Part shown: piece by piece, positions 1-64,000 of the stretch
How positions within the stretch are numbered: position 1 is the stretch's first letter
Layout of the letters: each line of letters begins with the position of its first letter
Source of the DNA: Olsenella sp. An270
Lineage (GTDB): Bacteria > Actinomycetota > Coriobacteriia > Coriobacteriales > Atopobiaceae
Direction of reading: 5' to 3'
NCBI RefSeq assembly: GCF_002159735.1
Contig: NZ_NFJF01000001.1
Span: 434,001-498,000 of the forward strand
Length of the DNA stretch: 64,000 nucleotides
Program-made: the position numbers and the translations under genes
The notes under the pieces: generated by a model
Seen by the model: the letters and a program-made list of their open reading frames with translations, nothing else
What the model was told of the DNA's origin: nothing
The model's database searches: none

Positions 1-122
1 GCCGCGGTGCCGACGCCTACACCCTCATCGAGGTCAACGCACCCGTCAGCGACGAGGTCGTCACCAAGCTCACCGCCCTCGAGCACGTGAGAAGGGTCCG
101 CGCGATCTCCCCGAGCGCCTAG
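1..122 (+). CDS. serA: C-terminal end of a D-3-phosphoglycerate dehydrogenase-like ACT domain (partial)
   Basis: An open frame enters from the left edge and ends at TAG 120-122, leaving 39 residues. They run RGADAYTLIEVNAP, a short helix, then VRRVRAISPSA. This beta-alpha-beta pattern is typical of the last part of a C-terminal ACT domain that binds a small regulatory amino acid. The best fit is the C-terminus of SerA, the first enzyme of serine synthesis. Another ACT protein, such as an L-serine dehydratase subunit, cannot be excluded because the catalytic part lies outside the window. It is followed after 15 bases by a gene on the same strand, so the two may be co-transcribed. Confidence 0.5.
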   Translation, partial: RGADAYTLIEVNAPVSDEVVTKLTALEHVRRVRAISPSA

Positions 123-137
123 GCAGCGGAGAAGAAC

Positions 138-1535
138 GTGACGAAGAGCTTTGACCCCTTCGCCCACTTTGCGCACGAGGACGACTACCCCGAGCTCGAC
201 TGCGAGGCCGCCTGTCGCCGCCTCGCGGCGGCGCTCGCCCTGAGGACCGTCTACACGACGCCGGAGCAGACCGACTTCGCGCCCTTCGACCGGCTCTACG
301 ACCTCGTCAGGGGCGCGTATCCCAACGTCGCCCGCCCCGGGACGTTCGAGCGCGTGGGCCACTCCGTCCTCGTCACGATCCCTGGCACCGACGAGTCGCT
401 CCCCGCCGCGCTCCTTCTCGCCCACCAGGACGTCGTCGACGTGGTCCCCGGAACGGAGGGCCAGTGGCTTCACGACCCCTTTGGCGGGCACCTCGACGAC
501 GAGTGGGTCTGGGGTCGCGGCGCCATCGACATCAAGGAGATGCTCATGGGGGAGCTCGAGGCCGTCGAGCTGCTCCTCGTGCGCAACGGGCGGCCGAGAA
601 GGACCGTGATTCTCGCGTTCGGCGAGGACGAGGAGGTCACGAGCCGCGGCGCCACCGCGCTTGCCGCCGAGCTCGCCAGCAGGGGCGTGCACGCTGCCTT
701 CTCTCTCGACGAGGGCGTGTCGACGTTTGCCGACGCGGCGCCCTACGGCGCGCCCGGGACCACGCTCATCGACGTCTGCCTCTCGCAGAAGGGGTACCTC
801 GACCTGCGGCTCATTGCCCGCGGGGCCGGCGGTCACTCCTCGAACCCCTTCGGTGGCACATCGCTCGAGCGCATCTGCGTCGCCGTGGCGGCGCTCGCCG
901 AGCGTCGCCCTAAGCCGAGGCTCACGCCCCCCGTCGCCTCGACCTTCCGCGCGCTCGCGCCGCACATCGTAGAGGGACCGTTCCGGGGGCTCGCCGACGA
1001 CGTCGACGCCAACGCGGGGGCCATCGCGCGCGAGGCCGCCTCCATGCGGGAGCTCCACCCCCTCGTCTGCACCACGATGGCCGTCGACCAGATCGGGGGC
1101 AGCGCCCCCTCACCCAACGTCATGCCCGGGGACGCCAGCGCGACCGTCAACTTCCGGCTGCTTCCCGGGACGACGGTCGAGGACGTCGTCTCCTGGGTCA
1201 GGGAGACGGTGGGGGAGGGCGTCGAGGTCGAGGTGCTCCACCACACGCCCGCAGGCCGGCTCGACGAGGCGGGTGGTCTCGGGTACGACGAGCTCGTCGA
1301 CGTGCTCGAGAGATACCACCCGCAGACGACGGTCGTCCCGTCGATCGTCTGCGGCGGGACCGACTCGATCCGCTACGAGGGCGTCTGCGACAAGCTGCTG
1401 CGCGTGACGCCGTTCAGGCCGGCTCCCGACGAGTTCTCCCGCGGGCTCCACGGGGTCAACGAGCGCATCTCGAGGCGCGTGTACGCCCAGGGCATCCGCG
1501 TCATCCTCGCCCTGCTCGAGCGCACCACCCTCTAG
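138..1535 (+). CDS. M20 family metallopeptidase (carboxypeptidase/deacylase-like)
   Basis: A 465-residue zinc-dependent amidohydrolase. The metal-site pattern of the M20 family is present: AHQDVVD with His96 and Asp98, GRGAIDIK with Asp131, the general-base pair in GEDEE at about 163-166, and a late histidine in RGLHGVNE. A dimerisation (lid) domain occupies about residues 215-330. The length and the GRGAxDxK motif resemble the PM20D1/carboxypeptidase S branch, which cleaves or forms N-acyl amino acids or small peptides, but the substrate cannot be read from sequence. The start is GTG 138, preceded by a GGAGAA-type ribosome site. There is no signal peptide, so it is probably cytoplasmic. Confidence 0.9.
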   Translation: MTKSFDPFAHFAHEDDYPELDCEAACRRLAAALALRTVYTTPEQTDFAPFDRLYDLVRGAYPNVARPGTFERVGHSVLVTIPGTDESLPAALLLAHQDVVDVVPGTEGQWLHDPFGGHLDDEWVWGRGAIDIKEMLMGELEAVELLLVRNGRPRRTVILAFGEDEEVTSRGATALAAELASRGVHAAFSLDEGVSTFADAAPYGAPGTTLIDVCLSQKGYLDLRLIARGAGGHSSNPFGGTSLERICVAVAALAERRPKPRLTPPVASTFRALAPHIVEGPFRGLADDVDANAGAIAREAASMRELHPLVCTTMAVDQIGGSAPSPNVMPGDASATVNFRLLPGTTVEDVVSWVRETVGEGVEVEVLHHTPAGRLDEAGGLGYDELVDVLERYHPQTTVVPSIVCGGTDSIRYEGVCDKLLRVTPFRPAPDEFSRGLHGVNERISRRVYAQGIRVILALLERTTL

Positions 1536-1614
1536 GCCACGCGGGCCGGGTATCAATTTGCGTTAAGATGGGTACCTTGTGGACGTGAGTCAACCGTAGT
1601 GAGGGGCGTCATTC

Positions 1615-2364
1615 GTGTCTGAGAAAGCAGCGAGAGCAGCGAGAGCCAAGGAGCGTGTCAAGGAGCGCGCCAAGACCATCGCCGACACCGACGCTGCCGA
1701 GGCGCAGGTACAGGGCACGACGGAGAGTCCCGTCGGAACCTCCGACAACCCGTCCTCCCAGGTATTCACGATCGCCAACGTCATCACATTCTGCCGTCTC
1801 GGGCTCACCCTCGCCTTCCTCGCGCTGTTCGCCGGCGGGCACCAGCGCACCGCGGCCCTCGTCTGCTACGTCGTCGCCGCGACGACCGACTTCCTCGACG
1901 GCCAGGTGGCGCGCCGCACGCAGACCGTGAGCTGGCTCGGAAAGATCATGGACCCCATCATGGACCGCGTCCTGCTCTTCACCGGCGTGCTCGGCCTGCT
2001 CATCGTCGGCGAGCTCCCGCTCTGGGTTCCGGTCTTCGTTATCGGTCGCGACGTGTACCTCGCGATCGGGGGCCTCATCCTCCAGCACTTCCGCCGCCGG
2101 CCCATCGACGTCGTGTACGTCGGCAAGGCGGCGACCGCGCTGCTCATGTTCGGCTTCTGCGACCTCCTGCTCGGTCTGCCGGTCGTGGACGGCCTCGGCC
2201 TCGTCTCCGCCGCATGGCTCCCGGGCCTCAACTCGCAGGCCTCCGCCCTCGGCATCTTCTTCGTCTACGCCGGCGTCGCGTGCTCGCTCGTCACCGCGGT
2301 CGTCTACACCTTCAAGGGCGTCCAGGTCATACGGGACAGCAGGCGCTCCGGGGCGTCGGCATGA
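1615..2364 (+). CDS. CDP-alcohol phosphatidyltransferase family protein
   Basis: A 249-residue integral membrane enzyme of phospholipid synthesis. The complete CDP-alcohol signature is visible: Asp92, Asp95-Gly96, Ala99-Arg100, Gly109, Asp113 and Asp117, in the spacing D-x2-DG-x2-AR-x8-G-x3-D-x3-D. About 50 charged, Ala-rich residues precede the first membrane helix, more than usual for PgsA. A second family member at 24736-25335 sits in the classical pgsA position, so this one may make a different lipid such as cardiolipin or a phosphatidylinositol-type lipid. That is inference. The GTG start at 1615 follows a GAGGGG ribosome site. Its stop overlaps the next start as ATGA. Confidence 0.85.
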   Translation: MSEKAARAARAKERVKERAKTIADTDAAEAQVQGTTESPVGTSDNPSSQVFTIANVITFCRLGLTLAFLALFAGGHQRTAALVCYVVAATTDFLDGQVARRTQTVSWLGKIMDPIMDRVLLFTGVLGLLIVGELPLWVPVFVIGRDVYLAIGGLILQHFRRRPIDVVYVGKAATALLMFGFCDLLLGLPVVDGLGLVSAAWLPGLNSQASALGIFFVYAGVACSLVTAVVYTFKGVQVIRDSRRSGASA

Positions 2365-3197
2365 CGGCCGTCGCGCGGGAGGGCGTGCTCCGCGTCGAGC
2401 ATCTTCTGCTCGGGGCCGAGTTCGAGGTCTCCGATAGCATCGGAGTCGAGCGCGTGGCGTGCTACGCCAACGAGTCCGCGAGCGACTCGGACACGGTGCT
2501 CGCCGACCTCACCGGCTGCGCCTACCTTCTCGCGAGCGGTCCCAACGCAGAAGCGTTCTGCACGGCCGCGCTCGCCGGAAGGGAGCTGCACGTGGGGGAG
2601 CAGGCCTGGGAGGCCTCGCTGAACGGCGCGGGCCGCCTCGTCTCGGTTCCGCTGCTCATGAGGACCGGCGACCAGGAGCACGTCATTCTCGACGCGAGCG
2701 AGAGGGGGGACGCGCTCGCCGCCTGGGTGAGCTTCCTCGCGCACGCCCGCTCCGGGGAGGGCGACGCCGCCTTCCCCGACCTGCTGCTCGAGGAGGCGAG
2801 CGGCATGCTCGTCCCGCTGCTGCTCGCCGGCCCCGCCGCCCCCCACGTGCTCGCCGACTACCTCCACGACGGCGCCGAGCTCCCCGGGGAGGGCGTCGTG
2901 GCCCAGCTCAGACTCGACGACATCGCCGCAATCGTCACGCGGCTCGCGGGGTCGTTCGCACCTTCCGCCTATCTCCTCTTCGTCCCCGTAGCGCACGCTC
3001 GGATACTATGGAGGAGTCTGCTCTCCTTCACCGAGGTGACCCCGGTCGGGCATCGTCGGCTCCGCTCGCTCCTCGAGCGCATGCCCTGGTCCCGCGCCCT
3101 CGCGGACGGCGCGACGGCGGCAACGCGCGCCGAGCTGTCCGAGTGGGGAATCGTCCGCGACGACCAGACGTTCGTCGGTGCGCGGTCGCTCGGCTGA
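2361..3197 (+). CDS. GcvT-like (aminomethyltransferase/YgfZ-type) folate-binding protein
   Basis: A 278-residue protein starting at ATG 2361 inside an ATGA overlap with the upstream phosphatidyltransferase, so the two are translationally coupled. Residues around 35-110 follow the GcvT pattern: DLTGCAYLLASGPNAEAF, then an AGRLVSVPLLM segment and a VILDASE strand, equivalent to the substrate/folate domain of glycine-cleavage T proteins and YgfZ. The YgfZ CxxC-type motif is not evident, and neither gcvH nor gcvP is nearby. A folate-binding accessory role is therefore more likely than glycine cleavage. Recognition rests on a divergent N-terminal half only; the C-terminal half is not assignable by eye. 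Confidence 0.55.
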   Translation: MTAVAREGVLRVEHLLLGAEFEVSDSIGVERVACYANESASDSDTVLADLTGCAYLLASGPNAEAFCTAALAGRELHVGEQAWEASLNGAGRLVSVPLLMRTGDQEHVILDASERGDALAAWVSFLAHARSGEGDAAFPDLLLEEASGMLVPLLLAGPAAPHVLADYLHDGAELPGEGVVAQLRLDDIAAIVTRLAGSFAPSAYLLFVPVAHARILWRSLLSFTEVTPVGHRRLRSLLERMPWSRALADGATAATRAELSEWGIVRDDQTFVGARSLG

Positions 3198-3234
3198 GGG
3201 AGGCGCCCGCTTTGTCCACAGGGAGGGGAGTCGC

Positions 3235-3615
3235 GTGAAGTACTCGATCAACGCCGAGAGGGCACCCGAGGCGATCGGTCCCTACTCGCAGGGAACCACC
3301 GCCGGCAGGCTCGTGTTCGCCTCCGGACAGCTGCCCATCTCCGACAGGGACAAGAAGAGCCTCGTCGAGGGCGGCATCAGGGAGCAGACCGAGCGGGTCA
3401 TCGACATCATCGAGTCCATCCTCGAGGAGGTCGACTGCACGCTCTCGGACGTAGCGCAGACGACGGTGTACCTCGCCTCGCTCGACGACATGGACGCCAT
3501 GAACGAGGTCTACGCCCGCCGGTTCACCACCCCGGCGCCCGCGCGGGCCGTCGTTGGGGTCAGCGAGCTGCCGCTCGGGGCGCTCATCGAGATGGACTGT
3601 GTCGCCTGCCGATAA
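3235..3615 (+). CDS. RidA family reactive imine/enamine deaminase
   Basis: A 126-residue protein of the RidA/YjgF/UK114 family. These trimeric cytosolic enzymes hydrolyse 2-aminoacrylate and related enamines formed by PLP enzymes. Family hallmarks are visible: AIGPYSQG (about 13-20), SGQLP at 30-34, PARAVVGVSELP with the substrate-carboxylate arginine at 104, and IEMDCVA with Glu119. The length matches the family (about 125-130). The frame is open upstream, but GTG 3235 is the supported start: a strong GGGAGGGGA ribosome site lies a few bases before it, and homology begins there. It lies 37 bases after the GcvT-like gene on the same strand. Confidence 0.93.
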   Translation: MKYSINAERAPEAIGPYSQGTTAGRLVFASGQLPISDRDKKSLVEGGIREQTERVIDIIESILEEVDCTLSDVAQTTVYLASLDDMDAMNEVYARRFTTPAPARAVVGVSELPLGALIEMDCVACR

Positions 3616-3654
3616 GCGCGCTATGATAGGAACATAGACGACGAGGGGAGAGAC

Positions 3655-4083
3655 ATGCCCACGAACAACTCCACCAACCCCGGCGCCACCGAGATCTTCC
3701 GGATGCCCGCCGCCGACTCCACGGTCCCCGACCTCATGGGTGCGCATCGTCCGGCGCATCCCACTCTCACCATCGTGAAGGGCCCGCAGATCGGAGAGGT
3801 GTTCGAGCTGGACGCTCCCCAGATCTCCCTCGGTCGAGACCCGCACAACAGCGTGTTCCTGAACGACATGACCGTCTCCCGTCACCACGCACGCATGGAC
3901 CTCGGCAACATCGCGGCCGGCTATGCCACGATCGAGGACCTCGGGTCGCTCAACGGCACGTGGGTGGACGGCGCCATCGCCACGCGTGCGACCCTCAAGG
4001 ACGGCTCGACCATCCAGATCGGCACCTTCCGCATGGTGTTCCACACCAACGCCCGGCAGCGCCGCATCGACACCGAGGCCTAG
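3655..4083 (+). CDS. FHA domain protein, GarA/OdhI-like
   Basis: A 142-residue protein with one forkhead-associated phosphothreonine-binding domain at about 37-130. Key FHA positions are intact: Gly60-Arg61 (LGRD), Ser75-Arg-His-His78 (SRHHA) and Asn100-Gly101 (LNGT). The N-terminal tail carries TEIFRMP with Thr12, reminiscent of the phosphorylated ETTSVFR segment of mycobacterial GarA and corynebacterial OdhI. Those proteins switch 2-oxoglutarate dehydrogenase and glutamate metabolism under Ser/Thr kinase control. Only one threonine is present at that position here. The next gene is a MerR regulator, as it is next to garA and odhI, which supports the assignment. A direct metabolic role is inference. 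Confidence 0.8.
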   Translation: MPTNNSTNPGATEIFRMPAADSTVPDLMGAHRPAHPTLTIVKGPQIGEVFELDAPQISLGRDPHNSVFLNDMTVSRHHARMDLGNIAAGYATIEDLGSLNGTWVDGAIATRATLKDGSTIQIGTFRMVFHTNARQRRIDTEA

Positions 4084-4088
4084 CCGTC

Positions 4089-4862
4089 ATGGCCGATGCC
4101 GGATACCTCACCATCGGCAAGGTCGTAAAGAAGCTGCAGCAGCAGTATCCCGACCTCTCCATCTCGAAGGTGCGCTACCTTCAGGACGAGGGGCTGCTCA
4201 ACCCCGCGCGAACGCCCAGCGGGTACCGCCTCTTCTCGCAGCGCGACGTCCGTCGCCTCGAGACGATCCTCTACCTGCAGAAGAACCGGTTCCTCCCGCT
4301 CTCCGTCATCAAGGAGCAGCTCGAGCGCGCAGACGCCGGACAGGTGCCGGCGGGGGACGGCCCCGACGTCCTCGCCGAGGCGATAGCGCTGCCCACAGAG
4401 GACGAGGAGAACCTCTCCAAGCTCCATCCCATCGACCGCATGCCCGACATCGCGGGCGTGACCGTGAGCTTCGTGCGCCAGCTCTCCGAGGCGGGCGTCA
4501 TACGGCTCACGCGCTCGCCGCACGGGCGCGACCTCGTCGACGGCCGCGACCTCCCGCTCATTCGCGTCTGCGACGAGCTCAGGCACTTTGGCATCGGGCC
4601 CAAGAACCTCCGCCAGTACGTCATCGCCGCAAACCGCGAGTCTGCCATGTTCGAGCAGGCGCTCGTCGTCTTTGCCGCGAAGGGCGGCGGGGTGGAGATC
4701 GAGGACACCGAGGCGGCTCGGGCCCGCTACGACCAGGCGTTCTCCCGGATGCTCGGCCTCACCAACACCGTTCGCGACGAGCTCATCTCTCGTCGCGTCA
4801 CAAACCCGTTCAAAAGCGACGAGCCGGGCGACCCCCGGTCGGAGGAGGGGAGACGCTCGTGA
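4089..4862 (+). CDS. MerR family transcriptional regulator, FtsR-like
   Basis: A 258-residue regulator starting at ATG 4089, five bases after the FHA gene. The N-terminal MerR DNA-binding domain (about residues 7-75) shows YLTIGKVVKKL, ISKVRYLQDEGLL, RTPSGYRLF and DVRRLETILYLQ. A second winged-helix-like segment (about 125-190) and an alpha-helical tail follow. The two-part layout matches Rv1828 of Mycobacterium and FtsR of Corynebacterium, which also sit beside the GarA/OdhI FHA gene; FtsR activates ftsZ. No metal-binding cysteine cluster of the metal-sensing MerR class is apparent. The stop overlaps the apt start (GTGA). Confidence 0.8.
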   Translation: MADAGYLTIGKVVKKLQQQYPDLSISKVRYLQDEGLLNPARTPSGYRLFSQRDVRRLETILYLQKNRFLPLSVIKEQLERADAGQVPAGDGPDVLAEAIALPTEDEENLSKLHPIDRMPDIAGVTVSFVRQLSEAGVIRLTRSPHGRDLVDGRDLPLIRVCDELRHFGIGPKNLRQYVIAANRESAMFEQALVVFAAKGGGVEIEDTEAARARYDQAFSRMLGLTNTVRDELISRRVTNPFKSDEPGDPRSEEGRRS

Positions 4863-5392
4863 GCGACTTCGACTTCGAGAGCAAGATCATCGACATCCCG
4901 GACTATCCCGAGCCCGGCGTGGTGTTCAAGGACATCACCCCGCTGTTCGACGACGCGGACGCGCTCCGCGCCGTGATCGACGCCATCTCCGACCACTTTG
5001 CCGGCCACGGCATCACCAAGGTCGTGGGCGCCGAGGCGCGCGGCTTCCTCGTGGGCGTGCCGGTGGCCTACCGTCTTGGCTGCGGCTTCGCCCCCGCCCG
5101 CAAGCCCGGCAAGCTCCCGCGCGAGGTCTACTCGCAGACGTACTCGCTCGAGTACGGCACCGACGAGCTCCAGATCCACCGCGACGCGCTCGCACCCGGA
5201 GACCGCGTCCTCATCGTGGACGACCTCATCGCCACCGGCGGGACGGCGGTGGCCACGGCACGGCTCGTCGAGCAGTCCGGCGCCGAGGTCGCGGGCTTTG
5301 GCTTCATCCTCGAGCTCTCCTTCCTCAACCCGCGCGACGTCGTCGCCGAGGAGTACGACCAGGAGGTCTTCACGCTCGTCAAGGTCTCCTAG
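4859..5392 (+). CDS. apt: Adenine phosphoribosyltransferase
   Basis: A 177-residue purine salvage enzyme that converts adenine and PRPP to AMP in the cytoplasm. The N-terminus IIDIPDYPEPGVVFKDITPLF is characteristic of Apt. GAEARGFLVG and the PRPP loop VLIVDDLIATGGTA (about 117-130) form the active site. The length fits the family exactly. The start is GTG 4859, overlapping the MerR stop as GTGA. It is the last gene of the run beginning at RidA or the FHA gene; the next gene has its own -10 box. In Firmicutes apt often lies near relA/secD, which is not the case here. Confidence 0.97.
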   Translation: MSDFDFESKIIDIPDYPEPGVVFKDITPLFDDADALRAVIDAISDHFAGHGITKVVGAEARGFLVGVPVAYRLGCGFAPARKPGKLPREVYSQTYSLEYGTDELQIHRDALAPGDRVLIVDDLIATGGTAVATARLVEQSGAEVAGFGFILELSFLNPRDVVAEEYDQEVFTLVKVS

Positions 5393-5459
5393 CACCGCCT
5401 TTTTCATCTCAGATTCATGACCATCGTATGGTGCTCGCGCTCGGAGTCTCGTTTGACCC

Positions 5460-5465
5460 TATAAT
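5460..5465 (+). promoter_or_regulatory. -10 box TATAAT upstream of the NlpC/P60 gene
   Basis: A perfect TATAAT lies 27 bases before the ATG at 5492, in the 99-base gap after apt. A TTGACC occurs only two bases upstream, too close to act as its -35; the proper -35 position is not consensus. The ribosome site GAAGGGAAG lies just before the start. Confidence 0.5.
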
Positions 5466-5491
5466 GTGGTGCACACCAGCGAAGGGAAGTT

Positions 5492-6640
5492 ATGAACCTT
5501 TCTAGAAGAGCAGTCATCGCAGGACTCTTTACGCTGCCGCTCGCGGCAGCTTCCATAGCCAGCACGCCCGACATCGCTCGCGCCGACACCGCCGACCAGC
5601 TCGCCGCCGCATCCGCCCAACTCGAGTCGCTCGGCGCCGAGCTCTCCGCCATGCAGGCGAGCCTCGCCGACGCAACGTCCGAGCTCGAGGAGACCGACTA
5701 CCAGATCGAGGAGAAGGCCGCCCAGATCGAGGAGCAGCGCATCGTCCTCGAAGAGAAGCAGACCCAGCTCGGCGGCCTCATGAAGGCCTCCTACAAGTCG
5801 GGCGGGACCTCCATGCTCGACTTCGTGCTCAGCTCGGCGAGCTTCGAGGAGCTCGTCACGCGCGTCTACTACCTTGACAGCATCTCCGAGAGCGAGGCGG
5901 CCGCCATCAGCGAGGTCCGCACGCTCGCCGAGAAGCTCGAGCAGGACAAGCTCGATCTGGAGGACAAGAAGGCCGACCAGCAGGTTCAGGTCGAGTCCCT
6001 CCAGTCGCAGGTGGGGGACTACCAGGCCCGCGTCGCCGAGGCCCAGGAGGTCTACAACTCGCTCGACGCCCAGCTCCAGGCCGAGCTCGAGGCGCAGCGC
6101 AACGCAGAGATCCAGGCGGCCCTCGACGCCGCCGAGCTGCAGAACCAGCAGGACCAGAACCAGAGCCAGGGCGAGCAGAACCAGAACCAGGGCCAGGGTG
6201 ACCAGAACCAGGGCCAGGACCAGACGCCCCAGCTGCCCGAGACGCCCCAGGAGCCCGAGCAGCAGCCCGAGACGCCGCCCTCGCAGGGCAGCGGCGGGCA
6301 CACCCCCTCCGGCGGCGGCGTCGCCACGGCACTCGCCCAGGTGGGCAAGCCCTACGTCCTCGGCACCGCCGGCCCCGACACGTTCGACTGCTCCGGCCTC
6401 GTCTGCTACAGCTACGGCTACGCCCGCGGTCGCACCACGTACCAGATGATCAACAGCCTCAAGAGCACCGGCGACTGGAAGACCAGCATGAGCCAGCTCA
6501 ACTACGGCGATCTCATCTTCACCTCAAGCGGCCACGTCGGCATCTACCTCGGCGGAGGGCAGCTGGTCCACGCCGCCACGCCGGCCGTCGGCGTCGTCGT
6601 CGCCAACGTCTGGGCCTTCTACGGCGGAGGCCCTTACTAG
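5492..6640 (+). CDS. Secreted coiled-coil NlpC/P60 peptidoglycan endopeptidase
   Basis: A 382-residue exported cell-wall hydrolase of the RipA/CwlO type. The N-terminus MNLSRRAVIAG followed by LPLAAASIAS is a twin-arginine-like signal with an Ala-rich cleavage region near 30. A long coiled coil (about 35-210), rich in Glu, Gln and Leu, is followed by a Gln/Asn/Gly and Pro/Glu-rich linker (about 210-280). The NlpC/P60 domain fills about 280-382, with catalytic Cys300 in FDCSGLVC, His348 in SGHVGIYL and His360 in LVHAA. It should cut peptide cross-links between D-Glu and meso-DAP during cell separation. Such hydrolases are usually held inactive by the coiled coil until an FtsEX-type partner engages it; no such partner is in the window. 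Confidence 0.93.
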   Translation: MNLSRRAVIAGLFTLPLAAASIASTPDIARADTADQLAAASAQLESLGAELSAMQASLADATSELEETDYQIEEKAAQIEEQRIVLEEKQTQLGGLMKASYKSGGTSMLDFVLSSASFEELVTRVYYLDSISESEAAAISEVRTLAEKLEQDKLDLEDKKADQQVQVESLQSQVGDYQARVAEAQEVYNSLDAQLQAELEAQRNAEIQAALDAAELQNQQDQNQSQGEQNQNQGQGDQNQGQDQTPQLPETPQEPEQQPETPPSQGSGGHTPSGGGVATALAQVGKPYVLGTAGPDTFDCSGLVCYSYGYARGRTTYQMINSLKSTGDWKTSMSQLNYGDLIFTSSGHVGIYLGGGQLVHAATPAVGVVVANVWAFYGGGPY

Positions 6641-6643
6641 ACC

Positions 6644-8227
6644 ATGGACTCCGGGAATGACGCAGCGGAGGACCCTGTCTCGAGGCGCCTCTCACGACGT
6701 CTCCCGGTGAGCCTCGTCTGGGAGGGTGCTCTCGTCGGCCTTGCCGGCGGCGCCATCGTCACGCTCTATCGCCTTGCGCTCTCATGGGCGGAGTCCGTGC
6801 TCAGGGACTTCACCTCGTCGGCCGTCGGAGATCCCGTCGGCATCTTGGGCTGGTTCGCCCTTCTCGCCGTCATGCTCGTCGCGGTCTGCCTCCTTCTGAG
6901 GTGGGAGCCCGCCACCTCGAGCTCCGGCATCCCCCAGGTCGACGCCGAGGTGCTCGGGCGCTATGACGCCCCCTGGGCGCGCGTCGTCCCCGCAAAGTTC
7001 GCCGAGGGCACGCTCCTCGCCCTCTCCGGCCTCTCGCTCGGACGCGAGGGCCCGTCGGTCCAGCTGGGTGGCATGTCCGGCAAGGCCGTCTCACGGGCGC
7101 TCAGGCGCGAGAGGGGAGAGGAGCGGCTCCTGGTCACCTGCGGCGCCGCCGCCGGCATGTCCGCGGCCTTTCACGCCCCGCTCACGGGCGTCCTCTTTGC
7201 CCTCGAGGAGATCCACAAGGAGTTCAGCGCCCCGCTCATCATCTCCGTCATGAGCGCGGCCGTTGCGTCTGACTTCCTCGTCTCCCAGGTCCTCGGCGTG
7301 GAGCCCGTCGTGAGCCTCTCCTTCATTACCAACCTGCCTCACGTCGACTACCTCTTCGTCATCGCGCTCGGGCTGGCGTGCGGCCTCCTCGGGGCCCTGC
7401 ACAACCGGGGAATGTTCCTCGCGCAGACCGTCTACGGCCGCATCCCCGAGCGCCTCTCGGCCCTTCGGCTCGCCGTCCCGTTCCTCCTCGCCGGCGTGGT
7501 GGCGTTCACCTGGCCCGAGCTCCTGTGCGGCGGCGACGCCATCGTGGAGGTCCTCCAGGCCAGCGCATTCCCGTCGTTCGTCTCGCTCGGGGCGCTGCTG
7601 CTGGGGAAGTACCTCTTCACGGCCGCCTGCTTTGGCTCGGGGGCGCCGGGCGGCACGCTCTTTCCGCTCGTCGTGCTCGGCGGCCTCGTGGGTGGGGCCT
7701 TCTCGGTCGTCGCGATGCGCCTGGGGCTGGCTCCGCTCTTCTGCCCCAACTTCGTCGCGCTCGGCGTGGCGGGACTTTTCGCCGGCGTGGTGCGCGCGCC
7801 CGTCACGGCGGTGATCCTCGTCTTTGAGCTCACGGGCTCGCTCGACGCGCTCCTCTCGGTCACGCTGGTATCGGTGCTCGCGTACGTGGTCTCTACGCTC
7901 ACGGGGACCGACGCGTTCTACGAGCACCTCCTGGAGTCGCTCCTGGCCTCCACGGCCAAGAAGGGCACGACGGCGTCGGGACCGGGCGAGAAGGACATCG
8001 CCACGGTGCGCGTGGGCGCCGGCAGCCGGCTGGAGGGCAGGCGCGTGTGCGACGTGCCGTGGCCCGACGGCACGCGACTGCTCACGATAGAGCGCGCGGG
8101 AGGAAGGCTGGTCCCCACGGGGGAGACCGTGCTGCTAGCCTCAGACGAGCTCCTCTACATCGTCGACACCGGCTCGCTCGACGACGCGAGGCTCAAGCTC
8201 TCGTTGATGTGCGAGCAGCGCGTTTAG
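6644..8227 (+). CDS. ClC family chloride channel/transporter with C-terminal TrkA-C-like domain
   Basis: A 527-residue membrane protein. The three chloride-site loops of the ClC family are present: SSGIP (93-97), GREGP with the gating glutamate at about 135, and GSGAPGGTLFP near 330. About ten hydrophobic segments continue to residue 430. The last 80 residues (ATVRVGAGSRLEG to the end) form a soluble TrkA-C/RCK-C-like domain expected to bind a small regulatory ligand. Retention of the gating Glu is compatible with proton/chloride exchange rather than a simple channel, but that is inference. The start is ATG 6644, three bases after the NlpC/P60 stop, so the two genes are probably co-transcribed. 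Confidence 0.93.
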   Translation: MDSGNDAAEDPVSRRLSRRLPVSLVWEGALVGLAGGAIVTLYRLALSWAESVLRDFTSSAVGDPVGILGWFALLAVMLVAVCLLLRWEPATSSSGIPQVDAEVLGRYDAPWARVVPAKFAEGTLLALSGLSLGREGPSVQLGGMSGKAVSRALRRERGEERLLVTCGAAAGMSAAFHAPLTGVLFALEEIHKEFSAPLIISVMSAAVASDFLVSQVLGVEPVVSLSFITNLPHVDYLFVIALGLACGLLGALHNRGMFLAQTVYGRIPERLSALRLAVPFLLAGVVAFTWPELLCGGDAIVEVLQASAFPSFVSLGALLLGKYLFTAACFGSGAPGGTLFPLVVLGGLVGGAFSVVAMRLGLAPLFCPNFVALGVAGLFAGVVRAPVTAVILVFELTGSLDALLSVTLVSVLAYVVSTLTGTDAFYEHLLESLLASTAKKGTTASGPGEKDIATVRVGAGSRLEGRRVCDVPWPDGTRLLTIERAGGRLVPTGETVLLASDELLYIVDTGSLDDARLKLSLMCEQRV

Positions 8228-8307
8228 CCACTCGCGACCGCCCCGCATCCCCAAACTATTCGCTTGTAATCCCTACTTTACATAAGATATATTATCACGG
8301 TTTTAGA

Positions 8308-8336
8308 TAACCCAAAGCCCACGTCGGTTTGGGTTC
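8308..8336. repeat. Palindrome 1 of the ClC-trxB intergenic region
   Basis: The arms AACCCAAA (8309-8316) and TTTGGGTT (8328-8335) surround an 11-base loop. It sits in an AT-richer 242-base gap (8228-8469) between convergent genes, in which I see no gene. Its right arm, read on the minus strand (GAACCCAAACCG), matches the arms of the palindrome at 8416-8463, so the two belong to one repeat family. It could serve as a bidirectional terminator. Confidence 0.7.
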
Positions 8337-8415
8337 ATAGACTGGCGCATTGAGACTACTCAAACAAAACTATCTGGGGTTTCTCACTCAGAAGCGATGA
8401 CGCGGTCAAACTTGC

Positions 8416-8463
8416 GAACCCAAACCGTCTGGGACGGTCTCATGTACCAGATGGTTTGGGTTC
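8416..8463. repeat. Palindrome 2 of the ClC-trxB intergenic region
   Basis: Seventeen-base arms GAACCCAAACCGTCTGG (8416-8432) and its complement with one change (8447-8463) flank a 14-base loop. It lies seven bases beyond the trxB stop, so on the minus strand it can form a strong RNA hairpin at the end of the trxB transcript. There is no clear T-run, so it is not a classic intrinsic terminator. A related partial unit (TATCTGGGGTTTCTCACTC) lies at 8371-8389. Confidence 0.75.
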
Positions 8464-8469
8464 TCACTC

Positions 8470-9417
8470 TCAGCCCTCGACCGGTAACCCGAGATACGCC
8501 GCGGCACTCGTTGCCGCGACGGCTCCGTCGGCCGCCGCCGTCACGATCTGTCTCAGAGGCTTTCTGCGGGCGTCTCCGGCCACGAACAGTCCCGGTGTCC
8601 TTGTCGCCATGCGGTCGTCGGTCACCACGTAGCCCGACTCGTCTCGCTCGACAAGATTGCCCAGAAGCTCAGTCTCCGGCTCGCGGCCCACGAGAACGAA
8701 GATCCCGAAGGAGCCCTCCTCGTGGTTCTCGACCTTAAGCGTTCCGGTGGCGTTGTCGCGCAACGTAATCGAGCTCGGCAGTCGACCGCCCTCGACGGCC
8801 ACGACCGACGTCTGATACCTGATTTCGACCTTCTCGTCACTCTCAAGCCTTCTGACGAGGGCCGTCTGGGCCCTCATGTGGTCCCTGCGCACCACAATCG
8901 TCACCTTGCTGGCAATACGTGCCAGGAACAGAGCCTCCTCGGCGGCTGAGTTTCCTCCCCCGATTACGAACACATGTTTGTTTCTGTAGAACATGCCGTC
9001 GCAGGTCGCGCAATAGGACACTCCCCTGCCGGTGAACTCCTCCTCACCCTCGAAGCCGGCCCTGCGCGGCCGTGCACCAAGGGCGGCGATGACACATTTT
9101 GCCTGGTAAACACCTGTGCTGGTTGAAACGGAGAACAATCCGCTGGCCTCATCGCGCCCGACGGAGGTGACCAGATCCATCTCCAGGTGCGCACCGAGGC
9201 CCTCTGCCTGCGCGCGCATCGCCTCGGCGAGCCCATAGCCGTCGGTTCCGGGGAGTCCGGGATAGTTGTCGATCTCCCCGGTGAGGACCATCTGGCCGCC
9301 CGACGCCTCGCGCTCGAGGGTGACGGCGTCGAGCATCGACCTGCTGGCATAGATGGCGGCGGAGAGACCGGCCGGGCCGCCTCCGATTATCACGAGGTCT
9401 CGGACGGTATCGCTCAT
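8470..9417 (-). CDS. trxB: Thioredoxin reductase
   Basis: A 315-residue NADPH-dependent flavoprotein that reduces thioredoxin. The N-terminal FAD motif is IIGGGPAGLSAA (10-21), the redox-active pair is CATC at 136-139, the NADPH-binding motif is VFVIGGGNSAAEEA, and the C-terminal FAD motif is GLFVAGDARRKPLRQ. Length and motif order are those of the low-molecular-weight bacterial enzyme. No thioredoxin gene lies beside it. The next gene upstream on the same strand (uraA) ends at 9547 with a hairpin terminator between, so trxB is probably transcribed alone. Confidence 0.95.
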   Translation of the reverse strand: MSDTVRDLVIIGGGPAGLSAAIYASRSMLDAVTLEREASGGQMVLTGEIDNYPGLPGTDGYGLAEAMRAQAEGLGAHLEMDLVTSVGRDEASGLFSVSTSTGVYQAKCVIAALGARPRRAGFEGEEEFTGRGVSYCATCDGMFYRNKHVFVIGGGNSAAEEALFLARIASKVTIVVRRDHMRAQTALVRRLESDEKVEIRYQTSVVAVEGGRLPSSITLRDNATGTLKVENHEEGSFGIFVLVGREPETELLGNLVERDESGYVVTDDRMATRTPGLFVAGDARRKPLRQIVTAAADGAVAATSAAAYLGLPVEG

Positions 9418-9481
9418 GGTCTCTCCCCTCTCGCAATCCCTTGCTCTAGCATACCCGAGAGCGCCGCCCCTGAATCAAATG

Positions 9482-9515
9482 AGAGGCGGCGACCATCATT
9501 TTGGTCGCCGCCTCT
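9482..9515 (-). terminator. Hairpin terminator after the uracil permease gene
   Basis: A perfect 14-base inverted repeat, AGAGGCGGCGACCA (9482-9495) and its complement (9502-9515), has a six-base loop. It lies 32 bases past the uraA stop on the minus strand. The following minus-strand sequence has only a short T-rich stretch, so termination is probable but not textbook. Confidence 0.7.
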
Positions 9516-9546
9516 GTTTGGAGCCCACTCAGGAAAGAGGCTGGCC

Positions 9547-10809
9547 CTAGGCCTCCTTGGGACGCGGGAGCACGAGGTTCATGAGGATGCCCACGAGCGT
9601 CGAGGTGGCCATGCCCGGCAGCGTGTAGTCGCCGATCGGAATCGAGATTCCGGAGGTCTCCATGCCAACGCCGAGGATGATGACGACAGACGCGATCATG
9701 AGGTTGCGGTTGACGTCAAAGTCGACGCGGTTGGAGACGAGCATGCGCAGGCCGTTGGAGGCGATGAGACCAAAGAGCAGGAGGCTCACGCCGCCCATGA
9801 CCGGGCTCGGGATGGACTGGATGAGGGCCGCCAGCTTGGGGCAGAAGCCGCCCACGACGAGCGCGAACCCGGCCGCATACCAGAAGATCTGGGTGGAGTA
9901 GACGCGCGTCACGCTCATGACGCCGATGTTCTCGGCGTAGGTCGTGGTCGGGGGGCCACCGAGGAAGCCGGAGATGACGGTGGAGATGCCGTCGCCGGCG
10001 AGCGAACGGGGAAGCATCTCGCGGTAGTCCTTGCCCACGATCTCACCCACGGCCAGCAGGTGACCGATGTGCTCGATGACCACGACGACGGCGACGGGCG
10101 CGACCAGCGCGATGGCGCCGGGGTCGAAGCGAGGCATAGAGATCTGCGGGAGGCCGATCCACGCCGCCTCTGCGACGGGAGCGAAGTCCACCAGACCGAG
10201 CGCGAGGGACACGAGGTAGCCGACGATGATCGCGAGAAGGACGGGCACCGTGCCGACGATGCCGCCCATGCTCGAGAAGACGACCGCGGCGGCGAGCGTC
10301 ACGAAGGCGACGATCGCGCCGGTGCCGTAGAACACGCTGGCGCCCGAGGCGTCCGTCGTCATGAACGCCATGTCGGCGGCCGTCGCGGCGAGGCCGACGC
10401 CGATGACGACCATGACAGAGGCGACGAGGACCGGCGGCAGGAGCCTGTCGAGCCATCCGGTGCCGACGAGGCGGATGATGCCGGAGACGGCTAGGAACAC
10501 GAGACCGGCCACGACGACGCCCGACATGGCGGCGTCAAGGCCCTGCGTGGCGCCGACAGCGAGGATGGGGCTGATGAAGGCGAAGGAGCTTCCGAGGTAG
10601 CTCGGGATCTTGTTGCGTGTGACGAGCAGGTAACAGATGGTGCCGATGCCCGAGCACATGATCGCGACGTTGGGGTTGAGGCCCGTGAGAACCGGGACGA
10701 GCACCGTGGAGCCAAACATGCTCATCATGTGCTGGATGCCGAGAGGGATCGCCCGACCGACCGACACGCGGTCGTCGACGCCGATGACCTCACGCTCGTG
10801 CGTGCTCAT
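9547..10809 (-). CDS. uraA: Uracil/xanthine permease family transporter (UraA-like)
   Basis: A 420-residue inner-membrane nucleobase transporter of the NCS2/NAT family, with about 14 hydrophobic segments. The N-terminus IPLGIQHMMSMFGSTVLVP and the SSFAFISPI loop are typical of UraA/PyrP uracil-proton symporters. The NAT signature ENIGVMSVTRV is present at about 284-294, with the Glu-Asn form that favours uracil over xanthine. It would supply uracil for salvage and complements the pyr operon at the other end of the window. A distinct purine permease gene lies immediately upstream on the same strand, separated by an intrinsic terminator. Confidence 0.9.
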   Translation of the reverse strand: MSTHEREVIGVDDRVSVGRAIPLGIQHMMSMFGSTVLVPVLTGLNPNVAIMCSGIGTICYLLVTRNKIPSYLGSSFAFISPILAVGATQGLDAAMSGVVVAGLVFLAVSGIIRLVGTGWLDRLLPPVLVASVMVVIGVGLAATAADMAFMTTDASGASVFYGTGAIVAFVTLAAAVVFSSMGGIVGTVPVLLAIIVGYLVSLALGLVDFAPVAEAAWIGLPQISMPRFDPGAIALVAPVAVVVVIEHIGHLLAVGEIVGKDYREMLPRSLAGDGISTVISGFLGGPPTTTYAENIGVMSVTRVYSTQIFWYAAGFALVVGGFCPKLAALIQSIPSPVMGGVSLLLFGLIASNGLRMLVSNRVDFDVNRNLMIASVVIILGVGMETSGISIPIGDYTLPGMATSTLVGILMNLVLPRPKEA

Positions 10810-10839
10810 ATCGAGCCCTCCTTTCGTTGGTTCGATAAG

Positions 10840-10867
10840 AAAAAAGCCCGGGCGCGAGCGCCCGGGC
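10840..10867 (-). terminator. Intrinsic terminator after the purine permease gene
   Basis: The GC-only stem GCCCGGGCG/CGCCCGGGC (10846-10854 and 10859-10867) with a four-base loop is followed on the minus strand by a run of Ts (As at 10840-10845 on the plus strand). It lies just past the stop of the AzgA-like permease and before the uraA start. Confidence 0.9.
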
Positions 10868-10878
10868 GGTCGTCGAGA

Positions 10879-12192
10879 CTAGACGACGAGGAAGTACACC
10901 AGGAAGGCGAGCGCCGCGACCCACATGAGCGGCTTGACCTTCTTGAGCTGACCGGTCACGGCGGCGACGACGACGTAGGCGATGAAGCCGAAGCCGATGC
11001 CGTTGGAGATGGAGTAGGTCAGGGGCACGCCGGCGACGATGAGGAACGCAGGCAGGCCCTCGAGGAGGTCGGACCAGTCGATCTCGGTCACCTCGCTCAT
11101 CATGAGGTAGCCGACGAAGACAAGCGCGCCGCAGGTGGCGGCGGAGCTCACGACGGAGATGAGCGGCGAGAAGAACGCGGCGACGATGAACAGCAGGCCG
11201 GCGACGACCGAGGAGAGGCCGGTGCGGCCGCCGTCGGCGGCGCCGGAGGCGGACTCGACGAAGGTGGTGATCGAGGAGGCGCCGACGAGGCCGCCCACCG
11301 CGGCGGCGGCGGAGTCGACGATCAGGATGGGCTTGATGTCCTTGACGCGACCGTCAGCCTCGAGGAACTCACCCTGCTTGGCCACGGCCATCGCGGTGCC
11401 CATGGTGTCGAAGAAGTCGGACATCATGAGCGAGAAGGCGAAGATGAGCAGCGTCGGGTTGGTGACGACCTTGGCGATGCCCATGATGCCGGCCTCGTCG
11501 GCCTGGAAGGGAGCGCCGAAGGTGGAGAAGTCGAGACCGGAGACGATGCCGGAGGGCATCTGCGTGACGCCGAGCGGGATGCCGGCGAGGACGGCGAGGA
11601 TGATGCCGAGGAGCAGGGCGCCCTTGACGTTCATCGCGTAGAGGACGATGGTCACGATGATCGAGATCAGGCCGACCAGGAAGGTGGGGCTGAACACGTC
11701 GCCGAGGGCGACCATGGTGGACTCGTCGGCGACGATGATGCCGGCGTCAGCGAGGCCGATCATCGCGATGAAGAGGCCGAGGCCGACCGAGATGGCGTGG
11801 CGCAGGGACACCGGGATGGCGTCCATGATGGCCTCGCGAAGGCCGCAGAGGACCAGGATGAGAATCGCGACGCCCTCGATGAAGATGACGGCGCTCGCGG
11901 CGTGCCAGTCACCGCCGGCGATGCCGGTCAGCGTGAAGGCAAAGACGGCGTTGACGCCCATGCCCGAGGCGCAGGCCAGGGGGCGGTTGGCGATGAGGCC
12001 CATGAGGATGGTCATGACGCCGGCGCCGAGGCAGGTCGCGGTGACCGCCGCGGCCGCGGGAATGCCCGCCTGGGTGAGCAGCGAGGGGTTCACGGCGATG
12101 ATGTACGCCATCGCGAGGAACGTGGTCAGACCGGCACGGACCTCCTGGCCGACGCTCGAGCCCCTCTCACCTGCCTTGAAGAAAGAATCCAT
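10879..12192 (-). CDS. AzgA/PbuG-type adenine-guanine-hypoxanthine permease
   Basis: A 437-residue transporter of the AzgA branch of the NCS2 superfamily. MDSFFKAGERGSSVGQEVRAG followed by LTTFLAMAYIIAVNP is the standard N-terminus of PbuG/PbuO/YgfQ-like purine permeases. CASGMGVNAVFAFTL and SDFFDTMGTAMAVA (with the conserved Asp/Thr pair) form the substrate region. It should import hypoxanthine, guanine or adenine with protons. I looked in its 76-base upstream gap for a purine riboswitch and saw no convincing one. It pairs functionally with apt at 4859. Confidence 0.92.
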   Translation of the reverse strand: MDSFFKAGERGSSVGQEVRAGLTTFLAMAYIIAVNPSLLTQAGIPAAAAVTATCLGAGVMTILMGLIANRPLACASGMGVNAVFAFTLTGIAGGDWHAASAVIFIEGVAILILVLCGLREAIMDAIPVSLRHAISVGLGLFIAMIGLADAGIIVADESTMVALGDVFSPTFLVGLISIIVTIVLYAMNVKGALLLGIILAVLAGIPLGVTQMPSGIVSGLDFSTFGAPFQADEAGIMGIAKVVTNPTLLIFAFSLMMSDFFDTMGTAMAVAKQGEFLEADGRVKDIKPILIVDSAAAAVGGLVGASSITTFVESASGAADGGRTGLSSVVAGLLFIVAAFFSPLISVVSSAATCGALVFVGYLMMSEVTEIDWSDLLEGLPAFLIVAGVPLTYSISNGIGFGFIAYVVVAAVTGQLKKVKPLMWVAALAFLVYFLVV

Positions 12193-12268
12193 AAACTAAC
12201 ATCCCTTTCCTGTTGCTACGTACACTATGTGTCATGCCGCGGACGAGCCGCAGACGCAAAACCAAACG

Positions 12269-12715
12269 TCAGACGCCGCTGGAGCCAAAGCCGCCGGCAC
12301 CACGGTCCGTCTCGTCAAGCTCGTCGACCTCGACGAGGGATACGACGGGGACGCGCTGGATGACGAGCTGCGCGATGCGCTCGCCGCGCTCGATGTGAAT
12401 CGGGCGCTCGGCGTCGAGGTTGACGGCGCATACCTTGAGCTCGCCACGGTAGTGGGAGTCAACGAGACCGGGGGTGTTTGCCATGGAGAGGCCCTCGCGA
12501 AGGGCGAGGCCGCTCCTCGGCTGCACGAACCCGGCATAGCCCTCGGGAATGGCGACCGCGAGACCGGTCGAGACGAGACGGCGCTCGAGCGGCTGGAGCG
12601 TCACGTCCTCGTTTGCCCTCAGGTCGAGCCCGGCGTCGCCGGCGTAGGCATAGCTCGGCAGCTCGACCGTGGGGTCGAGCCGCTTAATGGGAAGCGAGAC
12701 AACGTCATCAGTCAT
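12269..12715 (-). CDS. dut: dUTP diphosphatase
   Basis: A 148-residue trimeric dUTPase that hydrolyses dUTP to dUMP and pyrophosphate, keeping uracil out of DNA and feeding thymidylate synthesis. All five family motifs are visible: [36 protein letters not shown] and the C-terminal GAGGFGSSG that closes over the phosphates. Its start overlaps the end of nrdR by eight bases, linking it to deoxyribonucleotide control. Confidence 0.97.
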
Positions 12716-13160
12716 TGAGACTCCTCAACTCCTCGCTGAACTCGTCGACGTCCTTGAAGTCGCGATACACGGAGGCAAAGCGCACGTACGCGACCTTGTC
12801 GACGGAAATGAGACGCTTGAGCACCATGCTCCCGAGGTCGACCGAGGAGACCTCCAGCGTACCGCCGTCCCTGAGGCTAGACTCGATGTCGTCGATGAGC
12901 GCGGAGAGCGTGGAGACGGGGATGTCTCGCTTCACGGTGGCCGTGAGCAGGCCCCTCATGAGCTTCTGTCGGTCGAAGGGCTCCTTGTGGCCGTCCCTCT
13001 TGATGACGACGATGGGCATCTCCTCGCAACGCTCGTACGTGGTGAAGCGGAAGCCGCACCCGATGCACTCGCGACGACGGCGGATGGCATCGTTGTTCTC
13101 CGAGGGTCGCGAGTCGACGACCTTTGACTCCTCGCAGCCGCACCTGGGACAGCGCATCAA
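12708..13160 (-). CDS. nrdR: Transcriptional repressor NrdR
   Basis: A 150-residue regulator of ribonucleotide reductase genes. The N-terminal zinc ribbon has CPRCGC and CIGCGF cysteine pairs within the first 40 residues, with the DSRP and [18 protein letters not shown] segments typical of NrdR. An ATP-cone domain ([16 protein letters not shown] onward) senses the dATP/ATP balance. The ribosome site GAGGAGG lies just before ATG 13160. No nrd structural gene is in the window, but co-transcription with dut fits a dNTP-supply function. Confidence 0.97.
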
Positions 13161-13250
13161 ACCTCCTCTACAGGCAGCAGAGGAAACGTTATCACAAAAC
13201 GCACAAATTCGTCCCGCGAAACTGCGTAGGTAACGAACTGGAAAGGCTCG

Positions 13251-13694
13251 TCAGTCGAGCGGGCCCGCCATGGGAACGACGAGCATCTGGCCGGCGACGA
13301 GCATGGACCCATCGAGGCCGTTGCGAGCCTTGATCCAGGAGACGACGTCGGGCACGGAGGCATCAGAGAGCTCGAGCGACTCGGCGATTGACCAGAGCGA
13401 GTCACCGTCCTGGACGACCATCTCGCTCTCCCGGAGGTTCGAGAGGGCCTGCGAGCCCCTCTGCGAGGCGAGCGTGTCAACGAGAAGGCTCGTCATGGCA
13501 AGGGCGGTAACGAGGATGACGCCGAGGGCGGCGAATGCGACGGACTGCCAGACGGTGAGCCTTGGGGTGACGGGCTCGGGCGTGCCCTCAACGCGACGAC
13601 CGCGGCCGCCCTCGATGAGGACGAGACCCGTGGCGCGCTGCTCGAGCGCGGCGGTTCCGTCGAAGGCGGGCATGGCGTAGCTGCTGCGTGTCAT
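13251..13694 (-). CDS. Membrane-anchored LysM protein, candidate SOS cell-division inhibitor (YneA-like position)
   Basis: A 147-residue protein with a polar N-terminus, one hydrophobic segment at about 49-72 (SVAFAALGVILVTALAM) and a LysM peptidoglycan-binding domain at about 92-141 (VQDGDSLWSIAESLEL to MLVVPMAG). Size, topology and divergent placement next to lexA match YneA of Bacillus and related SOS-induced division suppressors. Its own promoter carries LexA-box-like sites, which supports SOS control. Primary sequence identity to YneA is not obvious beyond LysM, so the division-inhibitor role is inference. Confidence 0.75.
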   Translation of the reverse strand: MTRSSYAMPAFDGTAALEQRATGLVLIEGGRGRRVEGTPEPVTPRLTVWQSVAFAALGVILVTALAMTSLLVDTLASQRGSQALSNLRESEMVVQDGDSLWSIAESLELSDASVPDVVSWIKARNGLDGSMLVAGQMLVVPMAGPLD

Positions 13695-13772
13695 CTGCGT
13701 TTCCCCTATCGCTCGCGGTACACGTCCGTTATACGGGAGGTACCGGACAACAACCGCTCGCCGGAAGAATCA

Positions 13773-13784
13773 GAACATCTGTAC
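13773..13784. promoter_or_regulatory. LexA-box-like site 1 (imperfect)
   Basis: GAACATCTGTAC matches the Gram-positive/actinobacterial SOS box GAAC-N4-GTTC with two changes in the second half-site (GTAC for GTTC). It lies immediately downstream of the -10 box of the LysM gene on the minus strand. Confidence 0.5.
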
Positions 13785-13787
13785 TTG

Positions 13788-13815
13788 ATTATGACGGTAC
13801 ATGTGTTCGTGTCAA
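13788..13815 (-). promoter_or_regulatory. Promoter of the LysM (YneA-like) gene
   Basis: On the minus strand a consensus TTGACA (plus-strand 13810-13815) is followed after 16 bases by CATAAT (13788-13793). The spacer contains LexA-like site 2, so a bound repressor would block polymerase. Confidence 0.65.
13797..13808. promoter_or_regulatory. LexA-box-like site 2
   Basis: GTACATGTGTTC matches GAAC-N4-GTTC with one change. It lies inside the spacer of the LysM gene promoter. Confidence 0.6.
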
Positions 13816-13825
13816 GAGAATTTTC

Positions 13826-13837
13826 GAACAGATGTTT
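13826..13837. promoter_or_regulatory. LexA-box-like site 3
   Basis: GAACAGATGTTT matches GAAC-N4-GTTC with one change and is preceded by the favourable TC. It overlaps the -35 box of the lexA promoter, as expected for autoregulation. Confidence 0.65.
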
Positions 13838-13864
13838 GCGCTTTCGAGCAACAGGCCGTATACT
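13836..13864 (+). promoter_or_regulatory. Promoter of lexA
   Basis: TTGCGC (13836-13841) and TATACT (13859-13864) are separated by exactly 17 bases. The lexA start follows 27 bases later with an AGAAGGGGG ribosome site. Confidence 0.65.
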
Positions 13865-13890
13865 TGTTCGCAAGAGAGAAGGGGGCCGTC

Positions 13891-14547
13891 ATGCCAAAGG
13901 GTAAGCTCGGCAAGCGCCAGATCGCCATCTACGACTTCATCCGCACCTATACCGACGAGCACGGCTATCCCCCGTCGGTGCGCGAGATCGGCGCCGCCGT
14001 CGGCCTCGCGTCCCCCTCGACGGTCCACATGCACCTCAAGGTGCTCGAGGAGAGCGGCCTCATCAAGCGTGACTCCAAGAAGCCCCGTACCATCGAGGTC
14101 ATGGACGACCGCGCCGACAAGGACGACTCGCAGCAGCCCCTGGCCAAGGTGACCGAGGACGTTGCCTCCAACGTCATCCGGCTCCCACTCGTGGGCAGGG
14201 TCGCGGCCGGCGTGCCCATACTCGCGGAGCAGAACGTCGAGGAGACGCTCGCCCTCCCCACCTCCGTCGTCGGTGATGCCAGCTCCTTCGTGCTCAGGGT
14301 CCGCGGCGAGTCCATGATCAACGCCGGCATCTTCGACGGTGACTACATCGTCGTGAAGGAGCAGCACGACGCGCACGACGGGGAGATCGTGGTCGCCCTG
14401 CTTGACGACTCCGCGACCGTCAAGACCTTCTACCGCGAGCGCGACCGCGTCCGCCTCCAGCCTGAGAACGACATGATGTCGCCGATCTACGTTGAGAACC
14501 CGGTCATCCTGGGGCGCGTCACCGCGCTCATCCGCTCCATCTCCTGA
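13891..14547 (+). CDS. lexA: SOS response repressor LexA
   Basis: A 218-residue repressor and self-cleaving protease. The N-terminal winged-helix DNA-binding domain (about 1-70) contains YPPSVREIGAAVGLASPSTV. The cleavage site is Ala106-Gly107 (RVAAGVP), and the catalytic dyad is Ser141 in RGESM and Lys178 in ATVKTF. The start chosen is ATG 13891, where homology and the ribosome site begin; the frame is open further upstream but that would include the promoter. RecA filaments stimulate its autocleavage. Targets visible in this window are its own promoter, the divergent LysM gene and recA. Confidence 0.98.
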   Translation: MPKGKLGKRQIAIYDFIRTYTDEHGYPPSVREIGAAVGLASPSTVHMHLKVLEESGLIKRDSKKPRTIEVMDDRADKDDSQQPLAKVTEDVASNVIRLPLVGRVAAGVPILAEQNVEETLALPTSVVGDASSFVLRVRGESMINAGIFDGDYIVVKEQHDAHDGEIVVALLDDSATVKTFYRERDRVRLQPENDMMSPIYVENPVILGRVTALIRSIS

Positions 14548-15311
14548 TGGCGGCGGGCTTGGGCTCGGATTCCCCGCGGGGCGGCAGAATCGGCGTCTTC
14601 GACCTCGTGCGAGGCTTCTCGGTAGTCTCAATGGTGCTGTTCCACCTCTGCTATGACCTCAGGTTCATAGTTGGCGCCGACCTGTCCTGGTTTGCTCCCC
14701 CGCTCCAGGACGTCTGGCGATGCAGCATATCCTGGACCTTTCTCTTCGTCGCAGGGTGCATGTGTCCCCTCTCGCGAAACAACCTCCGGCGCGCGGGGCA
14801 GTACGGGGCGGTCGCGCTCGCCATCTGGGTCGTGACTTCGCTCGCGGCCGTAGACATCCCCATCTCGTTCGGGATCATCTACTGCATGGCCGTCTGCACG
14901 CTCGTCGCGTGGGTGCTCGAGCGCCTTGGGTTGAGGCCTCGGGGGCGAGCTGCGGCCGTCGTGCTCCTTCTCGCCTTCCTCGCGCTCCAGGGGCTTGCGG
15001 ACGGCCACGTGGGCATCGGCCCCCTCACGGTGACGCTGCCCGAGTCACTCTACGCGACCCCCTGGCTCTCCTGGCTTGGCCTCCCGGGTCCGGGGTTTGC
15101 CTCGGGGGACTACTATCCCCTTCTCCCCTACCTCATGATCTATCTGTGCGGCGCGTCTCTGGGCACGCTGTGGTCGTCGCGCGGGTACCCGGAGTGGGCG
15201 CGGAGGGCACGTGTGGCGCCCCTCAACTTCGTTGGTCGACACGCGCTCGCCGTCTACGTCGCGCATCAGCCGCTCATTCTCGCCGGCTGCCTTTTGGCAG
15301 GCTCCCTCTAG
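14547..15311 (+). CDS. DUF1624/HGSNAT-like integral membrane protein
   Basis: A 254-residue membrane protein. The opening GRIGVFDLVRGFSVVSMVLFH followed by LCYDLRF is the signature of the DUF1624 family, related to heparan-alpha-glucosaminide N-acetyltransferase, a membrane acyltransferase fold. About seven hydrophobic segments follow. GRHALAVYVAHQPLI near the end is the second conserved block. It probably transfers an acyl group to a sugar or other envelope molecule, but no acceptor can be named. The start overlaps the lexA stop by one base (TGATG), so it is coupled to lexA and may be SOS-induced. Confidence 0.8.
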   Translation: MAAGLGSDSPRGGRIGVFDLVRGFSVVSMVLFHLCYDLRFIVGADLSWFAPPLQDVWRCSISWTFLFVAGCMCPLSRNNLRRAGQYGAVALAIWVVTSLAAVDIPISFGIIYCMAVCTLVAWVLERLGLRPRGRAAAVVLLLAFLALQGLADGHVGIGPLTVTLPESLYATPWLSWLGLPGPGFASGDYYPLLPYLMIYLCGASLGTLWSSRGYPEWARRARVAPLNFVGRHALAVYVAHQPLILAGCLLAGSL

Positions 15312-16606
15312 GCCTCGTCCTCTACGACGTAGGGGCCGAGCGTGGAGGCCATCCTCGCGTCCGCGCGGACGGTGGCCAGGAGCCCCTCCTGCACGTAGCG
15401 CTCCCGCATGACCTGGCAGCGCTCATGGACCATCTTCATGAGGAGCCCCTTCTCGTACGGGACGAGCACGGTGAGCGAGACGCTCCCCTGGCTGGCCTCC
15501 TTGGCGATGCGGTAGAGCAGGCCGCGGATGCCGGTCCCGCTTGCGGCGGAGACGAGCTGAGCGTCGGGATGGGCGGCGACCGCCTCCCGTAGGGCCCCCT
15601 CGTCGAGGAGGTCGACCTTGTTGAGCACCTCGACGCACCGCAGCTCCCCGGCACCGATCTCCTCGAGGACGGAGCGCACGGCAGAGATCTGGAGCTCACG
15701 GTGACGGTCGGACGCATCGATGACGAGAAGCACCAGGTCGGCCGCGCGCACCTCGGCGAGGGTCGACTTGAACGACTCGACGAGGGTGGTGGGGAGCTTC
15801 TGGATGAAGCCGACGGTGTCGGTGATCGTGACCTTCCGCCCCTCCTCGAGATCCAGGGCGCGGGTCGTGGGATCGAGCGTCGCGAACAGCTCGTCCCTGA
15901 CGTAGACGTCGGACCCGGTCAGGCGGTTGAGCAGCGTGGACTTGCCGGCGTTGGTGTAGCCGACGAGAGCGACGCGATAGACTCCCGAGTCCCAGCGGGC
16001 CTTGCTCTGGACGAGTCGACGTCGCTCGAGGCGCTCGAGCTCCCTGTGCAGCGTCGAGATGCGCGCACGGACGAGCCGCCGGTCTACCTCGAGCTGGCTC
16101 TCGCCCTGGCCGAAGCGGCTCCCGATCCCGCCTCGGGTCTGCTCGCCCACCAGGTGGCTCCACATGCCGCGCAGGCGCGGCAGTACGTACTGGAGCTGGG
16201 CGAGCTGGACCTGGAGGCGGCCCTCGTGCGTCTTGGCGTGCACGCCAAAGATGTCGAGGATGAGGGCCGTGCGGTCGATGATCTTGACGGGCTCGCCGAC
16301 GAGGCGCTCGAGGTTTGCCTGCTGCGAGGGCGTGAGCTCGTCGTCGAATATGACCACGTCGGCATGAAGGGCGTGGACGGCAGAGACGAGCTCCTCGACC
16401 TTGCCCTTGCCGATGAACGTCTTGGGGACCGGGGCGTCGAGCCGCTGCGTCATGGTGAGGACCACCTCGGCGCCGTCGGTATCGGCGAGGCGCGCGAGCT
16501 CGGCGAGGGACTCCTCGCAGCTCCACTCCGATCGGCCGACCTCGACGCCGACGAGTATCGCGCGCTCGGGGACCGGCGCGGTGGAGAGCGGCTTAAACCG
16601 TCCCAC
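15308..16606 (-). CDS. hflX: GTPase HflX
   Basis: A 432-residue ribosome-associated GTPase that splits stalled 70S ribosomes under stress. The N-terminal HflX domain (about 15-200) includes the family signature GGIGSRFGQGESQLEVDRR, followed by a coiled coil. G1 is GYTNAGKS at 216-223, G3 is DTVGF, and G4 is NKVD. The start is GTG 16606: a strong GGGGAGG site lies upstream, and the long frame further upstream lies inside miaA. The start overlaps the end of miaA by 14 bases, the classical miaA-hflX pairing. Confidence 0.95.
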   Translation of the reverse strand: MGRFKPLSTAPVPERAILVGVEVGRSEWSCEESLAELARLADTDGAEVVLTMTQRLDAPVPKTFIGKGKVEELVSAVHALHADVVIFDDELTPSQQANLERLVGEPVKIIDRTALILDIFGVHAKTHEGRLQVQLAQLQYVLPRLRGMWSHLVGEQTRGGIGSRFGQGESQLEVDRRLVRARISTLHRELERLERRRLVQSKARWDSGVYRVALVGYTNAGKSTLLNRLTGSDVYVRDELFATLDPTTRALDLEEGRKVTITDTVGFIQKLPTTLVESFKSTLAEVRAADLVLLVIDASDRHRELQISAVRSVLEEIGAGELRCVEVLNKVDLLDEGALREAVAAHPDAQLVSAASGTGIRGLLYRIAKEASQGSVSLTVLVPYEKGLLMKMVHERCQVMRERYVQEGLLATVRADARMASTLGPYVVEDEA

Positions 16607-17537
16607 AGCGCACCTCCCCGAGGTCGTCGAGGACCAGACGAACCGCGTCCTCCCCGCTCGTCTGGTCGAGGTCGATCCAGCGGACGCGGGGGTCGTGTCT
16701 AAACCACGAGAGCTGTCGTTTGGCATAGCGCCTCGACCGACGCTTGACGAGCTCCACGGCCTCCTCGACGCTCGTCTCGCCCGCGAGGGCCGAGAGGAGC
16801 TCCTTGTAGCCGATCGCCTGGCCGGAGCTGGTCTCAAGACTCAGGCCACGGGCGCAGAGGCCCCGCACCTCGTCGAGGAGGCCGGCCTCCATCATGGCGT
16901 CGACCCGAGCGTCGATGCGGGCGTAGAGGCGCTCCCGTGACATGGTGAGCCCCCACAGGCGCGCGTCGTAGTGCACGGCGCGGGCATGGAGGCCCTCGTG
17001 CTGGCGGGCGTACGAGACCCCCTCGTCGAGCATCTCGAGGGCGCGGACGACCCTCCGGACGTTGTTGGGGTGGATGATGGCCGCGCTCGCGGGGTCCCGC
17101 TCGGCCAGGAGGGCGTGGAGCGCGTCGCCGCCAAGCTCCTCGGCCATGCGCTCGTACCTCTCACGCGAGGCGCCTCCCCGCTCGCCGGCGGGAAAGTCCA
17201 TCTCGTCGATGACGGCGTTGAGGTACAGCCCCGTCCCGCCGCACAGCACCGGGACCCTCCCCTCGGCGAGAAGGCGGTCGGCGCATGCACGCGCGTCGCG
17301 CTGGAAGAGCCGGACGGAGTAGTCCTCGTCGGGGTCTGCGACGTCGACCATGAGCAGCGGGACGCGCCGCTCGGCGACCGGCGTCTTGGCCGTGCCGACG
17401 TCCATGCCGCGATAGACCTGCATGGCGTCGACGGAGATGACGGACGTGTCGAGGCGAAGGGCGACCTCCTCGGCCAGCGCGCTCTTGCCCGAGGCGGTGG
17501 GCCCGACGATGCAGACGACGGGTCCGATCACCCTCAT
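16593..17537 (-). CDS. miaA: tRNA dimethylallyltransferase
   Basis: A 314-residue enzyme that adds the isopentenyl group to A37 of tRNAs reading UNN codons. CIVGPTASGKSALAEE is the P-loop; SVDAMQVYRGMDVGTAKT and the later GGTGLYLNAVI are family blocks. The start ATG 17537 overlaps the miaB stop as ATGA. MiaB, encoded directly upstream, methylthiolates the same base afterwards, so the two sequential enzymes are translationally coupled. Confidence 0.96.
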   Translation of the reverse strand: MRVIGPVVCIVGPTASGKSALAEEVALRLDTSVISVDAMQVYRGMDVGTAKTPVAERRVPLLMVDVADPDEDYSVRLFQRDARACADRLLAEGRVPVLCGGTGLYLNAVIDEMDFPAGERGGASRERYERMAEELGGDALHALLAERDPASAAIIHPNNVRRVVRALEMLDEGVSYARQHEGLHARAVHYDARLWGLTMSRERLYARIDARVDAMMEAGLLDEVRGLCARGLSLETSSGQAIGYKELLSALAGETSVEEAVELVKRRSRRYAKRQLSWFRHDPRVRWIDLDQTSGEDAVRLVLDDLGEVRCGTV

Positions 17538-18901
17538 CGGGGGTCGCCCTCCACGGTGCCGCGCAGGTACCACGTGCGCGCCTCGTCGACGCGGACGTCG
17601 ACCAACGCGCCGACGAGCTCGTCGGCCGTGCGCCCCTCGGGGACCGGGAAGTGCACCGTGACGTTGTGCTCGCTGTGCCCGACGAGAATGCCGTCGTCCC
17701 TCTTCGAGGACCCCTCGACGAGCACGGTCACGAGCTGGTCGAGGAAGACTTGGTTGGCGTCATGCGCCTGCTGGGCCACGAGGTCGGCGAGGCGGTCGAA
17801 CCGCTCCTGGATCACCTCGCGCGGGGTGTCGTCGGGGATCTTGGCGGCAGGCGTTCCGGGCCTGCGCGAGTAGATGAAGGTGAACGCGGACGAGAAGGAC
17901 GCCTCGCGCACGAGCGAGAGGGTGTCCTGGAAGTCCTCCTCGGTCTCGCCGGGGAAGCCGACGATGATGTCGGTCGAGAGGGCGAGGTCGGGAATGGCGG
18001 CGCGCAGACGGGCTACGAGGTCGAGATACTCCTCGCGCGTGTAGCTGCGGTTCATGGCCTTGAGGATGCGACTCGATCCGCTCTGCACCGCGAGGTGGAG
18101 ATGGGGCATCACGCAGGGCGTCTCCGCCATGGCGCGGATGGTCTCGTCGGAGAGGTCCTTGGGGTTGGAGGACGTGAACCTGACGCGCTCCACGCCCGTC
18201 TCGCCGACCCGGCGCAGGAGCTCGGCGAACCGGGGCTCGCCGTAGATGTTGCGCCCGTAGGAGTTGACGTTCTGCCCGAGGAGGGTGACCTCGCGCACGC
18301 CGTCGGCGACGAGGCGCTCGACCTCGGAGACGACGCTCTCGATCGTGCGGCTCTTCTCGCGGCCGCGAACGTACGGGACGATGCAGTAGGTGCAGAAGTT
18401 GTTGCAGCCCGTCATGATGGGGACCCAGGCGTGGTAGGCGCTTGCGCGGTGGCTCGGGAGGTCGGTCGAGAAGGAGCGTCCCTCCTCGACGGTGTCCACC
18501 TCGGCGCGCGCCCCGTCGCCGGCGAAGGCGTCGGCGAGCAGCGTCGGCAGGCTCGAGATCGCGCTCGTGCCGAACACGACGTCGGCGCAGGCCACGTGCT
18601 CGCGGATCCTCTCGCCGTCGCGCTGCGCGATGCAGCCGCCGATGGCGACGACGCGACGCCCGGACGGGGGCGTGGGCGCGCTCACCATGGCCGAGGCCTG
18701 GCCGTAGAGGTGCTGGTCGGCCTTCTCGCGGACGCAGCAGGTCATGAAGACGACGATGTCGGCGTCATCGGTGTCGTCGACGCAGATGCAACCGCACTCG
18801 TCCAGGACCCCGGCGACGCGCTCGGAGTCGTGCAGGTTCATCTGGCAGCCGAAGGTGCGGACGTAGTAGGTCTTGCCGACGAGCTCGCGAGGGTGCTCCA
18901 T
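17534..18901 (-). CDS. miaB: tRNA-2-methylthio-N6-dimethylallyladenosine synthase
   Basis: A 455-residue radical-SAM methylthiotransferase. The N-terminal UPF0004 domain has TFGCQMNLHDSE and the cysteines that hold the auxiliary iron-sulfur cluster. The radical-SAM triad is CNNFCTYC in an IVPYVRG context, and a C-terminal TRAM RNA-binding domain covers about 385-450. ATG 18901 shares a base with the spoVS stop; a GTG directly before it is an alternative start adding one residue. It is the third methylthiotransferase paralogue in the window, with rimO (25328-26650) and mtaB (41237-42505). Confidence 0.96.
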   Translation of the reverse strand: MEHPRELVGKTYYVRTFGCQMNLHDSERVAGVLDECGCICVDDTDDADIVVFMTCCVREKADQHLYGQASAMVSAPTPPSGRRVVAIGGCIAQRDGERIREHVACADVVFGTSAISSLPTLLADAFAGDGARAEVDTVEEGRSFSTDLPSHRASAYHAWVPIMTGCNNFCTYCIVPYVRGREKSRTIESVVSEVERLVADGVREVTLLGQNVNSYGRNIYGEPRFAELLRRVGETGVERVRFTSSNPKDLSDETIRAMAETPCVMPHLHLAVQSGSSRILKAMNRSYTREEYLDLVARLRAAIPDLALSTDIIVGFPGETEEDFQDTLSLVREASFSSAFTFIYSRRPGTPAAKIPDDTPREVIQERFDRLADLVAQQAHDANQVFLDQLVTVLVEGSSKRDDGILVGHSEHNVTVHFPVPEGRTADELVGALVDVRVDEARTWYLRGTVEGDPR

Positions 18902-19209
18902 CACGCCTCCGCACTCTCGGTGTTGGCGGACGAGACGGGCGCCGCGAGGCGGTGGACGTAGACGGCAATCCTGATGGCCGTGCGGCTCTCACCGCCGATC
19001 TCCACATCGGAGAAGGTGGGCGCGCAGGAGATGTCAAGCCCCGTGGGGATGAGGAAGCCGCGCGCGATGGCGATGGCCTTGATGGCCTGGTTGACGGCGC
19101 CGGCTCCGACGCACTGCATGTTGACGGGAACGCCGTCCTTGACGAGCCCCGCGATGGCGCCGGCGACCGACGCGGGCGAGGACTTGCTCGAAACCTTTAG
19201 GTAGTCCAT
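18901..19209 (-). CDS. spoVS: SpoVS family (Alba-like) regulatory protein
   Basis: A 102-residue protein with the near-invariant SpoVS sequence: LKVSSKSSPASVAGAIAG, then a QCVGAGAVNQAIKAIAIARGF core. SpoVS is an Alba-fold nucleic-acid-binding protein that affects septation and spore coat formation in Bacillus. It is also found in non-sporulating bacteria. The last about 15 residues (AAPVSSANTESAEA) extend beyond the usual 86-residue length. It sits immediately upstream of miaB, and a GHKL ATPase gene and rny lie upstream in the same direction. Confidence 0.93.
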   Translation of the reverse strand: MDYLKVSSKSSPASVAGAIAGLVKDGVPVNMQCVGAGAVNQAIKAIAIARGFLIPTGLDISCAPTFSDVEIGGESRTAIRIAVYVHRLAAPVSSANTESAEA

Positions 19210-19297
19210 GTACGTCTCCTGATGCGGTGATGCGACGAATCTGTTTCGACTGTGCGCTGATGTGACAATTCTACTGTTTGGGATGCGTGCTGAGAAG

Positions 19298-20389
19298 CTA
19301 GTCGGACGGGGCGAGGTCGAAGGTCACGGTCACGCGACTCCCCGTGACACGAACGCGGGGCTCGCCGGCAAGCGTGAGGTAGTATCGGTCCGCCAGGAGG
19401 GCGAAGTCCCGCTCCATGACGCGGGAGAACTCGTCGACGTCGTCGGGCGCGACCCTGAGCCCCCTCCTGTCCCGGACGAGGTCGACTTCGCGCGGGCCCG
19501 CCGACCCGAGGTCCTCGGAGGTGCGGGTGAGGCGGGACGCGACGCTGCGCAGCGGCCTGATCTGCCCGGATACGATGCGATGGGCCGTCCTCTCGGACAT
19601 CTCGAGCCCGAGCGAGGCGGCCTGCTCGCGGAGCTCACGCGCGTCTGCCGCGGCACGGAGGCGCTCGATGACGGGCAGCTGGTCGAGCGAGTCGATGAAG
19701 AGCAGGTCGGAGCCGTCGACGGACTGCCTGGCACGGGCGCGCGCGGTGGCGACGACCTCGGCGGGCGACCCGAGGTACACCTCGCACGTCCCACGTTCCT
19801 CGAGGGCGAACTCGCAGCAGGTGCGCACGATGTTGTGGGGCCCGCGGACGCAGGCGTCGCGCCCGTCGTCGTCGACGCCGACCGAGGGCCAGCTCGACTG
19901 GTCGGCACGCTCGGGGAGTGCGTTGACGTCGGTCACCACACGCAGGGCGCTGCCCTTGCCGGGCGCCGAGGAGACCACCTCGGCGCTCACGGCGTTCTCC
20001 TTGATCGAGAAGAGCGCCATGCCTCGACCGTGGATTCCCCAGCGGTCCATGTGCACGGACTCGAGCTTGGAGGTGACGCGTGCCTCGAAGACGCGCTCGT
20101 GCATGTCGGCGGGTATGCCGGACCCGTCGTCGAGCATCGTCGTCGTGCGGAGGTCCCCCTCGCGGGTGGTCGCGACGTAGATGTGGCGGGCGCCGGCGTC
20201 GCGCGCGTTGCGGAGCATCTCCATCACCGCGTCCTCGACGCAGCGGACGTCGTGCTTCGCCTGACGACGCTCGGCCTCGGCGACGCGCAAGCGCACGAAG
20301 CCGCCGCCGAGCGACTCCTCGACGCGAAGGGCGCGGTCACCGCCCATCGTCGACACGAAGTCGGCGAGCCCTCCCGGAGCGTCCGCCAT
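19298..20389 (-). CDS. Uncharacterised GHKL (Hsp90/MutL-type) ATPase
   Basis: A 363-residue soluble protein with a Bergerat ATP-binding fold. The N box is EMLRNARDAGA (Glu58, Asn61), the G1 box is LDDGSGIP (86-93) and the lid/G2 box is WGIHGRGMALFS (117-128). The rest (about 190-363) shows no domain I can name, although a helix-turn-helix-like stretch (MSERTAHRIVSGQIRPL) appears near 277. Histidine-kinase and gyrase features are absent, so an MutL/Hsp90-like conformational ATPase is likelier. It starts five bases after the rny stop, suggesting one transcript with rny. The function is unknown. Confidence 0.75.
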   Translation of the reverse strand: MADAPGGLADFVSTMGGDRALRVEESLGGGFVRLRVAEAERRQAKHDVRCVEDAVMEMLRNARDAGARHIYVATTREGDLRTTTMLDDGSGIPADMHERVFEARVTSKLESVHMDRWGIHGRGMALFSIKENAVSAEVVSSAPGKGSALRVVTDVNALPERADQSSWPSVGVDDDGRDACVRGPHNIVRTCCEFALEERGTCEVYLGSPAEVVATARARARQSVDGSDLLFIDSLDQLPVIERLRAAADARELREQAASLGLEMSERTAHRIVSGQIRPLRSVASRLTRTSEDLGSAGPREVDLVRDRRGLRVAPDDVDEFSRVMERDFALLADRYYLTLAGEPRVRVTGSRVTVTFDLAPSD

Positions 20390-20394
20390 GCCGC

Positions 20395-21957
20395 CTACTT
20401 CGCGACGTCGACGGCGCGGGACTCGCGGATCACGACGACGCGGACCTGACCGGGATACTCCATCTCGTCCTCGATCTGCTTGGCGATGTCGTGGGCGAGG
20501 ACCGTGGCCTGGGCGTCGGAGATCTTCTCGGGCTCGACCATGACGTGGAGCTCGCGACCGGCCTGCATGGCGTAGGTGCGCTCGACGCCGTCGTGGGCGT
20601 TGGAGATCTCCTCGAGCTTCTCGAGGCGCTTGATGTAGTTCTCGGCCGACTCGCGGCGGGCGCCGGGACGGGCGGCGGAGATGGCGTCGGCTGCCTGGAC
20701 CAGGACGTCGAGGACGGTGTCGGGGTCGACGTCGGCGTGGTGCGCCTCGATAGCGTGCACGATCTCGGGGCGCTCGCCGTAGCGGCGGGCGAGGTCGGCT
20801 CCGATGACCGCGTGCGGGCCCTCGACCTCGTGGTCGATGGCCTTGCCGAGGTCGTGCAGGAGGCCGGCGCGCTTGGCGGCCGCCTCGTCGAGGCCGAGCT
20901 CGGAGGCCATGATGCCGCAGAGGGCGGAGACCTGGACGGAGTGCGAGAGCACGTTCTGGCCGAAGGAGGTGCGGTAGCGAAGGGCACCCAGGGTCTTCAC
21001 GAGCTCGGGGTGCAGGTCATGGATGCCGGCGTCGAAGGCGGCCTGCTCGCCGGCCTCGCGGACGCGCTCGGCGACGAGCGCCTCGGCCTTCTTGTAGAGC
21101 TCCTCGATGCGCGCCGGGTGGATGCGACCGTCGGCGATGAGGTTCTCCAGGGCGACGCGGGCGGTCTCGCGGCGGACGGGGTCAAAGCTGGAGAGGACGA
21201 CGGTCTCGGGCGTGTCGTCGATCACGAGGGAGACGCCGGAGACCTGCTCGAAGGTGCGGATGTTGCGGCCCTCGCGGCCGATGATGCGGCCCTTGAGGTC
21301 GTCGGAGGGGATGTGCACCGAGGTGACGGTGATCTCGCCGGCCTGGTCTGCCGCGCAGCGCTGGATGGCGGTGGAGACGATCTCTCGGGCGGTCTTGTCG
21401 GCCTGGGCGCGGACGCGCTGCTCGGACTCCCTCAGGATCTGGGCCTCCTCGCGGACCGACTCGGCGCGGACGCGGGCGAGGAGCTCCTCGTGCGCCTCGT
21501 CGGAGGACAGCCCGGCGATGCGCTCGAGCTCTGCGCCCTGGCGCTCGACGAGCTCGTCGAGGTCGGCCTTGCGGCGGTCGAGCTGACCCTGGAGGCTGGA
21601 GAGCTGGTGCTCGCGACGGTCGAGGGCGTCGTTTCTGTGGTCGAGGGACTCCTCGCGCTGCATGATGCGGTTCTCGAGCGACTGGAGCTCGCCCTTGCGC
21701 TTCTTCTCCTCGGCCTCGGAGTTCTGCTTGAGCTGGAGGATCTCCTCCTTGGCCTCGAGGACGGCCTCCTTCTTGGCGTTCTCGGCCTGGCGGGCGGCCT
21801 CCTGGGTGATGCGGTCGGCCTCGCTGCGGGCGGAGGCGAGCTGCGCCTCGGCGTCACGGAGCTTGGAGCCGCTCTTGCCGGCCAGAAGGAAGTACACGAG
21901 GGCTGCGCCGATGACCAGGCACACCGCCCCCACCACGATGGTTATGGGATCTGTCAT
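20395..21957 (-). CDS. rny: Ribonuclease Y
   Basis: A 520-residue membrane-anchored endoribonuclease that starts mRNA decay. One N-terminal membrane helix (about 5-26) is followed by a long charged coiled coil (about 30-200), a KH domain with GRIIGREGRNIRTFE (about 220-235) and an HD domain with the metal site HSVQVS and LLHDLGKAIDHE. The length is exactly that of the family. RNase J (31253-32920) and PNPase (34627-36861) are also encoded here, so a full Firmicutes-style degradation set lies within 17 kb. A good promoter is visible at 22143-22172. Confidence 0.97.
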   Translation of the reverse strand: MTDPITIVVGAVCLVIGAALVYFLLAGKSGSKLRDAEAQLASARSEADRITQEAARQAENAKKEAVLEAKEEILQLKQNSEAEEKKRKGELQSLENRIMQREESLDHRNDALDRREHQLSSLQGQLDRRKADLDELVERQGAELERIAGLSSDEAHEELLARVRAESVREEAQILRESEQRVRAQADKTAREIVSTAIQRCAADQAGEITVTSVHIPSDDLKGRIIGREGRNIRTFEQVSGVSLVIDDTPETVVLSSFDPVRRETARVALENLIADGRIHPARIEELYKKAEALVAERVREAGEQAAFDAGIHDLHPELVKTLGALRYRTSFGQNVLSHSVQVSALCGIMASELGLDEAAAKRAGLLHDLGKAIDHEVEGPHAVIGADLARRYGERPEIVHAIEAHHADVDPDTVLDVLVQAADAISAARPGARRESAENYIKRLEKLEEISNAHDGVERTYAMQAGRELHVMVEPEKISDAQATVLAHDIAKQIEDEMEYPGQVRVVVIRESRAVDVAK

Positions 21958-22142
21958 GTCTGCTCCTCAAGGTTCATTCGTCATGTGGGTTCAGGAGACC
22001 GTGCGCGAGCGCGCGACGGAACCCGCCGTGGAGGTGCAGTCAAGACGCTTGCCGCAGGGCGGCTATGGCAGCTCACGTGACGTACAGAAACATAATCGAA
22101 AGCTGGCAGACCAGCGAGAGAATGCGCTCCACGAGCGTCTCT

Positions 22143-22172
22143 ATCCTATCCCCGATGTAAGGCTTCTGTCAA
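22143..22172 (-). promoter_or_regulatory. Promoter for rny
   Basis: On the minus strand TTGACA (22167-22172) and TAGGAT (22143-22148) are 18 bases apart. They lie about 190 bases upstream of the rny start, in the 273-base gap 21958-22230 between recX and rny. The remaining leader has no gene that I can see. Confidence 0.6.
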
Positions 22173-22230
22173 ATGCGCCGCAGGTGAGAGGCCACCGAGC
22201 GGGAAGGTTCATGCCTTGGGGCAGGAGCGC

Positions 22231-22899
22231 TCACTCACCATCGGCAGCAGCGGAGAGGACCTCCCGTGCGACGGAGGAGGAGAGCCCCAGGGGAAATCCC
22301 CTGCCGCAGAGGAAGCGCACGAGCTTCTGGTAGTCGTTCCTGCCTGTGAGGCGCCTCCTGGAGGCGAGCGCGAGGGCACGCTCGCGCTCGTCGTCAGCGG
22401 AGAGGAACTCATCGGGCCAGCCGGGGACGAGCGAGGCGTCCACCCCGCGGCGCGAGAGCTCGCGCTCGATCTTCACCCTCCCCCATCCGGAGGCAACCTT
22501 GGAACGAGCGAACGCAGCACCGTAGCGCAGGTCGTCGATGATGCCGACCTCGCAGGCGCGCGAGACCACCTCGTCGGTGACGCTGCGGGAGTAGCCGTCC
22601 GCGAGAAGGCGCTCCTCGAGCTCGCGGCGCGAGTAGTCGCGGCGGCCGACGAGGTCCTCCATGCGGGCGTGCGCGCAGGAGCGCGTGAGCTCGCCGAGAC
22701 GATGGAGGAGCTCCGAGCGGCCGGAGGGGGCAAACCCCTCGTCGGACAGCGCCCTCAGCCCCCTCCCCACGCGCACGGGGACGCTGATGAGCTCCTCCCC
22801 ATGGGACTCCGAGCAGAGGCGGAGCCGTGCCCTCGGGCGCAGGGCCGTCGAGTGCCGCTCGGGCAGCTCGACGGACCACGACAGGGGCGTCGCGCTCAC
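22231..22899 (-). CDS. recX: Regulatory protein RecX
   Basis: A 222-residue helical-repeat protein that caps and modulates RecA filaments. The RecX core is visible at about 75-210: [38 protein letters not shown] and [10 protein letters not shown], with a C-terminal [12 protein letters not shown]. About 70 residues precede the core, longer than in E. coli. The GTG start overlaps the recA stop as GTGA, tying RecX dose to RecA translation and to the same SOS promoter. Confidence 0.93.
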
Positions 22900-23996
22900 G
22901 ACAGGGGGTCTGCGGAGAGGTCGACGTCCTCGACGACCTCAACCACGCGCTCGTCGTCGAGCTCGAGGCCGCAGGCAACACGGACCTTGTGGTCGATCTC
23001 ATCCATGAGGTCGGGGTTGGAGGCGAGGAACTCCTTCGCCGCCTCGCGACCCTGACCGAGCCGCTCTCCGCCGTAGGTGTACCAGGCGCCGGACTTGCTG
23101 ACGATCTCGTAGTCGACGGCCATGTCGAGGATCGAGCCCTCCTTGGAGATGCCCTGGCCGTACATGATGTCGAACTCAGCCTGCTTGAAGGGAGGGGCGA
23201 CCTTGTTCTTGACGACCTTCACGCGGACGCGGTTGCCGATGACCTCGTCCTTGTTCTTGATGGAGTCGATGCGGCGGATGTCCATGCGCACGGACGAGAA
23301 GAACTTGAGCGCGCGGCCGCCGGGCGTGGTCTCGGGGTTGCCGAACATCACGCCGATCTTCTCCCTGAGCTGGTTGATGAAGATGCAGGTGGTGTTTGAC
23401 TTGGAGAGAGAGCCCGCGAGCTTGCGCAGCGCCTGGCTCATGAGGCGGGCCTGGAGGCCGACGGTGGAGTCGCCGATCTCTCCCTCGATCTCTGCGCGCG
23501 GGGTGAGCGCGGCGACGGAGTCGACGACGACGACGTCGATGGCGCCGGAGCGGACGAGCATGTCGCAGATCTCGAGCGCCTGCTCGCCGGTGTCGGGCTG
23601 GGAGATGAGCACCTCGTCGATGTCGACGCCGATGCGGGCGGCGTAGCCGGGGTCGAGCGCGTGCTCGGCGTCGATGAAGGCGACGACGCCGCCCATCGCC
23701 TGGGCCTCGGCGAGAATCTCAAGGGAGAGCGTGGTCTTGCCCGAGGACTCGGGTCCGTAGATCTCCACGATGCGACCACGCGGGACGCCGCCGATGCCGA
23801 GGGCGGCGTCGAGCGCGATGGAGCCCGTCGGGATGGCCTCGACCTCGAGGCTCGGCCCCTCGTCGCCAAAGCGCATGATGGCGCCCTTGCCGAACTTCTT
23901 CTCGATCTCATCGGTGGTGGACTTGAGGACCTGCTCGCGCTCCTCGCCGGTGGTGCGCGGTCGGACCTCCTTGATGGTGCCCTTGCTCTTGGCCAT
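22896..23996 (-). CDS. recA: Recombinase RecA
   Basis: A 366-residue ATP-dependent strand-exchange protein and LexA co-protease. Walker A is GPESSGKT at about 81-88. The MAW region, the [20 protein letters not shown] loop 2 and the acidic C-terminus are all in place. The start is ATG 23996 behind AAGGGAG; upstream in-frame codons lie in the untranslated region. A perfect LexA box lies in the promoter spacer. Confidence 0.99.
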
Positions 23997-24025
23997 GCTC
24001 ACTCCCTTGCTCGCTTTCCGCAACG

Positions 24026-24054
24026 ATGGTATACGAACACCCGTTCTGCGTCAA
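24026..24054 (-). promoter_or_regulatory. recA promoter with a perfect LexA box in the spacer
   Basis: On the minus strand TTGACG (24049-24054) and TACCAT (24026-24031) are 17 bases apart. The exact SOS box GAAC-ACCC-GTTC occupies 24035-24046, between the two hexamers. It is the only perfect GAAC-N4-GTTC I noticed in the upstream regions I examined. Confidence 0.8.
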
Positions 24055-24211
24055 CAGGCGTGGGAAAAGCTTAGCGCTCGTCACTGACACCAAAATGACG
24101 CAGGCCGACAGGGAGGTTTCGCGGGGCTGTCACGAGGCTTCCGCGCCCGGGAAATCGGGAGGTGGCGCGTCCGGGGTCAGCGAGCCATGCCAGAGGGGCC
24201 CGGACGGCGGT

Positions 24212-24733
24212 TCACGACATCTCCACGACGGTCTCGCGCAGCAGGCGAATCGCACAGCGAACGGCCTGGTGACGGACGTGCGCCCGGTCGCCCGGGAACT
24301 CGTGCAGGCGCGTCGCGGCGCCCTGGGGGCCGCAGGCGCCCATCCAGACGGTGCCGACTGGCTTGCCGGGTTCCGCGCCGCCGGGACCGGCTATCCCCGT
24401 AATGGAGACCGCGACGTCGCAGCCGAGCGCACGGCGCGCACCCGAGGCCATCTGGGCGGCGCACTCGGATGAGACGGCGCCGCGCGCGGGGTCGTCGAGC
24501 ACCTCGTCGGAGACCCCCAGGACGGCGCGCTTGACGGCGACGGCATAGCTCACGACGGCGCCCCGCACGACGTCGGAGGAGCCGGGCACGGCCGTGAGGC
24601 ATGCGCTGACGAGACCGCCCGTGCACGACTCGGCCGTGCCGAGCGTGAGGCCGCGCTCGCGAGCGAGCGAGAGGAGCTCCTCGCACTCGTCGTAGAGCTC
24701 GGGGTCGTCCTCGAAGACGGAGCGCTCCCCCAT
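24212..24733 (-). CDS. cinA: CinA C-terminal family protein (NMN amidohydrolase-like)
   Basis: A 173-residue stand-alone CinA C-terminal domain. The hallmark blocks are GLTLGTAESCTGGLVSACLT, GAVVSYAVAVKRAVLGV, GAVSSECAAQMA and SITGIAGPGG. In E. coli the equivalent PncC deamidates nicotinamide mononucleotide to nicotinate mononucleotide in pyridine-nucleotide recycling. The N-terminal CinA (COG1058) domain of Bacillus is absent. The pgsA-cinA-recA order matches Bacillus, where cinA is linked to competence; comEA and comEC are also in this window. Confidence 0.92.
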   Translation of the reverse strand: MGERSVFEDDPELYDECEELLSLARERGLTLGTAESCTGGLVSACLTAVPGSSDVVRGAVVSYAVAVKRAVLGVSDEVLDDPARGAVSSECAAQMASGARRALGCDVAVSITGIAGPGGAEPGKPVGTVWMGACGPQGAATRLHEFPGDRAHVRHQAVRCAIRLLRETVVEMS

Positions 24734-24735
24734 CG

Positions 24736-25335
24736 CTACCTCCCGAAGACCACGTGACGGGCGCCCCAGAAGTACTGCGCTCCGGAGACCACGGTGAGGA
24801 CGACCGCGGCGATCATGAGGGCCCAGGATACCAGGCCGATGGTGTAGCCGAGGTCGAGGCCGAGCGACAGGAGCGCATAGGCGAGGTAGTAGCCGCAGAG
24901 GGAGACCATCGTGACGGCCGTCTTCGCCTTGCCAAGCTTGTCGGCGGCGATCACCTCGCCGTTGGCGCTCGCGACCATGCGCAGCGCGCTCACGAGGAAC
25001 TCGCGCAGGAGGATGACGAACACGACCCAGACGCCGACCTCGCCGCGGTCGAGCAGCATGAGGAGCGCCGAGAAGACCAGCAGCTTGTCGGCGATGGGGT
25101 CGAGGAACTTGCCGAAGTCGGTGACCTCCCCGCGCGAGCGCGCGAGGTAGCCGTCGACCTTGTCGGTGAGCGAGAGCGTGACGTAGACGACAAACGCCGC
25201 GACGGCGAGGACGGGCTCAGACGGTCCGTCGGCGAGGCCGGCCACGACCATGAAGACGGGGATGAAGGCGATCCTCACGCAGGTCACGATGTTCGCGGGA
25301 GTCCAGATGCCCTTCTCGGCAGACATGTCACTCAC
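24736..25335 (-). CDS. pgsA: CDP-diacylglycerol-glycerol-3-phosphate 3-phosphatidyltransferase
   Basis: A 199-residue membrane enzyme of phosphatidylglycerol synthesis. The CDP-alcohol motif is complete in TDKVDGYLARSRGEVTDFGKF followed by LDPIADK. The opening IWTPANIVTCVRIAFIPVFM is typical of PgsA. Its start overlaps the rimO stop by eight bases, and it ends two bases before cinA. Of the two CDP-alcohol transferases here this is the better candidate for true PgsA, on length and gene order. Confidence 0.93.
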   Translation of the reverse strand: MSDMSAEKGIWTPANIVTCVRIAFIPVFMVVAGLADGPSEPVLAVAAFVVYVTLSLTDKVDGYLARSRGEVTDFGKFLDPIADKLLVFSALLMLLDRGEVGVWVVFVILLREFLVSALRMVASANGEVIAADKLGKAKTAVTMVSLCGYYLAYALLSLGLDLGYTIGLVSWALMIAAVVLTVVSGAQYFWGARHVVFGR

Positions 25336-26650
25336 CCTCCCCCACGAGCTCGCCCACGAGCTCGTAGCAGAACGAGTCCACGAGGTCCACGGTCACGATG
25401 TCGCCGACCGTCGCCTCCCCGTACGGGATGTGCACCGCGCCGTCGGAGTCCGGGGCCTGGAACCAGGCGTGACCGATGAGCTCGGGGCCCTCGTCGCCCT
25501 CCTCGATGCCGTCCACGATCACCCGGACGCGCTCGCCCACGTGAGCCGCCGTCGCGGCGAAGCCGAGCTGCTCGGTGAGGTCGATGAGGCGCTGGGTGCG
25601 CTCGAGCTTGACGCCCTCGTCGACCTGGTCGTCCATGCGGGCGGCCGCGGTCCCCTCCTCCTGGGAGTAGGCAAAGACCGAGCAGTAGTCGAACGCCTCC
25701 TCGGCGATGAAGTCGTAGAGCTCCTCCGCCTCCTCGTCCGTCTCGCCGGGAAAGCCGGCCATGCCGGTGGTGCGAAGCACCATGCCCGGGATCTCGTCGC
25801 GCAGCCGGGCAAAGAGGGCGCGCAGCTCCTCGGGCGAGCCCGAGCGGCCCATGGCCCTGAGCACGCGGGCGGAGCAGTGCTGGATGGGGATGTCGATGTA
25901 GGGAAGGACCTCGTCGACGTCGCGGATGGTGGCGATGAGCTCGTCGGTCATGCCCTCGGGCTGCAGGTAGAGCACGCGGACCCACCCGTCGAAGGGACGC
26001 ACGGCGTCGGCGACGAGGCGAAGCAGCGAGGCGAGCGTTTCGCCCTCGCCGAGGTCGCAGCCCCACACGCCGGTGTCCTGGCCGATGAGGACGACCTCGC
26101 GGACACCGCCCTCCATGAGAGCGGTGACCTCGGAGACGATCTCGTCGGCCGGGCGCGAGTGGTAGCGCCCGCGGATGTAGGGGATGGCGCAGAAAGTGCA
26201 GAAGCGGTCGCACCCCTCGGAGATCTTCACGAACGCGCTCGTGCCCTCCACCGTGCGGAGCGTCTGCGGCAGGCGCTCGTCCTTCTCGCCCGCGAGGCCG
26301 AGGACGTCACGGACGACGGCGACGATGCCGTCCTCGTCCTCGGCGCGGACGAAGGCGGCGACCTCGGGGAGCTCGGCGGCCAGGGCGTCCCCGTAGCGGG
26401 AGGGGACGCAGCCGCACATCACGATGGGGCAGGCGCGCACGCCCTCGGAGCGCTCCTCGGCGAGCTCGAGGGTCGCCTCGACCGACTCCTCGGTCGCCGA
26501 GGCAAGGAAGGAGCAGGTGTTGACGATGGCGACGTCGGCCTCCGCGGCGTCGGTCGTCTCCTCGAAGCCGTCCGCGAGCAAAAGGGCCCTCATGCGGTCG
26601 GAGTCGACCTCGTTCTTGGCGCAGCCGAGCGTGACGATGAGAAAGCGCAC
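25328..26650 (-). CDS. rimO: Ribosomal protein S12 methylthiotransferase RimO
   Basis: A 440-residue radical-SAM enzyme that methylthiolates the conserved aspartate of ribosomal protein S12. TLGCAKNEVDSDRM opens the UPF0004 domain, CDRFCTFC in an AIPYIRGRYHSRP context is the radical-SAM triad, and a C-terminal TRAM domain ends the protein. AKNEVDSDRM and IPYIRGR distinguish RimO from MiaB and MtaB. Confidence 0.96.
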   Translation of the reverse strand: MRFLIVTLGCAKNEVDSDRMRALLLADGFEETTDAAEADVAIVNTCSFLASATEESVEATLELAEERSEGVRACPIVMCGCVPSRYGDALAAELPEVAAFVRAEDEDGIVAVVRDVLGLAGEKDERLPQTLRTVEGTSAFVKISEGCDRFCTFCAIPYIRGRYHSRPADEIVSEVTALMEGGVREVVLIGQDTGVWGCDLGEGETLASLLRLVADAVRPFDGWVRVLYLQPEGMTDELIATIRDVDEVLPYIDIPIQHCSARVLRAMGRSGSPEELRALFARLRDEIPGMVLRTTGMAGFPGETDEEAEELYDFIAEEAFDYCSVFAYSQEEGTAAARMDDQVDEGVKLERTQRLIDLTEQLGFAATAAHVGERVRVIVDGIEEGDEGPELIGHAWFQAPDSDGAVHIPYGEATVGDIVTVDLVDSFCYELVGELVGEGE

Positions 26651-26662
26651 GGGTCCCCCTCG

Positions 26663-27160
26663 CTAGCGGTAGTTGACGAACTGGAGCGGCTGGCCGTAGT
26701 CGCGCTGCCGAAGCTCGGAGATCACGTTCTGCAGCACGTCCTTGGAGGCGGAGCTCACGCGGAGCTTGTCGCCCTCGACGGTGGCCTTCGCCTTGAGCTT
26801 GAGGTCGCGGATGTCCTTCGCGATCTTCTTGGCCGTGTCCTGGTCGATGCCCTGGATGACGGTGCCCGTCTGGCGGACGCTCATGCCCGACGCCGCGACG
26901 GGGTCGGCCCAGCGCACGGCGGTCAGGTCGACGCCGCGCTTCACGAGCTTGGAGCCGAGGATGTCGCGCACCTGGGAGGCGACGAACTCCGACGGGGCGG
27001 CGATCTTGAAGACGCCCTCCTTCTTGGAGAGCTCGAGGGTCGCGCCGGTCCCCTTCAGGTCGTAGCGCTGCGTGAGCTCGCGCGCGGCCTGCTGGCAGGC
27101 GTTGTCGACCTCCTGCATGTCGACGGTCGAGACGACGTCGAAGCTGGATTCCTTGGCCAT
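26663..27160 (-). CDS. YajQ family nucleotide-binding protein
   Basis: A 165-residue protein starting at ATG 27160 (MAKESSFDVVSTVDMQEVDNA), the usual YajQ N-terminus. Two ferredoxin-like domains follow; DTAKKIAKDIRDLKLKAKA and QTGTVIQGIDQ are the signature segments. YajQ proteins bind nucleic acids or cyclic di-GMP; no cyclic di-GMP enzyme is in the window, so the ligand is open. The frame is open upstream, but those codons lie in the spacer after the rodZ-like gene and have no family match. Confidence 0.93.
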   Translation of the reverse strand: MAKESSFDVVSTVDMQEVDNACQQAARELTQRYDLKGTGATLELSKKEGVFKIAAPSEFVASQVRDILGSKLVKRGVDLTAVRWADPVAASGMSVRQTGTVIQGIDQDTAKKIAKDIRDLKLKAKATVEGDKLRVSSASKDVLQNVISELRQRDYGQPLQFVNYR

Positions 27161-27197
27161 GGTGGTTCCTTTCCCGGGCGGCTGCCCGAATGGGTCT

Positions 27198-28769
27198 CTA
27201 CTGCTGGGTCGCGCCCGAGTCCGTCGACGCGGCGTCGGCGCCGGCATCGTCGGCGGCGTCACCCGTGGCGTCGTCGGCGGCGTCAGGTCGCGGCGTGCCC
27301 TCGATCGTGACCGAGCCGAGCCCGCCGGCGCGCGGCGAGAGCTCGACGCGCTCGCCGTTCTTGGTGACGGTCACCACGTCGGGGTTGGCGACCTGGATGG
27401 TGATCGAGTCGTAGACCGTGTAGGTCTGGCTCCACGGGCCGGTGACGCTGTCGGCGACCTCGCTCACGCCGTCGCAGGTGATCTCCACCCAGGAGACCGA
27501 GCCGTCGTTCACGCGGACCTCGACGACGGTCTCCTCGGGCTCGGCGTCGGCGGTCGCGTCGTCGGCGGGCTCGTCGTCCTCGCCATCGGTCGCCGCGTCG
27601 TCGGAGCTCGTCGTGGCGTCGTCGGCGTCCGCGTCGTCATCGGTCGTCTGGTCGGTCGCGTCGTCGGCGGGCTCGTCGGCGTCGTCGGCCGAGTCGTCCG
27701 TGGTGTCGGCGCCCTCCACCGGGACCACCTGGTTGGGCCGGGTATCCTGGCTGTGCCCGCCCACGCACGAGCTGACCGAGAAGGTCAGGATCGCCGTGAG
27801 CACGATGGCGAGGAGGACGATGAGGGCGAAGAGCGCGCGGCGCGGGTCGGAGAGGAACTGGCCGACGATGCCGCCACGCGCGGGCGGCCTCGACGAGCCT
27901 CCCCCGCTCCCGCGGGAGGCGCGGCGCCTCACGTTGGGGCGCTCGACGTTGGCGATGTTGCGCGACGAGCGGCGCCCCGAGGTCGTCGCGGCCGAGGAGT
28001 AGGGGCGCGGCGCGCCGTCGAGCCGGAGGTCGTCGGTGTACTCCCCCGCGCGCACGCGACGCGTGCTGACGTCGTCGCGCAGGTAGAGCCTGTCGGTGCG
28101 GTCCGACGAGCCGTCGCGCCGATACGAGGGGCGCTGCTGGCGCTCGCTGATCAGGCGTCCGGCCTGGTCGTCCCTGCGCCTCGAGGCGGGCGGTCGGCGT
28201 CGGGCGGTTCCCGACGAGCCGCGCTCGCGCGAGGAGGGGGCGTTGTTCGGCCGCTCGTAGCCGCGCGATCCGCGCGTGCCCGGGGCCGGGCTGCCGGTGC
28301 CGGCGAGGGGGACCGACCCCCTCGGGCGCGCGGGCGCCGTCGTCGCAAACTCGCCGAGGTCACCGGCAGGGCCGCCGCCCGAGGGGAGCAGCGGGCGGTA
28401 CTGCACGTACGCCTTGGGACGGGAGCCCACCTCGTTGGGCATGTCGTAGCCGGAGATGCCGCGGCCGGACTGCGTCTGGCGCGCGCGACGCCGCAGCTCG
28501 TGGGACGAGGTCCCGTGCTGGTACTGGTAGAGCTCCTCGGTGAAGAGGTCAACGATCTCACGGGCGTTGAGGCCGAGATATCGCGCGTAGCTCGAGAGCA
28601 TGCCCTGGGCGTAGCCGCTCTGAGGCATGTGCTCGAAGTCACCCTCCTCGAAGGCCAGGAGGACGTCCTCGCGCAGCTTGAGCGTGCGGGAGGCCTGTGA
28701 CAGCGAGAGGCCGAGGTCGCGCCTTCGACGAGCGAGGGCCTCGCTGAAGCGTGGAAGCGCCATCGTCAC
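27198..28769 (-). CDS. RodZ-like helix-turn-helix membrane protein
   Basis: A 523-residue protein. An N-terminal Cro/C1-type helix-turn-helix domain (about 5-80, RDLGLSLSQASRTLKLREDVL, then a GYAQGMLSSYARYLGL segment) is the cytoplasmic RodZ domain that binds MreB. A long basic, Arg/Ser/Gly-rich linker follows to about 300. One membrane helix (about 312-333) leads to an extracellular Asp/Ala/Thr repeat stretch (about 345-420) and a DUF4115-type beta domain (about 425-505). The position upstream of yajQ, rimO and pgsA matches Bacillus YmfM/RodZ. GTG 28769 overlaps the ftsK stop (GTGA); ATG 28763 is an alternative start. Confidence 0.85.
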   Translation of the reverse strand: MTMALPRFSEALARRRRDLGLSLSQASRTLKLREDVLLAFEEGDFEHMPQSGYAQGMLSSYARYLGLNAREIVDLFTEELYQYQHGTSSHELRRRARQTQSGRGISGYDMPNEVGSRPKAYVQYRPLLPSGGGPAGDLGEFATTAPARPRGSVPLAGTGSPAPGTRGSRGYERPNNAPSSRERGSSGTARRRPPASRRRDDQAGRLISERQQRPSYRRDGSSDRTDRLYLRDDVSTRRVRAGEYTDDLRLDGAPRPYSSAATTSGRRSSRNIANVERPNVRRRASRGSGGGSSRPPARGGIVGQFLSDPRRALFALIVLLAIVLTAILTFSVSSCVGGHSQDTRPNQVVPVEGADTTDDSADDADEPADDATDQTTDDDADADDATTSSDDAATDGEDDEPADDATADAEPEETVVEVRVNDGSVSWVEITCDGVSEVADSVTGPWSQTYTVYDSITIQVANPDVVTVTKNGERVELSPRAGGLGSVTIEGTPRPDAADDATGDAADDAGADAASTDSGATQQ

Positions 28770-31249
28770 TCAACCCCCTTGTACGCCGCCTCGGCGGAGC
28801 GCAGCTCCTCGAGGCGGTCCTTGTCGAGCAGGACCTCGCGCGGCTTGGAGCCGTTCGCGGGGCCGACGACGCCCTTCGCCTCGAGCATGTCCATGATCCG
28901 ACCCGCACGGGCGTAGCCGACCGAGAGCGCCCTCTGCAGGCCGGAGGTGGAGCCCAGGCGCGAGTCGACGACGATGCGCGCCGCCTCCCACACGAGCGGG
29001 TCGTCGTCCTTGGCGCCGCCCGCCTCTCCCCCGCCGGGGGTGCTCGGGACGACGGCGGTCAGGATGTCCTCGTGGTAGTCGGCCGCGACCTGGCCGCGGA
29101 TGAACTCGACGGTCTTCTCGATCTCCTCGTCGGAAACCCAGCAGCCCTGGGCGCGCCTCGGCTTCTTGCCGCGGAGCTTGACGAGCATGTCGCCGCGACC
29201 GAGCAGCTGCTCGGCGCCCTTCTGGTCGAGGATGATGCGCGAGTTGATGGAGTTGTCGACCGAGAGCGCCACACGGTTGTCAATGTTGGCTCGGATGAGG
29301 CCGGTGACGACGTCGGCGGAGGGTCGCTGGGTGGCGACGATCAGGTGGATGCCCGCGGCGCGGCCGAGCTGCGCGATGCGCACGATGGAGGACTCGACGT
29401 CCTTGCCGGCGACCATCATGAGGTCGGCGAGCTCGTCGATGACGATGACGAAGTACGGCATGTGCTTCGGGGGGTTCTCCATCTCCGCGTACTTGCCGCC
29501 GTCGACGTTCTTGTTGAAGGTCTTGATGTCGCGGACCTTGTAGTGCTCGAACACCTTGAGACGGCGCTCCATCTCGGTCACGCCCCACTGCAGGGCGCTC
29601 GCGGCCTGGCGCGGCTCGGTGACGACGGGGACGTAGAGGTGCGGCAGCCCCGCGTAGCCGGTGAACTCGACGCGCTTGGGGTCGACCATGATCAGGCGCA
29701 CCTGCTCGGGCGTCGCGCGCATGAGCATCGACATGATGATGGCGTTGAGCAGGACCGACTTGCCCGAGCCCGTGGTACCGGCGACGAGCAGGTGCGGAAG
29801 TCCCGCGAGGTCGACCACGATGGGGCGCCCCTCAGAGTCGCGCCCGAACGCGCAGTCGAGCGGGCCGCCCGTGGCGTAGGGCAGCACGTCGGAGAGGAAC
29901 ACCGGCTGGGGCTTCTCGTTGGGGATCTCTATGCCCACGAGCGAGGTGCCGGGGATCGGGGCGAAGATGCGCACCGACTTGGCGGCGAGCGAGAGGGCGA
30001 TGTCGTCCTCGAGGTTGACGATCTTGCTCACGCGCTCGCCCTCGCCCATGGAGATCTTGAAGGTGGTGACCGAGGGGCCGGCGATCCAGCCCGCCACGCG
30101 GGACGTGAGGCCAAACTCCTCGAGGGTGCCCTGGAGGCGCTCGGCCGTCGCGGCCAGCTCGGACTCCCCGGCGTAGGCGCCGCCGGCATCCGGGTTGTCG
30201 CGCAGGATGGAGAGCGGCGGGAGCTGGTAGGACTCGTCCGCGTCGCCGGGACGGCTGAGCGTCGCGGGAGGCTGGGCGCCCTTGTCGGCCCCGTCGTTCT
30301 TGTCGGCCTTCTTGGTCTTGTCGGCCTTGGCCTTCTTGGGGGCCTTCTTGGCGGCCTTGTCGAGGAACGCGGGGACGGCGGCGGGCTGCTCGTCCTTCTC
30401 GGGCGCCCGCTCGAGGACGGTCGTGACGGGCTGCTCGTCGTCGAGCAGGACGGCACGCGGCTCCTCGCGGCGACGGCCGCCACGCTTGAGGACGCTCGTC
30501 TTGCGGGCCCCGATGAAGGTGGTCGCCGGCTCCGGCGCCGCGCCCTCGTCAAAGAGCGACTGGTTGGCGGGAGCCTCCGCGGCAAGAAGCACGTCCTGGT
30601 CGGCGGCGGCGTCGATGATCTCGCGCTCGCGGCGCGTGCGCACGCGCTCCTCGTGCATCTGGGCGGCTTCGGCGAGGCGCTCGCGCGCCTGCGTGACGGC
30701 GGCAGAGATCGAGAACCCGCAGACGACGACGCCGGCCACGGCAAGGCCGACGAGCACGATGTTGCCAACGACCCCGCCGACGAGCTCGAGCAGGCAGTAG
30801 GCAATCGCGCCGCCCACGTACCCGCCGGCGGCGCGGGCCGCCTCGGGGGCGAAGATCGCGTCGGGGTCGGCGGAGGGGTCGGTCATGTTGAGGGACACCA
30901 TGGCGAGGACCGCGAGGACGACGAGCGCCAGGCCGATCGCCACGCGGGTGGGCACGCCCTCCTCGCCGTCGAGGAAGAACGTGACGGCGAAGGCGAAGAG
31001 CGCCGTCGGCACGAGGGGCGCGGCCACGCCGAAGGAGAGGGCGAGGAAGTCGCGGACCGCGCTCGTCACCACGGCGTTCGAGGGGACGAGGATGGTCGCG
31101 AGAAGGGCCACGGCGAGCACGACGAGCACGACGCCGACGATGTCGCCCCGGGCGGTCCCGACGATGGTCGAGCGCGCCGGGGGCGCGCTGCGCCGCGGGG
31201 TGCGGGAGCCGCTCCTCTTTGCTGCGTTTGGGGTACGTTTGGCGGGCAT
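28766..31249 (-). CDS. ftsK: DNA translocase FtsK/SpoIIIE
   Basis: An 827-residue septal DNA pump. Four to five membrane helices occupy about 30-170, a charged Lys/Ala-rich linker about 180-330, then the alpha and beta motor domains with Walker A in AGTTGSGKSVLLN and Walker B in FVIVIDELADLMM. The C-terminal gamma winged helix (about 755-820, SGLQRALSVGYARAGRIMDML) reads the KOPS-type orienting sequences. The total length is short of E. coli FtsK because the linker is short, as in Bacillus SpoIIIE. It starts four bases after the rnj stop. Confidence 0.97.
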   Translation of the reverse strand: MPAKRTPNAAKRSGSRTPRRSAPPARSTIVGTARGDIVGVVLVVLAVALLATILVPSNAVVTSAVRDFLALSFGVAAPLVPTALFAFAVTFFLDGEEGVPTRVAIGLALVVLAVLAMVSLNMTDPSADPDAIFAPEAARAAGGYVGGAIAYCLLELVGGVVGNIVLVGLAVAGVVVCGFSISAAVTQARERLAEAAQMHEERVRTRREREIIDAAADQDVLLAAEAPANQSLFDEGAAPEPATTFIGARKTSVLKRGGRRREEPRAVLLDDEQPVTTVLERAPEKDEQPAAVPAFLDKAAKKAPKKAKADKTKKADKNDGADKGAQPPATLSRPGDADESYQLPPLSILRDNPDAGGAYAGESELAATAERLQGTLEEFGLTSRVAGWIAGPSVTTFKISMGEGERVSKIVNLEDDIALSLAAKSVRIFAPIPGTSLVGIEIPNEKPQPVFLSDVLPYATGGPLDCAFGRDSEGRPIVVDLAGLPHLLVAGTTGSGKSVLLNAIIMSMLMRATPEQVRLIMVDPKRVEFTGYAGLPHLYVPVVTEPRQAASALQWGVTEMERRLKVFEHYKVRDIKTFNKNVDGGKYAEMENPPKHMPYFVIVIDELADLMMVAGKDVESSIVRIAQLGRAAGIHLIVATQRPSADVVTGLIRANIDNRVALSVDNSINSRIILDQKGAEQLLGRGDMLVKLRGKKPRRAQGCWVSDEEIEKTVEFIRGQVAADYHEDILTAVVPSTPGGGEAGGAKDDDPLVWEAARIVVDSRLGSTSGLQRALSVGYARAGRIMDMLEAKGVVGPANGSKPREVLLDKDRLEELRSAEAAYKGVE

Positions 31250-31252
31250 GTA

Positions 31253-32920
31253 CTAGACCTCCATGACGACCGGGATGACCATCGGCCGCGTGTGAGTCCT
31301 GTTCCAGAGCAGGTTGGACAGGGCGTTTCTGACGCCGCGCCTGAGCGCGTCGACGCTCGCCCCGTCACCGGAGCCGAGGAGCTTGGAGACCTGCGCGTCG
31401 ACGACGTCGCGCGCCTCGCCCTGCAGCAGCTCGTCGGCCGAGGAGGAGAGCCCTCGGCCGTAGACCTCGACGGCACAGACGGAGCGGCCCCGCTTGGAGA
31501 TGACGACGCTGGCGGTGATGACGCCGTCGGCGCCGAGCTTCTGGCGGTCGCGCAGGACCACGGGGTTAGCCTCGGTGACGGTGCCGCCGTCGACGTAGAC
31601 GACGCCGGACTCGACGGCGCGGCCGCGGCGGACCTTGTGCTTGACCATCTCGAGCGAGTCGCCGTTGTCGAGCACGAAGACGTTGGAGCGCGGCACGCCC
31701 ATCTGGACGCCGAGCTCGGCGTGGGCGCGGAGGTGCTGGGCCTCGCCGTGGACGGGCATGAAGGCGCGGGGCTTGGCCATGGCGAGCATGAGCTTGAGCT
31801 CCTCCTGGCTCGCGTGGCCGGAGACGTGGACCGTGCCCTTGGACTTGTCGTAGATCTCGCAGCCGATCTTGGAGAGCGCGTTGATGATCGACTGGACGCT
31901 CTTCTCGTTGCCGGGGATGGGCGTGGCCGAGATGATCACGGTGTCGGACTCGTGGATGGAGAGCGACTTGTGCTCGCCCGTCGCCATGCGCGCGAGCGCG
32001 GAGAGCGGCTCGCCCTGGCTGCCGGTGCACAGCACGACGACCTTCTCGTCGGGGATGCGGTCGACGTCATAGGCGTCGATGATGTTCTCCTCGTCGATCT
32101 TGAGGTAGCCGAGCTCGCGCGCCACGCGGGTGTTGGTGAGCATGGAACGGCCCGTGACCACGACCTTGCGGCCCACCGCCACGCTGGCGTCGCAGATCTG
32201 CTGCAGGCGGTGGATGTGGCTCGAGAACGCCGCCACGAAGACGCGACCGCGGGCGTTCTTGATGACGTGGCGGATGTCGCGGCCCACGGCGGCCTCGGAG
32301 GGTGTGAAGCCCGGGCGCGTGGCGTTGGTCGAGTCGGAGAGCAGGAGGTCGACGCCGGCCGCGCCAAACTTGTTGATGGCGTGGAAGTTGGGACGGCGCC
32401 CGTCGATCGGCGTCTGGTCGAACTTGAAGTCGCCGGTGTGCATGACCGTGCCCGCCGGCGTCTGGATGAAGACGCCGAACGCGGCCGGGATCGAGTGCGT
32501 CATCGAGAAGAACGTGACGGTGAAGGCGCCGAGGGTGATCGTGGAGCCGTCGCTGACCTCGCGGGTCTTGGGGTTCTTGATGCCATGCTCGTCGAACTTG
32601 CCCTGGATGATGCCGAGCGTGAGCTTGCTGGAGTAGACGGGGACCTTGCGCGTGAGGTCCTGCAGCAGATACGGAAGGGCGCCGGTGTGGTCCTCGTGCC
32701 CGTGGGTGATGATGATGCCGCGGAGCTTCTCCTCGTTCTCCAGGACGTAGGTGTAGTCGGGCAGGATGAGGTCGATGCCGGGCTGTCCCTCGTCGGGGAA
32801 CATCAGGCCGGCGTCGACCAGGATCATGTCGTCCCCGTACTCGAAGGCGGTCATGTTCTTGCCGATGCCGTCCAAGCCCCCCAGCGGGATGATCTTGAGC
32901 GCGATGTCTTTCTTGGGCAT
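31253..32920 (-). CDS. rnj: Ribonuclease J
   Basis: A 555-residue metallo-beta-lactamase/beta-CASP ribonuclease with 5'-to-3' exo- and endonuclease activity in mRNA decay and rRNA maturation. The metal motif is THGHEDHTG near residue 75; the beta-CASP region carries HVSGHASQEELKLML; a C-terminal domain follows. It heads the rnj-ftsK-rodZ-like run. Its ribosome site is GGAAAGGAACC. The repeat-flanked gene at 33235 lies upstream in the opposite direction. Confidence 0.96.
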   Translation of the reverse strand: MPKKDIALKIIPLGGLDGIGKNMTAFEYGDDMILVDAGLMFPDEGQPGIDLILPDYTYVLENEEKLRGIIITHGHEDHTGALPYLLQDLTRKVPVYSSKLTLGIIQGKFDEHGIKNPKTREVSDGSTITLGAFTVTFFSMTHSIPAAFGVFIQTPAGTVMHTGDFKFDQTPIDGRRPNFHAINKFGAAGVDLLLSDSTNATRPGFTPSEAAVGRDIRHVIKNARGRVFVAAFSSHIHRLQQICDASVAVGRKVVVTGRSMLTNTRVARELGYLKIDEENIIDAYDVDRIPDEKVVVLCTGSQGEPLSALARMATGEHKSLSIHESDTVIISATPIPGNEKSVQSIINALSKIGCEIYDKSKGTVHVSGHASQEELKLMLAMAKPRAFMPVHGEAQHLRAHAELGVQMGVPRSNVFVLDNGDSLEMVKHKVRRGRAVESGVVYVDGGTVTEANPVVLRDRQKLGADGVITASVVISKRGRSVCAVEVYGRGLSSSADELLQGEARDVVDAQVSKLLGSGDGASVDALRRGVRNALSNLLWNRTHTRPMVIPVVMEV

Positions 32921-33083
32921 TCCTGGGTGGTTCCTTTCGGATGGTCTTTTCCTATGTGAGACGGCCCGAGGCCGTGCCAGTTCGCATACGGGTCAATTGT
33001 AGTCGAGAAGGGCGCACTTCCGAGAGGTTCCACGAGGGCTTCACGCGAAGCGTCGCCGCGGTCCCCGCGGGTTCTTCTCGCAC

Positions 33084-33158
33084 ATAACACGCAGAATCCA
33101 ACTTTATCTTCAAAGTTATTTCGGTTTATGTATAAGTTAAGTTGATTCTGCGTGATAT
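33084..33158. repeat. 75-bp inverted-arm repeat, upstream copy of locus A
   Basis: The left arm ATAACACGCAGAATC (33084-33098) and right arm GATTCTGCGTGATAT (33144-33158) flank a 45-base AT-rich core (33099-33143). The core contains a nested AACTTT/AAAGTT hairpin and TATGTATAAG near its right end. It lies 76 bases before the start of the gene at 33235, in the same orientation relative to that gene as every other gene-linked copy. The gap from the rnj start (32920) to this repeat otherwise shows nothing I can name. Confidence 0.9.
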
Positions 33159-33234
33159 CGTGAGGAAAGGATGTCGGAGGCACGGCATCACCACCCCGAC
33201 CCTCAGACTCACCCGTACAGGCAAAGGAGGCACG

Positions 33235-34380
33235 GTGATTCTCCCCCTTGACGGACCGAGCGCGCTACGTGCACTGCGGGTTTATCGCCGCACGGGCCAG
33301 GCCCTCCCCCAGGCGCGCATCGACCTTCCCGTGCCGGACCCCTCGCCTCAGCGCAGATGGACGGAGAGGCTCGTACCGCTTGATCTTCTCGCCCTGCCGT
33401 GCGCACCTTCGGAGGAGCACCCCCTGCACGTTCTGTCCCCCACCGCCATCGGCAGGCCCCAGGCGTCGTTTGTCAGGGCGCACGTCCTCGGAAAGCTGCC
33501 CGAGGGGTCGTTCGTCGACCTCGATAACGGCCTGGTCATACCGTGCCCGGAGCTCCTCTATCTGCGCATGGCCTCCCACCTGTCGCCCGAGGCACACGCG
33601 CTGCTGGCATACGAGCTCGCGGGCACGTACGCGCGCGACCCCGAGGACCCACGCCTCGGGACGTCCGTCTTTGGCGTCCCGCCCGTCACGAGCGTCGAGC
33701 GCATCAGGTCCTACCTCGCGCGCTACGGCAGGAGGAACGGGACGGCCCTCTGCGCTCACAACCTCGCCAGCGCGCGCGACAACGCCTGGTCGCCCATGGA
33801 GGCCCTCATCGCCCTCTTTGCGCTGCTTCCCCCGAGCGAGCAGGGGTACGGCCTCGGGCAGATCTCCCTCAACGTGAGACACGAGACCTCGGAGGACCTG
33901 GTCTTGTTGGGGGCGCGTGCGTCACGCGTGCCGGACATCGAGATCGTGGGAACGCACGTTGGGTTCAACTATGACGGCAGTCAGCATCTGAATCTCGAGG
34001 CAATTCTCGAGTCCGCTCGCACCGGTAAGGACGCCGAGAAGATCATGCGAGAAGTGCGCGAGAAGAGCCGCGACGACATCTTGAGAAACCGCGAGCTTAT
34101 GGCAATGGGACGTCTGATTCTCCCGGTCACGTCCGCCGACCTCTTCGCCCCGGGCGGCCTCGACGCCGTCATGCTCGAGGCGGCGCTTGCCCGGGAGGAA
34201 GTCGACGGCATAAGCGCCGCTGACGTCCGAAATCTCGTCGAGACGAAATCGTACGCCGAGCCGCGTCAGCAACTCATATGGTCGCTGCTCCCCTGGCGGC
34301 CGGGAGTGTCCCACGCGCGCAGGGTCCTCGAGGCCATGCCCTGGCGGAAGCCGGGCGTACGCTACTCGCTGCGGTGGTAG
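33235..34380 (+). CDS. Repeat-flanked AbiEi/DUF559-like putative nuclease-fold protein, paralogue A
   Basis: A 381-residue protein starting at GTG 33235 behind AAAGGAGG; its paralogue at 50207-51343 aligns from this residue. The two share ALRALRVYR, LPDPSP (VPDPSP here), RRWT, SFVDL, IPCPELL, PVTSVERI, DNAWSPMEA, LNVRH, RVPDIE, VGFNYD and RNREL. About residues 10-130 resemble the N-terminal region of AbiEi-like proteins, and 180-310 a DUF559/Vsr-like fold with Glu189, Asp234, an N-Y-D-G motif at 245-248, His251 and Asp280. The usual EYDG glutamate is Asn245, so activity is uncertain. No partner toxin gene is adjacent. The family call is recognition by eye, not a search result. Confidence 0.6.
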   Translation: MILPLDGPSALRALRVYRRTGQALPQARIDLPVPDPSPQRRWTERLVPLDLLALPCAPSEEHPLHVLSPTAIGRPQASFVRAHVLGKLPEGSFVDLDNGLVIPCPELLYLRMASHLSPEAHALLAYELAGTYARDPEDPRLGTSVFGVPPVTSVERIRSYLARYGRRNGTALCAHNLASARDNAWSPMEALIALFALLPPSEQGYGLGQISLNVRHETSEDLVLLGARASRVPDIEIVGTHVGFNYDGSQHLNLEAILESARTGKDAEKIMREVREKSRDDILRNRELMAMGRLILPVTSADLFAPGGLDAVMLEAALAREEVDGISAADVRNLVETKSYAEPRQQLIWSLLPWRPGVSHARRVLEAMPWRKPGVRYSLRW

Positions 34381-34429
34381 AGCGCGTCCCGTCGCCAGAC
34401 ACGACCCCGTTGGAAGCGGCCCCTGGCAA

Positions 34430-34504
34430 ATTACACGCAGAATCGACTTATTTCTCAAACAGCTCCTGGGAATATATAAAGTCAAAGGTGATTCTGCGTG
34501 ATAT
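34430..34504. repeat. 75-bp inverted-arm repeat, downstream copy of locus A
   Basis: The arms ATTACACGCAGAATC (34430-34444) and GATTCTGCGTGATAT (34490-34504) flank a 45-base core beginning GACTTATTTCTCAAA and carrying ATATATAAAG. It is in direct orientation with the copy at 33084 and begins 49 bases after the gene's stop. The element from outer edge to outer edge spans 33084-34504. Confidence 0.9.
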
Positions 34505-34564
34505 TTCTGCCCAGACGGCTGGCGAGAAGAACAGGGTCCCATCAGACCCGGTCGAGCGACGAGA

Positions 34565-34597
34565 CGGCCCGGGTGCCCCCTAGGAACACCCGGGCCG
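34565..34597 (-). terminator. Hairpin after pnp
   Basis: A perfect 11-base stem, CGGCCCGGGTG (34565-34575) and its complement (34587-34597), with an 11-base loop, lies 30 bases beyond the pnp stop on the minus strand. No T-run follows, so it may terminate or simply stabilise the 3' end. Confidence 0.6.
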
Positions 34598-34626
34598 CCC
34601 TTATGCGTCAGAGGACGTGAGAGTCG

Positions 34627-36861
<2,235 letters not shown>

Positions 36862-36877
36862 TTCTTTTCCCTTATCT

Positions 36878-36945
36878 CCGCCTGCCCCGTTGCAGGCGGG
36901 CCGTCTTGGCGGCGATTCCGCCGCCCGTCCGCGCTTCTCGCGGAC
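36878..36945 (-). promoter_or_regulatory. Three hairpins in the pnp leader
   Basis: Three stems lie in a row: CCGCCTGC/GCAGGCGG (36878-36885, 36892-36899), GGCGGC/GCCGCC (36908-36913, 36920-36925) and GTCCGCG/CGCGGAC (36927-36933, 36939-36945). They sit between the rpsO terminator and the pnp ribosome site. In E. coli the rpsO-pnp leader hairpin is the target of PNPase autocontrol; an equivalent role here is inference. Confidence 0.6.
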
Positions 36946-36956
36946 AAACCAAAGAA

Positions 36957-36976
36957 GGGGCGCCCGCGGGCGCCCC
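36957..36976 (-). terminator. Intrinsic terminator after rpsO
   Basis: A 20-base perfect palindrome, GGGGCGCCC/GGGCGCCCC around GC, is followed on the minus strand by TTCTTTGGTTTG. It lies 15 bases beyond the rpsO stop. Read-through into pnp is likely, as in other bacteria. Confidence 0.8.
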
Positions 36977-36990
36977 TCCGAAGAACCGCT

Positions 36991-37269
36991 TTACTGGATG
37001 TTGTCGCGGATGCCGAGGCTCTTGATGAGGGTACGGTACTCCTCGATGTTGCGAGCCTTGATGTAGGACAGCAGGCGGCGACGCTTGCCGACGAGCATCA
37101 GCAGGCCGCGGCGGGTGTGGAAGTCCTTCGGGTGGACCTTCATGTGCTCGGTGAGGCCCTTGATGCGCTCGGTGAGCAGGGCAACCTGCACCTCGGCGGA
37201 ACCGGAGTCCTTGTCGTTGGCGCCGTACTGGGCGACGAGCTCGGCCTTGCGCTCCTTGGAAACTGCCAT
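36991..37269 (-). CDS. rpsO: 30S ribosomal protein S15
   Basis: A 92-residue primary 16S rRNA-binding protein of the small-subunit platform. GSAEVQVALLTERI, LTEHMKVHPKDFHTRRGLL and KRRRLLSYIK are the invariant S15 blocks. The start is ATG 37269 behind GAAAGGTGG; the frame is open upstream, but those codons lie in the leader. rpsO-pnp is a near-universal gene pair. Confidence 0.98.
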   Translation of the reverse strand: MAVSKERKAELVAQYGANDKDSGSAEVQVALLTERIKGLTEHMKVHPKDFHTRRGLLMLVGKRRRLLSYIKARNIEEYRTLIKSLGIRDNIQ

Positions 37270-37428
37270 GTCAAAACCACCTTTCACATAGATTCGCCCC
37301 GAACTGGGATGGCCGTCAGGCAGTTGGCGGGCCACCAGGTACGGGGTACTGACCTGCGGTAGTGTACCACAGCGGCGGACGCGCGTCCCTCTCGGCAGAA
37401 AATCCACGAAGCGGGCGCGCCGGCCGTT

Positions 37429-38178
37429 TCACGCGCTGAGGCAGAACTCCATGGCGCGGAGGCGCGCGTCGAGGTGCGTGGCGGCCCACAGATGGGCGGA
37501 CCCGAGCAGGAAGAGTGACGTCGCGGCGTCGATTGGCGCGGCGAGAAGGTCATCGAAGGTGCTGGTCAGGAGCGCTCGCAGCCAGGAGAGCTGCGCGGCA
37601 GAGACCTCCTGCGCGCCGGCGACCTCGCGGGCGCAGCTCTCGCAGAGGACGCCGCCGGCCGCGGCCGAGAAGTACGTCACGTCGGCGTCGCCGCAGGCGC
37701 AGCACGTCTCCAGCTCGGGCCGCCAGCCCCCGTGCGCGAGCACCTTCCAGACGTAGGCCGCCACCACGAGGTCGAGGTGGGCGCGGTCGGCGGCCTCCTC
37801 GCACGCCGCGAGCGCGCGGGAGCAGACCGGGTGGAGGAAGCGGTCCGGAGCGTCCTCGTAGCAGGTGAGGCGGGCGACCTCGGCGACGGCGCTCGCCGCC
37901 GCGACGCGCTCGTAGTCGCCGCGGAGCCCGGCGTGCGGCTCGACGGTCTGCGCCTCGCTCACGACGTCGAGGGAGCGCCCCGCCGCCAGCAGGAAGTCTG
38001 ACTCGCAGAAGAGCTCCGCGCGGGCCGCGAGGCGCCCGCCCGGCTTGCGCGCCCCCTTGGCGACGGCACGCAGCTGGCTGCCGTCGGCGGCGAGCAGCGT
38101 CAGGATGAGGTCCTGCTCGGCCAGCTTGGTGCGGTCGAGCACGATGGCACGGGTGCGATAGGTGCGGCGACCGGCCAC
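37429..38178 (-). CDS. recO: DNA repair protein RecO
   Basis: A 249-residue recombination mediator that loads RecA at gaps together with RecR. The N-terminal OB fold (about 5-80) opens YRTRAIVLDRTKLAEQDLIL; a helical domain and a zinc motif (CCACGD and LCESC, about 151-184) follow. It starts three bases after the era stop, the common era-recO arrangement. Confidence 0.93.
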   Translation of the reverse strand: MAGRRTYRTRAIVLDRTKLAEQDLILTLLAADGSQLRAVAKGARKPGGRLAARAELFCESDFLLAAGRSLDVVSEAQTVEPHAGLRGDYERVAAASAVAEVARLTCYEDAPDRFLHPVCSRALAACEEAADRAHLDLVVAAYVWKVLAHGGWRPELETCCACGDADVTYFSAAAGGVLCESCAREVAGAQEVSAAQLSWLRALLTSTFDDLLAAPIDAATSLFLLGSAHLWAATHLDARLRAMEFCLSA

Positions 38179-38181
38179 CGC

Positions 38182-39093
38182 CTACTCCTCCACGGAGTAG
38201 CCGAGGCGGCGGATCTGCCGCTCGTCGCGGCGCCACGCCGGCGAGACGCGGACCGTGAGGTCGAGAAAGACCTTGCAGTTGAGCAGGCGCTCGATGTCAC
38301 GGCGCGCCTCGGTCCCCACCTGCCTGATCATCTGGCCCCCACGGCCGACGACGATGCCCTTCTGCCCCTCGCGCTCGACGAGGATCGTCGCCGTGATGGT
38401 GGCGTGGTCGTCGTCGGTGAAGTCGATGTCGTCGCAGAGGACGCCCACGGAGTGCGGGAGCTCCTGGCGAAGGTGCAGGAAGAGCTTCTCGCGCACGAAC
38501 TCGGCGACGAGCTCCTCGGGCGAGGCGTCCACGTCCATGTCCTCGGGAAACCACCGCGGGCCCTCGGGAAGGTGTGCCGAGACGAGCTCGACGAACGCGT
38601 CCACGTTGAAGCCCTCGGTCGCCGAGACCACAAGCTCGTCGTCGAAGTCGGCGAGCGCTCGGGCGGCCTCGAGCTGGGCGGCCACCTGGTCGGGCTTGGC
38701 AACGTCGGCCTTCGTGAGCACGAGCAGCTTGTAGTCCGCGTCCGCGCGGGCGACGTGGTTGGCCACCCACTCGTCGCCGCGGCCCACGGGCTTGGTCGCG
38801 TCGACGAGAAACGCCACGACGTCGGCGTCCGCGAGCTCGCCGAGGGCGCTCTTGTTGAGCTCGGAGCCCAGGGCGTCCTTGGGCTTGTGCAGACCCGGCG
38901 TGTCGATGATCACGAGCTGGGAGTAGTCGGTGTTCACCACGGCGCGCATGCGGCGGCGCGTAGTCTGCGCGACGGGGCTCGTGATGGCGAGCTTCTCGCC
39001 CATGATGGCGTTGAGAAGCGTTGACTTGCCGGCGTTGGGACGACCCACCAGCGCGACGAACCCGCTGGTGAATGGCACGTTCTTCTCGGTCAT
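38182..39093 (-). CDS. era: GTPase Era
   Basis: A 303-residue essential GTPase that binds the 3' end of 16S rRNA during 30S assembly. G1 is GRPNAGKSTLLN, G3 is DTPGLHKPKDALG, G4 is TKAD, and the C-terminal KH domain contains GIVVGRGGQMIRQVGTEAR. The length matches the family. It lies within the ybeY-dgkA-era-recO cluster of rRNA maturation and repair genes. Confidence 0.97.
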   Translation of the reverse strand: MTEKNVPFTSGFVALVGRPNAGKSTLLNAIMGEKLAITSPVAQTTRRRMRAVVNTDYSQLVIIDTPGLHKPKDALGSELNKSALGELADADVVAFLVDATKPVGRGDEWVANHVARADADYKLLVLTKADVAKPDQVAAQLEAARALADFDDELVVSATEGFNVDAFVELVSAHLPEGPRWFPEDMDVDASPEELVAEFVREKLFLHLRQELPHSVGVLCDDIDFTDDDHATITATILVEREGQKGIVVGRGGQMIRQVGTEARRDIERLLNCKVFLDLTVRVSPAWRRDERQIRRLGYSVEE

Positions 39094-39111
39094 GAAGACT
39101 CCTTGGTAAGG

Positions 39112-39492
39112 CTAGAGGCGCGCGATGATCGCGTTGGCGAAGACGAGCACGCCCACGACGGCGACAATGCACGAGAGCACCCAGACGGCCGCCGCGGCGA
39201 TGTCCTTGGCGCGGCCGGCGAGCGGGTGGAACTCGGGCGAGACCAGGTCGACGACCGTCTCCACGGCGGTGTTGAGCAGCTCGGCCATGATGACGACGCC
39301 GCAGCAGAGCAGGACGATGGCCCAGCTCAGGAGGTCGAGCTGCAGCGCGAGACCGGCCACGACCGCGCAGGCGCCCACGGCGAGCATGACCTTGATGTTG
39401 CGCTCGGTGGCGATGGCGGTGCGAAAGCCCTGGATGGCAAAGAGGAAGCTCTTGCGGAATCCGGGATGGTCGCTCTTGGAGCCGGGGATCAT
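39112..39492 (-). CDS. dgkA: Diacylglycerol/undecaprenol kinase
   Basis: A 126-residue small integral membrane kinase. The family signature ELLNTAVETVVDL (about 71-83) is intact, preceded by NIKVMLAVGACAVVAG and followed by KDIAAAAVW. In Gram-positive bacteria this enzyme phosphorylates undecaprenol to recycle the cell-wall lipid carrier. The start overlaps the ybeY stop (ATGA). Confidence 0.93.
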   Translation of the reverse strand: MIPGSKSDHPGFRKSFLFAIQGFRTAIATERNIKVMLAVGACAVVAGLALQLDLLSWAIVLLCCGVVIMAELLNTAVETVVDLVSPEFHPLAGRAKDIAAAAVWVLSCIVAVVGVLVFANAIIARL

Positions 39493-40001
39493 GCGCCCTC
39501 CTCCTCACGGTGTCGCGTGATGACGACGCGGTCGAGCGTGCCGTCGGTGTGCACGAGGGCGAGCAGCGCGTCCTCGCGCGCCTCCATCGCCTCGGCGCTC
39601 GCCTCGTCGAGATGGTCGTGGCCGAGCAGGTGGAGCAGCCCGTGCACGAGCAGAAGGCGGCTCTCGTCGGCCTCGGTCGTGCCGAAGGCGGCGGCCTGGC
39701 GGGCGACGTAGGCGGGAGCGAGCACGATGTCGCCGAGCTCGCAGGGCTCGCCGGGGGCGAGCGCGGGGTCGTCGGGGCGCTCGCACTCGAGCGAGACGAC
39801 GTCGGTCGCCGCGTCGACGCCGCGCCACTCTGCGTTGATCTGGCGGATGCGCTCGTCGGCGACGAGCGAGACGGAGACCATGCACGGCCTCGTCACGCCC
39901 TCCTCCGCGAGCACGCGGTCGCAGACGGCGGCGACCTCCTCCTCGCCGAGGGCGAAGACGACGCCCTCGTCGCAGGTGACGTCGTACTCGTTCGCGCTCA
40001 T
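39489..40001 (-). CDS. ybeY: Endoribonuclease YbeY
   Basis: A 170-residue zinc-dependent rRNA maturation nuclease. The triple-histidine motif HGLLHLLGHDH (about 124-134) and the upstream RQINAEWRGVDAATDVVSLE are diagnostic. It overlaps phoH by four bases (ATGA), the typical phoH-ybeY coupling. Confidence 0.96.
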   Translation of the reverse strand: MSANEYDVTCDEGVVFALGEEEVAAVCDRVLAEEGVTRPCMVSVSLVADERIRQINAEWRGVDAATDVVSLECERPDDPALAPGEPCELGDIVLAPAYVARQAAAFGTTEADESRLLLVHGLLHLLGHDHLDEASAEAMEAREDALLALVHTDGTLDRVVITRHREEEGA

Positions 40002-40957
40002 CGCTGCCCCCTCTCCTGCGCGTCGCGCTCATAGGCGTCCACGATGCGCGCGACCAGCGCGTGGCGGACGATGTCGTTGCGGTCGAGGTCGACGAAGGAG
40101 ACGCCCTCCATGCCCTCGAGGACGCGGCGGGCCGAGTCCAGGCCGCCCTCCCCCGGCAGATCGCGCTGCGAGGCGTCGCCGGTCACCACGAAGGTGGACG
40201 AGAAGCCCAGGCGCGTGAGGAACATCTTCATCTGCTCCGGCGTGGTGTTCTGCGCCTCGTCGAGGATCACGAAGGCGTTGTTGAAGGTGCGCCCGCGCAT
40301 GTAGGCGAGCGGCGCGATCTCTATGATGCCCTGCTCGATGAGGACGTTGCCCTTCTCGATGTCGGTCATGTCGAAGAGCGCGTCGTAGAGGGGGCGCACG
40401 TAGGGGTCGAGCTTCTCGGCGAGCGTTCCCGGGAGGAAGCCGAGCGACTCGCCGGCCTCCACGACGGGGCGCGCGAGCACGATGCGCCCGACCTCGCGGC
40501 GCTTGAGGGCCGCGACCGCCATCGCCATGGCGAGGTAGGTCTTGCCGGTGCCCGCGGGGCCCAGGCCAAAGGTGACCGTGCTCCTGCGGATGGCGTCGAC
40601 GTAGCGCTTCTGGCCGGCCGTCTTTGGCCTGATGGCGCGGCCGCGGAAGGTGAGCAGGATGTCGTCGCCGGCGGTGACGGCGCGCTCGGCTCCGTGGCGG
40701 ACCTGCTCGATGATGACGTCCACCTCGCCGGGGGTGGGGCTCTCCCCCATCTCGACGAGCCGGATCAGGCGCGAGAAGACCGAGGTCACCTGGTCGACGA
40801 CGTCGGCGGGCCCAGAGACGCTCACGATGTTGCCGCGGACGGAGACCATGGCGTCGAAGCCCGCCTCGACCCGTCGGAGCAGGGAGTCGGCCGGGCCCAT
40901 GAGCGCGGTCGGGTCGACTGAGTCTGGGATGGTGAGACGAACCTGCGTTGGCTCCAT
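39998..40957 (-). CDS. phoH: PhoH family ATPase (YbeZ-like)
   Basis: A 319-residue protein with Walker A in [13 protein letters not shown] (about 125-137) and Walker B in [17 protein letters not shown], with [15 protein letters not shown] between; these are the hallmarks of PhoH/YbeZ. It is thought to act with YbeY in rRNA processing. The start is ATG 40957 behind CCAGGAGGAAC; the open frame further upstream runs into the tandem repeat and the solo 75-bp repeat and is not coding. Confidence 0.95.
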
Positions 40958-41040
40958 GTTCCTCCTGGGACGGCTACGGCTCTGATGATAGACCAACCGC
41001 GGCCCCGTCTCGCCCGTGGCCCTCGGCGGCGCGGGCGCTC

Positions 41041-41091
41041 GCGCTTCTCGCCCCGTCGCGCTTCTCGCCCCGTCGCGCTTCTCGCCCCGTC
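41041..41091. repeat. 17-bp tandem repeat, three perfect copies
   Basis: The unit GCGCTTCTCGCCCCGTC occurs three times without a change at 41041-41057, 41058-41074 and 41075-41091. It lies in the phoH leader between the solo 75-bp repeat and the gene. Confidence 0.95.
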
Positions 41092-41101
41092 GCTCAAATC
41101 C

Positions 41102-41178
41102 GATAACACGCAGAATCAAGCACAGCTTTCTATATCCGCAGATGGGTTTTGAGAAAAAAGTCGATTCTGCGTGTTATC
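41102..41178. repeat. Solo copy of the 75-bp inverted-arm repeat (locus B)
   Basis: Perfect 16-base arms, GATAACACGCAGAATC (41102-41117) and its exact complement (41163-41178), flank a 45-base core. Read on the minus strand, the core starts GACTTTTTTCTCAAA like the locus A downstream copy, and ends with CTGCGGATATA and GTGCTT like the locus C copies. No paralogue gene is attached. It lies between phoH and mtaB (gap 40958-41236, no gene seen). Confidence 0.93.
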
Positions 41179-41236
41179 CCAAGGAGGAGAGGTATCGGGC
41201 GACGGGACGGGTGCCAGCGGGTGCGTGGAGCGGGCG

Positions 41237-42505
41237 CTACAGCGGCTCGGCGAGGAGGGTCGCGTCGTCGCGGACATCGGTCAGACGCACCGGGACGAGG
41301 CTGTCAACGGGAATCGAGGGGTCGAGAAGGACATCGAAGAGCCCTCCCGTGACGCCGCGGCCCGGGTACTGCACCACGGCGAGGTCCCGGGCGCCCACCA
41401 GCCGCCGCGCCTCGGCGAGGCGCATCTCGTCGGCGAGCTCGCGGGACCGCTCGCCGCGCCGGGCCATGACGTGGGGATCGACCTGGCCCTCCATCGTCGC
41501 GGCGGGCGTGCCGGGACGCCGCGAGTAGCGGAACACGTGCATCTTGGCGAAGCGCATCTCGCGGCAGAACTCGAGGGAGCGCTCGAAGTCGTCGTCGGTC
41601 TCGCCGGGGAAGCCTACGATGAGGTCGGTGCCGAGCGCGACGCCCGGGAGGTGCTCGCGGGCGGTCTCCACCACGCGCCTGAAGTCGTCCGTGCGGTAGA
41701 CGCGCGCCATGCGCCTGAGCGTCTCGTCGCAGCCCGCCTGGAGGCAGACGTGCAGAAACGGCGCGATGCGCCCGTCAGCGAGCGCCATCGTGCGGCAGAG
41801 CTCGTCGGTGACGTCGGGCGGCTCGATCGAGGAGAGCCGGACGCGCTCCACGTCGGTCTCCCCGAGGACGAGGTCGAGAAGGGCGGGCAGGGCGAGCTCG
41901 CGGCCCGCGCGGTCCTCGGCGCGATAGCTTCCCAGGTTGATACCCGTGAGCACGACCTCGCGGGCGCCTCTCGCCCGGGCCGCGCGCACGGCGTCGAGGA
42001 CGTCCTCGGGCGCCATCGAGCGGGCGGCGCCGCGGGCGCGCCACACGATGCAGTAGGTGCAGCGGTTGTCGCAGCCGTCCTGGATCTTGATGCCGGGCCT
42101 GGTGCGACCCGTCGGCGTGGGGGCGTCGCAGGAGGGGCTTGGCTCGCGCGCGTCCCCGGCGAGCCCGAGCGCCTCGGCCGCGATGGCGGCGACGGCGGCC
42201 TTGTCCTTCTCGACCCGCACGTTGGGAGCGAGCGCGGCGAGCTCGTCGGCGAAGAGGTTGGCCACGCAGCCGGTCGCGATCACGAGCGGCGTCGACGGCA
42301 GCGACGCCGCGCGGCGGACGGCCTTCCTCGTCTTGGCCTCCGCCTCGCCGGTCACGGCGCACGTGTTGACGATCACGACGCGCGCCTCGCGCTCCGGCGT
42401 GAGGACGGCACCCGCGCGCTCCAGGTCGAGCGCCATGTGGTCGAGCTCGACGCGGTTGACGCGGCACCCGAGATTGATGAGCGCCACGCCGTGGGACTCG
42501 CTCAC
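41237..42505 (-). CDS. mtaB: tRNA threonylcarbamoyladenosine methylthiotransferase MtaB
   Basis: A 422-residue radical-SAM enzyme that converts t6A37 to ms2t6A37 in tRNAs reading ANN codons. [14 protein letters not shown] opens the UPF0004 domain, CDNRCTYC in an IVWRARG context is the SAM-cluster triad, and a short TRAM domain ends the protein. GTG 42505 overlaps the dnaJ stop as GTGA. The dnaJ-mtaB-phoH order is conserved in Gram-positives. Confidence 0.94.
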
Positions 42506-43716
42506 CTCCGGTCCCCCTTGAAGGGGTTCTTGGGGGCGTGCCAGCGCTCGTGGGCGAAGTGCTCCGCGGCGTTCTCGGCCGCGGCGGAGAAGCCCTCGGG
42601 CTCGAGGTCCTTCTCGGCCGTGCCCTCCCCTCCTCGCGCGGAAACGATGGCGGAGACGGCGTCGAGCTGGGAGGCGGTGAGGTCCCGCGGGGTCTCGATC
42701 TGGACCACCGCGACGAGGCTGCCGCGCGCGACCATGCCCATGCGGGGCATGCCGCAGCCCTCCACGACGACACGCTGGCCGAACTGGCACCCGGCGGGCA
42801 CGCGGACGGTGACGCGCTCGCCCTCGAGGATGCCGTCGACGGTCACCGTGGTGCCGACGATGGCCTGCAGCGCGTCAACGGTCACGGTGCAGTAGAGGTC
42901 GTCACCCTGGCGCTCGAAGCGCTCGCTCTCGGCAACCTCAACGCTCACGACGAGGCTGCCGCAGGCGTCGCCGCGCAGGCCCGCCTCGCCCTTGCCCTCG
43001 ATGGTGAGGGTCTGGCCGGAGTGGACGCCCGCGGGCACCTCGACCTCGACCTTCTCGCGCGAGGGCGTGCGCCCCTGCCCGCCGCAGGTCTCGCAGGGAT
43101 GGTCGATGACCTGGCCCTGGCCGTTGCAGGCGGGGCAGGGCCCCTGGGTCTGCATCTGGCCGAAGATGGTGCGCTGGACCTCCACGACGCGGCCCGTGCC
43201 GTGACAGCGCTCGCAGGTGCGGAGCTGCCCGCCCTCGGCCGCGCCCGAGCCGCCGCAGTCCTCGCACGGGGCGAGGCGCGTGTAGGCGACGGTCTTGGTG
43301 CACCCGGCGGCCGCCTCCTCGAGCGTGACCGTGAGGCGGATGCCCATGTCACGCCCGCGCGTGCGCTGCGCCTGGCCGCCCGAGCCCCGGCCGCCCATGC
43401 CGCCGAAGAACGAGTCGAAGATGTCGCCGAAGCCAAAGCCACCGCCCCCGAAGATGTCGGAGACGTCGACGTAGTCGGAGCCAAAGCCCGCCGGGCCGTT
43501 GGGGTCGCCGTAGCGGTCGTAGTTGGCGCGCTTCTGGTCGTCGGAGAGCACGGTGTAGGCTTCGTTGACCTCCTTGAAGCGCTCCTCGGCGTCGGGGGCG
43601 TCGTTCACGTCCGGGTGCAGCGTTCGCGCCTTCTTGAGAAAGGCGCGCTTGATGGTCTTTGCGTCGGCATCGCGAGGCACCTCGAGCACCTCGTAGTAGT
43701 CCCTCTTTGGTTCCAC
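42502..43716 (-). CDS. dnaJ: Chaperone protein DnaJ
   Basis: A 404-residue full-length type I Hsp40. The J domain carries LHPDVND (HPD at about 35-37); a Gly/Phe-rich segment follows; the zinc domain has four CxxCxGxG repeats ([32 protein letters not shown]); then come the two substrate-binding beta domains and a C-terminal tail. It stimulates DnaK ATPase activity. No dnaK or grpE is in the window, so this is not the dnaK-operon copy, and a second J protein lies directly upstream. Confidence 0.95.
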
Positions 43717-43800
43717 GTTCCCTTATCTCCCCAGACGTGCGTGACAGTGTGCGAGGCGGTTCCCACGCGGGGCACCGCCGAGAATGACCGTGAGCTTGTG

Positions 43801-44901
43801 CTAGATGACGTACATGCCCCCCATGTAGCCCCTCGTGCCGAGGCCTGCGCTGCACGAGAACATCATCGCGAGGAAGAGCGCGATGAAGAAGCCGTTGGAG
43901 ACGCCGTTCAGCACCGCGAGGCCCGCGCTCCTCCACCAGCGGGGGGCGCGTCGGAAGCCGTCGCGGGCGACGAGGTAGACCCCGAAGACGATCATGAGCG
44001 TGACGAAGAGGGCGAAGGAGGAGAGCACCCCCGTGACGAGCCCGAGGACGAGGAACGGCAGCGCAAAGCCGATGAGGTTGCAGCCGTTGGCCTGACGCTG
44101 CGTCAGGCGCTCCTCGGGCACGCAGACGCGGCAGACGAAGTCGCCGGCCTCGGAGCCGTTGGTGCCGGCGTTGCCCATGCCGGCCACTCGGACCTCGTCT
44201 CCGTCATGGCTGCCGGCCGGGACGTCGACGACGACCTCGCTCGCCGTGAGGGTGCGGCCGGAGCCGCCGCAGGCGGAGCACGGGTCGGCGACCACGCGCC
44301 CGGTGCCCTCGCACTCGGGGCAGGTCATCGCCATGACGCCAAAGAGCCCGGTGTCAACGGTGATGTGGCCGCGGCCCCCGCAGGTCGGGCAGGTCTCGGG
44401 GTGGTCGGACTGCACCGACCCCGACCCGTGGCAGACGCCGCAGGCGGCGTAGCGCTGGTAGGTGACGCCGCGACGGGTCCCCTTGGACGCGGTCTCCGCG
44501 TCGACGGTGAGCTCGTAGACTACGTCCGCGCCGGCCCGGGGGCGGTACGCGCGCGAGCGGCGGCGCGAGGTCGTGCCTCCGCCGAACGGCCCCCAGCCGA
44601 AGGGCCCGCCAAAGCCGAACGGGTCGGAGTAGCCGCCGCCCTGGGGCGACGCGCCGCCGCCGTAGCCGGCGAACGGGGATCCGGAGCGCATGGCGTCGTA
44701 GCGCTTGCGCTTGTCGGGGTCGGAGAGCACGGCGTAGGCCTCCGACACCTCCTTGAAGCGCTCCTCAGCGTCGGGGGCCTTGTTGACGTCGGGGTGGAGC
44801 TTGCGCGCCTTCTGCTGGAAGGCCTTGCGGATCTCGTCGGTCGAGGCGTCCTTCTCGACGCCCAGGATGGCGTAGTAGTCCTTGTCGTTCATAGAAGCCA
44901 T
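43801..44901 (-). CDS. DnaJ-like protein with C-terminal membrane segments
   Basis: A 366-residue J protein. The J domain (about 5-70) has LHPDVNK with the HPD triad. The zinc domain has four repeats: [24 protein letters not shown] and CSACGGSG. After about 40 residues of the first beta domain the chaperone fold stops. Hydrophobic segments take over at about 275-315 ([31 protein letters not shown]) and about 333-355 ([16 protein letters not shown]). The client-binding and dimerisation domains are therefore replaced by a membrane anchor. It probably recruits DnaK to the membrane, by inference. It lies 84 bases upstream of dnaJ on the same strand. Confidence 0.85.
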
Positions 44902-44964
44902 GTGGCGGGTCTCCCGTATGCGCGGTGCTCAGAACCCTATCAGTATAACCGCGCCCGACAGCCT

Positions 44965-45435
44965 CTATTCAGAAAGCGCAATCTGGCGGTACGCGATCCC
45001 ACATCGCTGAAGGATGTTCTTGGAGATCAGGTTGTCCTCGGTGCCGTCGTACTTGTCGTCGAGGTAGACGACCTCGCCGATGCCGGCCTGCACGAGCGTC
45101 TTGGCGCACTCGTGGCAGGGGAAGAGCGTGACGTAGACCGTGGCGTCGGTCATGTCCTTGAGCGAGCCGCGGTAGTTGAGGATGGCGTTGGCCTCGGCGT
45201 GGATGACGTAGTTGTGCTTGTCGTGGAGCGGGTCCTCGTCGGTGCCCCAGGGGAACTCGTCGTCGTTGAGCGCGGAGGGCGTGCCGTTGTAGCCCACCGA
45301 GAGGATGCGGTGGTTGGTATCGGCGATGCAGGCGCCGACCTGCGTGTTGGGGTCCTTGCTGCGCAGCTGGGCAGCTATGGCGACCCGCATGAAGAACTCG
45401 TCCCAGCTGATGACGTCGGTGCGCTTTCCCGGCAT
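44965..45435 (-). CDS. dCMP deaminase (ComEB-like)
   Basis: A 156-residue zinc deaminase that makes dUMP from dCMP. The catalytic HAEANAI and PCHECAK motifs are present with the expected spacing, as is the N-terminal SWDEFFMRVAIAAQLRSKDP. The start is ATG 45435 behind GGGAGTG. With dut (12269-12715) it gives two routes to dUMP for thymidylate synthesis. In Bacillus the homologue is comEB, between comEA and comEC; here it is separated from both. Confidence 0.93.
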   Translation of the reverse strand: MPGKRTDVISWDEFFMRVAIAAQLRSKDPNTQVGACIADTNHRILSVGYNGTPSALNDDEFPWGTDEDPLHDKHNYVIHAEANAILNYRGSLKDMTDATVYVTLFPCHECAKTLVQAGIGEVVYLDDKYDGTEDNLISKNILQRCGIAYRQIALSE

Positions 45436-45521
45436 AGCACTCCCCTCCTCGACGTTTGTGCTGCTAGCATGCCGCATTTGCGGGTGCGGCGCAAGAGTCG
45501 GCGAGAAGGGCAGCCGCGCGG

Positions 45522-46742
45522 CTAGCAGCGGGCGGAGGCGACCTCGCCGGGGGCGAGGCCCCAGAGGGCGCCGTAGAGCTCGTTGCCGAGGAGCCAGCCC
45601 TGCTCGGTGGGTACGAGCCGACCGTCCCTCTCGGCCAGGAGGCCACGGGCGAGAAGGGCATCGACAGTATCGTCGAGCCGCGCGCCGAAGAGCTCACGGG
45701 CACGTACCACGAGCTCGGGGCGCAGGCCCTCCACGAGACGGGCCCCGAGCATAAGGTCCTCGGCGACGGCCTGGTCCTCGTTCAGGAACTCGAGCGAGAG
45801 GGACAGCGCGGAGAGGCGCGGATCGGCGGCAAGCTCCCGGCGACCCGTCTCCACCGTGAGACGCGCGCGCACGGCGTCCTCAGGCGGCCGCGGAAGCCGC
45901 GGACAACGGAGCCGAAGCCTCAGGTAGCCCTCGAGGTCGAGCATGCTCGAGGCGCCCGTGCCAAGTCCCAGGTAGGGTGAACCCGTCCAGTAGGCTTTGT
46001 TGTGACGACACTCCTTACCTGCGCGCGCATAGCTTGCGACCTCGTAGCGGTGGTAGCCGCGAGCCTCGAGCGCCACCTGAGCCTCCGTCATTCTCTCGGC
46101 CTGGACCTCCGGGTCGTTCCAGGCGCAGGGGTCGTCGGCGAAGCGACAGTCAAGGGGCGTCCCCTCCTCGATCTGGAGCGGGTAGACGCTCACATGACCC
46201 ACACCGAGGGCAACCGCCCCCTTGAGCGACCGGTCCCAGCTTGCCGGCGTCTGCCCCGGCGTCGCGCACATGAGGTCGACCGAGACTTCGAGCCCCGTCG
46301 CCACGGCCGCCTCGACGCGCTCGCGGGCGCACGCCGCGTCGTGCAGGCGCTCGAGCTCGCGGAGCTCCCCGTCGTCCAGGCTCTGGACGCCGATGGAGAG
46401 CCGCGTCGCCCCCGCCTCGCGTACGGCGAGAAGCACCTCGTCGGAAAGCGAGTCTGGATTGGCCTCGCAGGTGAGCTCGGAGGGGGCGGCCACGGCCACG
46501 ATCTTCTCGACAAGCCGTCCGAGGTCCTTCTCGCCCAGGAGCGTGGGCGTTCCGCCGCCCACGTAGGCCGTCTCGCAGCCCTCGAGCAGACCAAGCGACG
46601 CGGCCTCCTCGAGCTGCTCCCCGAGCGCGCACGCGTAAGCGCCCATGAGCGCGTCGCCCGCAGGCGTGGCCCACGACGCAAAGTCGCAGTACGCACACTT
46701 CCGCGCGCAGAACGGTATGTGAAGGTAGAGGGCTCCGACCAT
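45522..46742 (-). CDS. hemW: HemW-like radical-SAM heme chaperone
   Basis: A 406-residue protein of the coproporphyrinogen dehydrogenase-like family. The iron-sulfur triad is CARKCAYCDF near residue 15; GGGTPTLL, EANPDSL and RLSIGVQSL are the family blocks, and an HTH-like C-terminal domain ends it. The CxxxCxxC motif without the extra HemN cysteine favours HemW, which delivers heme, over the decarboxylating HemN. The start is ATG 46742 behind AGGAAAGG. A palindromic region lies immediately upstream. Confidence 0.92.
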   Translation of the reverse strand: MVGALYLHIPFCARKCAYCDFASWATPAGDALMGAYACALGEQLEEAASLGLLEGCETAYVGGGTPTLLGEKDLGRLVEKIVAVAAPSELTCEANPDSLSDEVLLAVREAGATRLSIGVQSLDDGELRELERLHDAACARERVEAAVATGLEVSVDLMCATPGQTPASWDRSLKGAVALGVGHVSVYPLQIEEGTPLDCRFADDPCAWNDPEVQAERMTEAQVALEARGYHRYEVASYARAGKECRHNKAYWTGSPYLGLGTGASSMLDLEGYLRLRLRCPRLPRPPEDAVRARLTVETGRRELAADPRLSALSLSLEFLNEDQAVAEDLMLGARLVEGLRPELVVRARELFGARLDDTVDALLARGLLAERDGRLVPTEQGWLLGNELYGALWGLAPGEVASARC

Positions 46743-46767
46743 GTGCCTTTCCTCACCGGCGTCAAAC

Positions 46768-46854
46768 CGCGACTTTTGCGGCCGCAAAAGTCGCGTGAGA
46801 AATCACGTTTTCCCAGTTGAGCAAAAAACTTAGCCCAGTTTTGCGGCCGCAAAA
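46768..46854. repeat. Palindromic repeat pair between dusB and hemW
   Basis: A 28-base perfect palindrome (46768-46795) is centred on GCGGCCGC and flanked by TTTT and AAAA. A second copy of the core TTTTGCGGCCGCAAAA lies at 46839-46854. After each core the sequence continues GTC-R-CG-Y-GAG, so the two are direct repeats. A small CGTGA/TCACG hairpin (46794-46807) follows the first copy. The 137-base gap shows no gene. Confidence 0.9.
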
Positions 46855-46879
46855 GTCACGCGAGCCGCTGGCACACACT

Positions 46880-47865
46880 CTACAGCACGTGGGCGCGGAC
46901 CTCGGCGGCAACGGAGAGGAACTCCTCCGCGGTGACGCAGCTCATGGCGGCGTTTCGCCAGCGTGCCGCGTCGGGCATGCCCTTGAAGTACCAGCCCGCA
47001 AGGCTGCGGGCGCGCTTGAGGTGGGCGCCCGTGGCCTCGAGCAGGCGCACGTGGCACTCGAACGCGGCGACCTTCTCGGCGGCGCTCGGCTCGTGGCCTG
47101 AGAAGACCCACGGGTTGCCGTAGGTGCCGCGCGCCACCATGACGGCCGACGCACCGGTCTCGGAGAGCGCGCGGAGCGCGGCGTCGTGGGAGAGGACGTC
47201 GCCGGAGGCGATGACGGGGACGCTGACGGCGTCCGCGACGCGGCTCACGGCGCCCCAGTCGGCCTCGCCGTGGTACATCTGCGTGGCAAAGCGGCCGTGC
47301 ACGGCCACCGCGGCGGCGCCGGCGTCCTCCATCGCGCGCGCGAACTCCGGGGCGACCTCCTGCCCCATGTAGCGGCCGCGGCGGATCTTCACCGTCACGG
47401 GCACACCGGGCGCCCCCTCGCGGCACGCGCGCACGATATTCGCGGCGAGCGCGGGTTTCTCCAGCAGCGCCGACCCCTCGCCCTTCTTGGTCACCTTAGG
47501 CACGGGGCAAGCCATGTTGATGTCGATGAGCGCGAGCTTCTCGCCCAGGCGCGCAGCGACGCGCTCCGCGGACTCGCGGAAGAGCTCCGGCTTGGAGCCA
47601 AAGAGCTGCACCGCGATGTCGGGCTCCGCCGGGTCGGGGTCAACGAGCTCCCAGCTCTTCTCGCCGTAGTGGAGCCCCGCGCACGAGACCATCTCGGAGT
47701 AGGCCAGCGCCGCGCCGCCGGCGCGCGCCATGAGGCGGTACGCCGCGTCGGAGACGCCCGCCATCGGAGCCATGAGCAGCTTGCCGGCGAGCTCGCCGTC
47801 CCAGGCAGACAGCTCGGGGGCAAGGTTGGCGGCGGGAGCGTGGGCGGCCAGGACCTCGGCGGCCG

Positions 47866-47869
<4 letters not shown>
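46880..47869 (-). CDS. dusB: tRNA-dihydrouridine synthase (DusB type)
   Basis: A 329-residue FMN enzyme that reduces uridines in the tRNA D-loop. [16 protein letters not shown] opens the TIM barrel; [19 protein letters not shown] contains the catalytic cysteine; [16 protein letters not shown] and VIASGDVLS are FMN/tRNA segments. The start overlaps the lepA stop (GTGA), so it is expressed with lepA. Confidence 0.95.
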
Positions 47870-49677
<1,808 letters not shown>

Positions 49678-49706
49678 GAGGTGAATGATAGCGAAGTGGT
49701 CGCGCG

Positions 49707-49715
49707 CATGCTATA
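49707..49715 (+). promoter_or_regulatory. Extended -10 box for rpsT
   Basis: TGCTATACT, an extended -10 element (TG-N-TATACT), lies 70 bases before the rpsT start in the lepA-rpsT divergent gap. The -35 region is not consensus, as often seen with extended -10 promoters. Confidence 0.55.
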
Positions 49716-49784
49716 CTCAGCAAGCTGACCTCACCGTGTCTCAAGCAGAGGCCTCAGAACAGAAGTATTCGAAAGGAACCGCAC

Positions 49785-50048
49785 GTGGCTAACATCAAGT
49801 CTCAGAAGAAGCGCATCATCACCGCCGAGAAGGCCCGCCAGCGCAACCGCGCTGTCCGCTCCGAGCTCAAGACCGCCGTCAAGGCCGTCCGCTCCGCCGT
49901 CGAGGCCAAGGACGTCGAGGCCGCCCAGGCTGCCGCCAACAAGGCCGGCCGTCTGCTCGACAAGGCCGCTTCCAAGGGCATCATCCACAAGAACCAGGCC
50001 GCTCAGCGCAAGAGCGGTGTCCAGAAGCTCGTCAACACCATCAAGTAG
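49785..50048 (+). CDS. rpsT: 30S ribosomal protein S20
   Basis: An 87-residue basic helical protein that binds the body of 16S r[23 protein letters not shown] and the C-terminal [18 protein letters not shown] are diagnostic. The start is GTG 49785 behind GAAAGGAAC. It is a single-gene unit with its own promoter and a strong terminator. Confidence 0.98.
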
Positions 50049-50073
50049 CTTCGTTCTTCTCGCACGTCTTGTG

Positions 50074-50108
50074 AAAGGGACCCGGGGTGCTGCCCGGGTC
50101 CCTTTTTT
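50074..50108 (+). terminator. Intrinsic terminator of rpsT
   Basis: The stem AAAGGGACCCGGG (50074-50086) pairs perfectly with 50093-50105 across a six-base loop and merges into a T6 tract (50103-50108). Confidence 0.95.
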
Positions 50109-50135
50109 GTTGCGCTCCCACCTGCGACCTAAGGA

Positions 50136-50210
50136 TTTACGCACAAAATCAAGCACCGCATTTTATATCCGCAGGTCAATTTAACTCACATGTACGACTT
50201 TGTGCGTTAT
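50136..50210. repeat. 75-bp inverted-arm repeat, downstream copy of locus C
   Basis: The arms TTTACGCACAAAATC (50136-50150) and GACTTTGTGCGTTAT (50196-50210) flank a 45-base core containing TTTTATATCCGCAGGT and CACATGTAC. It lies 28 bases beyond the rpsT terminator. Its right arm supplies the TAA stop codon of the minus-strand gene at 50207-51343. Confidence 0.9.
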
Positions 50211-51343
50211 TGCCCGGTGACAAGATGCCCCCACGGCCTCCAGGCAGCAAACTTACGAGCATGCCACGACCCGGGCCTCCACGGCAGGAGCGACCAGACG
50301 AGCTCCTGGCGCCGCTCGCTCTGAGACCCCGCAGACACGACTGCGCGAACGTCCTGCAACACGGTTCCCCCAACCAGCTCCTGCGCCGCCATCGCCGCCT
50401 GGAGCATGACGGCGTCAAGACCCCTGGGAGCAAACAGGTCCTCCGAGGTGACGGGGAGTATCACCCAGCCAGACGCTACAAGCTCGCGATTTCTCCTGAG
50501 GTCGTCGACGTACTTCTCGCGAACCTTGGCCGCTGCACGCACGGAGTCCTCCTCCGTCTGCGCCCCGGCAATCGAGTCGAGGTCAAGATGATCGTGACTA
50601 TCGTAGTTGAAGCCCACGCGCAGACCCCTGAGCTCGATGTCAGGGACACGCGAGTCCCTGCATCCCAGCGCGACCAGCTCGGGAGTCGCGCCATGTCGTA
50701 CGTTGAGGTCGATCTCCCCAAAGCCATAGCCCAGCTCCTCCGGGGGCAGACGAGCCATGAGGGCAACCACCGCCTCCATGGGTGACCAGGCGTTGTCTGC
50801 AACATACGTGAGGTTTCGCCGGGCGAGAAGAACGCTCTTCCTACGGCCCACCCTGTCGAGATACTCACCGATGCGCTCCACGGAGGTCACAGGAGCAACG
50901 TCATAGGTCACAGCACCGAGGCGCGGGTCGGATGCCGAGCGCACGTACGTCCCGCACAGCTCATAGCCGAGAAGCGCGTGCACGGCTGGCTCCATGACCT
51001 CCACGAGCTCAAGGAAGAGCAGTTCCGGACAGGGAATGGAAATGCCGTCGCCGAGGTCGACGAACGATTCCTCAGGCAGGCTGCTCGCGCGCATGCGGCA
51101 GGAGACGAAGCTCCCCCGCAGGCGATCCTCCTGTCGGGGCACGACCACCTCGATCGGCTCCGAGGAGCTCGGCGGATGTTCGAGCGCAAGGGGCTCGAGC
51201 GGAATCAGGCCTGACGTCCAGCGCCGACGCGGGCTCGGATCAGGCAAGGCCAGATCGCAGCGGACGCTGGGCAGGGGCCGCCCGGAAGCACGGTACACGC
51301 GAAGCGCACGAAGCGCCGTGAGTCGATCGAACGTAAGGGGCAT
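50207..51343 (-). CDS. Repeat-flanked AbiEi/DUF559-like putative nuclease-fold protein, paralogue C
   Basis: A 378-residue paralogue of the product of 33235-34380, similar over its whole length. The start is ATG 51343 behind GCGGGAGG, only 15 bases inside the repeat arm. Shared blocks are LTALRALRVYR, ESFVDLGDG, IPCPELLFL, PVTSVERIGEYL, DNAWSPMEA, DLNVRHG, RVPDIEL, VGFNYD, NRELVASG and VWSLLPWRPG. Putative fold residues are Glu190, Asp235, Asn246-Tyr-Asp248 and His252, with Asn again replacing the DUF559 glutamate. The stop codon lies in the downstream repeat arm, so gene and repeats form one compact unit (50136-51433) inserted between rpsT and holA. No toxin partner is visible. Confidence 0.6.
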   Translation of the reverse strand: MPLTFDRLTALRALRVYRASGRPLPSVRCDLALPDPSPRRRWTSGLIPLEPLALEHPPSSSEPIEVVVPRQEDRLRGSFVSCRMRASSLPEESFVDLGDGISIPCPELLFLELVEVMEPAVHALLGYELCGTYVRSASDPRLGAVTYDVAPVTSVERIGEYLDRVGRRKSVLLARRNLTYVADNAWSPMEAVVALMARLPPEELGYGFGEIDLNVRHGATPELVALGCRDSRVPDIELRGLRVGFNYDSHDHLDLDSIAGAQTEEDSVRAAAKVREKYVDDLRRNRELVASGWVILPVTSEDLFAPRGLDAVMLQAAMAAQELVGGTVLQDVRAVVSAGSQSERRQELVWSLLPWRPGSWHARKFAAWRPWGHLVTGQ

Positions 51344-51358
51344 GGCGCACCTCCCGCA

Positions 51359-51433
51359 ACAACGCACAAAATCAAGCACCACTTTTTATATTCGCAGGTG
51401 AATTTAACGCACATGTACGATTTTGTGCGTTAT
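51359..51433. repeat. 75-bp inverted-arm repeat, upstream copy of locus C
   Basis: The arms ACAACGCACAAAATC (51359-51373) and GATTTTGTGCGTTAT (51419-51433) have 13 perfectly paired bases around a 45-base core almost identical to that of the copy at 50136, with which it is in direct orientation. On the minus strand the core carries GCGAATATAAAAAG, a possible -10 region, ahead of the gene's ribosome site. Confidence 0.9.
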
Positions 51434-51457
51434 TCGCCTGAGAGAGGGAGAAGGGGC

Positions 51458-52420
51458 TCAGCGCACGCCGCAGACGCGGGTGATGAGACGGACCATCTCG
51501 GCCTGCTCGTCGGCGCCGCTCTTGAGGGCGCGCTCCGCGCCGGCGCAGGCGTCGAGCAGGGACTCGAGCTCACCGTCGCCGAAGGCGCGGGACCACCTGA
51601 CGTAGTTCTTGACCTGCCAGTCCTGCTTTCCGAGCTCGGAGGCCAGCGCCGAGGCGGAACCTCGGGCGTCGAGCGAGCGGGCGCAGACGAGCTCCCTGAG
51701 CCGTGTCACGACGAGCGAGAGCAGCCCCAGGGCGGAGCCGTCGAGCAACCGGTAGAGGGCGAGCGCGCGGTGCGCGTCGCGCGCGGCGAGACGGTCGAGG
51801 AACTCCCAGGGCTTGACCTCGGCGACACGCGCGACGTTGGCCTCGACGAAGTCGGTCGTGATGGCACCCGAGCCGCCGAGGAGCGCGGCGAGCGAGCGGA
51901 TCTGCCTGTCGAGCATCGTGGTGGAGTCCCCCACGCGCGCGACGAGCTCGCGCGCGGCGTCGACGCCGATCGTGACCCCGTGCGAGGCGGCGAGCTTCTG
52001 CACGTAGGGCGGGAGGTCCCGGCCCTTCTTGGCGGCGCACTCGATGACGGATCGCGCTCCGACCTTGGCGACTGCCTTGTAGAGGCGCGTCGACTTGGCC
52101 AGGGTCGTGGCGACGAGCGCGAGCGTGCAGCTCTCGTTGGGACTCTCGAGGTAGTCGATGACGGCCTCCGAGGTGGCCTTGGGGAGCTTCTCGGCGGCCT
52201 CGACGACGACCACGCGCCGCTCGCCGCCCATGGGCAGCGTGTTGAGCGACGAGAGGAGCTCGACGGGCTCGAGGTCGGCGGAGGCGACGACCTCCTCCAG
52301 GTTGAACATAGCGAAGGGTCCGTCGACGCGGGCGCGCAGCCGCGCGACCGCCTGGTTTCGCTTGAGCTCGTCCGGCCCCACGATCAGATACGCCGGCAGC
52401 AGCTCGCCCTTCTCGGCCAT
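51458..52420 (-). CDS. holA: DNA polymerase III delta subunit
   Basis: A 320-residue clamp-loader subunit that opens the sliding clamp. AYLIVGPDELKRNQAV, RRVVVVEAAEKLPKAT and the C-terminal helical collar domain with KNYVRWSRAFGDGELESLL fit HolA. Sequence conservation in this family is low, but length and position directly after comEC, as in many Gram-positives, support the call. Confidence 0.9.
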   Translation of the reverse strand: MAEKGELLPAYLIVGPDELKRNQAVARLRARVDGPFAMFNLEEVVASADLEPVELLSSLNTLPMGGERRVVVVEAAEKLPKATSEAVIDYLESPNESCTLALVATTLAKSTRLYKAVAKVGARSVIECAAKKGRDLPPYVQKLAASHGVTIGVDAARELVARVGDSTTMLDRQIRSLAALLGGSGAITTDFVEANVARVAEVKPWEFLDRLAARDAHRALALYRLLDGSALGLLSLVVTRLRELVCARSLDARGSASALASELGKQDWQVKNYVRWSRAFGDGELESLLDACAGAERALKSGADEQAEMVRLITRVCGVR

Positions 52421-52448
52421 GGGGCCCTCCTCCCTGTGGTTGGTCCCC

Positions 52449-54782
52449 CTAGGGTAGCACCCAATCCCTCTGGCAGCTCACGACGGGGCCCTCCGCGCCG
52501 GGCTCCACGCACACGTCGCCCACGTCCATGGTGCACAGGAAGACCGAGCCCGCCTCCTCGAGGATGTCAACGCAAGCTGGGTCGGGATGCCCGTAGCCGT
52601 TGCCCTCGCCCGCACTCGCGACGCTCACCTCCGGGGAGAGCGCAGCAGCGATCTCTGGCGTGAGCGAGGCCTCGGAGCCGTGGTGCCCGACCTTGAGGAG
52701 GTCCACGTCGCCGACGTCACCGCGCTCGACCGCCGCACCCGTCTCCTCGCGCTCGGCGTCGGCGGCGAGAAGGGCGGTGAGCGACCGGCCATCCTCCGCA
52801 TAGCTGACCAGCAGCTCGAGCGATCCCTCGTTGCCCTCCCCCGCCGCCGGCTCGACGGGCGAGACGGCCCGCATGCTAAACCCTCCCACGCGCAGGACGT
52901 CGCCGTATCCCACCTCGCACACCTCGACTCCCTCGGCGAGGCCCGTGGCGTCCGTTCCCTCCGGCACGACGAGCACGTCGACGCCGATGACGGCGAGAAG
53001 GTCGTCGAGGCCGCCCGCGTGGTCGGCGTGGAGGTGCGTGAGGACAACGGCGTCGAGATGGGCGACGTTGCTTCGCGCCAGGGCGCCCACCACCGCCTCG
53101 CCCGGCCCCGTGTCCACGAGGGCTGAGGAGGCGCCGTCGGTCACGAGGATCGCGTCACCCTGGCCGACGTCGAGCACCCTGACGCAGGCGGGCGCGAAGA
53201 GGCGCCACCTGAGATGCCAGGAAAGCCCGGCGACCGCGATCAGCGCGACCGCGGCGAGAACCGCGCGCCTCGAGACGCGCGGCCACGCAAGGAGCATGGC
53301 GGCCAGGGCGAGGGCCAGGGCGACGAGGGCTGTCCCCTCGTCGACGCTCACGGCGACGCAGGCGCCGGGCGCAGACGCCAGCGCACGCGCGACCCCCATG
53401 AGCGGCGCCCCCACGACCTCGCAGCCGAGCAGGGCGAGCTCCTGCGCCGGGGGCAGCCAGGCGAGCAGGGCGGAGGCGAGGCCGAGCGCGAGCAGAACGG
53501 AGAACAGCGGGGCGAGAAGGACGTTGGCGAGCGGCGCCACGAGCGAGAGCGTCCCGAACGTGACGCACGTGAGCGGAGCGGTCACGACCTGCGAGACGAG
53601 GGTCATCGCGAGTGCCTGGCGCGCGTCCGACCCCGCCGCGCGCAGGGCGGCGCCCACCCTCCCCCGCGCCGCGCGCGAGCCCCGTCGTGCGAGGACGACG
53701 CCGGCGACGTAGCCGACGTACGGGCCCAGGGCGCAGATTCCGCACACGCACATGACCGAGAGCAGGTAGCCCAGCTGCCCGGTCACTCCGGGGTCCGCGA
53801 GCGCCATGACGAGTGCGACGAGGCTCGCGGAGGAGAGCGGGTGCGCCCGGCGACCGGCGAGATGCGACGCCGCGGCCACCAGCGTCATCGCCCAGGACCT
53901 CACGGCGGACGCCGGGGCGCCGCAGAACGCGACGAAAAGGCCAGTCAGGAACAGCGTCATCGACAGGCGCGGGAGGGGACGAAGGCGCGTGCGTCCGAGG
54001 GCGACCCCAACCATCCCCGTGACGAGGACGAGATGACCGCCCGACACCGCGACGAGGTGCGAGATCCCGCAGCGAGCGAAGAGCTCGTCGAGCCCCCGCT
54101 CCCCCATCGCGCCGACGTGCCCGCACACGGTCCCCGCGACGAGGGCGCGCGCGTCGGACGAGCCGGCGTCGAGGCTCGCGAGCACACGCTCCCGCAGCCC
54201 GAGCACCATGCCCCATGCGCCCGTCGCCCCATGGCGCTCCAGCACCCTCACCACGCGGACCGTCCCGGCGAGGCCCTGGGCCCGCGAGCTCGCGCCCCAC
54301 TCGTCCTCCTCGTTGGGCGAGAAGCGCCCGACGCAGGTCACGGAGTCGCCCATCGACAGGGGCTCGTCACAGAGCAGCCAGAACGAGCCCCCGCCCGCCG
54401 CCAGTCGCGCACGGCCGCGCCAGCCGGACGCGCCCTCGCTCATGTCCCCCTCGACGACCATCTCCCAGCCGGACACCGGGCTGCTCGAGAGCAGGTCCGC
54501 AAGCGACTCCTGGCGGCCGAGCTCGAGGCCGCAGGACGCGACCGCACAGGAGAGCGAGAGGCCGACGGCCGCGACCGTGGCGACGGCGCCCCTCGCCCCC
54601 ACCCCCGCCAGCAGCGCGCAGGCCGCGAGGGTGACGAGAGGCGAGGCTGCAAGTAGAGTCGCGCGCCCCTCGGGGCCGACTCCGGCGCCGAGAAGGGCGC
54701 GCGACGCCGCGACGACGGCGACGAGCGCCCAGAGGGAGGGCGGCAGCAGCGGGCGCTCGGGCCGCTCGGGCGCCCTAGACAC
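52449..54782 (-). CDS. comEC: ComEC/Rec2 family competence DNA channel
   Basis: A 777-residue membrane protein. An N-terminal DUF4131/OB region (about 75-180) precedes the Competence domain with many membrane helices (about 215-490, RCGISHLVAVSGGHLVLVTG is diagnostic). A C-terminal metallo-beta-lactamase domain (about 530-770) carries LTHLHADHAGGLDD and GHHGSEASL. It transports single-stranded DNA across the membrane during transformation. GTG 54782 overlaps comEA by eight bases. A pilus or comGA-type apparatus is not in the window, so competence remains to be shown. Confidence 0.93.
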   Translation of the reverse strand: MSRAPERPERPLLPPSLWALVAVVAASRALLGAGVGPEGRATLLAASPLVTLAACALLAGVGARGAVATVAAVGLSLSCAVASCGLELGRQESLADLLSSSPVSGWEMVVEGDMSEGASGWRGRARLAAGGGSFWLLCDEPLSMGDSVTCVGRFSPNEEDEWGASSRAQGLAGTVRVVRVLERHGATGAWGMVLGLRERVLASLDAGSSDARALVAGTVCGHVGAMGERGLDELFARCGISHLVAVSGGHLVLVTGMVGVALGRTRLRPLPRLSMTLFLTGLFVAFCGAPASAVRSWAMTLVAAASHLAGRRAHPLSSASLVALVMALADPGVTGQLGYLLSVMCVCGICALGPYVGYVAGVVLARRGSRAARGRVGAALRAAGSDARQALAMTLVSQVVTAPLTCVTFGTLSLVAPLANVLLAPLFSVLLALGLASALLAWLPPAQELALLGCEVVGAPLMGVARALASAPGACVAVSVDEGTALVALALALAAMLLAWPRVSRRAVLAAVALIAVAGLSWHLRWRLFAPACVRVLDVGQGDAILVTDGASSALVDTGPGEAVVGALARSNVAHLDAVVLTHLHADHAGGLDDLLAVIGVDVLVVPEGTDATGLAEGVEVCEVGYGDVLRVGGFSMRAVSPVEPAAGEGNEGSLELLVSYAEDGRSLTALLAADAEREETGAAVERGDVGDVDLLKVGHHGSEASLTPEIAAALSPEVSVASAGEGNGYGHPDPACVDILEEAGSVFLCTMDVGDVCVEPGAEGPVVSCQRDWVLP

Positions 54783-55413
54783 AGACCATCCCCTCGAGGC
54801 GCGCGAACTTCTTCTCCCCGATCCCCGACACCCTCATGAGGTCCTCGGGGGCGGAGAAGGGCCCGTTCAGCTCGCGGTCCTCGACGATGGCACGGGCCGT
54901 CGCCTCGCCGACGCCCGGCAGCTCGTCGAGATCCTCGACGCCCGCGGTGTTCAGGTTGACGAGGCCAGCCCCCGTCCCCGACCCCTCCTGCGCCCCGGCG
55001 CCGCCGGCCTCGCCCTCGATGGGGACGAGGACCTTCTGCCCGTCGGAGAGCGGCGCCGCGAGGTTGAGGGCGGTCGTGTCCGCACCCTCGGCCAGCCCGC
55101 CCGCGGCGTCGACGGCGTCGCCGACGCGGGCACCCTCCGGGAGCCCGTAGACGCCCGGGCTCGTCACCGCCCCGTCAACATGGACGACGAGCGTCTTCGC
55201 GACAGGGGTCTCCTCCCCGGCCGGCTCCTCCTGCCGCGCCGCGGGGTCGGCGCGCTCCACGCTCACGCCGCCGCCCGTCAGCGCGGGGCCGAGAAGGGCC
55301 GCGAGCACCGCGACGCCCACGACGACGGTCGCCGCGACGCCCCATCCGAGCAGCCCGAACCTCCGTGCCGTCCTTCTCGCCTGCCCGCCGGGCCCAAATC
55401 GAGCCTGTGCCAT
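54775..55413 (-). CDS. comEA: ComEA-like helix-hairpin-helix DNA receptor
   Basis: A 212-residue membrane-anchored protein starting at ATG 55413. One N-terminal hydrophobic segment (about 20-45) is followed by an SLBB domain (VVHVDGAVTSPGVYGLPEG, about 75-130) and two helix-hairpin-helix motifs (LNTAGVEDLDELPGVGEATA and LMRVSGIGEKKFARLEG, about 150-210). It binds incoming double-stranded DNA and passes it to ComEC, encoded next. The 182-base gap upstream (55414-55595) holds only two hairpins. Confidence 0.93.
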   Translation of the reverse strand: MAQARFGPGGQARRTARRFGLLGWGVAATVVVGVAVLAALLGPALTGGGVSVERADPAARQEEPAGEETPVAKTLVVHVDGAVTSPGVYGLPEGARVGDAVDAAGGLAEGADTTALNLAAPLSDGQKVLVPIEGEAGGAGAQEGSGTGAGLVNLNTAGVEDLDELPGVGEATARAIVEDRELNGPFSAPEDLMRVSGIGEKKFARLEGMVCV

Positions 55414-55525
55414 GAGACCACCCCCGCACAAGCATCGCTCTGCGCGACGGCTCCGCGTCCCCCGCCGCGAAAAAGTCGCGCACGAGACTGACGCTGGCTG
55501 TCACGAGGCTGTCGCGAGACGAGAA

Positions 55526-55547
55526 GCGCCCTCGATTCCGAGGGCGC
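55526..55547 (-). terminator. Hairpin after thiI
   Basis: A nine-base perfect stem, GCGCCCTCG (55526-55534) and CGAGGGCGC (55539-55547), with a four-base loop, lies downstream of thiI on the minus strand. A second GC palindrome, CCGCCCGCGGGCGG, is near 55575. No long T-run follows. Confidence 0.5.
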
Positions 55548-55595
55548 CATCGTCGCTCTGAGGTTGTTCGTGCCGCCCGCGGGCGGTCGCGGCAC

Positions 55596-56843
55596 CTACC
55601 GCTCGCCGACGCTCGCCGGGGCGAGCTCGCGGTGGTGGTCCCTGAGGGCGCCGCGCGGCGCGTGGTAGGAGGGGCACTGCGGGAAGTCCCTCCACTCGAC
55701 GTGCTCGACGAGGTCGTCGACCATGCCGGCGTGGTCGAAGCTCTCCCAGGCGGCGAGCACGTCGTCCATGCGGGCGTGCGTCTCGGGCCTGCGGGGCATG
55801 AAGAGGGTGCAGCAGTCGGGCGCCGTCTGGCACGAGATGTCATAGGTCCCGATCTCGTGGGCGCGCGCGATGATCTCCTGCTTGTCCGAGCCGATGAGCG
55901 GGCGCAGGACGGGCATCGTCACGGCCTCGTTGACCGCGGCGATGTTCTCGAGTGTCTGGGAGGCAACCTGGCCGAGGGACTCGCCGGTCACGAGCGCCTT
56001 GGCGCCCTCGAGCCGGGCGATCCGCTCGGAGACCTGGAGCATGATGCGGCGGTACATGATGATGCGCAGGCTCTGGGGCACGGCGAGGGAGATCTCGCGC
56101 TGCCGCTCCCCGAACGGGACGACGTAGAGGCGGCCGATCGTGCCCGAGGGGGCGAGCGCCCCGACGATGTCCTGGCAGAGCCACTCGCTGGTGTCGGCGG
56201 TCATGGGGCGTCCCGAGAAGTGCACCGGGACGCAGATGGCGCCGCGACGTCCCACCATCCAGGTGGAGACCGGCGAGTCGAAGCCGCTCGAGAGCAGCGT
56301 GACGACCTTGCCGGCCGTGCCGACGGGCAGGCCGCCCACGCCCGGGGCCGAGGAGGCGTAGACGTAGGTGGACCCCTGCACCACGTGGACGACGACGGTG
56401 ACGTCAGGGTGGTGGACGTCGACCTTCTTGTCGGGGAAGGACTCGCAGAGCACCGACCCGACGATCCTGTTCATGTCCAGCGTGTGGACGGCGTAGGTGG
56501 TCGACGAGCGACGGGCGTGCACCTTGAAGCTCGCGAAGTCGCCCGCCTCGCCGAGCGCGCGCACGGCGGCGGAGCAGTACTCGCCCTCGTCGAGCCCGCA
56601 CTTGTAGGCGAGCGAGACGCGCGCCACGCCGGGCACGCGCCTGATCGCAGCGGCGAGCTCGTCGCTCGCGAGCCTGTCCTCGGTCTCCACGACGATGTAG
56701 CCGGAGATGCGGGAGATGGCCGAGACCGGGAAGTCCCGGAGGGCGCGATGCAGGTTGGTGACGAGCTGGTTCTCAAAGGTCGAGCGATTCTTCCCCTTGA
56801 GGCCGATCTCGTGGTAGTGGACGAGGCAGAGTCTCTCGGTCAT
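55596..56843 (-). CDS. thiI: tRNA 4-thiouridine synthase ThiI
   Basis: A 415-residue enzyme that adenylates U8 of tRNA and donates sulfur to it, and also serves thiazole synthesis in some species. An N-terminal ferredoxin-like/THUMP region (about 1-165) is followed by the PP-loop ATPase signature LLSSGFDSPVSTWM (about 183-196) and VTGESLGQVASQTLEN. The C-terminal rhodanese domain of E. coli ThiI is absent, as in Bacillus, so a separate cysteine desulfurase must deliver the sulfur. It ends with a short tail beyond CPSYHAPRG. Confidence 0.95.
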   Translation of the reverse strand: MTERLCLVHYHEIGLKGKNRSTFENQLVTNLHRALRDFPVSAISRISGYIVVETEDRLASDELAAAIRRVPGVARVSLAYKCGLDEGEYCSAAVRALGEAGDFASFKVHARRSSTTYAVHTLDMNRIVGSVLCESFPDKKVDVHHPDVTVVVHVVQGSTYVYASSAPGVGGLPVGTAGKVVTLLSSGFDSPVSTWMVGRRGAICVPVHFSGRPMTADTSEWLCQDIVGALAPSGTIGRLYVVPFGERQREISLAVPQSLRIIMYRRIMLQVSERIARLEGAKALVTGESLGQVASQTLENIAAVNEAVTMPVLRPLIGSDKQEIIARAHEIGTYDISCQTAPDCCTLFMPRRPETHARMDDVLAAWESFDHAGMVDDLVEHVEWRDFPQCPSYHAPRGALRDHHRELAPASVGER

Positions 56844-56851
56844 GCAGCGAC

Positions 56852-57136
56852 CTACAGGGAGATGACGTTGGCGCCCTTGATGTCCTCGTCGAAGTCCTCC
56901 TTGACGAAGCCGAGGGTGCCCTCCTCGATCTCCTGCATGGCAACCGAGACCGGGTCCTTGCCGGAGACGACGGTGGTGATGTCGTCAAAGTCCTGGATGG
57001 CGGTCACGCGCAGGTGCTGGCCGCGAACCATGTTGTTGATGTCGCAGGCGCGCTTCGAGGCGATCGAGCAGAGCAGGAACGGGTTGTTCTCGGTCTTGTC
57101 GAGCAGGTTGTCAATCTCGGGCTTGATCACGGACAT
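56852..57136 (-). CDS. rpoZ: DNA-directed RNA polymerase omega subunit
   Basis: A 94-residue subunit that stabilises the beta' subunit. IKPEIDNLLDKTENNPFLLCS then IASKRACDINNM is the omega signature. The C-terminal acidic part is longer than in E. coli. The start lies inside the last codons of gmk (26-base overlap), the classic gmk-rpoZ pair. Confidence 0.92.
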   Translation of the reverse strand: MSVIKPEIDNLLDKTENNPFLLCSIASKRACDINNMVRGQHLRVTAIQDFDDITTVVSGKDPVSVAMQEIEEGTLGFVKEDFDEDIKGANVISL

Positions 57137-57716
57137 CTTGTGAGGGACCTCCGTCCATCTCGTACGTGTGTATCACTTCTTGCAGCTCGGAGCAGGCGCG
57201 CTCGAGGTCGTCGTTGACGATGCGCACGTCGTACTCCGCGGCGCGCTCCATCTCGGACCGGGCGTTCTCGAGGCGCAGGCTCACCTGCTCCTCGCTCTCG
57301 GTGCCGCGGCCGCGCAGCCTCCGCTCGAGCTCGGCCATGCTGGGGGGCTCGACGAACACGAGGACCGCGTCGGGCATGACGGAGCGGACGGCGAGGCCGC
57401 CCTGGACGTCGATCTCCAGGACGACGGACTCCCCGCCCGCGAGGACGCGCTCGACCTCGCTGCGAAGGGTCCCGTAGCGATGGGCGTGGACCCACGCCCA
57501 CTCCAGGAACTCCCCCGCCGCGAGGCGACGGTCGAACTCGGCGTCGTCCATGAAGTGGTAGGAGACGCCGTCCTTCTCACCTTCGCGAGGCTCCCTCGTC
57601 GTCGCAGAGACCGTCAGCCCCAGGCAGGACACCCGCTCGCGCAGAAGCGAGACGAGCGTGCCCTTGCCTACGCCTGACGGTCCGGAGACTACGAAGACTC
57701 GAGCTCTTCTGGCCAA
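57111..57716 (-). CDS. gmk: Guanylate kinase
   Basis: A 201-residue enzyme that phosphorylates GMP and dGMP. P-loop VSGPSGVGKGTLV is at about 9-21; TTREPREGEKDGVSYHF is the GMP-binding segment; LEIDVQGG follows. The frame is open through the upstream gene, but the likely start is TTG 57716, two bases after the mihF stop. No other start codon lies between that stop and the P-loop, and no strong ribosome site is visible, so coupling to mihF translation is probable. Confidence 0.95.
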   Translation of the reverse strand: MARRARVFVVSGPSGVGKGTLVSLLRERVSCLGLTVSATTREPREGEKDGVSYHFMDDAEFDRRLAAGEFLEWAWVHAHRYGTLRSEVERVLAGGESVVLEIDVQGGLAVRSVMPDAVLVFVEPPSMAELERRLRGRGTESEEQVSLRLENARSEMERAAEYDVRIVNDDLERACSELQEVIHTYEMDGGPSQDVRDQARD

Positions 57717-57718
57717 CT

Positions 57719-58027
57719 CTACTTGGTGAGGGCCTCGACGAGCTGCTCGCGCTGACGGGCGCCCAGGCCCTTGACGCGACGGGATGCGGAGATGCCCAGC
57801 TCGTCCATGATCTTGGCGGCCTTGGCCTTGCCATAGCCGGGAAGGGACTCGATGAGGGTGGAGACCTTCATGCGGCTGGCGATGGGGTCGTCGGACTCGA
57901 GGACGGACTCGAGGGAGACCTTGCCGCTCTTGATCTTCTCGCGCAGCTCGGCGCGCTCGTGACGGGCCTTGGCGGCCTTCTCGAGGGCGGCCTTGCGCTG
58001 CTCGTCGGTAAGCTGAGGTAGAGCCAT
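57719..58027 (-). CDS. mihF: Actinobacterial integration host factor MihF
   Basis: A 102-residue nucleoid protein starting at ATG 58027 behind TTGGAGGATC. An N-terminal charged helix (LTDEQRKAALEKAAKARHERA) is followed by a helix-two-turn-helix domain with LIESLPGYGKAKAAKIMDEL and SRRVKGLGARQREQL. This family, unrelated to E. coli IHF, is restricted to Actinobacteria and is typically next to gmk and rpoZ. It is one of the best taxonomic markers in the window. The 161-base gap to pyrF holds a weak stem GTAGAC/GTCTAC over the pyrF stop. Confidence 0.95.
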   Translation of the reverse strand: MALPQLTDEQRKAALEKAAKARHERAELREKIKSGKVSLESVLESDDPIASRMKVSTLIESLPGYGKAKAAKIMDELGISASRRVKGLGARQREQLVEALTK

Positions 58028-58188
58028 GTGATCCTCCAAACATCGTTAAATCCCATGAGCCGGGGGGCTTCCCCGTCGGCTCGCTAACCTAGTTTGCGCG
58101 TTGAGCGGCGGTTTTGCAATACCTCTTCACCAAAGGTGCAGGTCGGAGGCGACCCGCATACAAAACGCGCAGGTAGACATAAGAAAGT

Positions 58189-58911
58189 CTACGCCATGAG
58201 CTCGCCACAGATGGCGTCGAATGCGGCGAGAGGGTCGTCCGCGCCCGTGATGGGACGGCCGACGACCAGCTTGGAAGCGCCGGCGGCGATGGCGGCGGCG
58301 GGCGTGGCGATGCGCTTCTGGTCGCCCACCTCGGCGCCCGCGGGGCGCACGCCCGGGGTGACGATCAGGGCGTCAGGGCCGAGAAGGGCGCGCATCTCGG
58401 CGGCCTCCTGCGGCGAGCAGACGATGCCGTCGGCGCCGGAGCCGTACGCGAGGCTCGCGAGTCGGGCGACCTCCTCGGCGACCGGCGACTCCACACCGAT
58501 CTCGGCGAGGGCGGCCTGGTCCATGCTCGTGAGGACCGAGATGGCCACGAGGCGCGTGCGGTCGCCGCCGCGCTGCTCGGCGGCCTCCTCGGCGCCCTTG
58601 CGCGCCGCGGCGATCATCGCCGAGGAGCCCAGTCCGTGGATGGAGAGGATGTCGGCGCCGGTGAGCGACGCCGCGCGGACGGCACCCTGCACCTGGAACG
58701 GGATGTCGTGGACCTTGAGGTCGAGAAAGACGCGCAGGCCGCGCTCGCGCATGGCGTCGACGATGGCGGGGCCCTCGGCGTAGAAGAGGGTCATGCCCAC
58801 CTTCACCCACGTGGCCTTGCCGGCGAGCATGTCCGCCAGCTCGAAGGCTCGCTCCCTGGAGCAGTCCAGCGCGATGATGATCTTGTCGCTTGCCTCTTCG
58901 TACGTCAGCAT
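58189..58911 (-). CDS. pyrF: Orotidine 5'-phosphate decarboxylase
   Basis: A 240-residue TIM-barrel enzyme that makes UMP. IIIALDCSRERAFELADML opens the barrel, and VFLDLKVHDIPFQV carries the catalytic Asp-Lys-Asp cluster (DLKVHD); GADGIVCSPQEA and ALIVTPGVRPAG are late phosphate-binding blocks. It is the last gene of the pyr operon, and its start overlaps pyrD by seven bases. Confidence 0.97.
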   Translation of the reverse strand: MLTYEEASDKIIIALDCSRERAFELADMLAGKATWVKVGMTLFYAEGPAIVDAMRERGLRVFLDLKVHDIPFQVQGAVRAASLTGADILSIHGLGSSAMIAAARKGAEEAAEQRGGDRTRLVAISVLTSMDQAALAEIGVESPVAEEVARLASLAYGSGADGIVCSPQEAAEMRALLGPDALIVTPGVRPAGAEVGDQKRIATPAAAIAAGASKLVVGRPITGADDPLAAFDAICGELMA

Positions 58912-59834
58912 TCGAAGGCTCCAATCAGCTCGTTGATGTCTGCGACGCCCTGCTCGGCCGCCCAGGAGGCGAGGCCGTCCACGATGTCAGACGCGCAGGT
59001 CGGGTCATAGAAGCTCGCGGTCCCCACCGTGACCGAGGTGGCGCCGGCGAGGATCATCTCGGCGGCGTCGCGCCAGCTCGCGATGCCGCCCATGCCGTTG
59101 ATGGGGATCTTGACGGCCTGGGCCGCCTCCCAGACCATGCGCACGGCGATGGCGTGGATGGCGGGGCCGGACACGCCGCCCGTAGGCTTGGAGAGGCGGC
59201 TTTTGCGAGTGCGCACGTCGATGGACATGCCGTTGATCGTGTTGATGAGCGAGAGGGCGTCGGCCCCCTCGGCCTCGCAGGCGCGCGCGATCTCGGGCAC
59301 GCGGACGGGGGCCATCTTCACGAGGAGCGGACGGTGGACGCGCGGGCGCACCGCGCGGACGACCTCGGAGGCGCTCTCGGGCGTGCCGCCCACCAGCGCG
59401 CCGCCGCGGGCGATGTTGGGGCAGGAGATGTTCATCTCGACGCCGCTGGCCCACGGGCAGAGCTCCTCGATGAGCTCGACGGCGGCCACGTACTCCTCGA
59501 CGGAGTGCCCGGCCGCCTGCACGATCACGCGGCAGCCGCGCCCCTCGAGCCCGGCAAGGTACTCACCGTAGCTCTCGACCATCCCGCGCACGCCCGGGTT
59601 GGCCAGACCCACGGTGTTCATCATGCCGCTCGGCACCTCGCACATGCGCGGCGCGGGGTTGCCGTCCCAGGGCTCGGCCGAACATCCCTTGAGCGTGATC
59701 GCACCCAGGCGCGAGACGTCGAAGAAGTCCTCGAAGACCGAGCCAAAGGCGAAGGTGCCCGAAGCGGTGTTGACGGGGTTCTGCATTCTCACGCCGCCGA
59801 GGTCGACGGCCATGCTCACGTTCTTCTCGCCCAT
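58905..59834 (-). CDS. pyrD: Dihydroorotate dehydrogenase B, catalytic subunit
   Basis: A 309-residue FMN enzyme of class 1B. GGVRMQNPVNTASGTFAFG, ITLKGCSAEPWDGNPAPRM, NISCPNIARGG (with the catalytic cysteine) and GMGGIASWRDAAEMILAGA are the family blocks. It pairs with PyrK, which connects it to NAD. ATG 59834 shares its A with the pyrK stop (TGATG); GTG 59837 is an alternative start. Confidence 0.97.
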   Translation of the reverse strand: MGEKNVSMAVDLGGVRMQNPVNTASGTFAFGSVFEDFFDVSRLGAITLKGCSAEPWDGNPAPRMCEVPSGMMNTVGLANPGVRGMVESYGEYLAGLEGRGCRVIVQAAGHSVEEYVAAVELIEELCPWASGVEMNISCPNIARGGALVGGTPESASEVVRAVRPRVHRPLLVKMAPVRVPEIARACEAEGADALSLINTINGMSIDVRTRKSRLSKPTGGVSGPAIHAIAVRMVWEAAQAVKIPINGMGGIASWRDAAEMILAGATSVTVGTASFYDPTCASDIVDGLASWAAEQGVADINELIGAFEC

Positions 59835-60625
59835 CACCAGGCCACCTCCTCCGCGTCGAAGACGGGGCCGTCCTTGCAGCAGGACTTGTAGGTGCCGTCG
59901 ACCATGGCCACGTTGCAGGTGCCGCACGCGCCAAAGCCGCAGCACATCATGCGCTCCATGGAGACCATGCAGGCGACGCCGACCTCGTGGCAGAGGCGGG
60001 CGACGCCGGCCATCATGACCTCGGGGCCGCAGGTGTAGACGACGTCGTAGTTGTTGGCGGCGAGAAGGTCGGCGAGGGCGTCGGTGGTGAAGCCGGCACG
60101 CCCGGCGGTCCCGTCGTCGGTGGTCACGGACACGACGCCGGCGCCGAGGCCCTCGAGCACGTCCGTGCCCCAGAGCCTGCCGGCGGTCTGCGCGCCCACG
60201 ACGGCGTCGAAGGCCACGCCCGCGCCCGCCAGCATGCGGGCGCACGCGACGATGGGGGTGATGCCCACGCCGCCGGCCACGACGCAGGCGCGGCGGGCAC
60301 CGTCGACGAGGGGCCAGGGGTTGCCGCAGGGGCCAACGGCGGTCGAGGTCTCCCTCGCCGCCATGGCGGCGAGGCGGCGCGTGCCGTCACCGACGACCGC
60401 GTACACGATCTCGACGGTGCCGGCCGCGGCGTCGGCGCAGCTGAAGGACAGCGGGACGCGCAGGATCTGGCTCGCGTCGCCGGGGACGGAGACGTTCACG
60501 AACTGGCCGGGCTTGATCGCGGAAGCGAGCTCGGGCGCGGAGAGGACGATGCGCATGAGACCGTCGGCGGCCGGCTCGTTCGAGACGACCTCGAACTCGT
60601 GGACGCCCAGGCCGGACGCGCTCAT
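59834..60625 (-). CDS. pyrK: Dihydroorotate dehydrogenase B, electron transfer subunit
   Basis: A 263-residue ferredoxin-reductase-like flavoprotein. FAD and NAD domains (GQFVNVSVPG, VVAGGVGITPIVA, YTCGPEVMM) are followed by a [2Fe-2S] cluster motif with cysteines in MCCGFGACGTCNVA and SCCKDG. It passes electrons from PyrD to NAD+. ATG 60625 overlaps the pyrC stop (ATGA). The upstream frame is open but lies inside pyrC. Confidence 0.96.
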   Translation of the reverse strand: MSASGLGVHEFEVVSNEPAADGLMRIVLSAPELASAIKPGQFVNVSVPGDASQILRVPLSFSCADAAAGTVEIVYAVVGDGTRRLAAMAARETSTAVGPCGNPWPLVDGARRACVVAGGVGITPIVACARMLAGAGVAFDAVVGAQTAGRLWGTDVLEGLGAGVVSVTTDDGTAGRAGFTTDALADLLAANNYDVVYTCGPEVMMAGVARLCHEVGVACMVSMERMMCCGFGACGTCNVAMVDGTYKSCCKDGPVFDAEEVAW

Positions 60626-61935
60626 CGGAAGCCCCTCCTGACCGGGGTGAGCTCGCCGTCGGTGAGGGTGCGACGGCCGGCGACGAAGACGTCGGAGGCG
60701 CACCCAGTGAGGGTCTGGCCCAGCCACGCGGAGTTCTTGGAGCGGCTCTGGAGCCAGTCCTCGGTGACCGTGACCTCGGCGGAGGGGTCGATCAGCGTGA
60801 GGTCGGCGGTGCTGCCCTCCTCGACGCGGATCTCCGGGAGGCGCAGGCAGCGGCGCGGGTTCACGGCCATGACCTCGACGAGGCGCGACCAGCTCATCTT
60901 GCCCGGCAGCACGAGGTTGGTGAGCATGAGCGGCAGCGACGTCTCGAGGCCCACGATGCCGAAGAAGGCGATCTCCCACTCGCAGTCCTTCTCGTGCGGG
61001 GCGTGCGGCGCGTGGTCGGTGACGACGCAGTCGATCGAGCCGTCGAGGATGCCCTCGCGGAGTGCCGCCGCATCGGAGGCGGTGCGCAGCGGCGGGTTCA
61101 TCTTGAGGTTGGTGTCGTAGGCGTCGGTGATGTCGTCCTCGCAGAGGAACAGGTGGTGCGGCGTGACCTCGCAGGTGACCGGCAGGCCCTCGGCCTTGGC
61201 GGCGCGCACGAGCTCGAGGCCCTTCTCGGTGGAGATGTGGGCGATGTGGAGGCTGCAGCCGGTCATGCGGCAGAGCTCGATGTCGCGGTAGATCTCCAGC
61301 TCCTCGCCCAGCGCCGGCCAGCCGAACATGCCGAGGCGCGTGGAGGCGCAGCCCTCGTTGATGACGCCGTGCGTGGTGAGCGACTCGATCTCGCAGTGCG
61401 CGGAGACGACCTTGTCGAACTGGCTCACGTACTCCATGCAGGTGCGCATCATGCCGGCGCTCTGGACGCCGTGGCCGTCGTCGGAGAACGCGACGGCGCC
61501 CTCCATGACCATGTCACCGATCTCGGCGAGCGTCTGGCCCTTCTCGCCCGCCGTGAGCGCGCCGATGGGACGCACGTGGCAGAAGCCGGCGTGGCGGGCG
61601 CGGTCGATCTGGTAGCGGACCTCGGCGCCGGTGTCGGTCACGGGGTCGGTGTTGGGCATCGTGGCGACGTCGGTGAAGCCGCCGTGGGTCGCGGCGCGCG
61701 CGCCGGACTCGATGGTCTCCTTGTACTCGAAGCCGGGATCGCGGAAGTGCACGTGCATGTCCACGAGGCCGGGCACGAGGTACTTGCCGGCGGCGTCGAT
61801 GACCACGGCCCCGTCGGGGGCGGCGAGGTCCTCCCCCACCGCCGCGATCTTCTCGCCGTCGATAAGAACGTCACGGACGTCGTCGAGGCCCACCTGGGGG
61901 TCGACGACGTGGGCACCCTTAAGCAGATACGCCAT
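60622..61935 (-). CDS. pyrC: Dihydroorotase
   Basis: A 437-residue class I amidohydrolase that cyclises carbamoyl aspartate. VDMHVHFRDPGFEYKET holds the first metal histidines; CEVTPHHLFLCEDD, HIAHISTEKG and VVTDHAPHAPHEK carry the rest. The start overlaps the end of pyrB by 17 bases. Long enough and with all metal ligands, it should be an active enzyme, unlike the inactive PyrC-like proteins of some operons. Confidence 0.96.
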   Translation of the reverse strand: MAYLLKGAHVVDPQVGLDDVRDVLIDGEKIAAVGEDLAAPDGAVVIDAAGKYLVPGLVDMHVHFRDPGFEYKETIESGARAATHGGFTDVATMPNTDPVTDTGAEVRYQIDRARHAGFCHVRPIGALTAGEKGQTLAEIGDMVMEGAVAFSDDGHGVQSAGMMRTCMEYVSQFDKVVSAHCEIESLTTHGVINEGCASTRLGMFGWPALGEELEIYRDIELCRMTGCSLHIAHISTEKGLELVRAAKAEGLPVTCEVTPHHLFLCEDDITDAYDTNLKMNPPLRTASDAAALREGILDGSIDCVVTDHAPHAPHEKDCEWEIAFFGIVGLETSLPLMLTNLVLPGKMSWSRLVEVMAVNPRRCLRLPEIRVEEGSTADLTLIDPSAEVTVTEDWLQSRSKNSAWLGQTLTGCASDVFVAGRRTLTDGELTPVRRGFR

Positions 61936-62854
61936 TGTTCTCTCCTCCCAGAAGCAGGTACATCTCGGCCATACGCGTGAGGACGCCGGCGTTGACCTGG
62001 TCGAGGATGCGCGAGCGCGCGCAGTCGGCCACGTCGGCGTTGATCTCCATGCCGCGGTTCATGGGGCCGGGGTGGCAGATGATGGCCTCGGGCTTCATCT
62101 TGCCCACGCGCTCCATGTCCAGGCCCCAGAGGCGGTTGTACTCGCGACGGGACGGGATGGCCGCGCCCTCCATGCGCTCGAGCTGGACGCGGAGCATGTA
62201 GACGACGTCCATCTCGGGGATCACGGCGTCGAGGTCGGCGGTCTGGGGCACGCCGTAGTAGTCGGGGTCGTCGACCTGGAACGTGGGCGGGCCCACGAGG
62301 GTGACGTCGGCGCCCATGGTCTTGAGCGCGGGCACCAGGCTGCCGCAGACGCGGCTGTGGCTGAGGTCGCCCACGATGGCGACCTTGAGTCCGTCGAGGT
62401 GGCCGAAGTTCTCGCGGATGGTGTAGAGGTCCAGCATCGCCTGCGTGGGGTGCTGGTGCTTGCCGTCGCCGGCGTTGATGACGATGGCGTCGGTGTGCTC
62501 GGTGATCTTCTGCGGCGTGCCGGCGAGCTTGGCGCGGCAGATGAACATGTCGACGTTCATGGCGTCGATCGTCTCGATGGTGTCGGCGAGGCTCTCGCCC
62601 TTGACGACCGAGCTCGTGGCTCCGCCCATCGAGAGGGAGTCGGCCGAGAGGCGCTTCTCGGCGAGCTCGAAGGAGCTCTTGGTGCGCGTCGACGGCTCGA
62701 GGAAGAGATTGACGATCGTGCGGCCCCTCAGCGCCGGGACCTTCTTGATCGCGCGCTTGTTGACCTCGGAGAACGAGCGGGCCGTGTCGAGGATCTGCGT
62801 GATGTCGTCAGCGGTCAGGCTCGTCGTGTCGATCAGGTGTTTGACGGACAGCAT
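61919..62854 (-). CDS. pyrB: Aspartate carbamoyltransferase catalytic subunit
   Basis: A 311-residue transcarbamoylase, the first committed step of pyrimidine synthesis. The carbamoyl-phosphate loop FLEPSTRTKSSFE (about 52-64), GESLADTIETID, and GDGKHQHPTQAMLDLYTI are diagnostic. No pyrI regulatory gene follows, so regulation is probably through PyrR only. Confidence 0.97.
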   Translation of the reverse strand: MLSVKHLIDTTSLTADDITQILDTARSFSEVNKRAIKKVPALRGRTIVNLFLEPSTRTKSSFELAEKRLSADSLSMGGATSSVVKGESLADTIETIDAMNVDMFICRAKLAGTPQKITEHTDAIVINAGDGKHQHPTQAMLDLYTIRENFGHLDGLKVAIVGDLSHSRVCGSLVPALKTMGADVTLVGPPTFQVDDPDYYGVPQTADLDAVIPEMDVVYMLRVQLERMEGAAIPSRREYNRLWGLDMERVGKMKPEAIICHPGPMNRGMEINADVADCARSRILDQVNAGVLTRMAEMYLLLGGENNGVSA

Positions 62855-62873
62855 GGGTTGGCACCTCCTGGTT

Positions 62874-63425
<552 letters not shown>

Positions 63426-63442
63426 GGGACTCCCTTCGCAAG

Positions 63443-63532
63443 AAAAAGACGCCCTGCCGTGCGGCGCGAGCGTCAAGAAGGGTGTATGGGAGCGTCCCGA
63501 GGGACCTGACCTTGCTGGCGTCTCGCACCGGC
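63443..63532 (-). promoter_or_regulatory. pyrR leader: Putative PyrR-controlled attenuator of the pyr operon
   Basis: On the minus strand three elements follow in order. An antiterminator-like segment (63517-63532, GCCGGTGCGAGACGCC) comes first, then a GTCCC/GGGAC hairpin (63494-63505). Last is a terminator stem (63448-63459 with 63462-63474) followed by a run of Ts (63443-63447) just before the pyrR ribosome site. The first segment can pair with the 5' arm of the terminator. The middle hairpin is at the expected PyrR-binding place, but its loop does not match the Bacillus consensus well. Confidence 0.55.
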
Positions 63533-63548
63533 TTAAAGAATCCCCCTC

Positions 63549-63577
63549 ACTGTACGTCAGAGTGCGCCCGTTCGCAA
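63549..63577 (-). promoter_or_regulatory. Promoter of the pyr operon
   Basis: On the minus strand TTGCGA (63572-63577) and TACAGT (63549-63554) are separated by 17 bases. This gives a leader of roughly 115 bases, which contains the attenuator. Confidence 0.55.
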
Positions 63578-63608
63578 GGGTCACGCGGCGGACGAGCGTC
63601 CTTCTCGC

Positions 63609-64000
63609 CTAGGCGAACTGCGCGCGGTAGGCGGCGCAGACCTCCTCGACGGGGCCGTCCATGCGCTGGACGCCCTTCTCGATCCACACGGCCCGCTGGC
63701 AGATGCGCTCGACCTGCTCCATGGAGTGCGAGACGAAGAGCACCGTGACGTTCCCCGACTTGATGAAGTGCTGGATGCGCTCCTCGCACTTCTGCTGGAA
63801 GAAGACGTCGCCCACCGAGAGCGTCTCGTCGACGATGAGGACGTCGGGCTCGGTGACCGTGGCGATCGCGAAGGCGATGCGCGCGACCATGCCCGAGGAG
63901 TAGTTCTTGAGCGGCATGTCCATGAAGTTCTGGAGCTCGGCGAAGTCGATGATCTCCTGGAGGTGCTCGTCGATGAACTGGCGGGTGTAGCCGAGCAGCG
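63609..64000 (-). CDS. Polysaccharide/teichoic-acid export ABC transporter ATP-binding protein (partial)
   Basis: The C-terminal 130 residues of an ABC ATPase whose 5' part lies beyond the right edge. The signature motif is NYSSGMVARIAFA, Walker B is VLIVDETLSVGD, and the switch histidine is in VSHSMEQVERIC. LSVGDVFFQQKCEERIQHF is characteristic of the Wzt/TagH/RfbE group, which exports O-antigen-like glycans or wall teichoic acid. The gene ends with RAQFA 24 bases before the start-proximal pyr leader region, in the same direction as the pyr genes. The permease is expected outside the window. Confidence 0.85.
   Translation of the reverse strand, partial: LLGYTRQFIDEHLQEIIDFAELQNFMDMPLKNYSSGMVARIAFAIATVTEPDVLIVDETLSVGDVFFQQKCEERIQHFIKSGNVTVLFVSHSMEQVERICQRAVWIEKGVQRMDGPVEEVCAAYRAQFA

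Follow-up and report, generated by a model that had tools for sequence, protein, structure and literature searches.

The gap between mtaB and phoH in the genome of Olsenella sp. An270 contains a palindromic repeat with perfect arms and no gene of its own, which raises the question of what kind of element this is and how it came to lie there. The 64,000-nucleotide stretch of DNA analysed here (the window) holds further copies of the repeat on both sides of two related genes, and its relevant features are the following.

33084–33158, plus strand: upstream copy at locus A, type 1 arms, found with the covariance model
33235–34380, plus strand: locus A gene, encoding a predicted AbiEi-like plus Vsr-like nuclease-fold protein, between rnj and pnp
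34430–34504, plus strand: downstream copy at locus A, found with the covariance model
41102–41178, minus strand: solo palindromic element, 16-bp perfect arms, 45-nt core with CATCTGCGGATATAGAAA
46771–46857, minus strand: possibly related palindrome, 19-bp perfect arms (ACTTTTGCGGCCGCAAAA type), core CTCAACTGGGAAAA on the minus strand
50136–50210, minus strand: downstream copy at locus C, found with the covariance model
50207–51343, minus strand: locus C gene, adjoining holA
51359–51433, minus strand: upstream copy at locus C, type 2 arms, ending 15 nt before the start codon

On the minus strand, the element upstream of phoH consists of GATAACACGCAGAATC, a core of 45 nt and GATTCTGCGTGTTATC, with a total length of 77 nt, and 16 of its 16 arm positions pair, which bears out the perfect 16-base arms of the preliminary description; about 0.004 perfect 16-bp arm pairs with a spacer of 30–60 nt are expected by chance per 64 kb of the same composition. 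It is situated between mtaB (end at 41237) and phoH (start at 40957), both encoded on the minus strand, and no gene is seen within it, again as described, the upstream extension of the phoH reading frame reaching into the repeat. A covariance model built from 40 copies detected five copies in the window, i.e. the phoH-gap solo and both flanks of the genes at loci A and C, and gave the top score (77.2 bits) to the solo, which is itself part of the alignment behind the model. The characterisation of its arms as the best preserved is correct within its own repeat family in the window but not beyond it, since the palindrome of another type at 46771–46857 has perfect arms of 19 bp. The latter adjoins hemW, has no AbiEi-Vsr-like gene beside it, carries the self-complementary TTTTGCGGCCGCAAAA in its arms and a CAACTGGG core, and matches the covariance model marginally (E 0.88); it is perhaps a related element type. 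A lone arm-like AACGCACAAATTC at position 13198 of the window is without a partner arm and probably occurs there by chance.

The core of the phoH-gap repeat had been called a mosaic, and this was confirmed: its left part, GACTTTTTTCTCAAA, equals that of the locus A downstream copy with one difference, and CTGCGGATATA together with GTGCTT is shared with the locus C copies. Mosaicism is also found among the copies upstream of phoH in relatives, that of G023 combining the same left half with a right half GTTGCTGAAGGTAATTC and those of G019 and G026 carrying GTTGTGCTTGATTC and GTTGTGTTTGATTC. Three of the four combinations of left and right core halves were found among 24 copies with type 1 arms (7, 4, 4 and 0 copies, respectively), nine copies having neither right half.

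In the 2.01-Mb genome, BLAST found 17 copies, and the distance from AAC to GTT was exactly 71 nt in every one of them, the search having accepted spacings of 61 to 94 nt; despite this constant distance their cores differ widely. The covariance model places copies at 22 distinct sites in the genome, of which 18 are solos outside loci A and C, and these 18 appear to be intergenic in a simple reading-frame screen. Two arm types prevail, AACACGCAGAATC (type 1, as at locus A) and AACGCACAAAATC (type 2, as at locus C), and a few solos in the genome carry other arms. The genus comparison comprised 31 genomes, one per species, and copies are present in 28 of these among the matches listed, from which 100 copies from 17 genomes were fetched (17 from G023, three from G019 and none from G026). 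An abutting direct repeat of at least 2 nt was seen in only 4 of 118 copies, so that there is no target-site duplication. Different copies in G015 and G004 (L330, L332 and L336) resemble one another for about 30 nt beyond the element as well (GGCGCCAGGCCAACCAA type), which suggests that duplication may there have covered more than the element itself. L153 (query 2919–2972) contains a further, separate short repeat, about 34 nt long, for which G003 and G004 have dozens of matches on either strand.

Within 100 nt of the 118 copies, the left flank contains TTCTCG in 54 and CGAGAA in 7 cases, the right flank contains CGAGAA in 72 and TTCTCG in 11, and 37 copies have TTCTCG on the left and CGAGAA on the right as an inverted pair; the background densities window-wide, coding sequence included, are approximately 0.13 and 0.10 per 100 nt. 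From this bias it follows that the copies tend to be nested in a second palindrome of the intergenic regions, possibly a preferred target, possibly the outer part of the unit. The motif often occurs in tandem, as at 41040–41090 (region 41040–41100).

The genes at loci A and C are each bracketed by two copies of the repeat and encode proteins that are 54% identical. The locus A gene is likely to start with GTG after AAAGGAGG, and the stop codon of the locus C gene (50207–50209) is located inside the downstream element, supplied by its ATAAC end; on the other side of locus C, beyond the gene, lies what we take by eye, from its sequence, to be rpsT. No match for either protein was obtained in Pfam, NCBIfam, PADLOC or PHROGs up to E 1, and an alignment profile had none among PDB sequences up to E 10. 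Relatives at E ≤ 1e-40 occur in 26 of the 31 genomes of the genus, and at E ≤ 1e-15 in 330 of 395 genomes of the order, many of the latter being distant. Ten of the 12 family members in the present genome are without a repeat of type 1 or type 2 arms. In the 45 loci checked, stops occur in L130, L133 and L143, with L123, L131, L135 and L136 partial, left out of alignment A4.

Examination of 30 loci demonstrated that most of the genes have a palindrome just downstream and often a second one upstream, and that both flanks of one locus have the same or nearly the same arms. The arms vary between loci (AACACGCAGAATC, AACGCGCACGGTT, AACGGGCAAAATT, AGTGTACATAATCC, AACGCGCACTCGTGC and others), and the core CAACTG(G/C)G..ATA recurs. 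The upstream copy is inverted at several loci, so the flanks are not always direct repeats. At 44 named loci from Olsenella, Thermophilibacter and other Coriobacteriia (47 named loci, L133, L135 and L145 being left out of the flank count), a palindrome lies beside the gene in 38, on both sides in 19, downstream only in 16 and upstream only in 3, with none in 6, as counted without a shuffled control. Outside the genus, at 26 loci taken from the top protein matches in the order, a palindrome was found at 17, on both sides in five, versus 0 of 52 letter-shuffled segments. Some of these palindromes, L142 in the former set and L415 and L430 in the latter, may be plain hairpins. At L140, two palindromes with the same arms stand in tandem downstream of the nuclease-like gene.

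From an alignment of 40 sequences, AlphaFold2 produced a model of the locus C protein with a mean pLDDT of 89.2 and a pTM of 0.87. Foldseek alone yielded no match at E ≤ 0.001, and the fold assignment therefore rests on realigned Foldseek candidates. Superposition places residues ~186–322 with Vsr endonuclease (1cw0; Z 9.3, 118 residues, 2.9 Å) and the nuclease domain of I-Bth0305I (3r3p; Z 8.9), TnsA (1f1z) reaching Z 5.9, and two mitoribosome chains score like the nucleases over the same part (9i05, Z 8.9; 9g6k, Z 8.3). For residues 1–183 the AbiEi antitoxin 6y8q gave Z 7.3 over 118 residues and Rv2827c (1zel) Z 4.5, in a range (Z below 8) where a match can reflect a common arrangement. The protein is accordingly predicted by the model to consist of an AbiEi-like half and a Vsr-like nuclease half. 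Residues Glu190, Asp235, Asn246 and Tyr247 are invariant in 40 of 40 sequences and His252 is found in 38 of 40; Glu190, Asp235 and His252 may be the catalytic set. Pfam assigns none of 23 family members to a transposase family; its one listed hit is DUF6437, in a single member (E 0.12).

The likeness to AbiEi of the type IV toxin–antitoxin systems lies in the predicted fold of residues 1–183. Proteins of the AbiEi family attach to inverted repeats close to the gene that encodes them, and both AbiEi and Rv2827c repress their own promoters in this way, as described in PMC7319586. Unlike AbiEi, the genes at loci A and C have no toxin gene (AbiEii nucleotidyltransferase) seen beside them, PADLOC being without a match for both proteins, and they carry a fused nuclease-fold half and are associated with palindromes that lie on both sides and are scattered elsewhere. 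The second half has the predicted fold of the Vsr/EDxHD nucleases, with conserved acidic and histidine positions, but differs from them in that the gene is free-standing, none being seen in an intron or intein, and is tied to palindromes.

The manner in which the arms change bears on the level at which they are maintained. In the 40-copy alignment, 94.1% of the arm cells pair, 99 cells having changed on both sides and 9 on one side. Among 1624 arm pairs from 116 distinct copies, the departures from Watson–Crick pairing were 39 G.T, 40 A.C and 14 others. RNA pairing is expected to favour G.U over A.C, and because the two departures are equally frequent the arms seem to be selected as DNA and not as RNA. 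Furthermore, 48 of 116 copies have an inner third half-site, always at the same offset, in which the inverted arm end recurs and whose letters track the arm at the variable positions (A/A in 23, G/G in 20 and mixed in 5 at an example position); 7 or 8 of its 8 letters match in 41 of 118 copies, with 0 at the other offsets tested (17 to 39). Three co-varying half-sites of this kind point, as far as sequence comparison can tell, to recognition of the arms by a protein.

Whether the solos go with the genes resident in the same genome can be seen from their arms. Out of the 118 copies, 11 from genomes without a listed gene flank and 13 equal to a listed flank were dropped (the dropped G017 copy L294 equals a flank of G021), and the gene-flank list was compiled by hand and covers part of each genome's genes. 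For the resulting 94 solos in 13 genomes, the mean best arm distance to a gene flank of the same genome is 3.97 of 28, and permutation of the genomes, with their kinship ignored, gave a mean of 7.71 and no value as low as 3.97 in 2000 permutations. Of the 94 solos, 62 lie within 4 differences of gene-flank arms of the same genome, and 32 lie more than 4 from any used. The fit is good in G013, G021, G004, G023 and G000 and poor in G027 (0 of 8), G019 (0 of 3), G030 (2 of 9), G017 (5 of 12) and G022 (0 of 1); G024 has 21 model matches, both strands counted and among the matches listed, and no relative of protein P0001 at 1e-40. The ill-fitting solos may be relics of genes since lost, or of genes whose arms have since changed, the latter option being raised because the element at the C site of G030 pairs AATGCGCTCGATC arms with a core resembling that of G000.

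Comparison of corresponding sites between species bears directly on the origin of the phoH-gap repeat. The gap is readable in 29 of the 31 genomes (G005 and G010 were left out) and contains the solo in G000, G023, G019 and G026 and an element with TAGTACGCACAGTTC arms in G018, whereas 24 of the 29 are without an element of this type. Contig ends apart, the 31 genomes have no gene relative at E ≤ 1e-40 closer than 1.5 kb to phoH or to rluD. The preliminary description had named, as the case against a recombination origin, a solo carried by all relatives with no filled version in any strain; the absence of a filled version is what was found, the presence in all relatives is not. All 29 readable genomes, whether or not they carry the repeat, have a TATCATC box 32–60 nt ahead of the phoH start; the solo itself is about 145 nt before the start and away from the box, and a consensus scan of the gap gave no promoter-like and no terminator-like site. 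The suggestion that the repeat had been recruited as promoter or leader of phoH thus found no support.

Upstream of rluD (this name and lspA are our assumptions from the sequences), 30 genomes were compared, G005 being left out and short gaps and palindromes of other types being judged by eye. Type 1 elements are present there in G000, G023, G026 and G011, an element with AACGCGCACCATTTG arms in G017, and palindromes of still other types in G003, G004, G015, G019, G027, G028 and G030; in eight genomes (G024, G016, G013, G012, G018, G001, G020 and G025) lspA and rluD are contiguous, overlapping or separated by a few bases. Palindromes with unrelated arms occur upstream of rluD in other species, at L196, L197, L198 and L206, with CGAGTCTGTAC (twice in tandem) and GCATCGTCTGTATTT (with a CCTGCG-like core). 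Of 28 genomes compared at the A site (G019 was left out owing to a contig end, G011 and G018 for want of a match), G000, G023 and G026 contain the gene together with its elements. The other 25, which lack the gene, yielded no solo of these arm types; in G028 and G029 the site holds longer palindromes whose arms differ and whose core is CAACTGGG-like. At the C site (G015 and G027 left out), the gene is found in G000, G030 and G021 and its start is visible, by eye, in G017 and G018; in G024 the site shows, by eye, a broken element and no gene before the contig end. One solo site of G004 could be set against G003, which is without the element: the flanks are 88% and 91% identical and adjacent in G003, and the extra sequence in G004 is about 150 nt including the element, not 75. 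Such a difference means that segments come and go.

Among known systems, the family most resembles the REPINs moved by RAYTs, which are palindromic intergenic elements in tens of copies with a low-copy, distinct gene bracketed by its own type, as set out in parts of PMC3116915 and PMC8266576. Common to both are a gene bracketed by palindromes of a type scattered in the same genome (62 of the 94 solos match, 32 do not), several palindrome types per genome and the spread of small elements. RAYTs, however, are HUH (Y1) proteins related to IS200/IS605, and the partner here, predicted to be AbiEi-like plus Vsr-like, is not recognisable as HUH either in Pfam or by fold, both halves of the model matching other folds. 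Only 4 of 118 copies have the GTAG tag of REPINs, or its complement, no farther than 12 nt from an end (CGTC/GACG is so placed in 23 of 118, a count made against a GC-rich background without a control), and, unlike in REPINs, the arms vary and the core CAACTG(G/C)G..ATA recurs. The family is REPIN-like and yet lacks two defining features of REPINs, because its partner is not recognisably HUH and the GTAG tag is missing. The phoH solo is an ordinary member of this unusual family. Among the open-access papers listed in literature searches, none dealt with palindromes or MITEs in Olsenella, Thermophilibacter or Coriobacteria, with AbiEi and DUF559 or with miniature inverted repeats in Olsenella. 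Integron attC sites were considered as well. These, too, are palindromic sites with ...AAC / GTT... ends beside single genes; the present elements differ in that their ends, by eye, are not constant but vary among subfamilies (e.g. AGTGTAC arms) and in that no cassette arrays were seen, and attC was rejected.

Taken together, the reading we favour, with about even credence, is that the repeat is non-autonomous and REPIN-like and that the AbiEi-Vsr protein mobilises it in trans. In such a scheme, a few genes for an AbiEi plus Vsr-type nuclease would carry cognate copies on their own flanks; the protein would recognise the arms as DNA, at both outer half-sites and in many cases at an inner half-site too, and would cut at or beside folded or paired copies; repair or replication would then put new copies into intergenic gaps, so that the gene would long stay at its site and the solos would spread. 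Sequence comparison establishes that the family exists and has a fixed length, that the gene is often bracketed, that arms co-vary within a locus, that arm changes are DNA-like and that elements are present or absent in the same gaps; that the protein binds the arms, cuts and moves the solos is what we infer. The preliminary description had offered an independently mobilised, non-autonomous unit as one option, and this option gains from the 18 dispersed solos, from arm types that partly track the resident genes and from the different-arm elements occupying the same gaps upstream of phoH and rluD in different species.

The other option of that description, a remnant like a solo LTR from which recombination of direct flanks has removed the gene and one repeat, could draw on the two direct copies present at each of loci A and C. 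It is very unlikely given the lack of gene relatives near phoH and rluD in the 31 genomes, the lack of solos of these arm types at the A site in the 25 genomes without the gene (each species being represented by one genome), flanks that are not always direct repeats, and the occurrence of 18 solos against two genes. To judge from the sequences, therefore, the phoH-gap repeat is probably neither the product of such recombination nor a phoH promoter. A hairpin acting in transcripts as terminator, stability or processing signal is very unlikely as well: the predicted transcript of the repeat does fold far better than shuffles (z −5.4), as any long palindrome must, but the equal numbers of G.T and A.C are not what RNA pairing should leave, and the inner half-site, which competes with the stem, nevertheless tracks the arms. 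A terminator and a known RNA family were rejected, as the phoH gap has no terminator-like site and Rfam gave no match in the window at gathering score.

A MITE of some conventional transposase unrecognised here, with the nuclease-like gene as a passenger, would account for the short terminal inverted repeats, the small non-coding units and the many copies, intergenic by the simple screen. It is nonetheless quite unlikely, since target-site duplications are wanting (4 of 118) and the gene has a whole palindrome on a flank in place of one end on each side; moreover, in many species and two families the gene goes together with palindromes whose arms are specific to the locus, which is unlike a passenger. 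Somewhat less improbable, though still unlikely, is a regulatory role, in which the protein would be an AbiEi-like autorepressor, the flanking copies its operators and the solos sites spread by recombination or belonging to a regulon. The autorepression of AbiEi and Rv2827c through inverted repeats (again according to sections of PMC7319586), the locus C upstream copy ending 15 nt before the start codon, the apparently intergenic solos and the DNA-like arm changes would all fit such a role. It offers no obvious use for a repressor at the 16 of 44 loci with a downstream palindrome only and leaves the nuclease-like half with its conserved residues unaccounted for; the orientation of the upstream copy varies, and the phoH solo lies about 145 nt ahead of the start, away from the TATCATC box, and is absent from that gap in 24 of 29 genomes.

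If mobilisation in trans by the AbiEi-Vsr protein is accepted, a broader proposition can be put forward tentatively and with somewhat less assurance, namely that these elements represent a class of selfish DNA in which a Vsr-type (EDxHD-like) nuclease with an AbiEi-like specificity domain, and not a DDE, HUH or recombinase enzyme, spreads palindromes, domain and arms co-diversifying into several distinct pairs per Coriobacteriales genome. A nuclease driving palindromes in this way would mean that short repeats can arise without the HUH enzymes that underlie REPs. It would, if true, provide dozens of natural protein/site pairs in which specificity residues could be read against arm letters, explain part of the intergenic sequence in these genomes, and point to a function for a large family of orphan proteins with relatives in most genomes of the order.
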